From: Clostridiales bacterium
GTDB lineage: Bacteria; Bacillota; Clostridia; Christensenellales; Aristaeellaceae
Length of the DNA: 64,000 nt
Direction of reading: 5' to 3'
Assembly (NCBI GenBank): GCA_012517815.1
Contig: JAAYUF010000169.1
Span: 1-64,000 of the forward strand
Shown: positions 1 to 64,000 of the stretch, in pieces
Layout of the letters: the number at the start of each line of letters is the position of its first letter
Position numbering within the stretch: the stretch's first letter is position 1
The notes under the pieces: model-generated
Told to the model about the DNA's origin: nothing
Seen by the model: only the letters and a program-made list of their open reading frames with translations
The model's database searches: none
Made by a program: the position numbers and the translations under genes

Positions 1-148
1 CGCGCTTGCGCGTGCGCGGGCAAACGCCGCGTGAAATGGCCTGAATTCGCCGCGGAAGCAGCGCGCTTGCGCGGGCGCGGGCAAACGTCGCGTGAGACGG
101 CCTGAATTCGCCGCGGAAGCAGCGCGTTTGCGCGGGCGCGGGCGAAAC
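1..148. repeat. ~61-bp direct tandem repeat, about 2.4 copies, truncated by the window edge
   Basis: Units start at 1, 62 and 123 (cgcgcttgcgcg(t/g)gcgcgggcaaacg(c/t)cgcgtga(a/g)a(t/c)ggcctgaattcgccgcggaagcag). Confidence 0.85.
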
Positions 149-236
149 AGTTGTGGTATACTGTTGGCAATAAGCGGGAACCGCGCGCCGCCGGAAACGG
201 CGGTCCCGCGCGGAGAGCCCGGCTGCCGGGGAGCGG

Positions 237-1253
237 TTGACCATGCATGGTAAAACAGTGGCGGCGCTGGCGCTTGTGCTGGCCCTGCTGACGACCCTGC
301 CGGAGGCGCGCGCGGCCGCCGCGCCGCCGGAGGAGAAGCGGCTGGTGGTGTATACCGCCCATAAGGAGGACGTGTACACCCCTATCCTGCGGGAGTTTGA
401 GGAGCGCACGGGCATCTGGGTGTCGGTCGTCGCGGGCGGCACCGCCGAGATGCTGGAGCGCATTTCCTTTGAGGCGGAAGCCCCCGTGTGCGATGTGATG
501 TTCGGCGGCGGCGTGGAAAGCCTCGCGGCGTACAGCCGGTATTACGCCCCGCCGCCGGAGGAACTGGCCCGGCAGGTCGACCCCCGGTATCTGCGGGAGG
601 GGAGCGACTGGCTGCCGTTTTCGGCGCTGCCCATCGTGATGATCTACAACACCCGGCTGACGGGCAACCGCGCGCCGCAGGGCTGGCTGAGCCTGTTTGA
701 GGACCGCTTTGCCGGGCGCATCGCCTTTGCCGACCCCTCGGTGTCCGGCTCCAGCTTCACGGCCCTGTTTACACTGCTGACGGTGCTGCCGGAGGCGGAT
801 ACGCTCGGGCGCTTCGTGCGCGCGCTGAAGAGGCGGGTGCTCGGCGGATCGGGCGACGTGGTTACGGCGGTTGCCAACGGCAGTTGCACCGTCGGCGTCA
901 CGCTGGAGGAAACGGCGCTCAAGGCCATCGCCGCCTCCATGGATATCGCGATGGTCTACCCGGAGGAAGGCACAAGCGCCGTGCCCGACGGGGCCGCGAT
1001 CATCCGCGGCTGCCCGCACCCGGAAAACGCCGCCGCGTTCCTGCGCTTCATCCTGAGCCGGGATGTGCAAACCCGCCTGTGCGCACAGATGTACCGCCGC
1101 CCCGTGCTGGCGGGCATCCCGGTGGACCCGGGCTCGTTTGAGCCGTTTATCCTGATCGCCTACGATATCGGGCTGGCGGGCGAGCGGAAGGCCGGGCTGT
1201 TAGCGGACTGGAGCGACGCCCTTGCGCGCAGCAAGGAGGAAGGGTTGCCGTGA
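237..1253 (+). CDS. Extracellular solute-binding protein, family 1 / iron-type (AfuA/HptA-like)
   Basis: Signal peptide, LVVYTAHKEDVYTPILREFEERTGI start typical of ferric-type binding proteins; overlaps the next gene by GTGA. Start may be ATG at 243. Confidence 0.8.
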   Translation: MTMHGKTVAALALVLALLTTLPEARAAAAPPEEKRLVVYTAHKEDVYTPILREFEERTGIWVSVVAGGTAEMLERISFEAEAPVCDVMFGGGVESLAAYSRYYAPPPEELARQVDPRYLREGSDWLPFSALPIVMIYNTRLTGNRAPQGWLSLFEDRFAGRIAFADPSVSGSSFTALFTLLTVLPEADTLGRFVRALKRRVLGGSGDVVTAVANGSCTVGVTLEETALKAIAASMDIAMVYPEEGTSAVPDGAAIIRGCPHPENAAAFLRFILSRDVQTRLCAQMYRRPVLAGIPVDPGSFEPFILIAYDIGLAGERKAGLLADWSDALARSKEEGLP

Positions 1254-2965
1254 AAGCGTTTCAGAAGGGGTCTTTCAGCCGGCAGGTGCTTGTGACGATG
1301 CTGCTGGTGGCGCTGGTGCCGATGATCCTGTTCAGCGGGGCGATGCTGTTGACGCTGGTGCGGCGCGTGCAGGTGCAGTTGGACGAACAGGCCGCCCTGC
1401 AGCTGGCCCAGGTGCACGAAACACTGTCGGCTGCCTGCGACGCCCTGGAAGGAAGCGTGCGCACCCTGGCGCAAACGCCGCTCGCGGCGCAGGCGCTGGC
1501 CGGCGGCACGGTCAGCGAGCAGGCGCTGTACCGGGCCGTGCTGGACGCGATTGGCCAAACCGGCGCGCTGGCGGACTTCATCCTCTACGACGCAACCGGC
1601 AAACGCGTGACGGCAACCGGGAAAACGCTGGCCGGGCAGACGCTTTCGCCCGAATGGGGGCTGCTGAGAAGGGTGCGGGAGGCCGGCGGCTACCTGCTGA
1701 CGGACGGCCAGGAGGGGGACGCGGTGTTTTGCGCCGCCTGCCCCGTGCCAACCCCGGACGGCGCCCACGCCGGCTACGCGGTGGCGGCGGTATCGCAGAC
1801 GCAGTTTGCGGCCCTTTTGGCGGGCACGTTTGACCGCACCGCAAACCTGATGGTGCTAAGCCCCTACTGGCACCTGCTGTACGCCTCCCAGCCCGCGCAG
1901 AGCAAGGCGGCCGCGCTGGCCCTTCGCGGGCAACTGCTGGCGGGGCGGCCGCTCGCGGGCGAGGGCGACGCCTACCAGACCTATACGGAGCCGGACCCGA
2001 CCACCGGTTTTACGCTGGTTTTGCAGCAGCCGCAGTTCTTCACCGCGGGCATCCGCCGGGCGTACTACCTGCTGGGCGGGGTCATTACCCTGCTGGGCGT
2101 GGGGCTGAGCCTGTGGGGCGCGATGCTGTTCAGCCGCCGCTTGGCCAAGCCGGTCGGGGCCATCGGCGCCGCGATGAGCCGCGTGGAGCACGGGGATTTC
2201 AGCGTGCGGCTTAAAAAGCAGCGCAACGACGAGCTGGGCCGGCTGGCGCGCGGCTTCAACCGGATGATGAACGAGTACCAGAGCAGCGTGGAGCGCTCCG
2301 TGAGCCGCCAAAAGGAGCTCAACGAGGCGCGCATCCGGCTGATGCAATCTCAGTTGAATCCGCATTTTCTTTACAACACGCTGGATTCCGTGCGGTGGCT
2401 GGGGGTCGAGCACCACGCCCCGCAGGTGAGCGCGCTTGCGACGGGGCTGGCGGGCCTGCTGCGCATGAGCATCGCGGGAGAGGAGTTCGTCCCCCTGCAA
2501 ACGGAGCTGGAGCTGGTAGAGCGCTATGTCGAAATCCAGTCCATCCGGTTTGAGGACCGGTTCACCTGCGAAATCGACGTGGAGGAGCGGTTTCAATCCT
2601 GCAGCGTGCCCAAGCTGATGCTCCAGCCGCTGGTGGAAAACGCCATCCTGCACGGCGTGGCCCAGCAGGAGGACGGCTACCTGAAAATCAGCGCGGCGCA
2701 GGAGGGGGATGATCTGGTGGTATCGGTCAGCGACAACGGCGCCGGCATCCCCCCGGAAACGGTGGAAAGCCTCAACCGCATCGGCGCGCCCGCGCCGGGC
2801 CGTCATCTGGGCCTGTATAACGTGGACGCGATCCTCAGGCTGCACTTCGGGTCCACATACGGCGTCCATGTGACCTCCGCGCTGGGGGAGGGCAGCTGCG
2901 TGAGCGTGCGCCTGCCGCTTACGCGCAGCCCGGCGGCGCGGGAAGGGGAGGGATCGGCATGCTGA
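1250..2965 (+). CDS. Two-component sensor histidine kinase, YesM type (HAMP, His_kinase, HATPase)
   Basis: HAMP-like segment after TM helix, QSQLNPHFLYNTLDSVRWL H-box, LVENAILHG N-box, DNGAGIP G-box. Confidence 0.92.
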   Translation: MKAFQKGSFSRQVLVTMLLVALVPMILFSGAMLLTLVRRVQVQLDEQAALQLAQVHETLSAACDALEGSVRTLAQTPLAAQALAGGTVSEQALYRAVLDAIGQTGALADFILYDATGKRVTATGKTLAGQTLSPEWGLLRRVREAGGYLLTDGQEGDAVFCAACPVPTPDGAHAGYAVAAVSQTQFAALLAGTFDRTANLMVLSPYWHLLYASQPAQSKAAALALRGQLLAGRPLAGEGDAYQTYTEPDPTTGFTLVLQQPQFFTAGIRRAYYLLGGVITLLGVGLSLWGAMLFSRRLAKPVGAIGAAMSRVEHGDFSVRLKKQRNDELGRLARGFNRMMNEYQSSVERSVSRQKELNEARIRLMQSQLNPHFLYNTLDSVRWLGVEHHAPQVSALATGLAGLLRMSIAGEEFVPLQTELELVERYVEIQSIRFEDRFTCEIDVEERFQSCSVPKLMLQPLVENAILHGVAQQEDGYLKISAAQEGDDLVVSVSDNGAGIPPETVESLNRIGAPAPGRHLGLYNVDAILRLHFGSTYGVHVTSALGEGSCVSVRLPLTRSPAAREGEGSAC

Positions 2966-3705
2966 CGGTACTGGTCGTGGAGGATGAGCCGGTAGTGCGC
3001 CACGGCATCATCCATGGGGTGGACTGGGCGGCGCTGGGCTGCCGGGTGACGGGCGAGGCCGCCAACGGAGCCGAAGGGCTGGCGCTGGCGCGCACCCTGC
3101 GACCGGATCTGATCATCACCGCTATTCGCACGCCCGGGATGGACGGCATCGAAATGCTCACCGCGCTGCGGGCGGAGGGCAACCCCGCGCACGCCATCAT
3201 CCTGACCGCATACGGCGATTTTGACTACGCCCGCAGCGCCATCCAGCTGCGCGTGTCGGACTACCTGCTCAAGCCCTTCAGCGACCGGGATTTGGAAAAC
3301 GCCATCCGCCGCCTGCACGCGGAAGCGGGCGTGAAGCCGCCCGCCGAATCGCCGCTGCTGCCGCGCGTCGCCAATGCCAACGGCTACGTACAGGAGGCCA
3401 TGGCCTACATCGCGGCGCATTACGCGCGGGAGCTTTCCATCACCGAAATCGCCGAGGCGCTTTCCATCAGCGAAAGCAGGCTAAGCCACCTGTTTCGCAA
3501 GGATACGGGCCACACCATCACCGGCTACTGGACCCGCTACCGCATCCAGACCGCTATGGAGCTGCTGCGCGACCACCGCGTGAAGGTGTACGAGGTGGCG
3601 TCGCTGGTGGGCTACCGGGACGTGGCGTATTTCGGCAGCCTGTTTAAGAAGCTCACCGGGAAAACGCCCGGCGACTGGCAGATGGCTGTTTCCTCCGAGA
3701 AATGA
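2959..3705 (+). CDS. Response regulator, receiver + AraC-type HTH (YesN-like)
   Basis: VVEDEPVVRHGI N-terminus, LTAYGDFDYARSAI, DYLLKPF, C-terminal AraC HTH. Phospho-acceptor position is Ala (see findings). Confidence 0.92.
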   Translation: MLTVLVVEDEPVVRHGIIHGVDWAALGCRVTGEAANGAEGLALARTLRPDLIITAIRTPGMDGIEMLTALRAEGNPAHAIILTAYGDFDYARSAIQLRVSDYLLKPFSDRDLENAIRRLHAEAGVKPPAESPLLPRVANANGYVQEAMAYIAAHYARELSITEIAEALSISESRLSHLFRKDTGHTITGYWTRYRIQTAMELLRDHRVKVYEVASLVGYRDVAYFGSLFKKLTGKTPGDWQMAVSSEK

Positions 3706-3989
3706 CAGCCCGCGAATGCCAGACCGTCACGGAGCCGCCGCGTGACCCCCGCGCGAAGGGGCACGGGGCGGCTTTGCCAACGGGTTGGCGGGACGCGGCG
3801 GCTTTCGGCTGCCTGTGAAAAACGCACCGGGACAACGCCCGGCGAGCCGAGATGTCCGTTCCGTCCCAAAAATAGCAGAATTGTCCCATGAAATAGCGGT
3901 ATCCTCCCCTTCAAACGCGGGCGCGCGCCGGCTACAATCAGGGCATAAAGGGCGCAAGTCCCCCACAACTGAAAAGGAGAGGTATCACC

Positions 3990-5291
3990 ATGAAAAAAAC
4001 CCTGGCCCTGTTCCTTGTGCTCGCGCTGTTTTCGACCCTGACCGTCGGCTACGCGGTTGCCCAGAGCGTTACGGACGTGATCGCGCAGGCGCAGCAGATG
4101 ACCAATGAGGAACTCTTCAAGAAAGCCATTGAGGAATCCAACGGCAAGACGCTCTACGGCATCGGCAACTCCAGCCGCGGCAAGTCCGCCGGGGAGAGCT
4201 TCGTGGCGATGCTACAGACCATCGAGCCCGGCTACACCGGCGTGATCGAATGGTCCCAGCCGAAAAACAACTCCATTTTCACCACGCTCAACGCGGATAT
4301 CAAGAGCTCCCAGCACATCTACTCCATGACGCTGATCCAGGACGGCAACCAGATCAAGAGCAAGATGCTGGATACCGGCAACCTGCTCAACTTCATCCCC
4401 AAGGACTGGCTGGACGCCCAGGGCACCGACGAGGCGCTCAACGGCCACCCGCTGGCGTTGCAGACGCTCAACAAGGTGTTCATGTTCAACAACACCGACG
4501 GCACCGCCATCAAGAACGTGTGGGAGTATGTGGCGGAAGGCCGCGCCCCGCTGTTCATGGGCGTGAACTCCGAGCTGGTGGGCAAGAACTTCCTCTACAT
4601 GCTCACCTATGAAACCTACGCCGATTACCTCAAGGCCGCCTTCGACGCGCTGAGCGCCGATCAGCAGGCGTATTTTCAGGCCGTGGTGGACGAAGTCGCG
4701 CCCGACGCGGAGTACCTGGGCCTGACCGCCGCAAACGCGCCCTACGCGCTGGCCTGGATCAAGCTGTGGTGCACCCAGTATAACGAGCAGACCGACGACG
4801 GCCCCATCTGTAACACGCTGGTGACCACCTCCGCCGCCGGGCAGTCCGGCCTGCTGGTGTATTCCAAGCTCCGCTCGGTGGAAGAATCCGCGGAGGCGTC
4901 CGTCAACAACATCACCATCGCCGCCTATCAGGACGATTACACCGGCATCGGCGGCTTCGGCTACAAGCATTACCTGCAGGTGGTCAAAACCTCCCCGCTG
5001 CCCTGGACGGCCTGCGCCTTCATCTCCTACATGACCACCACCAAGGACGGCTTCGCCGCCTGGGGCAAGGACATCGGCGGCTACTCCTCCAACCCCAACA
5101 TCAACAAGGATCACACCCGCGATGGGTATGACGGCGACACCCTTGTGTTTGCAGCCAAGAACGACCGCGGCTACGACTGGTGGGTGTCCGCCGAGGGCGG
5201 CGAGCTGGTGCTGGAAGACCCGGCCTACTGCGCGTCCGTCTCCTTCGACCTGGGCGACTGGATCGACATGATCATCGGCACCCGTCCGTAA
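3990..5291 (+). CDS. ABC transporter extracellular solute-binding protein
   Basis: RBS aaaaggagagg, signal peptide MKKTLALFLVLALFSTLTVGYA, followed by ABC permease and ATPase. Confidence 0.8.
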   Translation: MKKTLALFLVLALFSTLTVGYAVAQSVTDVIAQAQQMTNEELFKKAIEESNGKTLYGIGNSSRGKSAGESFVAMLQTIEPGYTGVIEWSQPKNNSIFTTLNADIKSSQHIYSMTLIQDGNQIKSKMLDTGNLLNFIPKDWLDAQGTDEALNGHPLALQTLNKVFMFNNTDGTAIKNVWEYVAEGRAPLFMGVNSELVGKNFLYMLTYETYADYLKAAFDALSADQQAYFQAVVDEVAPDAEYLGLTAANAPYALAWIKLWCTQYNEQTDDGPICNTLVTTSAAGQSGLLVYSKLRSVEESAEASVNNITIAAYQDDYTGIGGFGYKHYLQVVKTSPLPWTACAFISYMTTTKDGFAAWGKDIGGYSSNPNINKDHTRDGYDGDTLVFAAKNDRGYDWWVSAEGGELVLEDPAYCASVSFDLGDWIDMIIGTRP

Positions 5292-5327
5292 CCGACCGCA
5301 AACCTGACCGCGGGCCGCGGTTCCCGC

Positions 5328-5362
5328 GCGCGAAGGGGTATGGCTTGCATACCCCTTCGCGC
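5328..5362 (+). promoter_or_regulatory. Intercistronic hairpin, perfect 15-bp stem
   Basis: GCGCGAAGGGGTATG-gcttg-CATACCCCTTCGCGC between the binding-protein and permease genes; no T-tract. Confidence 0.85.
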
Positions 5363-5382
5363 CATCAACAGGGGGGATATAC

Positions 5383-7209
5383 ATGGCTCAGACCGCCGCC
5401 GTCCGTCCGGGCCGGGGCCGCGTGCTGCTCAACCGGCTCAGGACCTATCTGACCAAGCCGCAAAACGCCATTTTGCTGTTGCTGGGGCTTTTGCTTACCG
5501 TAACGACCATCGCGCCCATGGCGTCCATCCTGACGGATACCGTGTCGGTGCACATCGGCTCCGTGGACGCCCACTACACGGGGCTGACCGGGGGCTATAC
5601 GCTGTATAACTGGGTCGACCTGTTCACGGGCCGGCTGGCCGGGATTAACCTGTGGCGTCCGCTGGCCAATTCGGTGCTGCTCTCGGTGTATTCCTGCGCG
5701 GGCGCCATCCTCTACGGCGGCCTGTTCGCCTATCTGGTGACGCGCACCAACCTGCGCCTCAAACAATACCTGAGCTCGATTTTTATTTTTCCCTACATCA
5801 TGCCGCAGTGGACGCTCGCGGTGGTATGGCAGAATCTGTTTAGCAGCAGCGCCGTTTCCGGCACGTCCGACGGGCTTTTTGCGGCGCTGTTCGGCGTCCA
5901 GATGCCCGCGTGGTGGACGCAGGGCATGTTCCCCAGTTCCGTTGTGCTGGCGCTGCACTACGCGCCGTTTGCCTATATCCTCATCGGCGGCATTTTCCGC
6001 AACATGGACGCCAACCTGGAGGAGGCCGCCACCATCCTCAACACCCCGCGCTGGAAAACCTTCCTTCGCGTAACGGTGCCGATGGTCAAGCCCGCCATAC
6101 TGAGCACCGTGCTGCTGGTATTCAGCAGCGCCATGGGCTCCTACCCGGTGCCGCATTACCTGAACCTGACCACGCTCACCACCAAATATGTGGAGATGAG
6201 CGAGAAGCGCGCCGGGCAGGCGAGCATCCTGGCGGTGATCATGGTGCTCTTCGGCGTGGCGATCCTGCTTGCAAACCAGCGCGCCACCTCCAGCCGTAAA
6301 AGCTATACCACGGTCACGGGCAAATCCGGCCAGAGCGCCAAGGTAAACCTGGGCAGAATCGGCCGGGTGGCGGTCGCGCTGGCGCTGGTGGTTACCACGC
6401 TGTTCAGCGGCATCCTGCCCATCGTCCTGTTCGCGGTGGAAACCTTCCTGCCAAACCCGGGGGATTACAGCTTCCTGACCAACGGGCTGGCGGGCAATGT
6501 GACGCTCAAGTGGTGGAACACGTCGGAGGGCATCAGCGAGAACGGCATGTACGGGCAGCGCGGCATTCTGTATAACGGCACCATCTGGAACGCCTTTGAA
6601 GGCACGATGATCGTCGCTTTGTGGTGCGCGGCGCTGGCGGGCACCGTGGGCCTGCTGGTGGGGTACGCCGTGAGCAAGAAGCGGCGCAGCCGCTGGGCGA
6701 CGTATGTGAACAACATCGCGTTTCTGCCCTACCTGATGCCGTCGCTGGCGGTGGGCGTCGCGTTTTTCATCTTCGGCTCCTCGGCGGGCATTTTTAACAC
6801 CTACCTGCTGCTGATCCTGGCGGGTACCGTCAAATACATCCCGTTTGCCAGCCGAAGCTCGCTCAACTCCATGCTGCAGCTTTCCGGCGAAATCGAGGAG
6901 GCGGCGGTCATCCAGAACATTTCCTGGTTCCGGCGGATGACCCGCATCATCATCCCCATCCAGAAATCGTCCATCATCAGCGGCTACCTGCTGCCGTTCA
7001 TGACCTGCCTTCGGGAACTGACGCTGTTCATGCTGCTGTGCTCGCAGACGCGGATCATCACCACGCTGCTGGACTATTTCGACGAAATGGGCCTGTACGC
7101 GTTTTCCAGCGGCATCAACCTGCTGCTGATCGTGGTGATCCTGATGTGCAACGCGCTGGTGAACAAGCTGACCGGCGCGAGCCTGGATAAGGGAATTGGG
7201 GGAAAGTGA
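5383..7209 (+). CDS. ABC transporter permease, fused two-domain (iron(III)/FbpB-type)
   Basis: 608 aa, two sets of TM helices, EEAATILNTPRWKTFLRVTVPMVKPAI and EIEEAAVIQNISWFRRMTRIIIPIQKSSI EAA loops. Confidence 0.88.
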   Translation: MAQTAAVRPGRGRVLLNRLRTYLTKPQNAILLLLGLLLTVTTIAPMASILTDTVSVHIGSVDAHYTGLTGGYTLYNWVDLFTGRLAGINLWRPLANSVLLSVYSCAGAILYGGLFAYLVTRTNLRLKQYLSSIFIFPYIMPQWTLAVVWQNLFSSSAVSGTSDGLFAALFGVQMPAWWTQGMFPSSVVLALHYAPFAYILIGGIFRNMDANLEEAATILNTPRWKTFLRVTVPMVKPAILSTVLLVFSSAMGSYPVPHYLNLTTLTTKYVEMSEKRAGQASILAVIMVLFGVAILLANQRATSSRKSYTTVTGKSGQSAKVNLGRIGRVAVALALVVTTLFSGILPIVLFAVETFLPNPGDYSFLTNGLAGNVTLKWWNTSEGISENGMYGQRGILYNGTIWNAFEGTMIVALWCAALAGTVGLLVGYAVSKKRRSRWATYVNNIAFLPYLMPSLAVGVAFFIFGSSAGIFNTYLLLILAGTVKYIPFASRSSLNSMLQLSGEIEEAAVIQNISWFRRMTRIIIPIQKSSIISGYLLPFMTCLRELTLFMLLCSQTRIITTLLDYFDEMGLYAFSSGINLLLIVVILMCNALVNKLTGASLDKGIGGK

Positions 7210-7210
7210 C

Positions 7211-8857
<1,647 letters not shown>

Positions 8858-9086
8858 ACCCGGCGCCGGATTGAACCCCTGCATAGGCCGCACACGCAGC
8901 GAATGCCCGCAAAACCCTAACAGAGAAGGGATGGCCGGCGCAAGCCCGCAGGCGCGGGGCTTGTGTCAAGCGCGCCGTGCTCTGTGTCCCTGGGCGGCAC
9001 CCGCAGGCGCGGGCCTTTGCGGCGCACAGGCTGCCCACAAGCCCCCGCCACAGCAAAACCGGGGCAGGATCGTCGAAGGGAGGCAC

Positions 9087-9310
9087 GCGGCCTGCGGCCG
9101 CTGCAGCGAAGCAGAAAGCGACCCGCAGAGGGGGTCGCACAAGGGCGGGGCACGGCAGTGCCCGGCTCGCCGATGCCCCCGGGAACAACTCTTGCGGGGT
9201 TTGGGGCGGAACCCTGAAAGCCTATGCCGAAGCATCCGGCCAAAGCGAGCGAACAGCCCGAAGGGCTAGGAGGAGAGCGACGAAAACCGTCCGCATGGGT
9301 TTGCCAACCC
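9087..9310 (+). repeat. Structured intergenic element, copy 1 (5' module ~9087-9207 plus 3' module)
   Basis: Aligns with 36889-37014 and 37026-37235; shared stems with compensatory differences. Confidence 0.7.
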
Positions 9311-9405
9311 GCCACGCGCTGCCGACCGTCGATGGACGACCGGCAGCGCTTTTGTTTCCCCGGCGCCGCCGCCCGCCGGTGACGCAGTGGCGGGAAGCGG
9401 CTCGA

Positions 9406-9965
9406 CGGCCGGTATGCCGAAGGTTCGGACAGTCGCCCAACGGCCGCTGTCCCGCAGGATCGGACAGCAGCTCAACGGCCGCTGTCCCGCGAGTTTGCAC
9501 AGAAGTTCAACGGCCACTGTCCCGCGGGCTCGGGCAGCCACTCAACGACCGCTGTCCCGCAGGCTTGGACAGTCGCTCAACGGCCGCTGTCCCGCGAGTT
9601 CGCACAGAAGTTCAACGGCCGATGCCCCGCGAGTTTGCACAGAAGTTCAACAGCCGCAGTCCCGCAGGCTTGGACAGTCGCCCAACGGCCGCTGTCCCGC
9701 GGGCTTGGACAGGCGCTCAACGGCCGATGCCCCGCGAGTTCGCACAGAAGTTCAACGGCCGCTGTCCCGCGGGCTCGGACAGTCGCCCAACGGCCGATGC
9801 TCCGCGAGTTCGCACAGAAGTTCAACAGCCGCTGTCCCGCAGGATCGTGCAGTCGCACAACGGCCAATGCTCCGCGAGTTCGCACAGAAGTTCAGCGGCC
9901 GTTGTCCCGCGGGCTTGGACAGCCACTCGGCGGCCGGTATCCCGCGGGTTCGGGCAGCTTGCCGA
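9406..9965. repeat. Tandem array of 16 x 35-bp units
   Basis: Every unit begins c(g/a)(g/a)cc and starts exactly 35 bp after the previous one (9406, 9441, ... 9931); two interleaved subtypes. Confidence 0.97.
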
Positions 9966-9993
9966 CAGGCGCAACCGTTTCGAAAATTAAGGG

Positions 9994-10022
9994 TTGACAA
10001 GTGACGATCTATGTTGTATTCT
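9994..10022 (+). promoter_or_regulatory. SigmaA-type promoter of the GntR/UxaA/TRAP operon
   Basis: TTGACA 9994-9999, 17-bp spacer, TATTCT 10017-10022. Confidence 0.75.
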
Positions 10023-10033
10023 AAACGCATGAG

Positions 10034-10067
10034 AATTGTATACAATTAAGCACATATTCGTATACAA
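10034..10067 (+). promoter_or_regulatory. GntR/FadR-type operator pair
   Basis: Perfect palindrome AATTGTATACAATT 10034-10047 and second half-conserved TTCGTATACAA 10057-10067; dyad centres 22 bp apart. Confidence 0.75.
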
Positions 10068-10081
10068 GCATGGAGGTATCG

Positions 10082-10795
10082 ATGGCCAGAATTAAAGGCC
10101 CTGCCGCCGATCAGGCCTATGAGATTATTCTCAACCGCATCCTGTCGTTCGATCTGCTCCCCGGAGACGCGGTATCCGACCACACGCTGGCGTTCAGCCT
10201 GGAAATGAGCCGCACGCCCATCCGCGAGGCCATGCAGCGGCTGGTTCACGAAGGCCTGATCACCAGCGCGGGCACAAGGTGGGTGGTATCGTCGCTGAGC
10301 TTGCAGGACATCGCGGAAATCTGCCAGGTACGCGAAGCGCTGGAAAGCAAAGCCGTGGAGCTGATTTTCCGGCAAGGCGGGCTCAACGAGTCGCAGCTGG
10401 AGCACCTGCGGGAGCTGAACCGGCAAATGCGCAAGTATGTGGAAGAAAAGGACTATGAGCACAACTTCGCCTGTGACGACCGCTTTCACGCGGCAATCCT
10501 GATCTACTCCCAAAACGGCAGGCTGATCGAGCTGTTCGGCCGGCTGCGGTTGCAGATCCTGCGCGCCCGCTGGCTGACGGTCTACCGTTCCACCCATACC
10601 TACCAGCAGTCCCTGATGGATCACGACGCGATCATCCGGGGCATCGAAAGCGGCGATATGGCCGTTGCGCGCGCGTGCATTGAACGGCATATGCGCAGCG
10701 CGGAGGAAAATTTCAGCCAGATTTTCTCCAACGCCAGTTCGGACATGCCGCTTAAGTCGCTCAACCTGCTGGGCTTTACCCCGCACCGAAAATAA
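10082..10795 (+). CDS. GntR family transcriptional regulator, FCD domain
   Basis: MSRTPIREAMQRLVHEGLI wHTH followed by an FCD-like all-helical domain. ORF track start 10070; ATG at 10082 preferred. Confidence 0.88.
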   Translation: MARIKGPAADQAYEIILNRILSFDLLPGDAVSDHTLAFSLEMSRTPIREAMQRLVHEGLITSAGTRWVVSSLSLQDIAEICQVREALESKAVELIFRQGGLNESQLEHLRELNRQMRKYVEEKDYEHNFACDDRFHAAILIYSQNGRLIELFGRLRLQILRARWLTVYRSTHTYQQSLMDHDAIIRGIESGDMAVARACIERHMRSAEENFSQIFSNASSDMPLKSLNLLGFTPHRK

Positions 10796-10816
10796 CGTAA
10801 AGGACAGAGACGGCGC

Positions 10817-11137
10817 ATGAAATACTGTATTCAACTGGACGAACGGGACAACGTGGCCACGGTGCTTGCGCGGGTGGAGCCCGGCGACACGCTGGAAATA
10901 CTTAACGCGCATATGGTCCCGCAGAGCACGATTCTCTCCGCGGAGGGAATCCCCTTTGCGCACAAGATCGGCCTGCGCGATATCCGGGCCGGGGAAGACG
11001 TCACGAAATACGGCGAACGCATCGGCCGGGCGACCCGTTTCATCGCCACAGGAAGCTACGTGCATGTGCACAACGTGACGAGCGTGGAGGGTACGGTGAA
11101 TGCCAAACAAAACCAAGAGCAGGGAGCGATAGGATGA
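10817..11137 (+). CDS. UxaA family hydrolase, SAF-domain small subunit
   Basis: IPFAHKIGLRDIRAGEDVTKYGERIGRATRFIATGSYVHVHNV is typical of the altronate dehydratase/SuyA N-terminal SAF domain. Confidence 0.88.
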   Translation: MKYCIQLDERDNVATVLARVEPGDTLEILNAHMVPQSTILSAEGIPFAHKIGLRDIRAGEDVTKYGERIGRATRFIATGSYVHVHNVTSVEGTVNAKQNQEQGAIG

Positions 11138-12324
11138 ATTTTCTGGGCTACAGGCGTCCCGACGGGAGTGTCGGGACACGCAACATCGTGGTGGTGCTGC
11201 CGACGATCGGCTGCGCCAATGAGATTGCCAACCGGATCGCCAAAGCCGTGCCGCAAAGCTGCGCGATGCCGCACAACCACGCGTGTATCCGGCTGGGCAA
11301 GGACAGCCTGCGCGCCCGCGATACGCTTATCGGCATCGGCCGCAACCCCAACATTGCCGCCGTGCTGCTGGTCGGGTTGGGCTGCGAGCCCATCAAGGCG
11401 GAAGAACTGCAAAAAGAAATTGGAAAAACGGGAAAGCCGACGATGCGCGTCGTGCTGGAAGAATTGGGCGACTACGACACCGTGGTTCGGGAAGGGATTC
11501 GCGCGGCACAGATCCTTTGCGGACAGGCCATGTGCCTTCGCCGCGAGCCGTGCAGCCTTTCCGACCTGACCATCGGAATCAAGTGCGGCGGATCAGGCGC
11601 GGTATCGGCAGTGTCCAGCAACCCCGCCGTCGGGATGGCGGCGGATATGTTGATCCAACAGGGAGGGAAGGTGATTTTCACAGAGACGGCGGAATTGATC
11701 GGCGCAGAACACGTGCTGGCCAAGCGAGGGGTGACGCCTCAGGTCAGCCGGGATCTGCTGGACGTGGTGGCGGATCTGAAGGCGGAAATCGCGCGTTACG
11801 GCGTGGATCTGCTGGGGAGCGAACCAACGCAGGGCAACATCAGGAACGGACTGACCACCATCGAGGAAAAGTCGCTGGGGGCGATCGTCAAGGGCGGGAC
11901 CATGCCGCTGTCGGGCGTCCTGCGCTACGCGCAGAAACCGGCCTTGCCGGGCCTGTACTTCATGGACGGTACCACGCAGGCGTCCCAGCTGTTCCTGGGC
12001 ATGTTCGCCGCGGGCGCGCAGATTCAGATCTTCAGCATGGGCGGGGGGCTGCCGGCCAAGATTCGCGGGTTGCCCTCCTACCCGCCCGGGTTTACGGCGC
12101 TGCCCGTGCTCAAGGTGCTGGGCAGCTGTGACGACGAGGCGGAAAAGCCTTACTTCGACGTATACGCGGGGGATATCCTCAAAGGGTCGGAATCTATCCA
12201 ACAGGTCGGCAAGCGCATCTTCGACACGATCATCGCCACCGCGTCCGGCCAGGAAACCTGCACCGATCAACAGGGAGACTATCGCGAGATGCTCCAGTTT
12301 TACGCAAACGGATTGCTGATGTAA
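11134..12324 (+). CDS. UxaA family hydrolase, large subunit (altronate/galactarate dehydratase or SuyB-like)
   Basis: GYRRPDGSVGTRNIVVVLPTIGCANEIANRIA and IKCGGSGAVSAVSSNPAVGMAAD motifs. Confidence 0.9.
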   Translation: MNFLGYRRPDGSVGTRNIVVVLPTIGCANEIANRIAKAVPQSCAMPHNHACIRLGKDSLRARDTLIGIGRNPNIAAVLLVGLGCEPIKAEELQKEIGKTGKPTMRVVLEELGDYDTVVREGIRAAQILCGQAMCLRREPCSLSDLTIGIKCGGSGAVSAVSSNPAVGMAADMLIQQGGKVIFTETAELIGAEHVLAKRGVTPQVSRDLLDVVADLKAEIARYGVDLLGSEPTQGNIRNGLTTIEEKSLGAIVKGGTMPLSGVLRYAQKPALPGLYFMDGTTQASQLFLGMFAAGAQIQIFSMGGGLPAKIRGLPSYPPGFTALPVLKVLGSCDDEAEKPYFDVYAGDILKGSESIQQVGKRIFDTIIATASGQETCTDQQGDYREMLQFYANGLLM

Positions 12325-12347
12325 TGAAAGTGAGGTCGGTATTTACC

Positions 12348-13373
12348 ATGAAGAAAATCGTTGCCATCCTTCTGTGCGCCTTCCTGACCTGCGCGATGGG
12401 CACTGCCGCTCTGGCCGCGCCGGAATTCACCATTCGCATGGGCTATATCTCCCCCGAGCTCACCCCGGACGTGAACAACGAAACCATGTACGCCTATACC
12501 TTCCGCGATTATGTGCAGGAAAAATCGGAAGGCCGCATCGCCGTGGAAATCTATCCGGCGGGCCAGCTGGGCAAATTCCCGGAAATGATCGAGGGGTGCA
12601 TGTCGGGCACGGTGGATATGGCCATCGTCAACGTGATTCCCGTCAACAGCTTCTATAAACCCAGCATGATCTTCGGCCTCCCGGGCGTGTTTACCGACAT
12701 GGACGAGTGCACCAAGGTGCTGCAGGGCGAGTGGGGCCAGGCCTTCAACGAGTCCATGCGGCAGGCGCTGGGGATTCGCGTGCTCAACCACTGGAGCTCC
12801 GGGATGCGCAACTTCACCAACAGCGTCCGCGAACTGCGCGTGCCTTCGGACGCGAAAGGGCTGACCTTCCGCGTGATGGAATCCCCCGTTTCCATCAAGA
12901 TGGTGGAGGCGCTGGGCGCCAAGGCCGTGCCGATCGCCTCTTCGGAAATGTATGTAGCCATGCAGAATCACGTCGTGGACGGGCAGGAAAACCCGATCTC
13001 CTCCATCATCCAGGACCTGACGTACGAAGTGCAGAAGTACTGCATTCTGGACGGGCACTTCACATCGTCCATGATGCTGATCATGAACGACGCGCTGTTC
13101 CAGCGCATGAGCCCCGACCTTCAGCAGATCATCCTGGACGGTTCCGCCAAGGGCTACGAAGAGGCGTCCGTCGTGCTCAAGCGGATCGAGGCCGACGGCA
13201 TCAAACTGCTTGAAGAAAAAGGGATGCAGGTTTACCAGCCTACCGACGAGGAAAAATCGCAGTGGCACAGCGTGATGTTTGAAGCGACGAACGCCTACAT
13301 CCGCGAAACGCTGGGCGACGAGCTGGTCGACGGATTCCTCGCGGCCATCGAAACGGTGCGCAACGCCAAATAA
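12348..13373 (+). CDS. TRAP transporter substrate-binding protein, DctP family
   Basis: Signal peptide; EIYPAGQLGKFPEMIEGCMSGTVDMAIV and SSEMYVAMQNHVVDGQENP typical DctP motifs; followed by DctQ and DctM. Confidence 0.93.
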   Translation: MKKIVAILLCAFLTCAMGTAALAAPEFTIRMGYISPELTPDVNNETMYAYTFRDYVQEKSEGRIAVEIYPAGQLGKFPEMIEGCMSGTVDMAIVNVIPVNSFYKPSMIFGLPGVFTDMDECTKVLQGEWGQAFNESMRQALGIRVLNHWSSGMRNFTNSVRELRVPSDAKGLTFRVMESPVSIKMVEALGAKAVPIASSEMYVAMQNHVVDGQENPISSIIQDLTYEVQKYCILDGHFTSSMMLIMNDALFQRMSPDLQQIILDGSAKGYEEASVVLKRIEADGIKLLEEKGMQVYQPTDEEKSQWHSVMFEATNAYIRETLGDELVDGFLAAIETVRNAK

Positions 13374-13380
13374 ACCGATA

Positions 13381-13417
13381 CGGGCGGCTCCGCCTCCCTT
13401 GGAGGGGGAGCCGCCCG
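13381..13417 (+). promoter_or_regulatory. Intercistronic hairpin between dctP-like and dctQ-like genes
   Basis: CGGGCGGCTCC-g-CCTCC-ctt-GGAGG-g-GGAGCCGCCCG. Confidence 0.85.
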
Positions 13418-13446
13418 GGAATGAACCTGAGAGGAGGGATCTGACA

Positions 13447-13995
13447 TTGGAATCGTCCAAAGGAGCCGGTTTGTATCGCAAAATGAGAAAGATTCAGGAT
13501 CGGGTGGACGGCGTGCTGGAGAAGCTCGCGGTGGCCATGCTCGCGCTGCTGGTGCTCACCATTGTGTTTCAGGTGCTGTACCGTTTTGTGATCGTGAGAT
13601 TCGTTGCGTTCTCCTTTCCCTTTACGGAGGAACTGGCCCGGTATCTGATGATGTGGTTTACCTACCTGATTCTCGGCGTTTGCTTTAAGGAAGGGATGCA
13701 CGCCAGTGTCACGATCGTCAGCGCAGCGCTGCCCAAACGGGGCAAGCTGATCCTGTACGGCTTCATCCGCGCAGGGATGCTTGCCTTTCTGGGCGTCGCG
13801 CTGGTCATGGGCGTGCGCATCACCGGGAGGAGCTGGCTGTACACCACGCCCACGCTGCAACTGCCCATGGCGGTGCTGTACGCGGCGGTTGTGGTGGGGG
13901 CGGTGCTGATGGCGCTGCAGATCCTGCTGGAGATGTACGCGGTTTTCACCGGCCTGGAAGAACCCTTCACAACAGAGAATAGGGGGAATTCGTAA
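13447..13995 (+). CDS. TRAP transporter small permease, DctQ family
   Basis: Four TM helices; TEELARYLMMWFTYLILGVCFKEGMHASV. TTG start with RBS gaggaggg. Confidence 0.88.
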   Translation: MESSKGAGLYRKMRKIQDRVDGVLEKLAVAMLALLVLTIVFQVLYRFVIVRFVAFSFPFTEELARYLMMWFTYLILGVCFKEGMHASVTIVSAALPKRGKLILYGFIRAGMLAFLGVALVMGVRITGRSWLYTTPTLQLPMAVLYAAVVVGAVLMALQILLEMYAVFTGLEEPFTTENRGNS

Positions 13996-15275
13996 TGGCC
14001 GTAGTCCTGCTGCTTGCATTTCTGGTCCTGATCTTCATCGGCGTGCCGATCGGCTTTGCCATGGGGCTGGCCACCATCGGGGGGTTCCTGACGCTGGGCG
14101 GGGCGATGGAGATCATCCCGACCAAGATGATCACGGGAATCGACAACTTTACCTTCCTTTGCATTCCGCTGTTTGTGCTGGCCAGCGAAATCATGTCGGT
14201 CACGGGGATTACCAAACGCATCGTGGTGTTTTGCGATAACCTGATCGGGCACATCACCGGCGGGCTGGCGCATGTTAACGTGCTGGGCAGCATGCTGTTT
14301 GCCGGCATCACCGGTTCGGCCACGGCGGACGCGGCCGGTCTGGGCACCATCGAAATCGCCATGATGGACGAGGCGGTGTACGACCATGATTTTTCCGCCG
14401 GGGTAACGGCCGCGTCGGCCATTCTGGGGCCGATCATTCCCCCCAGCATGAACATGGTCATATACGCCGTGGTGGCCGGGAACGTATCGGTCGTGGCCCT
14501 GTTCCTGGGCGGGATCGGCCCCGGCGTGGTCATCGGCCTTGCGCTGATGGGCATCTGCTATGTGATGGCCAAGCGCAATCACTATCCGAAACGCGTGAAA
14601 CGCGTGCCGGTGCGCACGGTTGTCCGAAGCTTCTTTCAGATGCTGCCGGCGCTGCTTATGCCCATCATCATTCTGGGCGGCATCCTGGGCGGCATCTTCA
14701 CCGCCACGGAGTCCGCAGCCATCGCCGTGATTTACGCGGTGATCGTGGGCATCTTTTTCCTGAAAACCATCACCTGGAAGGATTTGTACCAGCCGCTGCT
14801 GCGGGCCGCGAAAATGACGGCGGTCGTGATGTTCATCATCGCCGTGGCCTCCGCGATGGGCTGGGCGCTGACGGTTCTGCAAATTCCCCAGAAGGTCGCT
14901 CACTTTTTCCTGACCTACGCCAACAACCGGTTTGTTTTCCTGCTGATGGCCAACGTCCTGCTGTTGATTATCGGCACGGTGATGGATCTGGCGCCTGCGC
15001 TGCTGATTATGGTGCCGGTGCTGGCGCCCGCGGCGATGAGCTTTGGGATCGATCCCATTCATTTTGGGGTCATGGTGGTGGTCAACCTTTGCATCGGGCT
15101 GATTACGCCGCCGGTGGGGATGACGCTTTTCGTGGTGTCCAATGTGGCGAAAATCAGCCTGTCGCGCATGTATAAGGCGATCCTGCCGTTTATGATCGTG
15201 GAAATCATCGCGCTGACCCTGATTACCTACGTTCCCGCCGTGACGACGACGATCCCCCATCTGTTGGGGTACTGA
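13995..15275 (+). CDS. TRAP transporter large permease, DctM family
   Basis: 426 aa multi-TM; ITGSATADAAGLGTIEIAMMDEAVYDHDFSAGVTAASAILGPIIPPSMNMVIY. Confidence 0.94.
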   Translation: MAVVLLLAFLVLIFIGVPIGFAMGLATIGGFLTLGGAMEIIPTKMITGIDNFTFLCIPLFVLASEIMSVTGITKRIVVFCDNLIGHITGGLAHVNVLGSMLFAGITGSATADAAGLGTIEIAMMDEAVYDHDFSAGVTAASAILGPIIPPSMNMVIYAVVAGNVSVVALFLGGIGPGVVIGLALMGICYVMAKRNHYPKRVKRVPVRTVVRSFFQMLPALLMPIIILGGILGGIFTATESAAIAVIYAVIVGIFFLKTITWKDLYQPLLRAAKMTAVVMFIIAVASAMGWALTVLQIPQKVAHFFLTYANNRFVFLLMANVLLLIIGTVMDLAPALLIMVPVLAPAAMSFGIDPIHFGVMVVVNLCIGLITPPVGMTLFVVSNVAKISLSRMYKAILPFMIVEIIALTLITYVPAVTTTIPHLLGY

Positions 15276-15284
15276 GCGAGGAGG

Positions 15285-16565
15285 ATGTCCGCGATGATGA
15301 CCTGTGTGAATGCCCTGCTGGACCCCGTGCCGCTCGCGCGCATGGCGCCGGTGGAACAGGCGTTTGACGAGGAACAGCTTTCCGACGTCGCGGCGGGCGT
15401 GCGTGCGGAACTGGAACGGCCCGCGATCGCCGCCACGGTGCGCCCGGGAATGCGCATCGCCGTTACGGCGGGCAGCCGGGGCATTCGGGATATGCCGACC
15501 GTGGTGCGGGAAACCGTCGCTTATCTCAAACGGATGGGCGCCGAGCCGTTTGTCATTCCCGCGATGGGCAGCCACGGCGGCGCGAGCGCGTCGGGCCAGC
15601 AGGAGATTCTGGCTGCGTACGGCATCACCCCGGAAACGGTCGGCTGCCCGGTGCGGGCGACCATGGAAGTCACCCGGATCGGCCAGCTGGACGACGGCCG
15701 CCCGATCCTGATCGACCGCTACGCCGCCCAAGCGGACGGCATCGTGGTCATCAACCGTGTGAAGGCGCATACGGCCTTCCGGGGCCGCTACGAAAGCGGC
15801 GTCATGAAGATGATGACCATCGGCCTGGGCAAACAGGCCGGCGCGGAGGTGTGCCACAGCCAGGGCATCCTGCGGCTGGGCCCGAACGTGGAAAAATTCG
15901 CCTTTGGCATTCTGCAAAACGCAAACATCCTGTTTGGCATCGGCATTGTGGAAAACGCGCTGGACCGCACGGCGATGGTGCGGGCCATGACGGCGGAGGA
16001 GATCCCCCGGATCGAACCGGACCTGCTGGCGGAAGCCAAACGGAGAATGGCGCGCCTCCTGCTGGACCGGGTCGACGTGCTGGTGGTGGATGAAATCGGC
16101 AAGGACATCTCCGGCGAGGGGATGGATCCCAACATCGCCGGCCGCTGGATCGTGCCGACCGTCACAGGCGGCATTCAGGCGCAGCGCGTCGCGGTGCTGA
16201 GCCTGACGGAAGAAACCCTGGGCAACAGCGTCGGGCTGGGCATGGCGGATGTCTGCTCCAGGCAGGCGGCGGAAAGGGTCAACGCGGATATGACGTACCC
16301 CAACTCCCTGACCAGCAAGGTGCCTTGCCTGTGCGCCATACCCATGACGTTGGACAACCACCGCCATACGATCCAGGCGGCCGTGAAGATGGTGCCGGAC
16401 AAGCAACCCGGGGACGTAACGATCATCCGAATCCGCAACACGCTTTGCATGAGCCGCATCGAAATCTCCGAAAACCTGATGGAGGAGGCTGCGCGGCAGC
16501 CGGGCATGCGTCTGTGCGGAGAAGCCGCGCCGTGGCGCTTCGACGCGCAGGGCAATCTGTTCTAG
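15285..16565 (+). CDS. Nickel-dependent lactate racemase (LarA)-like / DUF2088 protein
   Basis: PAMGSHGGASASGQQEIL, INRVKAHTAFRGRYESGVMKMMTIGLGKQAGA resemble LarA-family N-terminal domains. ATG at 15294 also possible. Confidence 0.75.
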   Translation: MSAMMTCVNALLDPVPLARMAPVEQAFDEEQLSDVAAGVRAELERPAIAATVRPGMRIAVTAGSRGIRDMPTVVRETVAYLKRMGAEPFVIPAMGSHGGASASGQQEILAAYGITPETVGCPVRATMEVTRIGQLDDGRPILIDRYAAQADGIVVINRVKAHTAFRGRYESGVMKMMTIGLGKQAGAEVCHSQGILRLGPNVEKFAFGILQNANILFGIGIVENALDRTAMVRAMTAEEIPRIEPDLLAEAKRRMARLLLDRVDVLVVDEIGKDISGEGMDPNIAGRWIVPTVTGGIQAQRVAVLSLTEETLGNSVGLGMADVCSRQAAERVNADMTYPNSLTSKVPCLCAIPMTLDNHRHTIQAAVKMVPDKQPGDVTIIRIRNTLCMSRIEISENLMEEAARQPGMRLCGEAAPWRFDAQGNLF

Positions 16566-16749
16566 CGGGGCGCCCGCGCAAGGCGGGCCGCGGCGGGCCG
16601 GAACGCATGGCCAGCCCGCCGGGACGGAGAACGTATCAGAAAAAAACACGCCCGACGGCGGCGCGCGGCGGCCGAATACCGGCGGTACCCGAGGCGGGAC
16701 GCCGCGCGAGGGGCAGCCTGAGGGCAATATCGGGAAGGATGAGGTTTCC

Positions 16750-17568
16750 TTGACATTCAAAGAAAAGCTGAAACAGGGCCCTGTGTTTGGCATGGCCTGC
16801 TTTACCGGAACCACCTGCGTGATTGAGAGCATCGCCCAGTCCGGGCTGGACTTTATCTATCTGGATTTGGAGCACACCAACTACATGCTGGACGAAGCCT
16901 TTGAAAAACAGATCATGGCCGCCCGGCTGCACGACGTGGGCGTTCTGGTGCGCATGGCGGACGACAATGAAGTCGCGATCCGCAAGGTGCTGGAATGGGG
17001 CGCGGACGGGGTGGTCGTCCCGCACTGCAAAACCGCGGAGATGGCCCGCCGCTGCGTGGAAGCGGCCAAGTTCAGCCCCATGGGCAGGCGCGGCGGGGAG
17101 AGCAACGTCCGCGCGGCGGGGTTTGGCTACCGGGACTTTGACTGGAACCGCTACATGCGGGAACAGAATGAAAACACCCTTGTGATCCCCATGGACGAGG
17201 ATTTTGAGTTTACCGAAAACCTGGATGAGATTCTGGACGTGCCGGGCGTGGACGCGATCAACTTCGGCCCGATCGACTACGCCGTATCCTGTAACCTCCA
17301 GGTGGGCTACGCGATGGGGGACGTTGTGCGCGAGGCGTTTGGGACGCTGGTCGGGCGCGCGAAGGAAAAGAAGATCGGCGTGCTGGGCCCGGTGGTGCCG
17401 CCGACGCGCGAGAACCTGCTCAACGCCGTGCGGGACGGTTATACGATGATCATCGTGGGCAACGATATGTGGCATTTCCAGCAGGCCCTCAAGGGCATGA
17501 TGGCCAACGCCGTGGAGCCTGCCCGCTCGGAGCTGGAAGCCGCCCCGCAACCCGCGCGGGAAGCCTGA
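16750..17568 (+). CDS. HpcH/HpaI family aldolase
   Basis: IYLDLEHTNYMLDEAFEKQIMAAR, VRMADDNEVAIRKVLEWGADGVVVPHCKTAEMA; TTG start. Confidence 0.9.
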   Translation: MTFKEKLKQGPVFGMACFTGTTCVIESIAQSGLDFIYLDLEHTNYMLDEAFEKQIMAARLHDVGVLVRMADDNEVAIRKVLEWGADGVVVPHCKTAEMARRCVEAAKFSPMGRRGGESNVRAAGFGYRDFDWNRYMREQNENTLVIPMDEDFEFTENLDEILDVPGVDAINFGPIDYAVSCNLQVGYAMGDVVREAFGTLVGRAKEKKIGVLGPVVPPTRENLLNAVRDGYTMIIVGNDMWHFQQALKGMMANAVEPARSELEAAPQPAREA

Positions 17569-17751
17569 GCCGCGGGACGATCCCCGCCCTCGCCGGACGC
17601 TGACGCCAGGCAACCGCCGGACGATCGTCGGCGAAGCTTGAGGGGGCGGCGCACGCCCCGTGGCAGACCGGCCAAAGCCGGGCCGGCTGCCGGCGCGGGC
17701 GCGCACCGGACAGGCACCCGGGCGCGCAAGACCGACGCGGTGTCTTTCGCC

Positions 17752-18062
17752 CGCCGGTGCGCCCGCAGACAACCCGCGAAAACGCGGCGGGCTGTGCGGC
17801 GCGTGCCGACCCGTCCGCACACCGCCGCCGCATGAAACGCCCATCCGCCGCCGATGAAAATCGGTTGGCGGAGGATGGAACGCCGGTGCGCCCGCAGACA
17901 ACCCGCGAGGGTCGCGGCGGAAACAGGCGCGCCGTGCCGGACCGCCCGCACGCGCCGCACGCGCCGCGCGGCCCGCCGCACACCTCCGCCGCATGAAACG
18001 CCCATCCGCCGCCGCATCAAACGCCCATCCGCCGCCGATGAAAATCGGTTGGCGGTTTTTTT
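17752..18062. repeat. Imperfect direct repeat, two copies including a terminator-like hairpin
   Basis: cgccggtgcgcccgcagacaacccgcga at 17752 and 17881; gcatgaaacgcccatccgccgcc at 17830 and 17991; hairpin ccgccgccgatgaaaatcggttggcgg in both. Confidence 0.85.
18029..18062 (+). terminator. Rho-independent terminator
   Basis: CCGCC-g-CCGAT-GAAA-ATCGG-tt-GGCGG followed by T7. Confidence 0.88.
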
Positions 18063-18072
18063 CAAACAAGTG

Positions 18073-18100
18073 TTGACAATCGACGAATTATCACTATAAT
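18073..18100 (+). promoter_or_regulatory. SigmaA promoter of ribose-type ABC operon
   Basis: TTGACA 18073-18078, 16-bp spacer, TATAAT 18095-18100. Confidence 0.88.
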
Positions 18101-18108
18101 AGGGTTAT

Positions 18109-18143
18109 ATTAACGTTAATAGTAACGATACTGTTAACGTTAC
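18109..18143 (+). promoter_or_regulatory. LacI-type operators overlapping the start region
   Basis: ATTAACGTTAAT (18109-18120, perfect palindrome) and GTAACGATACTGTTAACGTTAC (18122-18143). Confidence 0.75.
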
Positions 18144-18317
18144 CACAGAAAGATAGCCGATCGCGCCGGAAAGCGAGGTGAGCGTTGAAGCCGGCGCGCC
18201 GCGCGCCGCCGGGATGCGGGCGGACGTCCGCGGGGATTCCGATGCGGTCCAACCCAACGGAGCGTTTCAGCACAGCGTGCTGAGAGCATAGTAAAAATCT
18301 TGGAGGAGGGTTCTTTC

Positions 18318-19256
18318 ATGAAGCGTATCGTATGTCTGGTGCTGTCCCTACTCATGATGCTGTCCCTGTCGTCCCTGGCGAGCGCGGAGGCCGTCAAGGC
18401 CAACAAGGAATACGAAATCGCGTTCAGCCTCAAGACCGTAACCAACGACGCCTTCCAGCAGGCGATCGCCACCGCCGTCGAGCAGGCGTGCGTGGCCGCC
18501 GGGGCGAAGTTCACCCTGGTAACCGCCGGCACCGAAACCGGCGTGGCCACCCAGGTAACCCAGCTGGAAGACCTGATTACCAAGGGCGTGGACGCGCTGG
18601 TGGTAAACCCCATGGACGCCAACGCCGTGATCCCGGCCCTGCAGAAGGCCAAGGAAAAAGGCATCCCCGTCGTGCTGGTGGATAGCACCGTGGAAGCCGG
18701 CAACGAAGACCTGTATGTGACCTACGTGGGCACCGACAACTATGCCGCCGCCAAGCAGGGCGCGGAAGTGCTCAGCACCGCGCTGGGCGGCGCCGGAAAG
18801 GTGATTCTGGTTCGCGGCGCGAATGGTAACTCCGTGGGCAACGCGCGCGCGGACGGCTTCAAGGCCGGCCTGGCCGCCGGCATTACGCTGGTGGGCGAGC
18901 AGCCGGGCGACTGGAGCAACGATACCGCCAAGCAGGTTACCGAGAACATGCTGCAGGCCAACCCCGACGTGACGGGCATCATGTCCTGCTCCGACGTGAT
19001 GGTGGACGGCATCCTGCAGGCCATCGACGACGCCGGCCTCACCGGCATCAAGATCATGAGCTTTGACGGCGACAGCGTCGGGCTGATCAAGGAAGGCCTC
19101 GTGCTGGGCACCATGGCGCAGTTCCCCGGCCAGATGGGCCAGATCGCCGTGGATACGCTGATCACCGTGCTCAACGGCGACGCCGCCGCGGACAGCTTTG
19201 CCAAGTACATCGACTCCGGCACCGCGTGCTACACCGCGGACAACCTGCCCCAGTAA
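18318..19256 (+). CDS. Sugar ABC transporter substrate-binding protein (RbsB-like)
   Basis: Signal peptide, QLEDLITKGVDALVVNPMDANAVIPALQKAKEKGIPVVLVDS. Confidence 0.92.
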   Translation: MKRIVCLVLSLLMMLSLSSLASAEAVKANKEYEIAFSLKTVTNDAFQQAIATAVEQACVAAGAKFTLVTAGTETGVATQVTQLEDLITKGVDALVVNPMDANAVIPALQKAKEKGIPVVLVDSTVEAGNEDLYVTYVGTDNYAAAKQGAEVLSTALGGAGKVILVRGANGNSVGNARADGFKAGLAAGITLVGEQPGDWSNDTAKQVTENMLQANPDVTGIMSCSDVMVDGILQAIDDAGLTGIKIMSFDGDSVGLIKEGLVLGTMAQFPGQMGQIAVDTLITVLNGDAAADSFAKYIDSGTACYTADNLPQ

Positions 19257-19373
19257 ACGGGAAAACCGCCGGCCGCGCCCTGTCGCAGCCGGCGCCCGGG
19301 CGCCGGGCAGCCGCTCCGGGGTCGGTTCGCTGCCGCGACGGCACACCAGGGGCGGCGCCCGGCCGGGCGCTCC

Positions 19374-19405
19374 GGGGACGCGATTGCCATGGTAACCGCG
19401 TCCCC
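19374..19405 (+). promoter_or_regulatory. Intercistronic hairpin between binding-protein and permease genes
   Basis: GGGGACGCG-attgccatggtaac-CGCGTCCCC. Confidence 0.7.
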
Positions 19406-19609
19406 GTTTCCTACGGTTTCACCTCATGAACACCGCTATCCCGCGAAGGTCTGGTGCGGCGACTATGCCTGATAAGCCCGACGCAGCCCCGCTACGCCTT
19501 CGCTTCCGCCCCGCGCCACGGCAGAGAATCGCTCGTGAGCGGCGAAGCGTTCATGCGTTGAAATGGTATCATTCCTCCGTTTTCCAAAAAAAGGAGAGGT
19601 TTGAGTCCG

Positions 19610-20566
19610 ATGAAAGGGAAATTCCTGAATCCGAAAAACCTGATCCTCGTCGGGCTGACGGCCGCGGCCCTTACGACGGCGGGGCTGTCGATTCCCCAAT
19701 TCCTTACGATGGAAAATATCCTAAACGTGATCCGCCAGACGGCAATCGTCTCGCTGGTCTCCTACGGCAGCGCCATGGTGATCATCGTGCGCGGCATCGA
19801 CCTTTCCGTGGGCGGGCTGATCGCGTTTTGCGCGATGATCAGCGGCATCATGATGAAATCCGGCTACCCGATGGTGCTGTGCTTTGCGGCCGGCATCCTG
19901 TGCGGCGGCCTGATGGGGCTGTTCAGCGGCGTGATGGTGGAAAAGCTTGAGGTGCCGGCGTTCATTACCACGCTGGTCATCGGGCAGGTGGCCACCGGCC
20001 TTGCGCTGGTGCTGGGCGGCGGAAATTCCCTGGGCGGCTTTTCGGACGCCTACGTGTTCATCGGCAACGGCGCGTTGCTGGGCGTTCCGGTCTCCATATA
20101 CATCACGGCGTTCTTTGTGACGCTCTCCTACCTGATCATGAACCGCACCAGGCTGGGCGTGCACATCTACGCCCTGGGCGGCAACGAGCAGGTGGTCAAA
20201 AACCAGGGCGTCAGCACGGCGAAGATCCGCTATTTCGTGTTCGCCTATTCCGGCGTGTGCGCGGCGGTGGCGGGCATCCTCCTCAGCGCGCAGATGAACA
20301 CGGTGCACCCCCAGCAGGGCGGCACCTATCAGCTGGACGCCGTGGCGGCCTGCGTGATCGGCGGGGTCAACATGGCGGGCGGCGAGGGCAAGGTATACCT
20401 GGCGCTGGCCGGCGCGCTCACGCTGCGCTTTCTGCGCAACGCCCTGAACCTCATCGGCCTGCACCCGTACTACCAGAACCTGATCGTAGGCGTGCTGCTG
20501 ATCCTGATCGTGGGCGTCAGCATGTACCGCCGCAACAAAGCGCTGGAAAAAAGCCTCATCTTTTAA
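19610..20566 (+). CDS. Ribose-type ABC transporter permease (RbsC-like) 1
   Basis: SAMVIIVRGIDLSVGGLIAFCAM; AACVIGGVNMAGGEGKV. Confidence 0.93.
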   Translation: MKGKFLNPKNLILVGLTAAALTTAGLSIPQFLTMENILNVIRQTAIVSLVSYGSAMVIIVRGIDLSVGGLIAFCAMISGIMMKSGYPMVLCFAAGILCGGLMGLFSGVMVEKLEVPAFITTLVIGQVATGLALVLGGGNSLGGFSDAYVFIGNGALLGVPVSIYITAFFVTLSYLIMNRTRLGVHIYALGGNEQVVKNQGVSTAKIRYFVFAYSGVCAAVAGILLSAQMNTVHPQQGGTYQLDAVAACVIGGVNMAGGEGKVYLALAGALTLRFLRNALNLIGLHPYYQNLIVGVLLILIVGVSMYRRNKALEKSLIF

Positions 20567-20592
20567 GCCGAGGCCGGAAAGGACGAGCCGAC

Positions 20593-21543
20593 ATGCCCAT
20601 CAGACGGAAAATTTCCGGATTCGTGAAAAACAACGGCAGCGTGATCATCATCCTGCTGCTGGTGCTTTTTGCCTCCGTGTTTGTCAAAAACTTTTTCAGC
20701 CTGCGCAACTTCGCGCTGCTGCTCAAACAGGCCGCCATCCCGGCCATCGCCTGCATCGGCATGACCATTGTGCTGATGACCGGCGGCATCGATCTGTCGC
20801 TGGGCTACATGATCGGGCTTTCCTCGATCTCCGTGGGGCTGCTGGTAAAAACCTACGAGGTCGGCATCCCGCTGGCAATCCTGCTCACGCTGCTGTTGGG
20901 GCTGCTGGTGGGGCTGTTTAACGGCGTATGCGTGCAGTACATCCGCGTGCCGGCGTTCATCACCACGCTGGGCACGGGCTACATCCTGCTGGGCGTGGCG
21001 CAGATCATCTCCAACGGCGCGTCCATCAACCACATGCCGGATGTGTTTCTGGCGCTGGGCAAAACCAAGATCGGGCTGCTGAACACCACGGTGTTCATTT
21101 CGCTGGCCTTCTGTCTGGCTTTCTACTACGTGCTGCACCTGTCCACCTACGGCCGGTCGCTCAGGGCGTTCGGGCTCTCGGAGCCGGCCAGCCGGCTCAG
21201 CGGCTGCCCGACGGCCCGCCTCAACGTGTCGGTGTACATGATCAGCGCCACGCTGGCCAGCGTCGCGGGCATCCTGCTTACGATGGACGTCAACTGCGCG
21301 CAGCCCACCATGGGCGGCGGGGATTACACCTTTCAGGTGATCACCGGGGCGGTGCTGGGCGGCGTGAGCCTGTACGGCGGCGTGGGGTCCATCCCCGGGG
21401 CGGTGCTGGGCGTGATATCGCTCAAGATCATCAACAACTGCATCAACCTGTTGAACGTCCCCTACTATTGGGGCAGCGCGGTGCTGGGGATCGTGATCCT
21501 GACGGCGATTATCTTTGAAAACGTCAAGAACAGAAAGCTGTAA
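20593..21543 (+). CDS. Ribose-type ABC transporter permease (RbsC-like) 2
   Basis: IGMTIVLMTGGIDLSLGYMIGLSSISVG; VITGAVLGGVSLYGGVGSIPGAVLG. ORF extends upstream; ATG 20593 chosen. Confidence 0.92.
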   Translation: MPIRRKISGFVKNNGSVIIILLLVLFASVFVKNFFSLRNFALLLKQAAIPAIACIGMTIVLMTGGIDLSLGYMIGLSSISVGLLVKTYEVGIPLAILLTLLLGLLVGLFNGVCVQYIRVPAFITTLGTGYILLGVAQIISNGASINHMPDVFLALGKTKIGLLNTTVFISLAFCLAFYYVLHLSTYGRSLRAFGLSEPASRLSGCPTARLNVSVYMISATLASVAGILLTMDVNCAQPTMGGGDYTFQVITGAVLGGVSLYGGVGSIPGAVLGVISLKIINNCINLLNVPYYWGSAVLGIVILTAIIFENVKNRKL

Positions 21544-21554
21544 GGGTGTGCGCT

Positions 21555-23063
<1,509 letters not shown>

Positions 23064-23163
23064 GGGAAAATCTTGTGGCCCGGCGGCGGTTGTGCTATCA
23101 TGAGAAATCAAGTGGCTGCAAACGCCCGGGCCGGATGCGCCGGATCAACAGTGGATAGGTGTG

Positions 23164-24189
23164 ATGGCATTGAAGCCGGTGAAACGCAACGTAACGCTCA
23201 AGGATATCGCCCAGAGAACCGGGTTCAGCGTCAACACGGTTTCGCGCGTGCTGCGCGGAAAATCGGAAATCGCGGACGAAACGCGGGAAACGATCCTTGC
23301 GGCGGCCAAGGAAATGGGCCATGTGAGAAACATGCTGGCTTCCTCGCTGCGTTCGGGCGTTTCCAACACCATCGCGGTGATCCTGGGCGACGTTTCCAAC
23401 CCGCACTTCGCCATCATGATGAGCGAAATCGAGCATTACGCACGCAGCCTGGGCTACACCTCCTTCCTGATTAACACCGACGAGGATGAGGAACGCGAGG
23501 CCGAGGCCATCCACACGGCGCTCAACCAGAGCGTGGACGGCATCATCATCTGCCCCACGCAGCGCTCCCCCCGCAACATCGATTTTCTGCGCGAGCGGCA
23601 CATCCCCTTCGTGCTCATCGGCCGCCGGGAGGCCAACACCTCCTACGTGATCTGCAACGACGAGCTGGGCGGCTACCAGGCCACCCGCCGCCTGCTGGAC
23701 GCCGGGCACCGGGAGATTCTGCTGATGGGCGGGCCGGGCTACATCAGCAGCGCCGCGGAGCGCAAGGCCGGTTACCTGCGCGCGCTGGCCGAGGCGGGGA
23801 TCGCCCCCCGGCCGGAACTGATGGTGGAGGTGCCCGTGACCGCCGCCAACAACTGCGCCGAAACAGTCGACCGCCTGCGGCGCAACCAGGTTCGCTTTAC
23901 CGCCATTTTTGCCTTCAGCGACATCATCGCGTGGAAGTGCTGGTCCTGCCTGCAACGCGCGAACGTGCGCGTGCCGGAGGATGTGTCCATCGTTGGGTTC
24001 GACTACATCCAGTCCCGGCTGGAGCTGCCCTTTCAGGTGACCAGCATTTCCAGCCATAAGCGCCATATGTCCACCACGGCGGTGGATGTGCTCCTCGCGG
24101 CCATCCGCTCCCGCAGCATACAGAAGGTGGAGCAGATCATCATCGACACGACGCTCAGCGAAGGGCAGACGGTGTTGCCCGCCCGCTGA
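23164..24189 (+). CDS. LacI family transcriptional regulator
   Basis: VTLKDIAQRTGFSVNTVSRVLRGKSEIADETRETILAAAKEMG HTH and periplasmic-binding-like domain. Confidence 0.95.
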   Translation: MALKPVKRNVTLKDIAQRTGFSVNTVSRVLRGKSEIADETRETILAAAKEMGHVRNMLASSLRSGVSNTIAVILGDVSNPHFAIMMSEIEHYARSLGYTSFLINTDEDEEREAEAIHTALNQSVDGIIICPTQRSPRNIDFLRERHIPFVLIGRREANTSYVICNDELGGYQATRRLLDAGHREILLMGGPGYISSAAERKAGYLRALAEAGIAPRPELMVEVPVTAANNCAETVDRLRRNQVRFTAIFAFSDIIAWKCWSCLQRANVRVPEDVSIVGFDYIQSRLELPFQVTSISSHKRHMSTTAVDVLLAAIRSRSIQKVEQIIIDTTLSEGQTVLPAR

Positions 24190-24273
24190 CCCATAGAGAT
24201 TCATCACGGAACACAGCGGAAAAAACGTGTTTCATCCCCGACGGATGGGGATAGATAAGATATGAGCCAAACA

Positions 24274-24297
24274 ATTAACGATAACAGTATCGATAAT
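24274..24297 (+). promoter_or_regulatory. LacI-type operator upstream of GRE activase gene
   Basis: ATTAACGATAACAGTATCGATAAT; its reverse complement matches the 18122-18143 site. Confidence 0.72.
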
Positions 24298-24314
24298 GTG
24301 AAAGGCGGAACGAA

Positions 24315-25190
24315 GTGAACGGGTCGCTGTTCGATATCAAGGAGTGCGCCATCCACGACGGCCCCGGGCTTCGGCAGACGGTGTTCCTCAAGGGCTGCCC
24401 GCTGCGCTGCAGCTGGTGTCATAACCCGGAGGGTCTCTCCGCCCGACCGGAACTGATGGTTTCCCCCAACGGTTGCACGGGTTGCGGCCGTTGCAGGGAA
24501 GTCTGCCCGCTGGGAGGCACGATGGTCGGCTTTGGCAAACCGCCGGGCTGCACCGCCTGCGGGCTGTGCGTGACGGCCTGCCCGCAGCGCATCCGCCGGG
24601 TGGCGGGCGAAACGGTATCGGCGGAAACGCTGGCCGCGCGCCTGATGGAAAACGCCGATTACTACGCCGGCACGGGCGGCGGGGTCACGTTTTCCGGCGG
24701 GGAACCGCTGATGCAGGCGGATTTCGTGCTGGAAACCCTGCGGCTTTTGGGCCCCGCCGTGCACACGGCGCTGGAAACCTCCGGCTACGGCGACGAAAAC
24801 GCGTTCGCGGCGTTCACGGATGCTTTTAACCTGATCCTGTTCGACCTGAAAAGCATGGACGACGACATTCACAGGCGCTATACCGGCGTTTCCAACCGCC
24901 TGATCCTGAAAAACGCGCGCCGCCTGTGCCGGGGGAATACCCCGTTTATCTTCCGCATTCCGGTGATTCCCGGCGTCAACGATACCGAGGCGCACTACCG
25001 GGCGGTGGCGGAGCTGGCGCAGGGCGCGCCCAGTCTGTTGCGGGTGGAGCTTTTGCCTTACCACATCACCGCGGGCGCCAAGTACGCCCTGTTGCAGAAG
25101 GCTTACCAGCCCGGCTTTGAAACCGACCGGCCCATCCATATCGACCTGGACATTTTCACCCGGCACGGGATAAGGAGTTGTGTGCTATGA
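24315..25190 (+). CDS. Glycyl-radical enzyme activating protein (radical SAM, two extra 4Fe-4S motifs)
   Basis: KGCPLRCSWCHNPEG, GCTGCGRCREVCP, GCTACGLCVTACP, GGGVTFSGGEPLMQ. Confidence 0.95.
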   Translation: MNGSLFDIKECAIHDGPGLRQTVFLKGCPLRCSWCHNPEGLSARPELMVSPNGCTGCGRCREVCPLGGTMVGFGKPPGCTACGLCVTACPQRIRRVAGETVSAETLAARLMENADYYAGTGGGVTFSGGEPLMQADFVLETLRLLGPAVHTALETSGYGDENAFAAFTDAFNLILFDLKSMDDDIHRRYTGVSNRLILKNARRLCRGNTPFIFRIPVIPGVNDTEAHYRAVAELAQGAPSLLRVELLPYHITAGAKYALLQKAYQPGFETDRPIHIDLDIFTRHGIRSCVL

Positions 25191-27262
25191 CGGACAGGAT
25201 CCGGCGGCTCAAACGATATGTCATCACGGACAAGGCGCATCACGCGCTGCGTTTTGCCCCGCGGGACGAATACGCGCTGGCGGAAACCTTTGCCCAAAGC
25301 GGCATGGGGGACATGCGCCGCGCGGGCCGAAGGCTGATTGCGATGCTGGAAGCCGAAACGCCCGTGCTGCTGCCTGAGGAGCGCATCGTGCTTACCCGGC
25401 GCAACCCCACCGTGTTTTCGATGTTCACCAGGGCGGAGCTGGAGCGCCTGCCTAAGGAGCGCCGCATCCACGAGCGCGGGGACGTGAGCAACATCGCCGT
25501 GGATTACACCCGGCTTTTAAACGTGGGGCTGGAAGCCAAGCGCGAAGAGATCGAGCGCTGCCGCGCGGCGTTTGAGGCGGCCGGCGAACGGGACCGGGCG
25601 GATTACCTCGCCATGGAAGCGGAGATCCTGAACGCGGTGATGGCGCTTTGCGACCGCTACCGCGCGCTGGCCGAGCGTGAAGGCCGCGCGGACGTGGCCG
25701 CCTGCCTTGCGCAGGTGCCCCGCCACGCGCCGCGCACCTTCCCGGAAGCGCTGCAGATGTTTCGCATCCTCCACTTTACGATGTGGCTGGGCGGCAACTA
25801 CCATAACACCGTGGGGCGTCTGGACCGGTTCCTGTACCCCTACTACCGCGCCGATCGGGACGCCGGGCGGCTGACCCGGGAAACCGCGCTGGAATGGCTG
25901 GAGGAGTTTTTCATCTCCTTTAACCGCGACAGCGACCTCTACCCCGGCATGCAGCAGGGCGACAACGGCCAGAGCGTGATGCTGGGCGGGCGGAACCCGG
26001 ACGGCACCAGCGCCTTCAACGAGCTTTCCGAGCTGTGCCTCACGGCCAGCCTGGAGCTTTCGCTGATCGACCCGAAAATGAACCTCAGGGTGGACCGCGA
26101 CACCCCGCTGGACGTGTTTACGATGGGCACGCGGCTGACCAAGCAGGGGCTGGGATTTCCGCAGTACGCCAACGACGACGTGGTGATCCCCGCGCTGCTG
26201 GCCTACGGCTACGCGCCTGAGGACGCGTACAACTACGGGGTGGCGGCCTGCTGGGAGTTCATCGTGCCGGGAACGGGCATGGATGTGCCCAACATCGCGG
26301 CGGTGAGCCTCGCGGCGGCGGCGCAGCAGGCGGTGGCCGACCATTTGAGGCAGGCGGAGGATTTCCCCGCGCTGATGGCGGCGGTGAAGGCGAACATCCG
26401 CGCGCAGGCCGACGATTGCATGGAGCATACCAAGGGGCTGTACCTTTTCCCCGCGCCGTTCCTGTCGCTGATGATGGAAGGCTGCGTGGAAAACGGCATG
26501 GACGTGTCGCTGGGCTGCCGCTACAACAACTACGGCATCCACGGCACCGGCGTGGCCACGGCGGCGGATTCGCTGGCCGCGGTGCGAAAATACGTGTACG
26601 GCGACCACAGCGTCGGCAAGGAAGAGCTGCTCCAGGCGCTTTTGCGGAATTTCGAGGGCGACGGTGACCTGCTGGCCAAACTGCGCTTTGACGCGCCCAA
26701 GATGGGCAACAACGACCCCGAGGTGGACGACATCGCCGTAGAACTGCTGGACGCGTTCGCCGACAGCCTGGAAGGAAAGAAAAACGACCGGGGCGGCGTG
26801 TTCCGCGCAGGCACCGGGACGGCCATGTATTACCTGTGGCACGCGGTTACGCTGCCCGCCACGGCGGACGGCCGCAAGCGCGGCGAGGCGATCGCCGCCA
26901 ACTATTCGCCCAGCGTGTTTGCAAGGGTGAAGGGCCCGGTATCCATCCTGCAATCCTTCTCCAAGGCGCACCTCGGGCGGGTGTGCAACGGCGGCCCGCT
27001 GACGCTGGAACTGCACGATACGCTGTTTCGCAACGAGGAAGCGATCCAAAAGGTGGCCGTGCTGGTGAAAAGCTACATGGAACGGGGCGGGCATCAGCTG
27101 CAGCTCAACGCGGTCAACCGGGACACGCTCTACGAGGCGCAGCGGCACCCGCAGGAGCATCGCAACCTGATTGTGCGGGTTTGGGGCTGGAGCGGGTACT
27201 TTGTGGAACTGGACAAGGAGTATCAGGATCACATCATCAAGCGGATGGAGCTGTCGCTGTAA
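25187..27262 (+). CDS. Glycyl radical enzyme (PFL/dehydratase superfamily), substrate unknown
   Basis: Overlaps activase by ATGA; candidate active-site ACWEF and C-terminal RVWGWSGYFVELDKEYQDHIIKR. Confidence 0.88.
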   Translation: MTDRIRRLKRYVITDKAHHALRFAPRDEYALAETFAQSGMGDMRRAGRRLIAMLEAETPVLLPEERIVLTRRNPTVFSMFTRAELERLPKERRIHERGDVSNIAVDYTRLLNVGLEAKREEIERCRAAFEAAGERDRADYLAMEAEILNAVMALCDRYRALAEREGRADVAACLAQVPRHAPRTFPEALQMFRILHFTMWLGGNYHNTVGRLDRFLYPYYRADRDAGRLTRETALEWLEEFFISFNRDSDLYPGMQQGDNGQSVMLGGRNPDGTSAFNELSELCLTASLELSLIDPKMNLRVDRDTPLDVFTMGTRLTKQGLGFPQYANDDVVIPALLAYGYAPEDAYNYGVAACWEFIVPGTGMDVPNIAAVSLAAAAQQAVADHLRQAEDFPALMAAVKANIRAQADDCMEHTKGLYLFPAPFLSLMMEGCVENGMDVSLGCRYNNYGIHGTGVATAADSLAAVRKYVYGDHSVGKEELLQALLRNFEGDGDLLAKLRFDAPKMGNNDPEVDDIAVELLDAFADSLEGKKNDRGGVFRAGTGTAMYYLWHAVTLPATADGRKRGEAIAANYSPSVFARVKGPVSILQSFSKAHLGRVCNGGPLTLELHDTLFRNEEAIQKVAVLVKSYMERGGHQLQLNAVNRDTLYEAQRHPQEHRNLIVRVWGWSGYFVELDKEYQDHIIKRMELSL

Positions 27263-27289
27263 GGCGGTCAGGCCTTCAAGACGGGCCAA

Positions 27290-27420
27290 GGGCCGCCGGC
27301 CCTTGCGGGGTCAAGGGTGCGGTGCCCCTTGCGGACCCGCGAAACCCTGCGCCGCAGCGTGCCGAGGCGAGCGGGCGAACAGCGCTGAAGGCGCGATCGG
27401 GCGCGCGGTGGCAGGCACCC
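27290..27420 (+). repeat. Degenerate member of the structured intergenic element family
   Basis: cccttgcggggtcaaggg ... gtgccgaggcgagcgggcgaacagcgctgaaggcgcga parallels the 9190-9260 and 37000-37195 segments. Confidence 0.5.
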
Positions 27421-27542
27421 GTAACGGGATTGCAAAAACCGGCATGGATGTCATGCCTGTTTTCTTGCACAAAGCATGGGCCAAGGGCCGACGGCTCTTA
27501 CGGAGACCCCGGCGCCTTGCGCCGTGACATCGCGGCGCCTGT

Positions 27543-28007
27543 TTACAGGGCCGCCGCGTGAGCGACCAGCTCGGCGATCTGCGCCTCCCGCGTGGGTGCG
27601 CTCCAGTTGATCACGCCGGTGAGCGTAACGTTGGCCGTCTTTTGGGCGCAGGCTTCCCGCATCTGGCGGAGCGCCCGGTTGCCGCCCATCCAGGGCTTGG
27701 GAAAGTGCTGGGTCACAAAGCAGACCGTTTTCTTGCCGCCGAGGGCCGGGATTTGCGCAAGATAGGTTTTCATCACATCCGCGAGCGAGAACCCCCATAC
27801 GGGGGCGCCGAACACAACGGCGTCGTAGGGGGTGGGGTCGGGCGCGTCCACCAGCTGATGGCTGCCGGGGGCTCCCGGTTTGTCGGCCGCGACGGTCACC
27901 CGTGCAATCGACGCGGTGTGGCCCGCGGCCGAGAGCGCATCCGCTATCCGCTGCGCGACCAGCAAGGTGTTGCCTGTTTTGGATAGGACGATGATCCCGA
28001 TATTCAT
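27543..28007 (-). CDS. Flavodoxin family protein
   Basis: MNIGIIVLSKTGNTLLVAQRIADAL FMN-binding N-terminus; VVFGAPVWGFSLADVMKTYL. Confidence 0.88.
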   Translation of the reverse strand: MNIGIIVLSKTGNTLLVAQRIADALSAAGHTASIARVTVAADKPGAPGSHQLVDAPDPTPYDAVVFGAPVWGFSLADVMKTYLAQIPALGGKKTVCFVTQHFPKPWMGGNRALRQMREACAQKTANVTLTGVINWSAPTREAQIAELVAHAAAL

Positions 28008-28233
28008 GCCGGACAGGCTCCTTTCCCGGGCCTCAGGCCCGATCGGGGCGGCGGCACACATCGCGGTGTGGAAGTACGACAGGCACGCGACGATCCGTCA
28101 GCCGATGCCGCCCATGTCAAGAAGGATTCTGCCCTCCATATTCAACGCGAAGGCCGCGCTTCCCTGCATGGCGGGCCGCGCCGCACCCGGGAACTGCGCG
28201 ACGCCTGTATGGTTGCGCGCCGCCCGTCCGGCT

Positions 28234-29358
28234 TTACGCGCCCTCCGCGGCCTGCGCGACGCGCGCGCCCGCCGGGTGGCAAAGCACCATGGACAGGTCG
28301 CCTTTCAGGATCACATCCTCCGCGCCCTGCGGGAAAAACAGCTCTGCGCCGCGCCGAACCGGGAGCGCGCCGTCCGGGGCCAGCAGCTCACCCGAGCCCC
28401 GCGTCACAATGCCGATGCGGATGGCCCCCGTAGGCAGGAGCCTGATAGGGTCCCGCGCGCTGATGAGCGTGCAGGCGAAGTAGGGCGTCTGTTCCGGGCC
28501 GATCAGCAGGCGTTCCTCCCCCCAAGGCCCGCAGCGGATCACGGGGTTCTTGGTCTTGGTCATGGCCAGCACCTGATGAAGCGGCCGGCCGGTAAAGTCG
28601 AAGGAATGGAGCATCTGGGATTCGTAAAGCGCGTCGTCGATGGGGGAGAACACGCCCAGCGGGTTGCTCTCCCGTCGGAAGCGCAGCAGCTCGCGCTGGG
28701 GCATGGGCACGGCGGTCAGGTCGGTGGGCTCCTGCACCTCGATCACGAAACAGCCTTCCCCCAGCGCGTGGGGCATGCCCGCGGGGATGAAGTACGTTTC
28801 CCCCGGACGGACGGGGAACTTGTGGCACATAGCTTCCAGCGCGTCCATATCCTCGCGGCGGTAGGCGGCCTCAAACGCTTCCCGGGTGACGCCGGGCCGA
28901 AATCCCAGCCGGATGTAGGGCGGCTCGGCCTCGTCGTCCCGCACGGTAAGCACGTGCCAGCACTCGGTTTTACCGTACTCGCTGTTCCAGTAGCGCCGGG
29001 CCGTTTCCCGGCTGGGGTGGCACTGCAATAAAAACTTGCGCTTGGCGTCCAGGTATTTGACCAGCATCCCAAGACTGGTGCCGAAGCGCCTCAGGTGCGC
29101 CTCGCCCAGCACCCGCTCCGGCGCTTCCTGAATCACCTCGAATAGAAACCGGCGCTGCCCGTTGGGCAGGTTCACCTCCGCGTACCCCAGAAAGGGATGT
29201 TCCAGCGTGGCGCCGTTGGCGGCGGTTACCGAGCCGATCCACGCTTCCGCGCCGTCGGGTGTGTCGCGCGGATTGTCCTGCCCCCGAAACCTGTCGATCT
29301 CACGGCCCCCTTCGGCCCGCACCTTGTTGGGCACCAGCGTCCAAGGCTGTTGATACAT
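28234..29358 (-). CDS. Class I mannose-6-phosphate isomerase-like protein
   Basis: KFPVRPGETYFIPAGMPHALGEGCFVIEVQEPTDLT. Confidence 0.8.
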   Translation of the reverse strand: MYQQPWTLVPNKVRAEGGREIDRFRGQDNPRDTPDGAEAWIGSVTAANGATLEHPFLGYAEVNLPNGQRRFLFEVIQEAPERVLGEAHLRRFGTSLGMLVKYLDAKRKFLLQCHPSRETARRYWNSEYGKTECWHVLTVRDDEAEPPYIRLGFRPGVTREAFEAAYRREDMDALEAMCHKFPVRPGETYFIPAGMPHALGEGCFVIEVQEPTDLTAVPMPQRELLRFRRESNPLGVFSPIDDALYESQMLHSFDFTGRPLHQVLAMTKTKNPVIRCGPWGEERLLIGPEQTPYFACTLISARDPIRLLPTGAIRIGIVTRGSGELLAPDGALPVRRGAELFFPQGAEDVILKGDLSMVLCHPAGARVAQAAEGA

Positions 29359-29379
29359 ATCGTTCCACTATCCCGCTTT

Positions 29380-30369
29380 TCAATCTCTGAGCTTGTCACG
29401 GTAGGTCATCACCAGCAGCGAGCCCAGCAGGATCGCGCCGCGGACGATGTACTGGATGTAGATATTCCAGTTGAGGATGGTCATACCGTTGATCAGCACG
29501 GAGATCAGCACCACGCCCACCAGCGTCCCCCAGATGCGGCCGGAGCCGCCCGTCATGGAGGTGCCGCCGATGATCGCCATGGTGATGCAGTCCATGGGCC
29601 AGTCCTTGGCATAGGTCCAGTCCGCGTTCATGACCATGGCGGAGTTGACCCAGCCGGCCAGCGCCGCGCAGACCTGCACCGTCACAAAGACGACGGCCTT
29701 GGCCTTAAACACGTTGATGCCGCTCAGGCGCGCGGCCTCCTGATTGCCGCCGATGGCGTAGATGGAGCGCCCGGTGGTGGTGTGCTCCATCACTACGTAG
29801 CAAACGCCCCACAGGACCATAAAGATGATCACCGGGTAGGGGATGGTGCCGAACAGCCGCCCCATGCCCAGCTGCACAAACCACTTGGGGAACATGTTGG
29901 GGATGGGGTAGTTGTTGCAGATGGTGGCCCCGAGGCCGAAGAGCAGGTACTGCGTCGCCAGCGTAATAATGAAGGGCGGGATGTTATACTTGTTCTGGAT
30001 GGCGGCGTGGAACGTGCCAAACAGCGCAGCCAGCAGCAGGGAGGCGGCCATGCCCAGCACGCATGCCAGCGACAGGTCAAACCCGGCGGCCGTCATGTGC
30101 TTGCCGAACACCGCCACGATCACGCCCGAAAGCGCCACCTGCGAACCGGTGGACAGGTCGATTTTACCGGCGATCAGGATCATCGTCACGCCCAGCGCGA
30201 TGATGCCCTTGACCGAGCCGCTGCGCAGGAGGTTCATCCAGTTGCTCCAGGTCATGAAAGTCGGCGCGGCGATCCACAGGGCCACGCAAATCAGCACCAG
30301 CACGATCTCGGTCACATGGTTGAGGATCATCAGGCGCAGGGCTTTCTGATCCAGCTTTGCGATTTTCAC
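29380..30369 (-). CDS. Ribose-type ABC transporter permease
   Basis: GVTMILIAGKIDLSTGSQVALSGVIVAVFG; MAIIGGTSMTGGSGRIWGTLVG. Confidence 0.92.
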   Translation of the reverse strand: MKIAKLDQKALRLMILNHVTEIVLVLICVALWIAAPTFMTWSNWMNLLRSGSVKGIIALGVTMILIAGKIDLSTGSQVALSGVIVAVFGKHMTAAGFDLSLACVLGMAASLLLAALFGTFHAAIQNKYNIPPFIITLATQYLLFGLGATICNNYPIPNMFPKWFVQLGMGRLFGTIPYPVIIFMVLWGVCYVVMEHTTTGRSIYAIGGNQEAARLSGINVFKAKAVVFVTVQVCAALAGWVNSAMVMNADWTYAKDWPMDCITMAIIGGTSMTGGSGRIWGTLVGVVLISVLINGMTILNWNIYIQYIVRGAILLGSLLVMTYRDKLRD

Positions 30370-30373
30370 GGTT

Positions 30374-31867
30374 TCAGCCTCCCAAGCAGAGTGTGTAAAG
30401 GTCGTTGGTATGCGTGCCTTGCAGGCGCTCGCCCTTGAGCTCGTCCACGATGCGCCCGCCCCGCATGATCAGGATCCGGTGGCACACGCCCAGCAGCTCC
30501 TCAATTTCGGTGGAAACAAAAATGCTGGAATGCCCAAGGATCGACTGCGCCCACATGATCTCGAAGATCTGCTGCTTGGCGTGCACGTCGATGCCGCGCG
30601 TGGGCTCGTCGTAGATCATGATGCTGGGATCGTTGTTGAGCCAGTTGCCCACGACCACCTTCTGCTGGTTGCCGCCGGACATGGAGCTGGCGCGGGCGTT
30701 CAGGCCGCTCAGTTTGATGTGCAGGGCGTCCACCTGGCGCTGCGCCATGGCGCGGCGCTTGCGCGTGCTTTCCACCCAGCCGCCCACGGTGGTGCGGCGC
30801 ATGCCCGCGTAGCACAGGTTGCTTTCGATGGAGTGCATCAGGATCAGCCCGTCCACCTTGCGATCCTCCGGCGTCAGCCCGACGCCCGCGCCTTTCATCA
30901 GGACGGGGGAGCGGCGGGCGTAGGTTTTGCCGCCCACGGTCACGGTGCCGCTGTCGGCGGGCATGGAACCGAAAATCCCGTTGAGCAGCTCCGTGCGGCC
31001 GGAGCCAAGCATCCCGGCGATGCCCAGCACCTCGCCCCGGTACAGCTTAAAGGAAACATCCTCGTACCACCCGGCGCGGGTCAGGCCGTTCACTTCCATG
31101 ATCACTTCGTCGGTGGGCACGGATTCGGCCGGGCGCACCTTGTGCCGCACGTCGCCAAACATCATGTGGATCATGCCGGCGTTGGTCAGCTCCCGGATGT
31201 CCCGGCTGCCCACGTATACGCCGTCGCGCAGCACGGTTACGGTGTCGGCGATCTCGTTGACCTCGGCCAGCTTGTGGGAAATATAGATGACGACGACGCC
31301 CCTGTCCTTGATGCGGCGGATGGCCTGAAACAGCTTTTGCACTTCGTCCTTGGCCAGCGCGGAGGTCGGCTCGTCCAAGATCAGCACTTTGGGGTCGTGG
31401 CTCAGGGCCTTGCAGATTTCGATGACCTGCCGCTGCCACATGGGCAGGTGCTGGATGAGCGCCCGGGGGTTGATGTGCAGGCCCATCCCGTCCATCAGCT
31501 CCGCCGCGCGCACGCGGGCGGCCTTCCAGTCAATCAGCCCGTTGGGCTTGCGGGGCAGGCGCCCCAGAAAGATGTTTTCCACCACGCTGAGCGTGGGCAC
31601 CAGGCTGGTTTCCTGATACACCAGCACGATGCCCTCCTGCGTGGCCTGCAGGGTGCTGCTGAGGCGCAGCGTTTTGTCGCCCAGGCGCACCATGCCCTCC
31701 GTCGGGATTTCCGCGCCCGCGAAAATCTTGACCAGCGTGGACTTGCCGGACCCGTTTTTGCCCAGCAGGGCGTTGATTTTCCCGCCCTCAAAATGGCAGG
31801 AAACGCCGTCCAGCGCTTTGGTTCCGGGATAGATTTTGGTGATGTTTTCCGCGTAGATGGTGTTCAT
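30374..31867 (-). CDS. Ribose-type ABC transporter ATP-binding protein
   Basis: LLGKNGSGKSTLVKIF, LILDEPTSALAKDE, MSGGNQQKVVVGNWL, SIMIYDEPTRGIDVHAK. Start placed at MNTIYAENITK. Confidence 0.94.
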   Translation of the reverse strand: MNTIYAENITKIYPGTKALDGVSCHFEGGKINALLGKNGSGKSTLVKIFAGAEIPTEGMVRLGDKTLRLSSTLQATQEGIVLVYQETSLVPTLSVVENIFLGRLPRKPNGLIDWKAARVRAAELMDGMGLHINPRALIQHLPMWQRQVIEICKALSHDPKVLILDEPTSALAKDEVQKLFQAIRRIKDRGVVVIYISHKLAEVNEIADTVTVLRDGVYVGSRDIRELTNAGMIHMMFGDVRHKVRPAESVPTDEVIMEVNGLTRAGWYEDVSFKLYRGEVLGIAGMLGSGRTELLNGIFGSMPADSGTVTVGGKTYARRSPVLMKGAGVGLTPEDRKVDGLILMHSIESNLCYAGMRRTTVGGWVESTRKRRAMAQRQVDALHIKLSGLNARASSMSGGNQQKVVVGNWLNNDPSIMIYDEPTRGIDVHAKQQIFEIMWAQSILGHSSIFVSTEIEELLGVCHRILIMRGGRIVDELKGERLQGTHTNDLYTLCLGG

Positions 31868-31902
31868 AGGCCGTCGGGCCACCTCATTTCCTTCCAACGG
31901 CA

Positions 31903-31930
31903 GGCGGGGAGGGGGCGACCCCTCCCCGCC
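31903..31930 (-). promoter_or_regulatory. Intercistronic hairpin between binding-protein and ATPase genes
   Basis: GGCGGGGAGGGG-(loop)-CCCCTCCCCGCC, 12-bp stem. Confidence 0.8.
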
Positions 31931-31939
31931 CGGAAGTTT

Positions 31940-32932
31940 TTACTTGGAGGACAGCGCGTAGAAGCGATCCAGCCAGGACTGCACCTCGGGCAGGTCCTGC
32001 ACGGAGTGGATGATGCCCGCCAGATAGACCGTTTCGCCGGGCTTGCACTCGGTTTCTTCGCCGCGGATGGTTTTCACCAGCTGCTCCACCGCCTTGTAGC
32101 CCATGGTGTACATATCCTGCTCCAGCGTGCAGTACAGCGGCGTGCCTTCTTCCAGCAGCTGACCGGCGACCTGCTCGCCCATGTCGTAGCCGACCACGCA
32201 AATCTGCTTGTCCAGCCCCATGGTTTTGACAACCTGCACCGCGATGGCCGTAAAGGCGGCGGAGGTGTTGTAGAACACGTTGCAGTCCGGCGCGCCGGTG
32301 AGCATGGCCTCGATGATGGGGACGTTGTCCTGCTTGGAGGTGGAGGACTGCTGGGCGACGATGTCGTAGGTGAAGCCGTAGGCCGTGAGCGCGTCCAGGA
32401 AGCCGCCGTAGCGCGCCTTGGACTGCTCGGGGATGGCGGCGTCAAAGTCGATGATGGCGATCTTCAGGGGGTTTTCCTTGCCGAAGCGTTCTTCCAGCAC
32501 CGGGGCCATGAACTCGCCCAGCTTCTGGCCGTTTAGGCGATCCTGCGAGGTGAAACCGCCGCAGATGAAATCCGCGTTCTTGAGCTTGATGTTGGCTACG
32601 GCGATCTGCACGCCGCGGTCGTAGGCTTCGCGCAGCATCGGGGAGGAGGCTTCCTCCGAATACGGGGTGATGGCGATGCCCTTCACGCCCATATCCACGT
32701 AGCCGTTGATCAGCTGCTGCTCGTTGGCGATGTCGCCCATCGAGTTGCCGATGAGGATCTCCACGCCCAGATCCTTGGCGGCGTCCTGATAGCCCTGTTG
32801 GACCATCTTCATGGTAAACTCGTCCTTAAACACGATACCGGCGACCTTGAACGTGTCTTCCGCCGCGGCGGCGCTCAGGCCAGCGCTCAGGAGCAGCGCG
32901 AGGGCCAGGCAAAGGGACAGGGTCTTTTTCAT
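31940..32932 (-). CDS. Sugar ABC transporter substrate-binding protein
   Basis: MKKTLSLCLALALLLSAGLSAAAAED signal peptide; QQLINGYVDMGVKGIAITPYSEEASSPMLREAYDRGVQIAVAN. Confidence 0.92.
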   Translation of the reverse strand: MKKTLSLCLALALLLSAGLSAAAAEDTFKVAGIVFKDEFTMKMVQQGYQDAAKDLGVEILIGNSMGDIANEQQLINGYVDMGVKGIAITPYSEEASSPMLREAYDRGVQIAVANIKLKNADFICGGFTSQDRLNGQKLGEFMAPVLEERFGKENPLKIAIIDFDAAIPEQSKARYGGFLDALTAYGFTYDIVAQQSSTSKQDNVPIIEAMLTGAPDCNVFYNTSAAFTAIAVQVVKTMGLDKQICVVGYDMGEQVAGQLLEEGTPLYCTLEQDMYTMGYKAVEQLVKTIRGEETECKPGETVYLAGIIHSVQDLPEVQSWLDRFYALSSK

Positions 32933-32976
32933 CGTTTGGGAACCACCTTTCGTTTCATCTATATTCGGGCACGGCG

Positions 32977-33912
32977 TCACTCGTCGTGTCGAACGGCTTT
33001 TTCCTCCCGCCGTTTCTTGCGCCACACCGAGGGGGACATCCCCTCCCATTTGCGGAAGAACCGGCTGAAATAGAACATATCCTGAAATCCGCATTCCAGC
33101 GCCACCTCGCTGATGGACAGATCGCCCACCGAGAGCAGTTCGCGCGCGCGTTCCAGCGTTCGCTTTTGCAGGTAGATCACCGGGGATTCGCCCATCTCCT
33201 GACGGAACAGCCGCCCGAAGCTCGAGGGGGAAAGGCTGCACAGGCCGGAGAGTTCGCCTACGGTGATCGTGCCCACGGGGTGGTTATCCATGTAGAGCAG
33301 CGCCGCCTCGATGCGCCGGTAGGCGATGCTGCGCGGGCGCTTTTTGAAGGTCGTTTCGCTGAGCATGGTCAGCAGGTCGTACATCCGGGAGATGATCAGC
33401 GCCGGGGGCGTGAAGCCGCTGCCGGACAGCCGGGCCACACGCTCGCTGAGCTTGTAGAACGGGTCCATCTGGGAAAACCGGAACACCTCGATGCGGCTGC
33501 CCAGCGTGAAGGGGAGCCCGGCCGCGTCCAGCATTTCAAACCCCATGAAGATGACGTTGGCCGTGCGCACGCCCTCCGCGCCGTCGCGCTTGACGCCGTC
33601 CCAGTAGTAGTTGCCGTCGGGCAGGTTGGAAAGGTCCGCGCCGTTTTCGATGACCTTGCGGGCGTAGAACTCGTAGCGCATGCCCTGCGGGATCACCACC
33701 AGGTCGCCCGGCGTCGCGGTGGCCAGCACCTCGCGGGTGCCCACGTCCATGTAGTCCGCCTCGACCCCCAGAATGACCATCACCGCGGTGTTCACGCGCC
33801 CGCCTTCCTGGATAATCCAGTTGCTGCTTTCGCGCCAATATTGCATGTGCGCGATCACATGCCTGAGGGAATAATCCATGTTCCTCAGTTCACTCAACGG
33901 GACTGCGCGCAT
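32977..33912 (-). CDS. AraC family transcriptional regulator
   Basis: C-terminal SLSPSSFGRLFRQEMGESPVIYLQKRTLERARELLSVGDLSISEVALECGFQDMFYFSRFFRKWEGMSPSVWR. Confidence 0.93.
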   Translation of the reverse strand: MRAVPLSELRNMDYSLRHVIAHMQYWRESSNWIIQEGGRVNTAVMVILGVEADYMDVGTREVLATATPGDLVVIPQGMRYEFYARKVIENGADLSNLPDGNYYWDGVKRDGAEGVRTANVIFMGFEMLDAAGLPFTLGSRIEVFRFSQMDPFYKLSERVARLSGSGFTPPALIISRMYDLLTMLSETTFKKRPRSIAYRRIEAALLYMDNHPVGTITVGELSGLCSLSPSSFGRLFRQEMGESPVIYLQKRTLERARELLSVGDLSISEVALECGFQDMFYFSRFFRKWEGMSPSVWRKKRREEKAVRHDE

Positions 33913-34177
33913 GAAAACCCTCCGTATACCTTATTCTGGTTTCGCTCCCGGGCCATTCACTGCGTAAAATATACAGGATGCGTGCGGTAAATGTCCATGC
34001 ACATTCCAATCATAAATATGGACTTTTTATCACGGCATGTGCTTTGTGTCGGGAAAAGCACGCTGGCTTGACAGGCCGCCCAAACGCGCGTATATTGGGA
34101 ACCAAGGCTTCGCTCGCCGCTCCCATTCACCACAACCCCATCGCCCGCCCTTTTGCTGTGTACGGAAAGGAGCCGTT

Positions 34178-35857
34178 ATGCCGCTTTCTGTTGTGGTGAT
34201 ACTGGAAAACCCTGATGCCGTGTGCCTCGCCGGCCCCAACCGGCTCGCGCCCGCGTGCGAAATCGTCGGCGTGGCGCGCAACCTGCGGGCCGCCCGTGAC
34301 CTGCTGACCGCCTGCCGGCCGGATATCGTGCTGATGGACCTTTTACCGCCCGCGCAGGACGCCTTCGCCCTGCTTGTGCGCATGCGCGCCGCCTGGCCGG
34401 ACGCGCGGGTGATCCTCTGCTCCCGCCGGACTTCCCTGGATGTCACACGGCAGGCGATCCGCCTGGGCGTGGCCGATATGCTTCAGACGCCCGTCCCCGC
34501 CGCGGCGTTGCGGGAGGCCCTTGCCCGCGCGGCGCGGGAGGCCCGCCTGGCCCGCGACCGGGCGGAGGCGCTGCTTGACGAGCGTCGCCGGGCGCGCCTG
34601 CTGACCCTGCTGACCAATGACGAGCGCGGGGGGCGCGCAACGGGGGCGGTTTTGCAGGCGGGAGCGGACGCGTTTTTGGCGGACGAATCCGCCGCTGTTT
34701 CCGAGCGCGGGACAGCCACGCCGCCCCGGGAAACAACCGCTTCGCGCCCCACAGGCGAAACGGGCGTCGGCCCGGAAAGCGAAACCCCCCAGGGTGGCGC
34801 GGCCTCCGGGGACGACGACCTTCCGCTGGACGCGTACTGCGTGCTGGTGGCGCAGCCGCGGGAGGCGACGGCCGACCCCGCCGCGGTGATGGCGCGCACG
34901 GCCGCGGCCCTTCGGCGGACCGGTATCCCCTCCCTGTCGGCAACCCTTTACGACGCGGTGGTGCTGGTGCTGACGCAAGAACCCGCCGACGGCAACTGGC
35001 AGGCCGCCGCGGCCGCGGCGGCCGACGTGGTGGCGGAGGCGGCCGGCGTGCCCGTGCGCATCGGCATCGGCCGCCCGGCGCACACGCGCGGGATGCTGCG
35101 CGCGGCGTACCAGCAGGCGCGAAGCGCGCTGTGGGACATCACCCTGCGCGGCGAGGCCTGCAGCCGGGGCTTCTATCAGGGCGTAACAAGGCAGGGCGGC
35201 GGGCGCCTGACCGAAGTGCACCGGGAGCTGGAAGCGCTGATTGAGAAAGCCGAACTCACCGACCGTTCGGCCGACGAGGCCGCGGAGATCATCGGGGTTC
35301 TGAGCGGGCGGCAGTACTCGCACCTGCGGGCGATCGTATCGCTGTACGCGATGGCGCTGTGCCGCAGGTTTGCCTGCCCCGCCGACGGTCAGGTCGGCTC
35401 CGCCATGCACGAGGCCTGGTTCGTGGGCAACGGCGAGGAGGTGCGCGCCTGCCTGCGCCGCATCTGCGCGGCGCTCCGGGCTTGCCGTGAGGCGCGGGAG
35501 GGCGAGCTTTCCCCGGTCTGCCGCAGCGCGCTGTGGTACGTGCGTCTGCACGCGGTGGAAGGCCCGGCGCTTTGCGACGTGGCGGGGTTGCTGCACGTGA
35601 GCCCCAAGTATCTGTCGGCGCTCATCCGCCGGGAAACGGGCGTGACCTTTCACGAGCATGTGCGGGACGCGCGCATGGAGCGCGCGCGCGCCCTGCTGAC
35701 CGATCCCTGCGTATCGGTCGCGGAGGTGGCGCGCGCGGCGGGGTACGCCAATTACATCACGTTTTTCAATGTGTTCAAGCGCGTGGAGCAGATGACCCCG
35801 ACGGAATACCGCAGGCGCGAGGGGCGCTTTGCCGCCCTGCCGGAGAACGCGGGCTGA
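34178..35857 (+). CDS. AraC-type regulator with degenerate receiver domain
   Basis: RBS aaaggag before ATG 34178; C-terminal AraC HTH LLHVSPKYLSALIRRETGVTFHEHVRDARMERARALL...TPTEYRR; N-terminal receiver-like fold. Confidence 0.85.
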   Translation: MPLSVVVILENPDAVCLAGPNRLAPACEIVGVARNLRAARDLLTACRPDIVLMDLLPPAQDAFALLVRMRAAWPDARVILCSRRTSLDVTRQAIRLGVADMLQTPVPAAALREALARAAREARLARDRAEALLDERRRARLLTLLTNDERGGRATGAVLQAGADAFLADESAAVSERGTATPPRETTASRPTGETGVGPESETPQGGAASGDDDLPLDAYCVLVAQPREATADPAAVMARTAAALRRTGIPSLSATLYDAVVLVLTQEPADGNWQAAAAAAADVVAEAAGVPVRIGIGRPAHTRGMLRAAYQQARSALWDITLRGEACSRGFYQGVTRQGGGRLTEVHRELEALIEKAELTDRSADEAAEIIGVLSGRQYSHLRAIVSLYAMALCRRFACPADGQVGSAMHEAWFVGNGEEVRACLRRICAALRACREAREGELSPVCRSALWYVRLHAVEGPALCDVAGLLHVSPKYLSALIRRETGVTFHEHVRDARMERARALLTDPCVSVAEVARAAGYANYITFFNVFKRVEQMTPTEYRRREGRFAALPENAG

Positions 35858-36139
35858 ACGCCCGAAGGGGCTGTCGGCCGCCGGTCGGCGCAGCGCACCT
35901 ACCGGCGCGACAGGCGAGGGACGCGCACGCTTTCACCGCAGGCGCGGGCCGGGGCCGGCAAGGCCGGAACGCATGCCGCAAGGGGCGGGGGTGGCGCGAG
36001 GCTGACCCAATGCGCGGGTACGCCGGGAAAACGCGATCGGCCGCCAGGACGAGGGCGAACCGGCTGCCGGCCCGTTGTGAGGCGGCCCGACGGGGGGAGC
36101 AAACACGCCCGCGCCGGCGCGAACGAGCGCGAAAAGGGA

Positions 36140-36168
36140 TTGACAACCGCTACGCATGGCGCTATACT
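36140..36168 (+). promoter_or_regulatory. SigmaA promoter of SRAP gene
   Basis: TTGACA 36140-36145, 17-bp spacer, TATACT 36163-36168. Confidence 0.85.
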
Positions 36169-36174
36169 GAAAGG

Positions 36175-36186
36175 GAACAAACGTTC
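36175..36186 (+). promoter_or_regulatory. LexA (SOS) box
   Basis: GAACAAACGTTC = GAAC-N4-GTTC just after the -10 of the SRAP promoter. Confidence 0.8.
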
Positions 36187-36216
36187 TTAATTCAGGACGA
36201 GCATCGGAGGCCCGGT

Positions 36217-36819
36217 ATGTGCGGACGCTACCATGTGGATCTGGAAGAAGAAAACGCGCAGGTGCGCAAAATTCTCATGGAGATCAACAAGCGCTACTTC
36301 GGCACGCCGGAGCGGGAGCAGATGAAGAGCGGCGAGATTTTTCCCACGAACATCGTGCCGGTATGCTCCAACAACCGCAAGCTCCATCCCGGCTACTTCC
36401 TCATGAAATGGGGCTTTTCTGCGTATGAGGGCACGGGGGTCATCCTCAACGCCCGCAGCGAAAGCCTGCTGGAGAAGCCGATGTTCCGCAAGGCTGCGCT
36501 GGAAAGGCGCTGCCTGGTGCCCGCCGGCCACTATTTCGAGTGGGAGCGCCGGGGGCGGGAACGCGTCAAGTACGCCATCCGCCTGCCCAAAGAGGGGCTG
36601 ATCTACATGGCCGGTGTGTACCGCATGGAAGAGGGCGAGCGGGTGCCGTCGTTTGTGATCATCACGCGCCCGGCGGCCGAGGAAATTGCCTTTATCCACG
36701 ACCGGATGCCGCTGATCCTGGCGGACGGGGACCGGGCGGCGTGGCTGAAGCCCGACGCGGATGTGACGGGCCTGTTTTCGCGTGCGCAGGAGCAGGTGCG
36801 GTTTGAGGCGGTCGGGTGA
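36217..36819 (+). CDS. SOS response-associated peptidase (SRAP/YedK/HMCES family)
   Basis: MCGRYHV (Cys2), LNARSESL, VPAGHYFEW, IHDRMP conserved SRAP motifs. Confidence 0.95.
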   Translation: MCGRYHVDLEEENAQVRKILMEINKRYFGTPEREQMKSGEIFPTNIVPVCSNNRKLHPGYFLMKWGFSAYEGTGVILNARSESLLEKPMFRKAALERRCLVPAGHYFEWERRGRERVKYAIRLPKEGLIYMAGVYRMEEGERVPSFVIITRPAAEEIAFIHDRMPLILADGDRAAWLKPDADVTGLFSRAQEQVRFEAVG

Positions 36820-36888
36820 GAGAGCGGCAGGCGACCGTCCCCACCCCCGCCGCGGCGGAGCCGGGTCAAGGGCGGCGGAGGGAAGCGC

Positions 36889-37235
36889 GCGGCCAGTAGC
36901 CGCTTCAGCGAAGCTGAAAGCGACCCGGAGCCGGGAGGTTTCACAAGTGCGGGACACGGGAGTGTCCCGCGCGCCGATGAAACCTCCGGGAATAGCCCTT
37001 GCGGGGTTTGGGGCACCGGAGGCGAGCGCGCTGCCAGTGGCCGCTTCGGCGAAGCCGAAAGCGAACCGAAGGCGAGAGGTTTCACGAGGGCCGGTCACGG
37101 CAGTGCCAGCCCGACGATGAAACCGACCGGAGGAGCCCCAAAGCCTGATGCCGAAGCACCTTGCCAAAGCGAGCAAACAGCCGCGAAGCGGCTATGAGGT
37201 GAGCAACGATGGCCGCGCGTATGGGTTTGTCAACG
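36889..37235 (+). repeat. Structured intergenic element, tandem copies 2 and 3 (36889-37014, 37026-37140) plus 3' module
   Basis: Internal period ~140 bp; stems GGAGGTTTCA/TGAAACCTCC, GCGGGACAC/GTGTCCCGC, AGCCGC-gaa-GCGGCT. Confidence 0.78.
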
Positions 37236-37561
37236 GTTTGAGCCGCGAAGCGGCTGTATGGCAAGCGACGCAAGGCGCCACACAGGCTTTTGGCATCCTG
37301 ACGCGCGCCATGCATGTTCCGGCAGAAAGCCCGCGCTGCAACGGCCAGACCAAGGCCCAGCGCTTGTCGCGGACGATTCCGATCCATCCCGCCCGGATGC
37401 AGCGTTTCAGCAGAAATCATTCGCGATGACCGTTTGTCTGGCTGAGGCAAACGCGGCGCACGCTCCCGATGGAACGTACGCCGCGCCTGATGCTGCTGAT
37501 TTGCCCCGTTGATCCTTTGAATACCGCGGCGCCAGGGCGTGCCGCGCGCCTGCCGTGCTCC

Positions 37562-38314
37562 CTAGGGCTCGAAATGGTGGGTAATCTGCCGGGGGTTGGG
37601 CGCGCAGTTGTTGCCCACGCAGATGGTCAGCTTGTACTTGTCCCCGCGGATGAAGCTTTCCACATATTCCACGGGGGAACCGTCCGGGTGCTGGCCCACG
37701 CGCTCGGAAAAAAACAGGGGGTCGCCCTTGCGGATGCCCAGCAGGTCGGCGGTTTTCACCGTAGCTTTGACAATGGAGTAGGTATCGATCGCCATGGTGG
37801 GCATGGTGTTGTATTTTTTCAGCAGCGACTCGTACAGCGATTCGCCGATATCCGACATCTGAAAATCCGGGAACACGTCGCTGCGCAGGTAGGAGCAGAT
37901 CACGGCCAGCGGCTCGTTGTCCACATTCATCACGCGCTTGTAGCGGATCACGCCCGCGCCGGGGATCACCCTGAGCTTCTCGGCGATGGGGCTGCCGGCG
38001 TACACGGTGCCAAAAAACAGCACCCGGTACACGGGCTTGAAGCCCTGCGCCAGCACATCGTTGGTGAAGGTGGGCAGGTGCTCGAAGGATCGGTTGATGC
38101 GCGCGGGCGCCACAAACGTACCCTTGCCCTGCTCGCGGTAGAGCAGGCCCTCGTAAACCAGGTCCTGCACCGCCTGCTTGACGGTGCCCCGGCTGACGTT
38201 GTACTGCCCCATCAGCTCATGCTCGCTGGGGATGCGCTGGTGCGGCTGCATGGAGGCGATCTCCTTGCTCAGCTGGCTCTTAATCTGCACATAATACGGT
38301 AAATATGCTTTCAT
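37562..38314 (-). CDS. GntR family transcriptional regulator, UTRA domain
   Basis: PYYVQIKSQLSKEI...RIPSEHELMGQYNVSRGTVKQAVQDLVYEGLLYREQGKGTFVA. Confidence 0.95.
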   Translation of the reverse strand: MKAYLPYYVQIKSQLSKEIASMQPHQRIPSEHELMGQYNVSRGTVKQAVQDLVYEGLLYREQGKGTFVAPARINRSFEHLPTFTNDVLAQGFKPVYRVLFFGTVYAGSPIAEKLRVIPGAGVIRYKRVMNVDNEPLAVICSYLRSDVFPDFQMSDIGESLYESLLKKYNTMPTMAIDTYSIVKATVKTADLLGIRKGDPLFFSERVGQHPDGSPVEYVESFIRGDKYKLTICVGNNCAPNPRQITHHFEP

Positions 38315-38392
38315 GCGAAGTGGCTCCTTTTCCCAATACACCCTATTATAGCATGCTTTTCCGGTCAGAAAAACAAAAAGTTTAAATAACTG

Positions 38393-38422
38393 GTTGACTA
38401 GTCAACTAAATGGGTGTAAGAT
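38393..38422 (+). promoter_or_regulatory. Promoter with GntR-type operator overlapping -35
   Basis: Perfect palindrome GTTGACTAGTCAAC 38393-38406 includes -35 TTGACT; -10 TAAGAT 38417-38422 at 17 bp. Confidence 0.8.
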
Positions 38423-38473
38423 GACTTCAGAAAAGCAAGGGCGCTTTTTAAAATTGAAGGAGGCTGTAACACC

Positions 38474-39481
38474 ATGGTTAAGAAGGTCTGTGCGCTTTTA
38501 CTGGTGCTTTGCCTGGCGCTGGGCGTCGTGACGACGGTGGCGTCCGCCGAGGGCAAGAAGATCAAGGTCGGCTACGATATCTATTATCTGGGCAACAGCT
38601 GGTCGGTGCAGATGTACGAGGAATTCAAGTACGCCGTGTCGAATACGCAGGATGATATCGAAGTGATCTACGTCGACTCCCAGGGCGACGCCGACAAGCA
38701 GGTCGCCAACCTTGAGGATCTCGTGGCCCAGCAGGTGGACGTGATCATCACCACCCCGTGGAGCTCCAGCGCCCCCATCCCGGTGCTGCGCGAGGCGCGC
38801 GACGCGGGCATCAAAGTGGTGCTGCTCGCCTCCACCGTGGATACCAAGGATTACGACTGCCTGGTCACCTGCGACGAGACCGAGTTCGGCCGCGCGGGCG
38901 CTCAGTGGCTGGCGGATCAGCTGGGCGGCAAGGGCAACATCATCTGCCTCAACGGCATCTCCGGCCTGTCCACCTCCGAGCTGCGCTGGCAGGGCGCTCA
39001 GGAAGTGTTCGCCAAGTACCCGGATATCAAGGTGCTGGCTTCCCCGGACGCGAAGTGGGACTATGCCGAGGCCAAAGTGGTCGTGGCGGACCTGCTGGCG
39101 ACCTACCCGCAGATCGACGGCGTGTGGAGCCAGGGCGGCGCGATGACGCTGGGCGCCATCGAATCCTTCCAGGCGGCCAACCGTCCTCTGGTGCCGATGA
39201 CCGGCGAGGATAACAACGGCTACCTCAAAAAGTGGAAGGAACTCCAAAGCCAGGGCATGAAGGGCATCGCCTGCGCCAAGCCCACGTGGCTGGCCGAGGT
39301 GGCGCTGCAGAAGGCCATCGCGCTGGTGAAGGGCGAGGCTGTGGAGCAGGACGTGATCTACCCCACCGCCGTGTTCTCCGACGACGAGCTGGATACCTAC
39401 GTGCGTACCGACCTGCCGGACGATTTCTGGGCCAACACCCACCTGCCCGACGACGTCATCAAGACCATTTTCGCCCAGTAA
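38474..39481 (+). CDS. Sugar ABC transporter substrate-binding protein
   Basis: Signal peptide; QVANLEDLVAQQVDVIITTPWSSSAPIPVLREARDAGIKVVLLAS. Confidence 0.92.
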   Translation: MVKKVCALLLVLCLALGVVTTVASAEGKKIKVGYDIYYLGNSWSVQMYEEFKYAVSNTQDDIEVIYVDSQGDADKQVANLEDLVAQQVDVIITTPWSSSAPIPVLREARDAGIKVVLLASTVDTKDYDCLVTCDETEFGRAGAQWLADQLGGKGNIICLNGISGLSTSELRWQGAQEVFAKYPDIKVLASPDAKWDYAEAKVVVADLLATYPQIDGVWSQGGAMTLGAIESFQAANRPLVPMTGEDNNGYLKKWKELQSQGMKGIACAKPTWLAEVALQKAIALVKGEAVEQDVIYPTAVFSDDELDTYVRTDLPDDFWANTHLPDDVIKTIFAQ

Positions 39482-39503
39482 CGTTCGCTGTCCGCGAGAT
39501 TTC

Positions 39504-39540
39504 GGCTTCCTATCCGGTCGCGGGTAGGAAGCCTCATTTT
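39504..39540 (+). terminator. Terminator-like hairpin after binding-protein gene
   Basis: GGCTTCCTA-tccggtcgcggg-TAGGAAGCC followed by tcattttt. Confidence 0.75.
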
Positions 39541-39561
39541 TAGATGGAGTGGAGCGAAGCG

Positions 39562-41100
39562 ATGCAAACCAATCAAAACGAGGTCATACTGGCGGGATGC
39601 GGGCTGTGCAAGCAGTTTTCGGGCAACCCCGTGCTGACCGGCGTATCCATCGCGTGCCGGCGCGGAAACGTGCTGGCGCTGGTCGGGGAAAACGGCGCGG
39701 GCAAGTCCACGCTCATGAACATCCTCAGCGGCGGCCTGATGCCCGACGACGGCCGGCTGGAGATGGACGGGGAGGAAATCGTCTTTTCCAGCCCACACGC
39801 GGCCAAGGCGCGCGGCGTCGCGTTTGTGCACCAGGAACTCAGCCTGATGGAAAACATGACCGTCGGCGAAAACATCATGCTGGGGCAGGAACCCCTGACC
39901 GGCCGCCGCCTGATCAGCCAGAGGGCGCTGCACCGGGAGGCGGAGCGCATCCTGGCGGAAATCGGCTACCATGTGCCGGTGGAAAGGATCGTTTCCGAGC
40001 TGACCCCCGCCCAAAAGCAGATGACCGAGATTGCCAAGGCCTGGGCCGGCAAACCGCGCGTGATGATCCTGGACGAGCCGACGTCCAGCCTGAATAAAAC
40101 CGAATCGGATCAGCTGTTCCGCTTCGTGCGCCGCATCCGGGACGAGGGCGTGTCCGTGGTGCTGATCACCCACCGGCTGGAGGAAATCCCGCTGGCCTGC
40201 GACGACGTGATGGTTTTAAAAGACGGCGAGATGACCGCCCACGAACGCGTCGACCGCATCACCCGGGATGAGATCATCTGCCGCATGGTCGGCCGGGAGA
40301 TCACCAACACCTACCCCGCGCGGTGCAAGGCGCTGTCGGCCGATCTCCTGTTGGAGCTCAGGGACGTATCGCTGGGCCGGGAGCTTTCCCACATCAGCAT
40401 GGCGGTGCCGCGGGGCAGCGTAATCGGCGTGGGCGGGCTGGAAGGGCAGGGCCAGTACGAGCTGGCGCGCGCGCTGTTTGGCATACGGCCGTTTACGGCG
40501 GGGGAAGTGCTCGTCGCGGGCCAGCCCGCGCGCATCCGCTCGCCCCGCTCCGCCATGCGCCACGGCATCGCCTACGTGCCCGACGACCGCAAGCTGGAAG
40601 GGCTGGTGCTGCCGCTTTCCGTGGGGGAGAACATCTCCATGCTGGTGCTCAAACAACTGTGCGCGCGCGGCCTGCTCAACCGGCGCAAGACCGAGGCCTG
40701 CGCGCTGGAAGGCATGGAAAGCCTCCGCATCCGCGCGCATTCCCACCGCCAGCCGGTGGCGTCCTTAAGCGGCGGCAACCAGCAAAAGATCGTGTTCACC
40801 AAATGGCTTCAGTTCAAGCCCAAGCTGCTGGTGCTGCACGAGCCCACCCGCGGCATCGACGTGCAATCCAAGCTGGAAATCTACGAGCTGATCCGCAGCC
40901 TGACCGCGCAAGGCCTGAGCGTGCTCATTTTCACCAGCGACATGCTGGAGCTGATCGGCCTTTCGGACCGCATCTACGTGCTCTACGAAGGCGCGGTATC
41001 CGGGCAGCTGTGCGGGGAAGACGCCACGGAGGAAAAAATCATGCAGCTGAGCGCCGGCCTTGGGAACGCGGCGGGCGGCGGGGAGGTGCCCCATGTTTAA
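39562..41100 (+). CDS. Ribose-type ABC transporter ATP-binding protein
   Basis: LVGENGAGKSTLMNIL, LSGGNQQKIVFTKWL; second Walker B reads LLVLHEPTRGID. Confidence 0.94.
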   Translation: MQTNQNEVILAGCGLCKQFSGNPVLTGVSIACRRGNVLALVGENGAGKSTLMNILSGGLMPDDGRLEMDGEEIVFSSPHAAKARGVAFVHQELSLMENMTVGENIMLGQEPLTGRRLISQRALHREAERILAEIGYHVPVERIVSELTPAQKQMTEIAKAWAGKPRVMILDEPTSSLNKTESDQLFRFVRRIRDEGVSVVLITHRLEEIPLACDDVMVLKDGEMTAHERVDRITRDEIICRMVGREITNTYPARCKALSADLLLELRDVSLGRELSHISMAVPRGSVIGVGGLEGQGQYELARALFGIRPFTAGEVLVAGQPARIRSPRSAMRHGIAYVPDDRKLEGLVLPLSVGENISMLVLKQLCARGLLNRRKTEACALEGMESLRIRAHSHRQPVASLSGGNQQKIVFTKWLQFKPKLLVLHEPTRGIDVQSKLEIYELIRSLTAQGLSVLIFTSDMLELIGLSDRIYVLYEGAVSGQLCGEDATEEKIMQLSAGLGNAAGGGEVPHV

Positions 41101-42046
41101 AGGCTCGCTACGCAAACACCTGTGGCAGGCGATGCCCGCCTTTGCCATTCTGGCGGCGATGATCGCGTTTGCTTCGGTATTTTCGGAAAAATTCGCCACC
41201 TACGCCAACATTAAAAACGTCATCTCCCAGTCCTCAACGCTGGCCATCGCGGCCATCGGGCAGACGTTCGTGCTGCTGCAGGGCGGCATCGACCTGTCCG
41301 TCGGCTCCACCATCAGCCTGTCCACGGTGATTCTGGCGCAGGTGAGCAGCGTCCCGGGCGTGGGGATTCCGCTGGCGCTGATCACGGCGGTGCTTGCCGG
41401 CGCGCTGGTGGGGCTGATCAACGGCCTGGGCGTGGTGCGCTTCCGCATCCCGCCGATGATCATTACGCTGTCCACGGGCTCGCTGGTCAAGGGCATCGCG
41501 CTGCTGATCCAGCCCAAGCCCGGCGGCAACATCTCGGTTACGCTGCTGGACATTCTCACCGCCAAGGCGGGGGTGCTCAACACCTCCAGCCTGATGGCGC
41601 TGGCGCTGTACGCGCTGGCCTTCCTGACGCTGCACTACACGCGCTACGGCCGGCAGGTGTACGCCGTGGGCAACGACGCCCTGCACGCCCGGCAATCCGG
41701 CGTGGCGGCGGATCGCGTGGTGGTTACCACCTACATGGTCTCCGGCATGGTGGCGGCGGTGGCCGGCATGGTGCTGGCCATGCGCGTGTTCTCCGGCGAC
41801 CCCCTCATCGGGGATAACTATTCCATGGATTCCGTGGCCGCGGCGGTGGTGGGCGGGGTATCGCTCATCGGCGGTTCGGGCAGCGTGCTGGGGGCGCTGG
41901 CGGGCGCGCTGGTGCTGGGCATGATCAACAACATGATGAACATGCTCAAGGTGTTCGCCTATTACCAGTACATCATCAAGGGCGCCATTCTGGTGCTGGC
42001 GCTGCTCGTATTCCGCATCAAAAGGAGGGCGAGGACCACATGCTGA
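41093..42046 (+). CDS. Ribose-type ABC transporter permease 1
   Basis: IGQTFVLLQGGIDLSVGSTISLSTVIL; VVGGVSLIGGSGSVLGALAG. Confidence 0.93.
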   Translation: MFKGSLRKHLWQAMPAFAILAAMIAFASVFSEKFATYANIKNVISQSSTLAIAAIGQTFVLLQGGIDLSVGSTISLSTVILAQVSSVPGVGIPLALITAVLAGALVGLINGLGVVRFRIPPMIITLSTGSLVKGIALLIQPKPGGNISVTLLDILTAKAGVLNTSSLMALALYALAFLTLHYTRYGRQVYAVGNDALHARQSGVAADRVVVTTYMVSGMVAAVAGMVLAMRVFSGDPLIGDNYSMDSVAAAVVGGVSLIGGSGSVLGALAGALVLGMINNMMNMLKVFAYYQYIIKGAILVLALLVFRIKRRARTTC

Positions 42047-43008
42047 CGAAATGGAATGAAAACCGCCGCTACTCCAAGCTCCCGCTGCGCGTGTACGGGC
42101 TCCTGCTGGCGGCGATCCTGCTGTTTTTCTTCGCGGCGCAGTGGAAGGTATCGCCCTCCCACCTGATTAACATCGTGCGGCAGAACGCGCCGCTGGGCAT
42201 CGTCGCCATCGCGCAGACGCTGGTGCTGCTGATGGGCGGCATCGACCTGAGCGTGGGCGCGGTGATGTCGCTGACCAATATCCTTTCCACCGCGCTGATG
42301 GCGGGCAACCCCGACAACATCCTCCTGGGGGTTACGGTGTCGCTGGGCTTCGCGCTGCTGATCGGGTTTGTTAACGGCATCATCGTGGCGCGGTTTAAAA
42401 TGCCGCCGTTCCTGATCACCATGGCGATGGCGACCATCATTCAGGGCGGCTACTACGTGTACACGCGGGGTATCCCGCGCGGCAGCCTGCCCGACGCGTT
42501 CCGCGTGATCTCGGAGGGCTGGCTGGGGCCCGTGCCCATCGCGGGGCTGGTGTGGCTGTCCGTGTGGGGCGCGCTGTCGCTGGTATTATATAAAACCCCC
42601 TACGGAAGGCATGTGTACATCACCGGCGCCAACCCGCAAACGGCCTACCTTTCCGGCATTCCCACCATGGGGATCACGGTGTCGGTGTACATGCTCTGCT
42701 CGCTTTTGGCGGGGCTGGCCGGGCTGATCCTCACGGCGTTCATCGGCGTACCCTCCACCGGCGTGGGGGATTCGTTCACCCTCAATTCCATCGCCGCGTC
42801 GGTGGTCGGCGGCACCTCGTTCGTCGGCGGCGTAGGCACGCTGGAAGGCACCTTCCCCGGCGTGCTCATCATGGTGCTGCTGCAAAGCACGCTCACCATC
42901 CTCAACATCCCCGAGGCCGGCAAGAGCATCAGTCAGGGTGTGGTCATCGCGGTGATGGTGGGCATCAACATGCGGGTGCGCAAACCCAAAAGGAGGAAAA
43001 CAGCATGA
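42040..43008 (+). CDS. Ribose-type ABC transporter permease 2
   Basis: IAQTLVLLMGGIDLSVGAVMSLTNIL; ASVVGGTSFVGGVGTLEGTFPG. Confidence 0.93.
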   Translation: MLTKWNENRRYSKLPLRVYGLLLAAILLFFFAAQWKVSPSHLINIVRQNAPLGIVAIAQTLVLLMGGIDLSVGAVMSLTNILSTALMAGNPDNILLGVTVSLGFALLIGFVNGIIVARFKMPPFLITMAMATIIQGGYYVYTRGIPRGSLPDAFRVISEGWLGPVPIAGLVWLSVWGALSLVLYKTPYGRHVYITGANPQTAYLSGIPTMGITVSVYMLCSLLAGLAGLILTAFIGVPSTGVGDSFTLNSIAASVVGGTSFVGGVGTLEGTFPGVLIMVLLQSTLTILNIPEAGKSISQGVVIAVMVGINMRVRKPKRRKTA

Positions 43009-43979
43009 GCTTCATTCGCACCATGTGCGGGGATATCGCCCCCGAGGCGTTGGGCGTAACCTATTCCCACGAGCACCTCGTGTGCCGCCCGGCTTTCTGG
43101 GTGGAGCGCGGCGAAGATGATCTGATCCTGGACGATCCGGAGAAAACCAAGCAGGACGTACTCCTGTTTCAGGCGGCGGGCGGCCGCAGCATCGTGGACG
43201 CAACCGCCGTGGACTATGGGCGCGATCCGGGGGCGGTGCGCGACATCGCCGTGGAAACCGGCGTGCAGATCGTGGGCACGGCGGGGTTCAACAAATCCTT
43301 CCTGTGGCCGGCGAAGATGCCGGGGCGGGAGTGCACCTACGAAAACTGGATCGAGAAAACCTCGGTGGACGACCTGGCCCGCTTCGTGATCGACGAGGTG
43401 GAGCACGGCATGAACGGCACCGACGTGCGCGCCGGGCAGGTAAAGTTCGGCACCGGGTACAACAGCATCCATCCCCTGGAGATCAAGACCATCCGCGCGG
43501 TCGCCCGCGCCCACCACGCCACCGGCGCGCCCATCCACTCCCACACCGAGGCGGGCACCATGGCGCTGGAGCAGCTCCAGTACCTGCGCGAGGAGGGCGT
43601 CCAGCTGCCAAACGTGTGCTTCGGGCACATGGACCGCAACCCCGACCCCTACATGCACCTGAAGCTCGCGGAAACCGGCGCGTACCTGTGCTTTGACGGC
43701 ATCGCCAAGGTGAAGTACGGCCCGGAAAGCGTGCGCATCGCATGCATTTTTGAGCTTTTCCGGCACGGCTACGGCGATCAGGTGCTGGCCAGCGGGGACA
43801 CGGCCCGCAAATCCTACTACTATTCCTACCGCTACGGCCTGGGGCTGGGCTACATCCTGAGCACCTGGGCGCCAAGGCTTAAGGAGGAGGCGGACGCGGC
43901 GGGGCTTGACGGCGAGGACGTCGTGCGCCGCATCTTTGTGGATAACCCCAAGCGCTGCTTTACGTTTAAGAAAGGGTGA
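43005..43979 (+). CDS. Phosphotriesterase-related (PTE/lactonase-like) metal-dependent hydrolase
   Basis: TYSHEHLVCRP (HxH), PIHSHTEAGT, CFGHMDRNPDP, LASGDTAR metal-site motifs. Confidence 0.88.
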   Translation: MSFIRTMCGDIAPEALGVTYSHEHLVCRPAFWVERGEDDLILDDPEKTKQDVLLFQAAGGRSIVDATAVDYGRDPGAVRDIAVETGVQIVGTAGFNKSFLWPAKMPGRECTYENWIEKTSVDDLARFVIDEVEHGMNGTDVRAGQVKFGTGYNSIHPLEIKTIRAVARAHHATGAPIHSHTEAGTMALEQLQYLREEGVQLPNVCFGHMDRNPDPYMHLKLAETGAYLCFDGIAKVKYGPESVRIACIFELFRHGYGDQVLASGDTARKSYYYSYRYGLGLGYILSTWAPRLKEEADAAGLDGEDVVRRIFVDNPKRCFTFKKG

Positions 43980-43984
43980 GCGCC

Positions 43985-44701
43985 ATGCTGCTGGGCGATT
44001 GCAACCAGCGCGAGGCCGCGCTGGCGCTGGACGGGAACACTGTGGCGCTTTTGCCGCTGGGCGCGGTGGAGGTGCACGGCAACCACCTGCCGCTGCTGAC
44101 CGACCTGTACCTGGCCCAGGGCGTATGCCGGCTGGTGAGCGAGCGCGTGGAAGGCGCGGTCACCCTCCCCGGCATGCCCTACGGGCAGATCTGGTCGCTT
44201 CGGGACAAGAAGGGCTGCCTGAGCGTGAGCGACCAGACCCTTTCCGCGCTGCTGTGCGAGATCGGGCGGTCGCTGTACGCGCAGGGGGTGCGGCGCTATG
44301 CCGTGGTCAACGGCCACGTGGGCAACGTCAACGCCATGAAGGCCACGCAGCGCGTGCTCTACGACGAGTGCGACCTGAAAATGTACGCCTTCACCTACCC
44401 GGGCGTGGGGCCGGCGCAGCGGCAGGTGCTTACCACCCCGCGGCCGCACCCGGTGTATTTTCACGCCTGCGAAATCGAAACCTCCTACATGCTCTACCTG
44501 CGCCCCGACCGGGTGGACATGGCGCAGGCGATCTGCCAGTACCCGGCGTTTCCCCCCGCGATGGAGGCGCTGCCCACCCCGTGGTCGGCTTTCATGGACA
44601 CCGCCGTGATGGGCGACGCGACTGCCGCCACGGCGGAAAAAGGCAAGGCGATGATCGACGCGGTAGTGGAAACCATCGTGCGCCTGCTCAAGGAGGAATA
44701 G
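43985..44701 (+). CDS. Creatininase family protein
   Basis: LPLGAVEVHGNHLPLLTD and VVNGHVGNVNAM motifs. Confidence 0.88.
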   Translation: MLLGDCNQREAALALDGNTVALLPLGAVEVHGNHLPLLTDLYLAQGVCRLVSERVEGAVTLPGMPYGQIWSLRDKKGCLSVSDQTLSALLCEIGRSLYAQGVRRYAVVNGHVGNVNAMKATQRVLYDECDLKMYAFTYPGVGPAQRQVLTTPRPHPVYFHACEIETSYMLYLRPDRVDMAQAICQYPAFPPAMEALPTPWSAFMDTAVMGDATAATAEKGKAMIDAVVETIVRLLKEE

Positions 44702-44704
44702 CCC

Positions 44705-46198
44705 ATGGGATACGTGCTCTCGCTGGACCTGGGCACCACGGCGCTCAAGCTTCTGCTGCTGGACGCGGGCGGGCGCACGGTTCACGTGGCGAGCGAACCC
44801 TACCCCACGCGGTTCCCCGAGCCGGACCGCATCCAGCAGGAGCCCGCGGAGTGGGTAAAGGCGCTGTGCCGGGGCGCGGGGGCGCTGTGGGAACGGTGCA
44901 CGCCGGGGGAGATCGAGGCGGTCGGCTTTTCGGGGCATATGAGCAGCGTGGTGGCCATCGACCGGCGGGGGGAGCCCGTGTACCCCTGCATGACGCTGGC
45001 GGACGTGCGTAGCGCCCGCCAGGCCGCGTGGCTTACGGAGCACCTGAGCGGCGAGATCCTCGCGGCGACGGGCAACCGGCCGCTCAACGCCTTTGCCCTG
45101 CCCAAGCTCCTGTGGCTGCGCGACGAGGCGCCCGAGGCGTTCGCCCGCGCGGACGTGTGGCTGAGCGCCAAGGATTACCTGCGGTTCTGGCTCACCGGGG
45201 AAGCGGCGCAGGATGTGACCGACGCCTATAACTCCCTGTGCGTGCTGCCCGAAACCCGGCGATGGAACCGGCCGCTGATCGAGGCGGCGGGGCTTTCGCC
45301 CGCGCTGTTCCCGCGCCTGCTGGAGGCCTACGGGCGCGCGGGTTCGGTCACGGCCGAGGCGGCGGCGCTCACGGGGCTTTTGGCGGGCACGCCGGTGTTT
45401 GCCGGCGGGGCGGACATGGCCTGCGGCGCGCTGGGCATGGGGCTGGCCCAGCCGGGCGACGCGACGGTGTCCATGGGCACCAACGCGCCTTTCATGATGA
45501 TGATCGAGCGGTTCGACCCCGCCTATGCCGGGGCGCTCACCTGCCACGCCGGAGCGTTCCCGGGGCAAACGTACGCGCTGGGCTCGCACTTCAACGGCGG
45601 GCTGGTGGTCAACTGCCTGTCCAAGCTGCTTACGGAGGACGGTCGCATCGATTACGGAATGGTCGGCGTTCTGGCCTGTGAGGCCGAAGCCCTGCCGCCG
45701 GGCGCGGGGGGCGTGATGGCGCTGCCGTTTTTCGCGGGCAGCGGCTCGCCGTACTTTGCGCCGGACGACCGCGCCGCCCTTGTGGGCCTGAGCGCCGCGA
45801 CCACGCGCGCGCAGCTGCTGCGCGCCGCGCTGGAGGGCGTGGCGCTGAACCTGCGCCAGAGCCTGGAGCTGATGCGCACGCTGTGCCCGCAAGGGCAAAC
45901 GCGCGTGAGCCTCTTTGGCGGCGGCACGCGCATCCCGCTGTGGACGCGCATCATCGCGGCGGTGTTTGGCTTCCCGGTGGACGTGGTGCAAAACCCGGAC
46001 GCGTCCGCCGTGGGCGGCGCGCTGCTGGCGGGCTATGGGGCGGGGCTGTACCCCGACCCCCTTTCGCTGGCGCGGGCGGTGCTGCCCGGCCGCGCCGAGG
46101 TGATCCCGACCGGGGAGGACAAGGCGGCCTACCAGGCGCTGTACGGGCGGTACCTCGACCTGTACGGGGCGCTGCGCCCGTGGTATGAGAAAGCGTGA
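44705..46198 (+). CDS. FGGY family carbohydrate kinase (xylulokinase-like)
   Basis: YVLSLDLGTTALKLLLLDAGG; GFSGHMSSVVAIDRRGEPVYPCMTLADVRS; VSLFGGGTRIPLWTRIIAAVFGFPV. Confidence 0.93.
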   Translation: MGYVLSLDLGTTALKLLLLDAGGRTVHVASEPYPTRFPEPDRIQQEPAEWVKALCRGAGALWERCTPGEIEAVGFSGHMSSVVAIDRRGEPVYPCMTLADVRSARQAAWLTEHLSGEILAATGNRPLNAFALPKLLWLRDEAPEAFARADVWLSAKDYLRFWLTGEAAQDVTDAYNSLCVLPETRRWNRPLIEAAGLSPALFPRLLEAYGRAGSVTAEAAALTGLLAGTPVFAGGADMACGALGMGLAQPGDATVSMGTNAPFMMMIERFDPAYAGALTCHAGAFPGQTYALGSHFNGGLVVNCLSKLLTEDGRIDYGMVGVLACEAEALPPGAGGVMALPFFAGSGSPYFAPDDRAALVGLSAATTRAQLLRAALEGVALNLRQSLELMRTLCPQGQTRVSLFGGGTRIPLWTRIIAAVFGFPVDVVQNPDASAVGGALLAGYGAGLYPDPLSLARAVLPGRAEVIPTGEDKAAYQALYGRYLDLYGALRPWYEKA

Positions 46199-46351
46199 AG
46201 ACGGCCTTTGCCGGCCGCGACGGAGAGGCCGCCGCGCGGCCGGCCGGATAAAGTTTCGCGGCGCGAAGGAATGCGCCGCCGCCGGATGGAATCAAGAAAG
46301 GACGGATTTGAGCCGCGGGCCGCGCCCGAATCCGACGTTGGAGGAATGGGC

Positions 46352-47557
46352 ATGTACACTTCCATGTGGACGTACGCCTGGGACCTGGACGATTGCGGCA
46401 TGGACGTCGCGCTTGGGGAACTGCGGGACCACGGCGTGGGGGATGTATCGGTGGCGACCGCCTACCACTGCGGGCGTTTTTTGCAGATTCGCAGCCCGCG
46501 CCGGAAAATCTACTTCCCGCAGGACGGGGTGCTCTACTACCCCGCGCCCGCGGAGGATTTCGCGGACAGCCGCATCAAGCCGCTGGTGGGCGACTTCGCG
46601 CGCGAGCGCCCGGATTTCTTCCCCGAACTGAGCCGCCGCGCGGAGGCGCTGGGCATGACGGTATCCGGCTGGACGGTGTGCCTGCACAACACCCGGCTTG
46701 GCTACCTGCACCCGGAAGCCTGCGTGCAAAACGCGTTTGGCGATACCGTCTACTTTAGCCAGTGCCCCGCCAACGACGATGTGCGCGCCTACATGGCGGC
46801 CCTGCTGCGCTCGGAGGACCGGCGGCTGTCGCTTCACACTTTGCAGATGGAAAGCATGAACTACATGGGCTTCGCCCATGAGTACCACCACGAGAAGGAC
46901 GGCGTCGGCCTGACCGCGCTGGAGGATTTCCTGCTTTCGCTGTGCTTCTGCCCCGCCTGCATGCGAAAGGGCCGGGCGGCGGGCATCAATATGGAGCACG
47001 TGCGAAACCGCGTGCGGGACGACGTCGTGCGCTACCTCTCCCTGCCACGCGCGGAGGTGCCCTCCGACCGGTTCCTGCGGGAAGGGCCGGATTTCTTTGC
47101 CGACGACGCGGATGTCCGGGCGTTCCTGAACTGGCGCGCGGGCGTGGTCACCAGCCTTGTGGAGCGGGTGGCGGGCGAAGTAAGCCGCGCGCAACTGTGC
47201 TTTTTAAGCCTGCTGGCCAACGCCAGTTCCTGGCTGTTCGGCGTGGATTTGAAGGCCGTTTCCCGCTTTTTGGGCAGCGCGCTGGTGTGCAGCTACGATT
47301 GCGGCGCCGACAGGGCGCGGGCGGATGTGGCGGCCTCCCGGGCGGAGCTTGATCCCGCGTGCAAGGTATACACGGGCATGCGCGCCTTCACCCCAGAATA
47401 CACGGGCCGCGAAGCCTTTGTGGATAAGGTGCGCGCCGCGCTGGCCGCCGGCACGCAGGGGTTTGTGTTCTACAATTACGGGTTGATCCCGCAAGGCCGG
47501 ATGCGCTGGATTGGCGAGGCGTGCGAGGCCATCCGGGAAACGGAGGAGAAACGATGA
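46352..47557 (+). CDS. Uncharacterised protein, possible TIM-barrel glycoside-hydrolase-like enzyme
   Basis: RBS ggagg before ATG 46352; alternating strand/helix pattern and CFCPACM motif; in operon with kinase and M20 peptidase. Confidence 0.6.
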   Translation: MYTSMWTYAWDLDDCGMDVALGELRDHGVGDVSVATAYHCGRFLQIRSPRRKIYFPQDGVLYYPAPAEDFADSRIKPLVGDFARERPDFFPELSRRAEALGMTVSGWTVCLHNTRLGYLHPEACVQNAFGDTVYFSQCPANDDVRAYMAALLRSEDRRLSLHTLQMESMNYMGFAHEYHHEKDGVGLTALEDFLLSLCFCPACMRKGRAAGINMEHVRNRVRDDVVRYLSLPRAEVPSDRFLREGPDFFADDADVRAFLNWRAGVVTSLVERVAGEVSRAQLCFLSLLANASSWLFGVDLKAVSRFLGSALVCSYDCGADRARADVAASRAELDPACKVYTGMRAFTPEYTGREAFVDKVRAALAAGTQGFVFYNYGLIPQGRMRWIGEACEAIRETEEKR

Positions 47558-48705
47558 TCGATTTTCCCACGGCAGAGGCCCTGCTGGCCACGCTGGTCGC
47601 CTACCCCACCGTCAACGGGCAGGAGCGCCCGCTGGCCGAGGAGATCGCGCGGCTGGCCGCGGGGCTTGGCATGCGCACGGAAGTGCAGCCCGTGGCGGAA
47701 GGCCGCGCCAATGTGTACGCGGAGATCGGCGAAGGTCCCTGCCTGTTGCTGTGCGGGCATCTGGACGTGGTGCCGGCCGAGGGCGCGTGGCACAGCGATC
47801 CGTTCACGCTGACCGAGCGGGGGGACAGCTACGTCGCCCGCGGCAGCGCCGATATGAAGGGCGCGATCGCCGCGATGCTGCGCGCCGCGGCCGACCGCGT
47901 GGCGACGGGGCTCAACGGCATCCGGCTCGGGCTTTTGTTTGTGGCGGATGAGGAGAGCGGCAACACCGGCATCAAGCGGTTTTTCGCAACGCACCCCGGT
48001 TGCGCGGACGCGTGCGTTATCGGCGAGCCGACGGAGCTGGAAGTCGCCGTGGCGCACCGGGGCGTCGCCCGGTTCTGGATTGAACTTCACGGGCGCGCGG
48101 CGCATTCGTCGCTGCCGGCGCTGGGCAATAACGCACTGGTGAGCGCGGCGAAGGCGATTCTGGCGCTGGAGGCGGAAAACGCGCGGCTGGCGGCGTTTAC
48201 GCACCCCATTCTGCCGCCCCGCACGCTGTGCGTGACCGTCGCGCAGGGGGGCGAGCGGGAGAACATCGTGCCCGACGCGGCGCGGCTGCTGGTGGATTAC
48301 CGCCTGTTCCCCGAAGACAGCCCGGCGGCCGCGGAACAAACGGTGCGGGATGTGCTGGACAGGCTGGCCCGGGAGGACGCGAGGTTTGCCTACAGCCTGC
48401 GGCCGCACTGCTACCTGCCGGGCGGGGCGCTGCCGGGGGAGCATCCCTGGGTGCGCGCGGTTTGCCGTATTGTGGCCGACGCGGTGGGGAAGCCCCGCGC
48501 GCCGGTGGAGTTCAGGGCGGGCTGCGAGCAGGCGCTGGCGCTGAACGCGGGCGTGCCCACGGTGGTGGTCGGCCCGGGGAGCCTTTCCGAGGCGCACACC
48601 GTGGACGAAGCGCTGCCCAAGGCGGAGCTTGCGCAGGCGGTGTGTGTTTACGGGCGGCTGATCGACCGATTCCTGACGGAGTATGGCGCGAACATGATCA
48701 GGTAA
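47554..48705 (+). CDS. M20 family metallopeptidase (ArgE/DapE-like)
   Basis: LLLCGHLDVVPAEGAWHSDPF, YVARGSADMKGAIAAML, VADEESGNTGIKRFF. Confidence 0.93.
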   Translation: MIDFPTAEALLATLVAYPTVNGQERPLAEEIARLAAGLGMRTEVQPVAEGRANVYAEIGEGPCLLLCGHLDVVPAEGAWHSDPFTLTERGDSYVARGSADMKGAIAAMLRAAADRVATGLNGIRLGLLFVADEESGNTGIKRFFATHPGCADACVIGEPTELEVAVAHRGVARFWIELHGRAAHSSLPALGNNALVSAAKAILALEAENARLAAFTHPILPPRTLCVTVAQGGERENIVPDAARLLVDYRLFPEDSPAAAEQTVRDVLDRLAREDARFAYSLRPHCYLPGGALPGEHPWVRAVCRIVADAVGKPRAPVEFRAGCEQALALNAGVPTVVVGPGSLSEAHTVDEALPKAELAQAVCVYGRLIDRFLTEYGANMIR

Positions 48706-48719
48706 GGGAAAAAGTTGGG

Positions 48720-48840
48720 GCAAGCGGCGAAGCCCTTGCGGGGTTTGGGGCCAGGCTCCAAGCCCCGTTTCTTTCGCCGCGGCGAAAGCCCCCAAGCGAG
48801 CGAGCAGCGCCGCAGGCGCTGTTCGCTCGCTCGGGGGCTA
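48720..48840 (+). repeat. Structured intergenic element family member with long hairpin
   Basis: gcccttgcggggtttggggc motif then AGCCCCC...AGCGCC-gca-GGCGCT...GGGGGCT (48787-48839). Confidence 0.65.
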
Positions 48841-48871
48841 ATCGCTGCGGCGGGGGAGTACGCCCCCCGCC

Positions 48872-50047
48872 TTAGTTCCCGGAGAACGTCCGCACGCGGA
48901 TAACCCCCGGCAGCGCCCGAATCTCGCGGATCAGCGCCTCGTCGGGATGATCGTCCAGCTCCAGCACCGTCACGGCCATTTCCTTGCGGCTCTTGTTTTG
49001 CATGTTGTCGATGTTGATGTGCTTGCCGCCGATCGCCGCGGAAATCGCGCTGACCATGCTGGGCACGTTCTCGTGGATTACCAGGATCCGGTCGGAGCCG
49101 TTGGGCGTCAGCAGGATCTCGGGCAGGTTCACGCTGTTGACGATCTGCCCCATCTCCAGATAATCCCGGAGCTGGCAGGCCGCCATGTGCGCGCAGTTTT
49201 CCTCGCTCTCCGGCGTGCTGGCCCCCAGATGCGGGATGACCACCGAGTTTTTCATCCCGATCAGCTCGTCGGTGGGGAAATCCGTCACATAGCTGGCTAC
49301 CTTGCCGCTTTCCAGCGCCGCGCGCAGGGCGTCGGCGTCCACCAGCTCCGCGCGGCTGAAGTTGAGCAGGTGCACGCCGTCCTTCATGCGGGCGATGGCG
49401 GCGGCGTCGATCATCTTCCTGGTCTTATCCGAAAGCGGCACGTGCAGGGTCAGGTAATCCGCCTGCGAGCAGATTTCTTCGCGGTTGTTGCAGCGCTTGA
49501 TCGCGCGGCTGAGCGACCACGCGCTTTCCACGCTGATGAACGGATCGTACCCGACGACTTCCATGCCCAGCCCCTGCGCCGCGGTGTTGGCCACAATCGC
49601 GCCGATGGCGCCCAGGCCGACCACGCCCAGCGTTTTGCCGCGCACTTCCGGGCCCACGAACTGCGCCTTGCCTTTTTCCACGAGCTTGGGCACCTCCTCG
49701 CCCTTGCCCTTGAGGCCCCGCACCCACTCGATGCCGCCCACGATGTTGCGGCTGCCCAGCATCAGGCCGCAGACGACCAGCTCCGCCACGGCGTTGGCGT
49801 TGGCGCCGGGGGTGTTGAACACCACGATGCCGCGCTTGCTGCACTCCTCCACCGGGACGTTGTTGGTGCCCGCGCCGGCGCGCGCGATAGCCAGCAGGCT
49901 ATCGGGCAGCCTAAGGCTGTGCATGTCCGCGGAGCGTACCAGAATGCCGTCGGGCACCGGCTCCTCTTTGGCGATCAGGTATTTTCCCGCGCTCAGATGC
50001 TGGTGGATCACATCGGAAATCTCATTGAGAGTCTGAATTTTATACAT
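48872..50047 (-). CDS. serA: D-3-phosphoglycerate dehydrogenase with ACT domain
   Basis: GKTLGVVGLGAIGAIVANTAAQGLGMEVVGYDPF; HVPLSDKTRKMID; NFSRAELVD; C-terminal ACT. Confidence 0.93.
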   Translation of the reverse strand: MYKIQTLNEISDVIHQHLSAGKYLIAKEEPVPDGILVRSADMHSLRLPDSLLAIARAGAGTNNVPVEECSKRGIVVFNTPGANANAVAELVVCGLMLGSRNIVGGIEWVRGLKGKGEEVPKLVEKGKAQFVGPEVRGKTLGVVGLGAIGAIVANTAAQGLGMEVVGYDPFISVESAWSLSRAIKRCNNREEICSQADYLTLHVPLSDKTRKMIDAAAIARMKDGVHLLNFSRAELVDADALRAALESGKVASYVTDFPTDELIGMKNSVVIPHLGASTPESEENCAHMAACQLRDYLEMGQIVNSVNLPEILLTPNGSDRILVIHENVPSMVSAISAAIGGKHINIDNMQNKSRKEMAVTVLELDDHPDEALIREIRALPGVIRVRTFSGN

Positions 50048-50105
50048 CGGCGTGCTCCTTCAATCGTGTTTGTCGCCGGCGGGCATTCGTCCCCGGGCGG
50101 CGGCC

Positions 50106-51188
50106 TTACCCGTTGTCCTTCTCGAACGCGGCCATCGTCCGCACCAGCTTTTCCACGCCCGCCATGGGCATGGCGTTATAGAGGCTGGCGCGCATGCCGC
50201 CCACGTTGCGGTGGCCCTTGATGTTCACCAGCCCGTTTTTGGCGCAGTATTTGCAAAACGCGTCGTCCCTGGCTTCGTCACCCGTGACGAAGGTCACGTT
50301 CATCAGCGAGCGGTAGCGGGGCTCCACGGGGTTGCTGAACAGCTTGCTCCCGTCGATCGCGTCGTACAAAAGCTTCGCCTTGGCCTGGTTGAGCGCGTGG
50401 AACGCGGGCACGCCGCCCTGTTGCTTCATCCATTCGCACACCAGCTTGAGCATGTAGATGGCGAAGGTGTTGGGGGTGTTGATCATGCTGTCGTTCTTCG
50501 CCTGCGCCGCCCAATCCAGCACCTTGGGGCACAGGGGGTTCTGGCGGCCCAGCAGGTCGCTTCTCACCATCACGATGGCCATGCCCGCCGGGCCGATGTT
50601 CTTCTGCGTGCCCGCGTAGAGCACGCCGAAACGGCTCACGTCCATCGGCTCGGAAAGGATGTTGCTGCTGGCGTCCGCCACCAGCGGAACGCTGCCGGTA
50701 TCGGGCAAATGGATATAGCGCGTGCCGTAAATGGTGTTGTTGGTGGTGATGTAGGCGTAATCCGCGTCGGGCGTGAAAGCGATCTGGGCGACGTCCGGGA
50801 TGTAGGTATAGTTCGCCGCGCGGCTGGAGGCCACCACGTTGACCGTGCCGTATTTCTTCGCTTCCTCCGCGGCCAGGTGGGCGAAGTTGCCTGTATCCAC
50901 ATAATCCGCGGTGCGGCTGCCCGTCATCAGGTTGAGCGGGATGGCGGCGAACTCCATCGTGGCGCCGCCCTGCAAAAACAGCACCTCGTACCCTTCGGGC
51001 ACGCCCATCACCTCGCGGAAAAGGGAAAGCGCCTCGTTGTAAATATCCAGGTACATGCCGGTGCGGTGGCTCATCTCCAGCACGCTCATGCCCTTGTCGC
51101 GGTAGCACACCATCTCGCTCGCGGCTTTTTCCAGCACGCTGGGGTCGATCATCGCGGGGCCGGCGGAAAAGTTGAATACGCGTTCCAT
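50106..51188 (-). CDS. serC: Phosphoserine aminotransferase
   Basis: MERVFNFSAGPAMIDPSVLEKAASEM; ADASSNILSEPMDVSRFGVLYAGTQKNIGPAGMAIVMVR. Confidence 0.96.
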   Translation of the reverse strand: MERVFNFSAGPAMIDPSVLEKAASEMVCYRDKGMSVLEMSHRTGMYLDIYNEALSLFREVMGVPEGYEVLFLQGGATMEFAAIPLNLMTGSRTADYVDTGNFAHLAAEEAKKYGTVNVVASSRAANYTYIPDVAQIAFTPDADYAYITTNNTIYGTRYIHLPDTGSVPLVADASSNILSEPMDVSRFGVLYAGTQKNIGPAGMAIVMVRSDLLGRQNPLCPKVLDWAAQAKNDSMINTPNTFAIYMLKLVCEWMKQQGGVPAFHALNQAKAKLLYDAIDGSKLFSNPVEPRYRSLMNVTFVTGDEARDDAFCKYCAKNGLVNIKGHRNVGGMRASLYNAMPMAGVEKLVRTMAAFEKDNG

Positions 51189-51735
51189 CCTCTGGTGCCC
51201 TCCTCCTGTTGTGGGTGGTATGATTCCGGTATGAAACCCCCTGTTTGGGTGCGGACGGGTATGTGAACCGTGATTCACATGGGACGTTATCTGCCCTATG
51301 GGCGTTACCTGTACCGCATGCGGCCATCATACACCCGGATGCGCCGGCGCGCAAGTGCAAATTCCGTCCCACAGGGCCAATACTGTCCCGCACCCGAAAA
51401 ACCGCATGCCGGGCCATCCGTTGCGCGGCAAGGGTTTGGGACGCGGACGCGGCGACGTTTCTTTCGGTCGGTTTTCAGTCGATGTTTTTTTCTTGTACGG
51501 GTTGCGCCGCTGACCCGATGCCAGAGCCGCTCTCCATTCGGGAACGCATCAAGGCCCGCGCGAATCTCTTCCGTGACGAGGGGCGCAAGCAAAGGCGCAG
51601 CGGGGCCGCGTCGCGCCTTCGTAACGTAGTCAAGGAGAAACCGCCTTGGGACGGGATTTGCTCCTGTATTGAAACTGCGGTAGGGTTAGCGTCCCGCTTT
51701 CCGGCACGCCGCGCGTCGCGCTATGGCAAGGCACG

Positions 51736-51762
51736 AAAAAAAAGACGCGGGGTGTCCCGCGC
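51736..51762 (-). terminator. Rho-independent terminator for the minus-strand ABC-F/DUF1653 operon
   Basis: On minus strand CGCGGG-acac-CCCGCG then T8. Confidence 0.85.
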
Positions 51763-51918
51763 CTTCCTCAACCGGAGGGCAGGCGATTAACCGCCTGCCG
51801 GCGATATGGTCTGGTCTTCGGGCGGGCTTTCCGGCCGCATTCCGTGGCCCGCCGCCCGGTGCGCCACCGTTGCGGGCGTGCCGGTCGCGCCGTGCGGCCG
51901 CCCTCCGTCGCGCCAGGA

Positions 51919-52191
51919 TCACCGCCTTGGTTCGTCCGTCCGGTCCGGCGGGGGCGCTTCCCCACAGGAAGGCTCGTCTTCCCCTACGTAGGCAAACCGT
52001 TGCAGGGTCAGCCCGCCGCGCTCCACGGTTTCCGTCCATATGGCCAGGGGGCGCACCCAATAGCCGCGTTCGCCGTAGAGCGCCTGGTACACGGCCATCG
52101 GTTCGAGGGTTTCGGTATGCGTGGCGACCGTGATCAGGCGGTACAGGTTGCCCTTGAAATGGCGGTACACGCCCGGACGGGGGGCATCCAT
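51919..52191 (-). CDS. DUF1653 domain-containing protein
   Basis: PGVYRHFKGNLYRLITVATHTETLEPMAVYQALYGERGYWVRPLAIW; ATGA overlap with upstream gene. Confidence 0.9.
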   Translation of the reverse strand: MDAPRPGVYRHFKGNLYRLITVATHTETLEPMAVYQALYGERGYWVRPLAIWTETVERGGLTLQRFAYVGEDEPSCGEAPPPDRTDEPRR

Positions 52192-53807
52192 CAGCGGTTG
52201 CCCTGCGCGCCGCGCCCGTGCTTCCACGCCAGGAATTCCTCAAACGTGCCCGCGCGATCCATGCAGCCCGGAGCGTCCGCGGGGATCTCGATGATGCGGT
52301 TGGCGACCTCGTCGATAAACTGATGGTCGTGCGAGGCGAAGAACAGGTTGCCCGGATAGGCGACCAGCCCGGCCGAGAGCGCGGTGATGCTCTCCAGATC
52401 GAGGTGGTCGGTCGGCTGGTCCAAAATCAGGGCGTTGGCCTTGCTCATCATCAGGCGGCTGAGCATGCAGCGCACCTTTTCCCCGCCGGAAAGCACCCTG
52501 GCGGGCTTGTACACCTCGTCGCCGGAAAACAGCATCCGGCCCAGGAAGCCGCGCAGGTACGTTTCCGTCTGGTCGAGGGAATACTGCCGGAGCCACTCGA
52601 TCAGGCTGCCGTCGAAATGCTCAAAGAAGCGGGTGTTATCCTTGGGAAAATCGCTGTGGGTGATGGTGACGCCCCAGCGGAACGTGCCCGCGTCCGGCTC
52701 GATCTCCCCGGCGAGGATGCGGAACAGCGCCGTGGCCCCGGCCTCGTTATCGCCCACAAAGGCGATCTTGTCGCCCTTGGCAACGGTGAACGTTACGTTG
52801 TCCAGCACCTTCACGCCGCCCTCGGTCCTGGTCAGGCCCTCGACAAACAGGATGTCCTTGCCGGCTTCGCGTTCCGGTTCAAAGCCCACATAGGGGGATT
52901 TGCGGCTGGACGCCGGCATCTCGTCCAGTTGGATGCTGTCCAGAATTTTCTTGCGGCTGGTGGCCTGCTTGCTTTTGGATTTGTTGGCCGAAAACCGGCG
53001 GATGAACTCCTGCAGGTCGCGAATCTTCTCGTCGCGCTTCTTGTTCTGGTTGCGCATAAGCTGCTGGAAAAGCTGGCTGGATTCGTACCAGAAATCGTAG
53101 TTGCCGGCGTACATCTTGCATGTGGCGTGGTCCACGTCCACGATGTTGGTGCACACGGCGTTGAGGAAGTGCCGATCGTGGCTGACCACGATCACAATGG
53201 CGTCGCAGTCGATCAGGAACTCCTCCAGCCACTCGGTGCTTTCCACATCCAGGCCGTTGGTGGGCTCGTCCAGCAGGATGAGGGAGGGACGGCCGAACAG
53301 CGCCTGCGCCAGCAGCGCCTTCACCTTCAGGCGGCCGTCCAGCGAGCCCATGAGCGCCGTGTGCAGTTCCGGGCGCACGCCCAGGCCGTTGAGCAACTGC
53401 GCGGCCTCGGTTTCGGCGTCCCAGCCGTTCATCTCGGCGAATTCGCCTTCCAGCACCGCCGCGCGTTCGCCGTCCGCGTCGCTGAAATCCGGCTTGGCGT
53501 AGAGGCGCTCCTTTTCCTTCATGATGTCGTAGAGCTTGCGGTTGCCCATGATGACGGTATCGATCACGGGAAAGTCGTCAAATTTGAAGTGGTCCTGCTC
53601 CAGCACGCTCATGCGGTCTTCCTTGGTGATGGTCACGCTGCCGGTGGTCGGCGTCAAATCGCCGGAAATGATGCGCAGCAGCGTGCTTTTGCCGGCCCCG
53701 TTTGCGCCGATAATTCCGTAGCAGTGCCCGCTCTGAAACAGCAGGTCCACATGTTTGTAAAGCAGATCGCCCGCAAATTGCAGGCTGACATCCGTAATGG
53801 TCAGCAT
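52191..53807 (-). CDS. ABC-F family ATPase (YkpA/YbiT-like)
   Basis: GANGAGKSTLLRIISGD, LLDEPTNGLDVESTEWLEEFL, YAGNYDFWYESSQLFQQLM, LSGGEKVRCMLSRLMM. Confidence 0.93.
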   Translation of the reverse strand: MLTITDVSLQFAGDLLYKHVDLLFQSGHCYGIIGANGAGKSTLLRIISGDLTPTTGSVTITKEDRMSVLEQDHFKFDDFPVIDTVIMGNRKLYDIMKEKERLYAKPDFSDADGERAAVLEGEFAEMNGWDAETEAAQLLNGLGVRPELHTALMGSLDGRLKVKALLAQALFGRPSLILLDEPTNGLDVESTEWLEEFLIDCDAIVIVVSHDRHFLNAVCTNIVDVDHATCKMYAGNYDFWYESSQLFQQLMRNQNKKRDEKIRDLQEFIRRFSANKSKSKQATSRKKILDSIQLDEMPASSRKSPYVGFEPEREAGKDILFVEGLTRTEGGVKVLDNVTFTVAKGDKIAFVGDNEAGATALFRILAGEIEPDAGTFRWGVTITHSDFPKDNTRFFEHFDGSLIEWLRQYSLDQTETYLRGFLGRMLFSGDEVYKPARVLSGGEKVRCMLSRLMMSKANALILDQPTDHLDLESITALSAGLVAYPGNLFFASHDHQFIDEVANRIIEIPADAPGCMDRAGTFEEFLAWKHGRGAQGNR

Positions 53808-53931
53808 CCGATGGTCTACCCCCTTGACATAATCCGGCATAGCGTACCATGGAATGCTGGTTTTGTCAAAACAATTCGGCGGTTTCGGGGGTTTTCGGGG
53901 GAGTTCCCCATTGCGCCGCCGATGCCCGGGG

Positions 53932-54465
53932 TTATTCTGCGGGCTGAAGAGAGCCGATCACGCGCCGGATATCGTCTGCGGCAAAAGCCATTTCCACAGA
54001 GCCGTCCGTCGAGCGAAACTCAAAGGTGAACAGCCATCCCTCCTCGGGCTGGCAAACGGCGCAGTAACTGCCCGTACCCTCCGTGCGCAGGCGGTAGGTA
54101 ATCAGGGGCAAGTCCCCCTGCGCGGCGGCGGTGATCTCCGTGACCCCGTTGCGGGCGCCGGCGGCGGTCAGCAGGGTTTGCCAGCCGGAAAGCGTCCGGC
54201 CCGGCTCATGGTTGGCAAACAGCAACACGTAGCGCGCGCCGTCCGGGGCGGCCGCGGTAACCAGCGCGAGGCGCAAGTCGGGTTGCGCGGTCACTCGCCA
54301 GCCTTCGGGCATCTGCACACGGTACGCGGCATCGCTGCCGGGCAGGCTGAACCGGACCGGCGCGGCGGGGTTCGCTGCGGCCGGGCTCGCAGCCCCGGCG
54401 CTTCCCACGCCGGGGGAACCGAGCAGCAACGCGGCCGCCAACAGCGATAGCAAGCGTTTCTTCAT
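53932..54465 (-). CDS. Hypothetical secreted protein
   Basis: Signal peptide MKKRLLSLLAAALLLGSPGVGSAGAA; no family recognised. Confidence 0.7.
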   Translation of the reverse strand: MKKRLLSLLAAALLLGSPGVGSAGAASPAAANPAAPVRFSLPGSDAAYRVQMPEGWRVTAQPDLRLALVTAAAPDGARYVLLFANHEPGRTLSGWQTLLTAAGARNGVTEITAAAQGDLPLITYRLRTEGTGSYCAVCQPEEGWLFTFEFRSTDGSVEMAFAADDIRRVIGSLQPAE

Positions 54466-54651
54466 CGGGCGCCTCCTCTGCCTGGGCGGGGATCCCCTCA
54501 TGTAAACGCGAAAAGAACATCGTTTCATCCGTAGCGCCGGGGCAGGTTTTCGCTTTCCTTCCCTTTCCTCCCGGCGGCGGTCTGTGCTATAATCAGCCAT
54601 GCCCTGCCGGGCGCAGTTTGCGGCGTGCCGCAGGAAAGAGGTTGATCCCGC

Positions 54652-56049
54652 ATGGCCAAGCTTTGGGCCGGACGCTTTGAAAAACCCACCAGCGCGCTTC
54701 TGGACGATTTTCAGTCCTCCATCCCCTTTGACAGGCGCCTGCTCCGCTGCGATCTGCTGGGCTCCGTCGCGCATGCGACGATGCTGGGCGAGCAGGGCAT
54801 CCTGACCCCGGAGGACAGCGCGGCGATCGTCGCGGGGCTTCAGGGCATGCTAAGCGATTTGCAGGCCGGCACCCTCACGGTGGACATGGGCGCGGAGGAC
54901 GTGCACATGTTTGCCGAGGCGGAGCTGACGGCGCGTATCGGCGAGGCAGGCAAGCGCCTGCATACCGGCCGCAGCCGTAACGATCAGGTGGCGCTGGACG
55001 TGCGCCTGTTCGCCAAGGATGCGTGCCTGCACGCGGATACGCTGCTTCGGGAGCTGCTCCATACGCTGCTTACCCTGGCCGCGGCGCACACGCGCACCGT
55101 GATGCCCGGCTACACGCATTTGCAGAAGGCTCAGCCGGTGACGCTGGGCTTCCACCTGATGGCCTATGCGCAGATGTTCAAACGAGACGTGAAGCGCTTC
55201 CGGCTGGCCTACGACGAGGCGGACGTGATGCCGCTGGGCAGCGGGGCGCTGGCCGGCACCACCTACCCCCTTAACCGGGAGCGCGTGGCGGAGCTGCTGG
55301 GCTTTTCCGATGTGACCGACAACGCCATGGACGGCGTGAGCGACCGCGATTTCCTGCTCTCGTTCCTCTCGGCCGCGTCCATCTGCATGATGCATCTGAG
55401 CCGCTTTTGCGAGGAGCTGATCCTCTGGTCCACCAACGAGTTTGGCACCGCGACCATGGACGACGCCTTCGCCACGGGTTCCAGCATCATGCCTCAGAAG
55501 AAGAACCCGGACGCCTGCGAGCTCACCCGCGGCAAAACCGGCCGCGTCTACGGCGACCTGATGGCTCTGCTGACCGTGATGAAAGGCCTGCCGCTCGCCT
55601 ACAACAAGGATATGCAGGAGGATAAGGAAGCCTTCTTTGACGCGTACGACACGCTGGTCAAATGCCTGCCCACCTTTACCGCGATGCTGGCCTCCACGCG
55701 CTTTGATGCCGGGGCGATGGAAAAGAGCGCCGCGCGGGGCTTCACCAACGCCACCGATCTGGCCGATTATCTGGTGGGCAAGGGCCTGCCTTTCCGCGAC
55801 GCGCACCATGTGAGCGGCACGCTCGTGGGCAAGTGCGTGCGGGAGGGCCGCGAACTGGCCGATCTCACCCTTGCGGAAATGCGCGAAGTCTCCCCCGCGT
55901 TTGACGGGGATGTCTACGAAGCCATTTCGCTTCGGGCGTGCGTGGAGCGCCGCAGCCTGCGCGGCGGCCCCGCGCCGGAGGCCGTTGACGCAAGCATCCG
56001 CCGCGTCCGGGACTGGCTGGAGGCCATGCGGGATGAAGCCCGGCGCTAA
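54652..56049 (+). CDS. argH: Argininosuccinate lyase
   Basis: KLWAGRFEKPTSALLDDFQSSIPFDRRL; TGRSRNDQVALDVRLF; GSSIMPQKKNPDACELTRGKTGR. Confidence 0.98.
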   Translation: MAKLWAGRFEKPTSALLDDFQSSIPFDRRLLRCDLLGSVAHATMLGEQGILTPEDSAAIVAGLQGMLSDLQAGTLTVDMGAEDVHMFAEAELTARIGEAGKRLHTGRSRNDQVALDVRLFAKDACLHADTLLRELLHTLLTLAAAHTRTVMPGYTHLQKAQPVTLGFHLMAYAQMFKRDVKRFRLAYDEADVMPLGSGALAGTTYPLNRERVAELLGFSDVTDNAMDGVSDRDFLLSFLSAASICMMHLSRFCEELILWSTNEFGTATMDDAFATGSSIMPQKKNPDACELTRGKTGRVYGDLMALLTVMKGLPLAYNKDMQEDKEAFFDAYDTLVKCLPTFTAMLASTRFDAGAMEKSAARGFTNATDLADYLVGKGLPFRDAHHVSGTLVGKCVREGRELADLTLAEMREVSPAFDGDVYEAISLRACVERRSLRGGPAPEAVDASIRRVRDWLEAMRDEARR

Positions 56050-56480
56050 CTCAAACAAGTTGCCGGAGCGGAGGTAAAGCCTGCCAACCTTCCATACGGG
56101 TAGCCCGATCGGGAGCCTTGGGCGGATCGTTGGATGCCATAGTGAGCCGCCGTACCGGCAAACGGCGCAAAAGCTCGGTTTAAACTTTTCGCCGCCAACC
56201 CGAGCTCAAAACCGGATACATGAGCAAAGCGCGCCAACGGCGTACGGCATCGGACTGCCGTATGTCCTACCATACCGGCGAGTGGTAGGTGGTGCCGTAT
56301 CGGTCAGAAGCAGCGGCCTGCCGTAACAGGCTCCCAATCGGGTGCGGCATCGGGATGCGTCATTGGCCGGTTGTCGCGCGTGCAACGGCAACTGCCGCTC
56401 CGCCTCGGCAGCGATGCGCCGTTGCTTGAGAGGGTGACCGGCAAGTCCGGCCACCGCCGACCACTTTTCACCATTTCATC
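56050..56480. other. Hairpin-rich intergenic region
   Basis: At least five separate inverted repeats (see findings) and no convincing ORF. Confidence 0.6.
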
Positions 56481-56495
56481 GGGGAGGCTAAGCCA

Positions 56496-58142
56496 TTGCC
56501 ACAGCACAGGATTTCCGCACGCGCATCCGCATGGCTCACGGCGCTGTTTTTCACCGCGCTGACCCTGCTGGGGCTCTGGACGAGCGCCGATTACGGCCAG
56601 CCGTGGGACGAACCCTGGGAGCAGGATATCCTGCGCCTGAACCTCAACCAGTACGCGGCCGCTTTCGGGTTGGATACCCGGCTTGCCGCGCAATCCGATA
56701 TGCCCGCGCCGGCCAGCGGGCTGATCGTCGACAGCGATGAGCGGGATCACGGCGAATGCGCCTACTATGCGGCCTTCTGGCTGGTGACGGCCGAATCCAT
56801 GCCCGCGCTTACCCGCATGGCGCTGTGGCACAGTTATACGTGGCTGTGGTTTATGGCGGGCGCGGCGGCGCTGTGGTGCGTGTGCCGCAGACTCGGCCTC
56901 CCGCGCCTTGCCGCGGGCGTAGCGGTGCTGTTGCTGGTGCTGTCCCCGCGGATGTTTGCCGAGGGGCATTATAACAACAAGGACGTGGTGCTGCTCTCGC
57001 TGGTGCTGCTCACGCTGTGGCAGGCCCTGCGGGTTCTGGAAAGGCCGACGGCCGCGCGGGCTGTGCTCTTCTCGCTGGCCGGGGCGGCGGCCGCCAATAC
57101 CAAGATTATCGGGCTGTTTGTGTGGGGGCTTTGCGCGCTGGCGGTGCTGGCGCGCCAGATTGCGGGGCGGCGCATGGACGGCCGGGCCTGGCGGGCGGCG
57201 GTGACGGCGCTTTTGGCCTTCGCGGGCTTCTACGCCCTGCTCACGCCCGCGCTGTGGGCGGATCCGGCGGGATTCCTCAAGTACGGGCTGCTCAACGCCG
57301 CCAGCTTTGCCCGCTGGCAAAACGATGTGCTTTTCCGCGGCGCGGTTTACCACCTGAAAACAGTCGACCTGCCGCGCAGCTATCTGCCCTACATGATCGC
57401 CGTGACCACGCCGCTGTGGATTCTGGCGCTGATCGCCGCGGGGCAGGCGTTCGCAGCCGGGCGAATCGTGAAACAGAATGCCGGGCCGCTTGCGGACGAC
57501 GCTTCCACGGGGCTTCTGCTGTGCACGCTGCTGTGGGCCGTGCCGCTGGGGTACGGGATCTTCGGCCGCCCGAACATCTATAACGGCTGGCGGCACTTCT
57601 ACTTCATCTACGGCCCCATGCTGGCGCTGGGCGGCTACGGGTTTCACCGGCTGTGGCAGGCGCTGGAACGGCGGAAACGCCGGTGGCCCCGCCGCGCGGC
57701 GGCGCTGGCGCTGGCCCTGTGCGTGGGGTGGACGGGCGCGGGCCTTGTCGGGGCGCACCCCAACCAGTACGCATATTACAATGTGCTGACGGCGGGCCGC
57801 GATCTGCCGGCCTATCTGGAGCTGGATTACTGGAACGTCTCGGTGCTGCAAACGCTGCAAACGCTGCTGGCCGGCATGCCGGCCGGGGAAACCGCCACCG
57901 TCACGGGCGGGGAGTATTGCTCCCAGCATGGGCTGGAGTCGGCGCACGCGCTGCTGCCGGCGGCGGATCAGGCGCGGCTCCGGGTTTTACCGCAGGCGAG
58001 CCGGGGCGCGCGCTATGTGCTGGAAAACAGCACGTATGCGGTGCTGGGGTACTGGCGGGCGGAAGCCGGGATGCAGGGCGTCGCGCGGACGGAAGGGTAC
58101 GGGCAGGTGCTCAGCCAGGTGTACAAGCGGGCGGATCGCTAG
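56496..58142 (+). CDS. Multi-TM membrane protein, glycosyltransferase family 39 (PMT/ArnT)-like
   Basis: N-terminal DYGQPWDEPWEQD acidic motif after first TM, ~10 hydrophobic helices; TTG start. Confidence 0.65.
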   Translation: MPQHRISARASAWLTALFFTALTLLGLWTSADYGQPWDEPWEQDILRLNLNQYAAAFGLDTRLAAQSDMPAPASGLIVDSDERDHGECAYYAAFWLVTAESMPALTRMALWHSYTWLWFMAGAAALWCVCRRLGLPRLAAGVAVLLLVLSPRMFAEGHYNNKDVVLLSLVLLTLWQALRVLERPTAARAVLFSLAGAAAANTKIIGLFVWGLCALAVLARQIAGRRMDGRAWRAAVTALLAFAGFYALLTPALWADPAGFLKYGLLNAASFARWQNDVLFRGAVYHLKTVDLPRSYLPYMIAVTTPLWILALIAAGQAFAAGRIVKQNAGPLADDASTGLLLCTLLWAVPLGYGIFGRPNIYNGWRHFYFIYGPMLALGGYGFHRLWQALERRKRRWPRRAAALALALCVGWTGAGLVGAHPNQYAYYNVLTAGRDLPAYLELDYWNVSVLQTLQTLLAGMPAGETATVTGGEYCSQHGLESAHALLPAADQARLRVLPQASRGARYVLENSTYAVLGYWRAEAGMQGVARTEGYGQVLSQVYKRADR

Positions 58143-58257
58143 GCAGGCGGAGCGCCGCACGGACAGACGCCGCCGCTGCGCCGCGGCGGAGGGCTTTGGA
58201 CAGGCGCACGGGTCAGGGGCAAAGCTCCCGACCCGTGCGGATTCCGTTTCGCCGTCC

Positions 58258-59172
58258 CTATACGCGCGCCAGATAGCGCCGGAAATTCTCGCCCGCAAAG
58301 TCCGCGACGGCTTCCTCACTGAAACCGCGCGCCCGCATCCGGTTGAGCAGGGCGGGCACGCATCCCGCGTGCTCCAGCCCGACGGGGTGGGTTTCGATCC
58401 CGTCAAAATCAGAACCCATGCCCACGTGCCTGGCGCCGCCCAGCGACGCCATGTGGTCGAAATGGTCGATCACGGTATCCAGATCCGCCTGCTGGGAAGG
58501 GTGCAGGAACACCGGATAGAAATTGACGCCCACATAGCCGCCCATGTCGAAAATCGCCTTGAGCTGCCCGTCGGTCAGGTTGCGGGGATGGTCGCACAGG
58601 GCGCGGCAGCAGCTGTGCGTGGCGATGATCGGGCTTTTGCTGCACAAAAGCGCGTCCTTGACGCCGGCGGGGTTTAAGTGGCTTACGTCCACGGCCATAT
58701 GCCGGTCGTTCATCCGCGCAACCAGCGCCCGCCCGCGCGCGGTCAGGCCCTTGTCGCCGCCGTCTACGGCCGGGAAGGCGAAGGGGTTTTCGTTGTTCCA
58801 TACGATGGTGGCGATCCGCACGCCCCACACGGCAAAGGCGTCGACCGTTTGCAGGCCGCCCGTAAACGCCTCGCCGCCCTCGATGGTCAGCAGATAGTTG
58901 GGCTGCCCGGGCAGGGCCTCGTCCAGCTCTTTCACCTGCCGGAAGCCCAGCTTTTCCAGCTCGCACAGGGCCGCCATCTCCCGGTCGATCAGGCCGACGT
59001 CCTTGCCCAGCAACCCCTCGGGGCCGGTCCACAGGGCCAGCGCCTGCACGCGGATATCCGCCGGATCGCCGGTTGTCAGCCGCTCCGGCGTTACGTCGCA
59101 GGGGAACTTCGGATCGCGTTGGGCGTTTTGCAGGGCGTACAGGGTATCGGCATGGGTATCGCAAATGAGCAT
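58258..59172 (-). CDS. Membrane dipeptidase (M19 family)
   Basis: LICDTHADTLYAL; AVDVSHLNPAGVKDALLCSKSPIIATHSCCRALCDHPRNLTD; GMGSDFDGI. Confidence 0.94.
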   Translation of the reverse strand: MLICDTHADTLYALQNAQRDPKFPCDVTPERLTTGDPADIRVQALALWTGPEGLLGKDVGLIDREMAALCELEKLGFRQVKELDEALPGQPNYLLTIEGGEAFTGGLQTVDAFAVWGVRIATIVWNNENPFAFPAVDGGDKGLTARGRALVARMNDRHMAVDVSHLNPAGVKDALLCSKSPIIATHSCCRALCDHPRNLTDGQLKAIFDMGGYVGVNFYPVFLHPSQQADLDTVIDHFDHMASLGGARHVGMGSDFDGIETHPVGLEHAGCVPALLNRMRARGFSEEAVADFAGENFRRYLARV

Positions 59173-59186
59173 GGCGCAACCTCCCG

Positions 59187-59900
59187 CTACAGTTTCCGGT
59201 TCATGATGGAGATGATCAGGCTGCCGTTTTCAAAAACCTTGGCCAGCGCGCTTTGGTCGACCAGCTCCTGAAACTGATCGATCGGCACCACGCTTTGCAA
59301 AAGGGGCATGGCCGTGAACACCACAAAGCACAGCACGCAGCCGATCACAAAGCCGAACACCCCGCCCGCGAGCCCGTCCAGCTGCTTTAAAACCGGAAAA
59401 TGGAACACGGACTTGAGCAGGTTGATGAGGATGGTCACCACGATAAAGCAGGCGACAAAGCAAAGGATGAAGCACAGCACGTTGATGCTGACCGACAGGA
59501 TGGTCTGGTTGACGTAATCGCCCACGGTGGTGGCCAGATTGCCCAGCGGCGTGAATACCTTTTCCGTCAGGTTGGCCTGCAGCAGCCGGCCGATCGGCTC
59601 GGGAAGGCCGGCCTTGGCGACGATGGCGTCGATGTTGCTGGCGCTGAGCGTGGTCACGGCCCGGCTGCTCAGGTCCAGATCGCCCAGGACGCTGCCGGAG
59701 TCGGTGTAGCTGCTGATCAGGCGCACGATCTCGGTATTGGCGCTGACGGCGTCGGCCAGTTTGGGAAACAGCCAGAAAGCCCCCGCGAAGGAGAGCAGGC
59801 AGCCGCCCAGGTTGAGCAGCGACTGGATGAACCCGCGGTAAAACCCGAATAGCACACAAAGTGCGATGACGCCGATGATTGCGAAGTCGATCACATTCAA
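59187..59900 (-). CDS. CvpA family protein
   Basis: NVIDFAIIGVIALCVLFGFYRGFIQSLLNLGG N-terminus and four TM helices. Confidence 0.9.
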   Translation of the reverse strand: MNVIDFAIIGVIALCVLFGFYRGFIQSLLNLGGCLLSFAGAFWLFPKLADAVSANTEIVRLISSYTDSGSVLGDLDLSSRAVTTLSASNIDAIVAKAGLPEPIGRLLQANLTEKVFTPLGNLATTVGDYVNQTILSVSINVLCFILCFVACFIVVTILINLLKSVFHFPVLKQLDGLAGGVFGFVIGCVLCFVVFTAMPLLQSVVPIDQFQELVDQSALAKVFENGSLIISIMNRKL

Positions 59901-59942
59901 GGCTGTCCACTCCTTTCGGTTGGGGAAACGGGCCGTCGGTCT

Positions 59943-61073
59943 TTACCGTGCCGCCGCCTGAGGCAGCTCGCAGACGTAGACTTCGCTGCCGCAGGCCACG
60001 ATAACGTGGCCGTCGTTCATCGCCCCGATAAAACGCGTGGCGGGCGAGCTCAGCGGCAGCGCGTAGTCGGTAAAGCGGTTGTCCTCCATGGAGGCGCGGT
60101 AGAGCGTACCGGCGCTGACGGCATAGAGGTTTTTATTCCACACGGCCGCGCCGATGCAGGTATCCGGGAGGCTGTAGCGCCGGTCCACCGTGCCGCTGAT
60201 CAGCCGCAGCTCGCGGATGTCAAAATCGCTCTCGGTCTGCGCGGTGGGCGCGAACAGCATCAGCGCGTTGCCTTTTTCGGGGATGTCGCTGCCGATCAGC
60301 CGCCAGCCGTAGACCAGCACGGCCGCGGTGGTGTCCTCGGTGCCGCGGTAGTTGAAGCTGAGCATCTTGCGGGTGTTGATCACGCGCAGGGTGCTGTTTT
60401 CGAAAAGCACCGCGTAGGTGATCGCGCTGCCCAGCGACACCTCGCCGGTGTTCATCTTGCCCACCTCGAAGGTGTTGAGCAGCGTGTTGGCCGCCGTGCC
60501 GAACACATCCAGCGCCAGCGTCCACATATACTCGCCGTGCTGGCCGTAAAAACCCACGTCCAGCATCAGAAGGTTCTTGTAGGCGTCGGCTTCCTCGTCC
60601 ATATGCGCGCCCAGGTGATCCTTCACCACCAGGCGGGGGGAGGTGCTGTCCCCGATCACGGCGGCGACATACTGTTTGCCGGCGCGCGCAAACTGGATGG
60701 GCTCACCCAGGTTGTCGTTATAGGTGGAATTGCCGTTCTGGTCGATGATGTAGATGGTATTGCCCGCCCAGGCGGCCACGATCTGATCGGTGCAGTCAAA
60801 CCCCGCGTCGGCGCCCAGCTGAAAAGACCACCGCACGGCGCCCTTGCTGTTCATGCAGTGTATGCTCACGCCGTCGTAATACAGCACGCTGGAGCCGAAC
60901 GGTTTGATGCTGTCGTTGTAATCGCAGGGCAGGCGCGAGGCGCTCACGCGGGTCACCGGCCGGTGACCCAGCAGCGATACCAACAGCACGATCACGGCGA
61001 CGATGCCCGCCAGAATGCCCGCGAGGATCAGGATGGACTGCCAGCGCTTGCGCTTGGGTTTCACCCGCTGCAT
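59943..61073 (-). CDS. Membrane-anchored beta-propeller-like protein (DUF5711-like)
   Basis: Single N-terminal TM then repeated strand pattern (LYYDGVSIHCMNSKGAVRWSFQLGADAGF); lies next to CvpA gene. Confidence 0.65.
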   Translation of the reverse strand: MQRVKPKRKRWQSILILAGILAGIVAVIVLLVSLLGHRPVTRVSASRLPCDYNDSIKPFGSSVLYYDGVSIHCMNSKGAVRWSFQLGADAGFDCTDQIVAAWAGNTIYIIDQNGNSTYNDNLGEPIQFARAGKQYVAAVIGDSTSPRLVVKDHLGAHMDEEADAYKNLLMLDVGFYGQHGEYMWTLALDVFGTAANTLLNTFEVGKMNTGEVSLGSAITYAVLFENSTLRVINTRKMLSFNYRGTEDTTAAVLVYGWRLIGSDIPEKGNALMLFAPTAQTESDFDIRELRLISGTVDRRYSLPDTCIGAAVWNKNLYAVSAGTLYRASMEDNRFTDYALPLSSPATRFIGAMNDGHVIVACGSEVYVCELPQAAAR

Positions 61074-61467
61074 AGGCTCTCCTTGCCTGCGCGCGGGCCT
61101 GGCCCGCGCGCGTCTGATGCCGCGCGGACGCGCCGCGCGGATGACAACTTATTATAGCGAAAAGGCCGTCGCCTGACAAGCGCAACCCCCGGGAACCGGA
61201 AGCGGACCCCGCCGGAGCGCGGTTCCTGCCGGGCGGCGAAAACGGGGGAGGGAGCCGGCTCGTTCGGCTGCACATCATGAACGCCGCCGTGCTCACGGCG
61301 TTTTTCCTGCGGGGCTTCGCCGGCATATGCCCGCCGCGGCCCCGCCGCGCCCGCGCTGCCGCTTCCCCTTACGGAAGCACACCGCTCGTGCGCTTTTGAG
61401 CATGCACGCATGGTAACCGGTTCAGGCCTTTGCCCAAGCGCGGACGGCAACGGACATCCGCGGCAAT

Positions 61468-61500
61468 AAAAAACGGGCGCCGCCGCTGCGGGCGCGCCCT
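61468..61500 (-). terminator. Rho-independent terminator downstream of rpmB
   Basis: On minus strand GGGCGC..GCGCCC stem then T6. Confidence 0.8.
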
Positions 61501-61537
61501 GTTTTTGCGGATATCGTCCATCCGATTCCGGTCCGGA

Positions 61538-61762
61538 TTACGCCTCGACGGCGGCCTCCTCGGACCGGGCCGGCAACGCGCGCTGCACGTAACCGCTGCG
61601 CAGGCAACGCGTGCATACGTTTAGCCTTTTCACCTGACCGTCGATCTCCACGCGGACGCGCTGCACGTTCGGCGACCAGAGACGGTGTGTCTTGCGATTG
61701 GAGTGGCTAACGTTGTTACCGTTCAGCGTGGCCTTTTCGCAAACTTCACAGAACTTGCCCAT
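61538..61762 (-). CDS. rpmB: 50S ribosomal protein L28
   Basis: MGKFCEVCEKATLNGNNVSHSNRKTHRLWSPNVQRVRV. Confidence 0.97.
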   Translation of the reverse strand: MGKFCEVCEKATLNGNNVSHSNRKTHRLWSPNVQRVRVEIDGQVKRLNVCTRCLRSGYVQRALPARSEEAAVEA

Positions 61763-62147
61763 TTGCTACACCTCCTAACGGGAGATTTATAGATTCACAG
61801 CTCGAACATTTTATCACCCTTTGCGAAGTTTGGCAATAGGTGATCCCGATTATTTCCCCAAAGGGAGAACGCCGCGCCGGGCGGGCTGCCCGCCGACGGA
61901 TGGGGCGACCGCTCCCATGGCGTACTCGGCCGCTTGCGGCCGGACCTGCGGGCGGGCCTTCGCGGGCCGAACCCGGCCGCGCGCCGCGGCGCGCGCTTAC
62001 GCTTGCGGGCTTTGGGCTACGCGGCAACGTTGCGCGCCTGTTCCCGGATCCGCGCCCCGCCGCGGCGCGCGGCGGGGCTGTCTGCCGGGCGGGCGCTGCC
62101 GATGCGTGGGAGCCTTCGCGGCGCCGTTGCGCCCGGGCCTGCGCGGC

Positions 62148-62933
62148 TCAGGGCTTGACGGCGCTGAGCAGTTCCGCGGAGGAGAAGGGGAACGTCACGA
62201 TGCCCTCCACCTCGCCGGCGAGTTCGCCGGCCTGCACGTAGAACACAAAATTGCCGTCCGCGTCCAGGTAAAAGTCGTTTTCCGGGCTCAGCACCCGCTC
62301 CAGATCCGCAAGCGTCAGGGACGGATCGTAATCGCGCTGGCGCAGGGCCGTCTGCTGCCCGATGATTTGCCACACCAGCCCGTAGACCAGTTCCGATGCG
62401 TAGCTGACCCCCTGCGCGGCCGCGCCGTCCTCCTGTTCCAGCCCCATGGCCTGGGACAGCGACACCCGCCGGCCCGCGTACACGCCGCTCATGGCAAACA
62501 CGTCGGCGGTCCAGCGCTCGGTTTCGGCGTTGCCCAGAAACTGGCGGCTGGTAAGCAGCACGCTCAGGTAATCGTCGGTATTGGCGGTGACGGTGTACTC
62601 CAGCCGCGTGTAATAGGCGGGCATGCCCGGGCCGGGCGGCGCTTCCAGCGCGGCCAGAATCTCGGGCGCGGCGGAAGCGGAGGCGTCCGCCGCCAGCGCC
62701 GCGTAGTAGGCGTTGACGGCGACATCCTGCGGCCGATCTCCGGCCAGCTGCGGGTAGGCATACCCGAACACGTAGGTCGCGGTTTGGGCGTCCGCGCCCT
62801 CCGGCTCGTACAGCGCCCCGGTCAGCGGAGCCGCCTCCACGGCCGGCTGCGCGAGCGCGCCGCCTGCCCAAAGGCACAGCGCCAGCGCGGCGCAAAACGC
62901 GGCGGCCGGTTTAATGCACAACAGGCGCTTCAT
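62148..62933 (-). CDS. Hypothetical secreted protein, DUF3298/RsiV-like
   Basis: Signal peptide MKRLLCIKPAAAFCAALALCLWAGGALA; LADLERVLSPENDFYLDADGNFVFYVQAGELA resembles DUF3298. Confidence 0.7.
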   Translation of the reverse strand: MKRLLCIKPAAAFCAALALCLWAGGALAQPAVEAAPLTGALYEPEGADAQTATYVFGYAYPQLAGDRPQDVAVNAYYAALAADASASAAPEILAALEAPPGPGMPAYYTRLEYTVTANTDDYLSVLLTSRQFLGNAETERWTADVFAMSGVYAGRRVSLSQAMGLEQEDGAAAQGVSYASELVYGLVWQIIGQQTALRQRDYDPSLTLADLERVLSPENDFYLDADGNFVFYVQAGELAGEVEGIVTFPFSSAELLSAVKP

Positions 62934-62950
62934 CTGCGTAGCCGGGCGGA

Positions 62951-63991
62951 TCAGCCGACGCTGACCGCATCCACCGCGAAGGAATTTTCCAGGTACGCGG
63001 TGTACATCTGGTAGGTCGAGGCCAGCTCCTTGCGGTAGGAGAGCTCCGCCTGGTAGATGTATTTGTCGGTGATGATGTACACGTTGAAAACCGTAAAGCC
63101 ATCCTCGGTGTTGTAGGTCACGGTGGCGCTGCTGAACGCCTCGTTGAGCGTGGCCTTGGCGTTGGTGATGCCGTTGGCGATCACGGAAACGTAATCCGTA
63201 AGGTTGGCGTTGGCGCTGTTGGGCGCGCGCTTCACAAAGAAGCTCAGGCTGTCGTCCGGCAGCTTGGCGGATATGCCGTCGCCGTCCTCCACCAGCATAT
63301 CGTCGGTGAACACGCTGGGGTAGAGCACCGAGAAGCCCAGCGCCGTATTGATGTACTCCACCAGAATGCTGTCGGTGTAATTCTGCATGGCTTCCTCGAT
63401 ATCCAGTTCGGAGCCTACGGAGAAACCGGTGAGCAGGTAGCCAAACGTCGCGTTCGCGTCGGCGCGGAAGCTGAACACGGCGCGGTCGAGCCACCGGATG
63501 TCGGCGTAATCCGCGTCGGTCATCTGGCTCATGGCCTTGGCGCCCCAATACAGCTCGCCGATGATCTGCAGATCGCTGTCCGTGCCGGCGTTGACCGTAA
63601 CCGGCTGGAAACCGATGTGGCCGTTGATCGGGTCGGTCGGGGCGATTACCTCCGGCGCGGTTTTGGCCGCGAACACCTTCGCCAGGTATGCGGCCTGCTG
63701 CTCGGTGCCGGAAAGCAGGTCCGCGGTGATCCCCAGCGAGGGGTCGGCCGCGACGCCGTTGTTGAAAAACGCGGCTACGAAGGCGGAATTGAGCGTGCTG
63801 TCCGCGTCGCCAATCACCAGCGGCTCGTCGCCCGCGCTCATGGCCGCGGTGGCTACCAGATCCATCAGCGGCTTCAAAGCGTCAAAATCGGAAGGCTGCG
63901 CGGCGGTCGCCCCCGCGGTGGCGGCGCAGCCGGCCAGCAGACAAAGCGTCAGCGTCCAGGCGATCATCCTCAGGGATAGAAGCTTTCTCAT
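62951..63991 (-). CDS. Hypothetical lipoprotein
   Basis: MRKLLSLRMIAWTLTLCLLAGCAATAG with lipobox LLAGC. Confidence 0.75.
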   Translation of the reverse strand: MRKLLSLRMIAWTLTLCLLAGCAATAGATAAQPSDFDALKPLMDLVATAAMSAGDEPLVIGDADSTLNSAFVAAFFNNGVAADPSLGITADLLSGTEQQAAYLAKVFAAKTAPEVIAPTDPINGHIGFQPVTVNAGTDSDLQIIGELYWGAKAMSQMTDADYADIRWLDRAVFSFRADANATFGYLLTGFSVGSELDIEEAMQNYTDSILVEYINTALGFSVLYPSVFTDDMLVEDGDGISAKLPDDSLSFFVKRAPNSANANLTDYVSVIANGITNAKATLNEAFSSATVTYNTEDGFTVFNVYIITDKYIYQAELSYRKELASTYQMYTAYLENSFAVDAVSVG

Positions 63992-64000
63992 TGACGATAT

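Follow-up and report, generated by a model that had tools for sequence, protein, structure and literature searches.

A MITE family with IS1182-type ends and whole-hairpin target duplications, represented by a two-module copy in a Clostridiales bacterium

We wanted to know what the hairpin-rich intergenic sequence at 36889-37235 is within the 64,000-nucleotide stretch of DNA that was analysed (the window, contig C94 of the source genome G000). The first-pass annotation had read it as tandem copies of a conserved structured element, with another copy at 9087-9310, and had proposed an undescribed ncRNA, a 3'-UTR element or a REP/BIME-like mobile repeat. By direct reading, the stems that it quoted for three copies are all present where it placed them. 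Its mobile-repeat option named the right kind of sequence but the wrong type, as the element has terminal inverted repeats, targets terminators and bears IS1182-type ends. With a probability of about 0.88, we conclude that it belongs to a MITE family moved, presumably in trans, by transposases of the IS1182 type, which would insert at the foot of a terminator hairpin and leave that hairpin duplicated.

The repeat unit and its modules

The proposed search of the genome and its relatives for more copies found 51 matching places in G000 (whole-genome search) and 45 in G077, a genome from another genus of the same family; many of the genomes compared are drafts. When the G000 copies were read side by side, the head CCCCCGCCGCAGCGGAACCGGGTCAAGGG and the tail GCCCCAAAGCCTTATGCCGAAGCATTTTGCCAAAGCGAGCGAACAGCCCGAAGGGCTATGAGGCGAGCGG...TATGGGTTTGTCAACGG were constant. 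Two small hairpins separate them, and each loop is found empty (AAGGGTGAAACCCTT and TTTGGGGCGGAGCCCCAAA) or occupied by a module some 120 bp long; the number of modules per copy is zero, one or two, many copies being module-free, and in L018 and L026 one module lies within another. The element measures about 165-415 bp and contains no transposase gene. It is bounded by imperfect terminal inverted repeats (CAGGCTGTCGAMAAA...TTTGTCAACGGTCTG), the right end occurring as two subtypes, CAGACCGTTGACAAACCCAT or CAGGCTGTCAAAGAACCCAT. Short, present in many copies, devoid of a transposase gene, and having terminal inverted repeats and a target-site duplication, it is a MITE. A small peptide encoded in the tail (ATGCCGAAGCATTTTGCC...) was considered and rejected by eye, the consensus frame stopping after about 15 codons.

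In the window, the hairpins taken for tandem copies are real but are not separate tandem units: they are two modules nested in two loops of one element (Table 1). The stop codon of the SRAP gene lies 8 bp before this element, whose right end, TATGGGTTTGTCAACGGTTTG, agrees with that of the family. The sequence at 9087-9310 is also a repeat, although its unit is larger than had been described and corresponds to a one-module element at about 9027-9314. No duplicated hairpin could be recognised in the flanks of these two copies, and their left ends are degenerate; their history was therefore reconstructed from siblings, to which they were assigned by homology. The palindrome AGCCGCGAAGCGGCT is a candidate leftover target hairpin of the two-module copy, its second copy on the left side not being recognisable. 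Directly downstream of the one-module copy lies a minisatellite, a coding-like tandem repeat (GQSPNGRCPA, EVQRPLSRGLG and variants) at 9387-10004.

Table 1. Positions of the element copies, their parts and neighbouring features (window coordinates unless a locus is named)
Feature	Position	Strand	Basis or remark
Whole mobile element, two-module copy	36828..37240	+	aligned with other G000 copies that have no, one or two modules; limits deduced from siblings; degenerate at the left
Left end CAGGCGACCGTCC, diverged from CAGGCTGTCGAMAAA, and head hairpin CCGCCGCGGCGG	36828..36858	+	
Stem CAAGGG/CCCTTG, module 1 in its loop	36867..37001	+	zero-module copies have CAAGGGTGAAACCCTTG at the same place
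Module 1	36873..36995	+	pair counts, alignment A2
Module 1 hairpin; outer stem	36901-36922; 36934-36943 with 36978-36987	+	alignment A2
Module 1 inner hairpin	36949-36957 with 36962-36970	+	alignment A2
Stem TTTGGGGC/GCCCCAAA, module 2 in its loop	37007..37142	+	zero-module copies have TTTGGGGCGGAGCCCCAAA at the same place
Module 2	37015..37134	+	hairpin 37042-37063; outer stem 37077-37084 with 37118-37124; inner hairpin
Tail hairpins ATGC-CGAA-GCAC (37148-37159) and AGCCGC-GAA-GCGGCT (37179-37193), conserved linker	37148..37193	+	helices 5 and 6 of alignment A1
Right inverted-repeat end TTTGTCAACGGTTTG	37226..37240	+	reverse complement CAAACCGTTGACAAA compared with L099 IS1182 end CAGACCGTTGACAAA
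Short palindrome AGCCGCGAAGCGGCT	37241..37255	.	abuts right end of the element; direct reading
Upstream gene, SRAP (SOS response associated peptidase)	36202..36819	+	PF02586, E 1.3e-39
One-module copy of the same element	9027..9314	+	left end CAGGCTGCCCACAAGCCCCC, right end GGGTTTGCCAACC; R1 match 9161-9281, 74.4 bits
Terminator hairpin GCGCTGCCG...CGGCAGCGC, then TTTT	9316..9349	+	abuts right end of the one-module copy; direct reading
Element core, weak degenerate match	48709..48835	+	R1 37.5 bits, E 2e-7
Element core, weak degenerate match	27273..27409	+	R1 32.9 bits, E 2.5e-6
Modules with complementary internal loop	L012 901-1016; L015 748-865; L037 about 650-810		

The core was also seen in head-to-tail arrays, L063 (G003:C5:52320-53442), L064, L065 and L066, which consist of three to seven units with a period of about 160-167 bp and have no target hairpins separating the units. 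In another genus (G114, G090), the repeats L143-L154 have the core double hairpin GGGTCAAGGG..CCCTTGCGGGGTTTGGGGC..GCCCCAA in common and different ends, and several of them lie just upstream of start codons. We dropped the idea of a phylum-wide distribution of the core double hairpin, as a strict pattern run over 399 genomes matched G000 only; the sole match in an exact-pattern scan of named genomes was the MAG 'Clostridiales bacterium Firm_12'.

Duplication of the whole target hairpin

The direct repeats on the two sides of many G000 copies are each a complete terminator stem-loop, with a different sequence at each locus, as with GCGCCGCCTGCGTCAAGCAGGCGGCGC at L036, ACGCGGGCCTGCATGCACATGCGGCCCGCGT at L043 and, at L035, a stem-loop of 38 bp. 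Flank-match scores of 15 copies were 40-71, above those of all mismatched-pair controls (maximum 34). In many other G000 copies the comparison of flanks revealed no recognisable duplicated hairpin, which presumably reflects their age. The copies of G077 are 95-100% identical, and every one of the 32 with both ends read (32/32) stands between two copies of one complete stem-loop, the lowest flank-match score being 38 versus a control maximum of 23. These duplications are 20-39 bp long (median 27) and fold as whole stem-loops, with a T-run usually found after the second hairpin copy. At least one neighbouring gene has its 3' end facing the element in 23 of 29 G077 copies, by a crude reading of the ORFs.

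Successive insertions left three copies of one hairpin at L075 and at L175, L182 and L185, while at L046 the target was the inner hairpin in a module belonging to another element, and that hairpin was duplicated. In relatives, the orthologous gene ends lack the element and carry one terminator hairpin of unrelated sequence (G103 and G160 for L197; G018 for L186). Behind the L186 orthologue of G103, we noted by eye an apparent degenerate relative of the element flanked by two similar hairpins. In most DDE transposons the stagger of the cut fixes a short duplication of constant length. In this family the length of the duplication varies with that of the hairpin targeted, an indication of structure-directed cutting.

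IS1182-type ends and the proposed insertion route

A search for PF13751 transposases covered 150 genomes of the family. The transposases of the full-length elements belong to the IS1182 family according to NCBIfam (NF033551 above cut-off; 420.7 bits against a cut-off of 270 for L103). In sister genera, the ends of two IS1182 elements, L099 (CAGACCGTTGACAAA) and L103 (CAGACCGTCGACAAAGCCCAT), match those of the MITE, as comparison with the right-end subtype CAGACCGTTGACAAACCCAT shows, and lie next to hairpins. Duplications of a whole palindrome surround the full-length elements L096 (AGCCTTGCATTTTTGCAAGGCT, 22 bp) and L092 (AAACTGCCCAAGGGCAGTAA, 20 bp); the flanks of some other full-length copies, L104 and L101, are unlike each other. 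A decayed IS1182 element in G000:C2 (L049, about 1078-1606) has the right end CAGGCTGTCAAAGAACCC, that is, the other MITE subtype. This end of L049 abuts a terminator-like hairpin. A separate intact IS1182-family element of G000, L047 (G000:C8:1-1530), has the ends GGACCTGTTGACAAAGTCG and AATATT on both sides.

Because no intact IS1182 element with exactly the MITE ends was found in G000, whose two intact ones end in GGACCTGTTGA(C/A)AAA, nor in G001, G003 or G077, we infer the moving enzyme from the ends. The search for a partner transposase in G077 returned only one weak DUF772 match, below cut-off, and the L103 transposase was not found in a scan of viral contigs. The literature states, at second hand, that IS1182 members can target palindromes.

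We propose that the element, which lacks its own transposase, would depend for its movement on an IS1182-family DDE transposase acting in trans and recognising ends of the form CAG[AG]CYGTYRAMAAA. Insertion would take place at a palindrome able to form an extruded hairpin, which in most cases is an intrinsic transcription terminator, and would yield the order hairpin, element, hairpin, with one copy retaining the T-run and the gene retaining its terminator. The positions of strand transfer, like the extrusion and recognition of a cruciform, are those that the products would imply. In G000, the hairpin loops of the element would in addition have gained modules of about 120 bp, at times nested, and two in the window copy. 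In the model published for IS1272, joining of the IS 3' ends at the 5' feet of a cruciform duplicates the stem-loop and joining at the 3' feet loses it (PMC5678879); duplication of the whole stem-loop appeared there as a hypothetical route only (pathway b of its Fig 13). IS1272 displays the loss described there and the present family the duplication, with many natural examples of a route previously only drawn.

A wider proposal, to which we give slightly better than even odds, is that this lineage of IS1182-type transposases and their MITEs treats the extruded stem-loop itself as one unit, both in recognising the target and in cutting it, and that strand transfer takes place at both 5' feet. 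Each insertion would then copy the terminator, and the family could therefore colonise transcript ends throughout a genome at low cost, its own modules offering further targets. Copying of the terminator also suggests why insertions at terminators are tolerated.

Covariation, competing explanations and related systems

The observation that paired positions vary together was borne out. In the three named helices of 28 module copies of G000 (alignment A2), standard pairs occupied 87.8% of cells, against 82.7 +/- 0.5% after shuffling and 27-41% when the 3' partner was slid. Changes on both sides affected 13 pairs (5.8 +/- 1.5 shuffled) and 44 cells (15.4 +/- 3.9 shuffled), and not one of 500 shuffles equalled either value. 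In the core outside the modules (alignment A1; 57 copies, three species), 67 double-change cells were counted versus 28 +/- 4. Since pairing exceeds the shuffled and slid controls and double changes exceed the shuffled one, the preservation of structure in module variation is real.

The first-pass annotation had gone on to propose selection on structure, and here the compensatory changes stand but selection at the RNA level does not follow from them alone. In at least three modules (L012, L015 and L037) an internal loop that is normally unpaired has become fully or nearly fully complementary, with perfect palindromes in those of L012 and L015, as expected for the footprint of hairpin-templated (quasi-palindrome) mutation. 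Moreover, the hairpin copies on either side of the plus-strand element of L075 differ by one paired A-T to G-C change. Because of these loops and this paired change, hairpin-templated mutation can give compensatory changes without any RNA function, and the data fit such mutation or selection alike. This is a warning that covariation in bacterial intergenic repeats may mark mobile hairpins rather than regulatory RNAs.

A functional structured RNA, an undescribed ncRNA or 3'-UTR element selected at many 3' ends and only secondarily mobile, would agree with the maintained pairing in modules and core, with folding better than that of shuffled sequences (z -3.9 for a zero-module copy, -4.3 for the window copy) and with linkers such as GCGAGCGAACAGCC..GGCTATGAGGCGAGCG that are strongly conserved in three species. 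We nevertheless regard it as unlikely: the copies vary in number, occupy loci unrelated to each other, and bear target duplications as well as inverted repeats of the IS type; their 95-100% identity in G077 is what recent spread predicts; the complementary loops offer another source of covariation; and the suggested Rfam check gave no Rfam 15 match at gathering score in the window and none up to E 5 in 36800-37300. Tandem amplification of a terminator hairpin with a neighbouring repeat, by recombination or slippage and without transposition, finds a parallel in the arrays of relatives (seven units of about 164 bp in G003:C5), and those of L063, L065 and L066 (G001, G003) have no target hairpins between units and are not accounted for by the insertion model. 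It is, however, highly improbable for the family as a whole, as about 30 different hairpins of G077 each stand on both sides of one and the same element and single terminators without the element occur at the orthologous gene ends. The hairpins being locus-specific and the element constant, insertion is needed.

Similarly, a hairpin-using Y1 (HUH) transposase would be suspected if this were a repeat of the REP/BIME or the IS605/PATE type. Like REP/BIME, it is an intergenic repeat rich in hairpins and present many times downstream of genes, and a GTAG tetranucleotide adjoins the 5' hairpin of module 1. Yet neither REP/BIME repeats, which depend on RAYT (Y1) enzymes for their movement, nor IS605-type elements possess terminal inverted repeats or target duplications, whereas the present element has such repeats, long target duplications and ends that agree with IS1182. 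We consider this origin scarcely credible, and the REP/BIME, IS605 and PATE identities were ruled out by the inverted repeats together with the target duplication.

The preferred reading, a MITE moved by IS1182-type transposases, can be set against known systems. The PATEs of Haloquadratum walsbyi are also non-coding, multi-copy, palindrome-linked mobile repeats, but they are related to IS605-type elements and lack the inverted terminal repeats and target duplication found here (PMC3119063). MITEPye1 of Paracoccus yeei is likewise an intergenic MITE with ends resembling those of the IS1182 family; a chromosome carries 1-3 copies of it, with direct repeats of 4 bp, in contrast to dozens of copies and 20-39-bp whole-hairpin duplications in our case (PMC11578231). 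IS1272, TnSha1 and TnSha2 of the IS1182 family share with it an IS1182-type transposase and a stem-loop target, often a terminator, chosen without sequence specificity (PMC4923244, PMC5678879). IS1272 is autonomous, and it deletes or replaces the target stem-loop, leaving no target duplication, whereas the present element is a MITE that duplicates the whole stem-loop; with the target stem-loop on both sides of the copies, its IS1272-type loss was not encountered. Compared with the published IS1182 relatives, in which the hairpin is replaced or short duplications are made, what sets this family apart is the duplication of a whole hairpin in natural copies.
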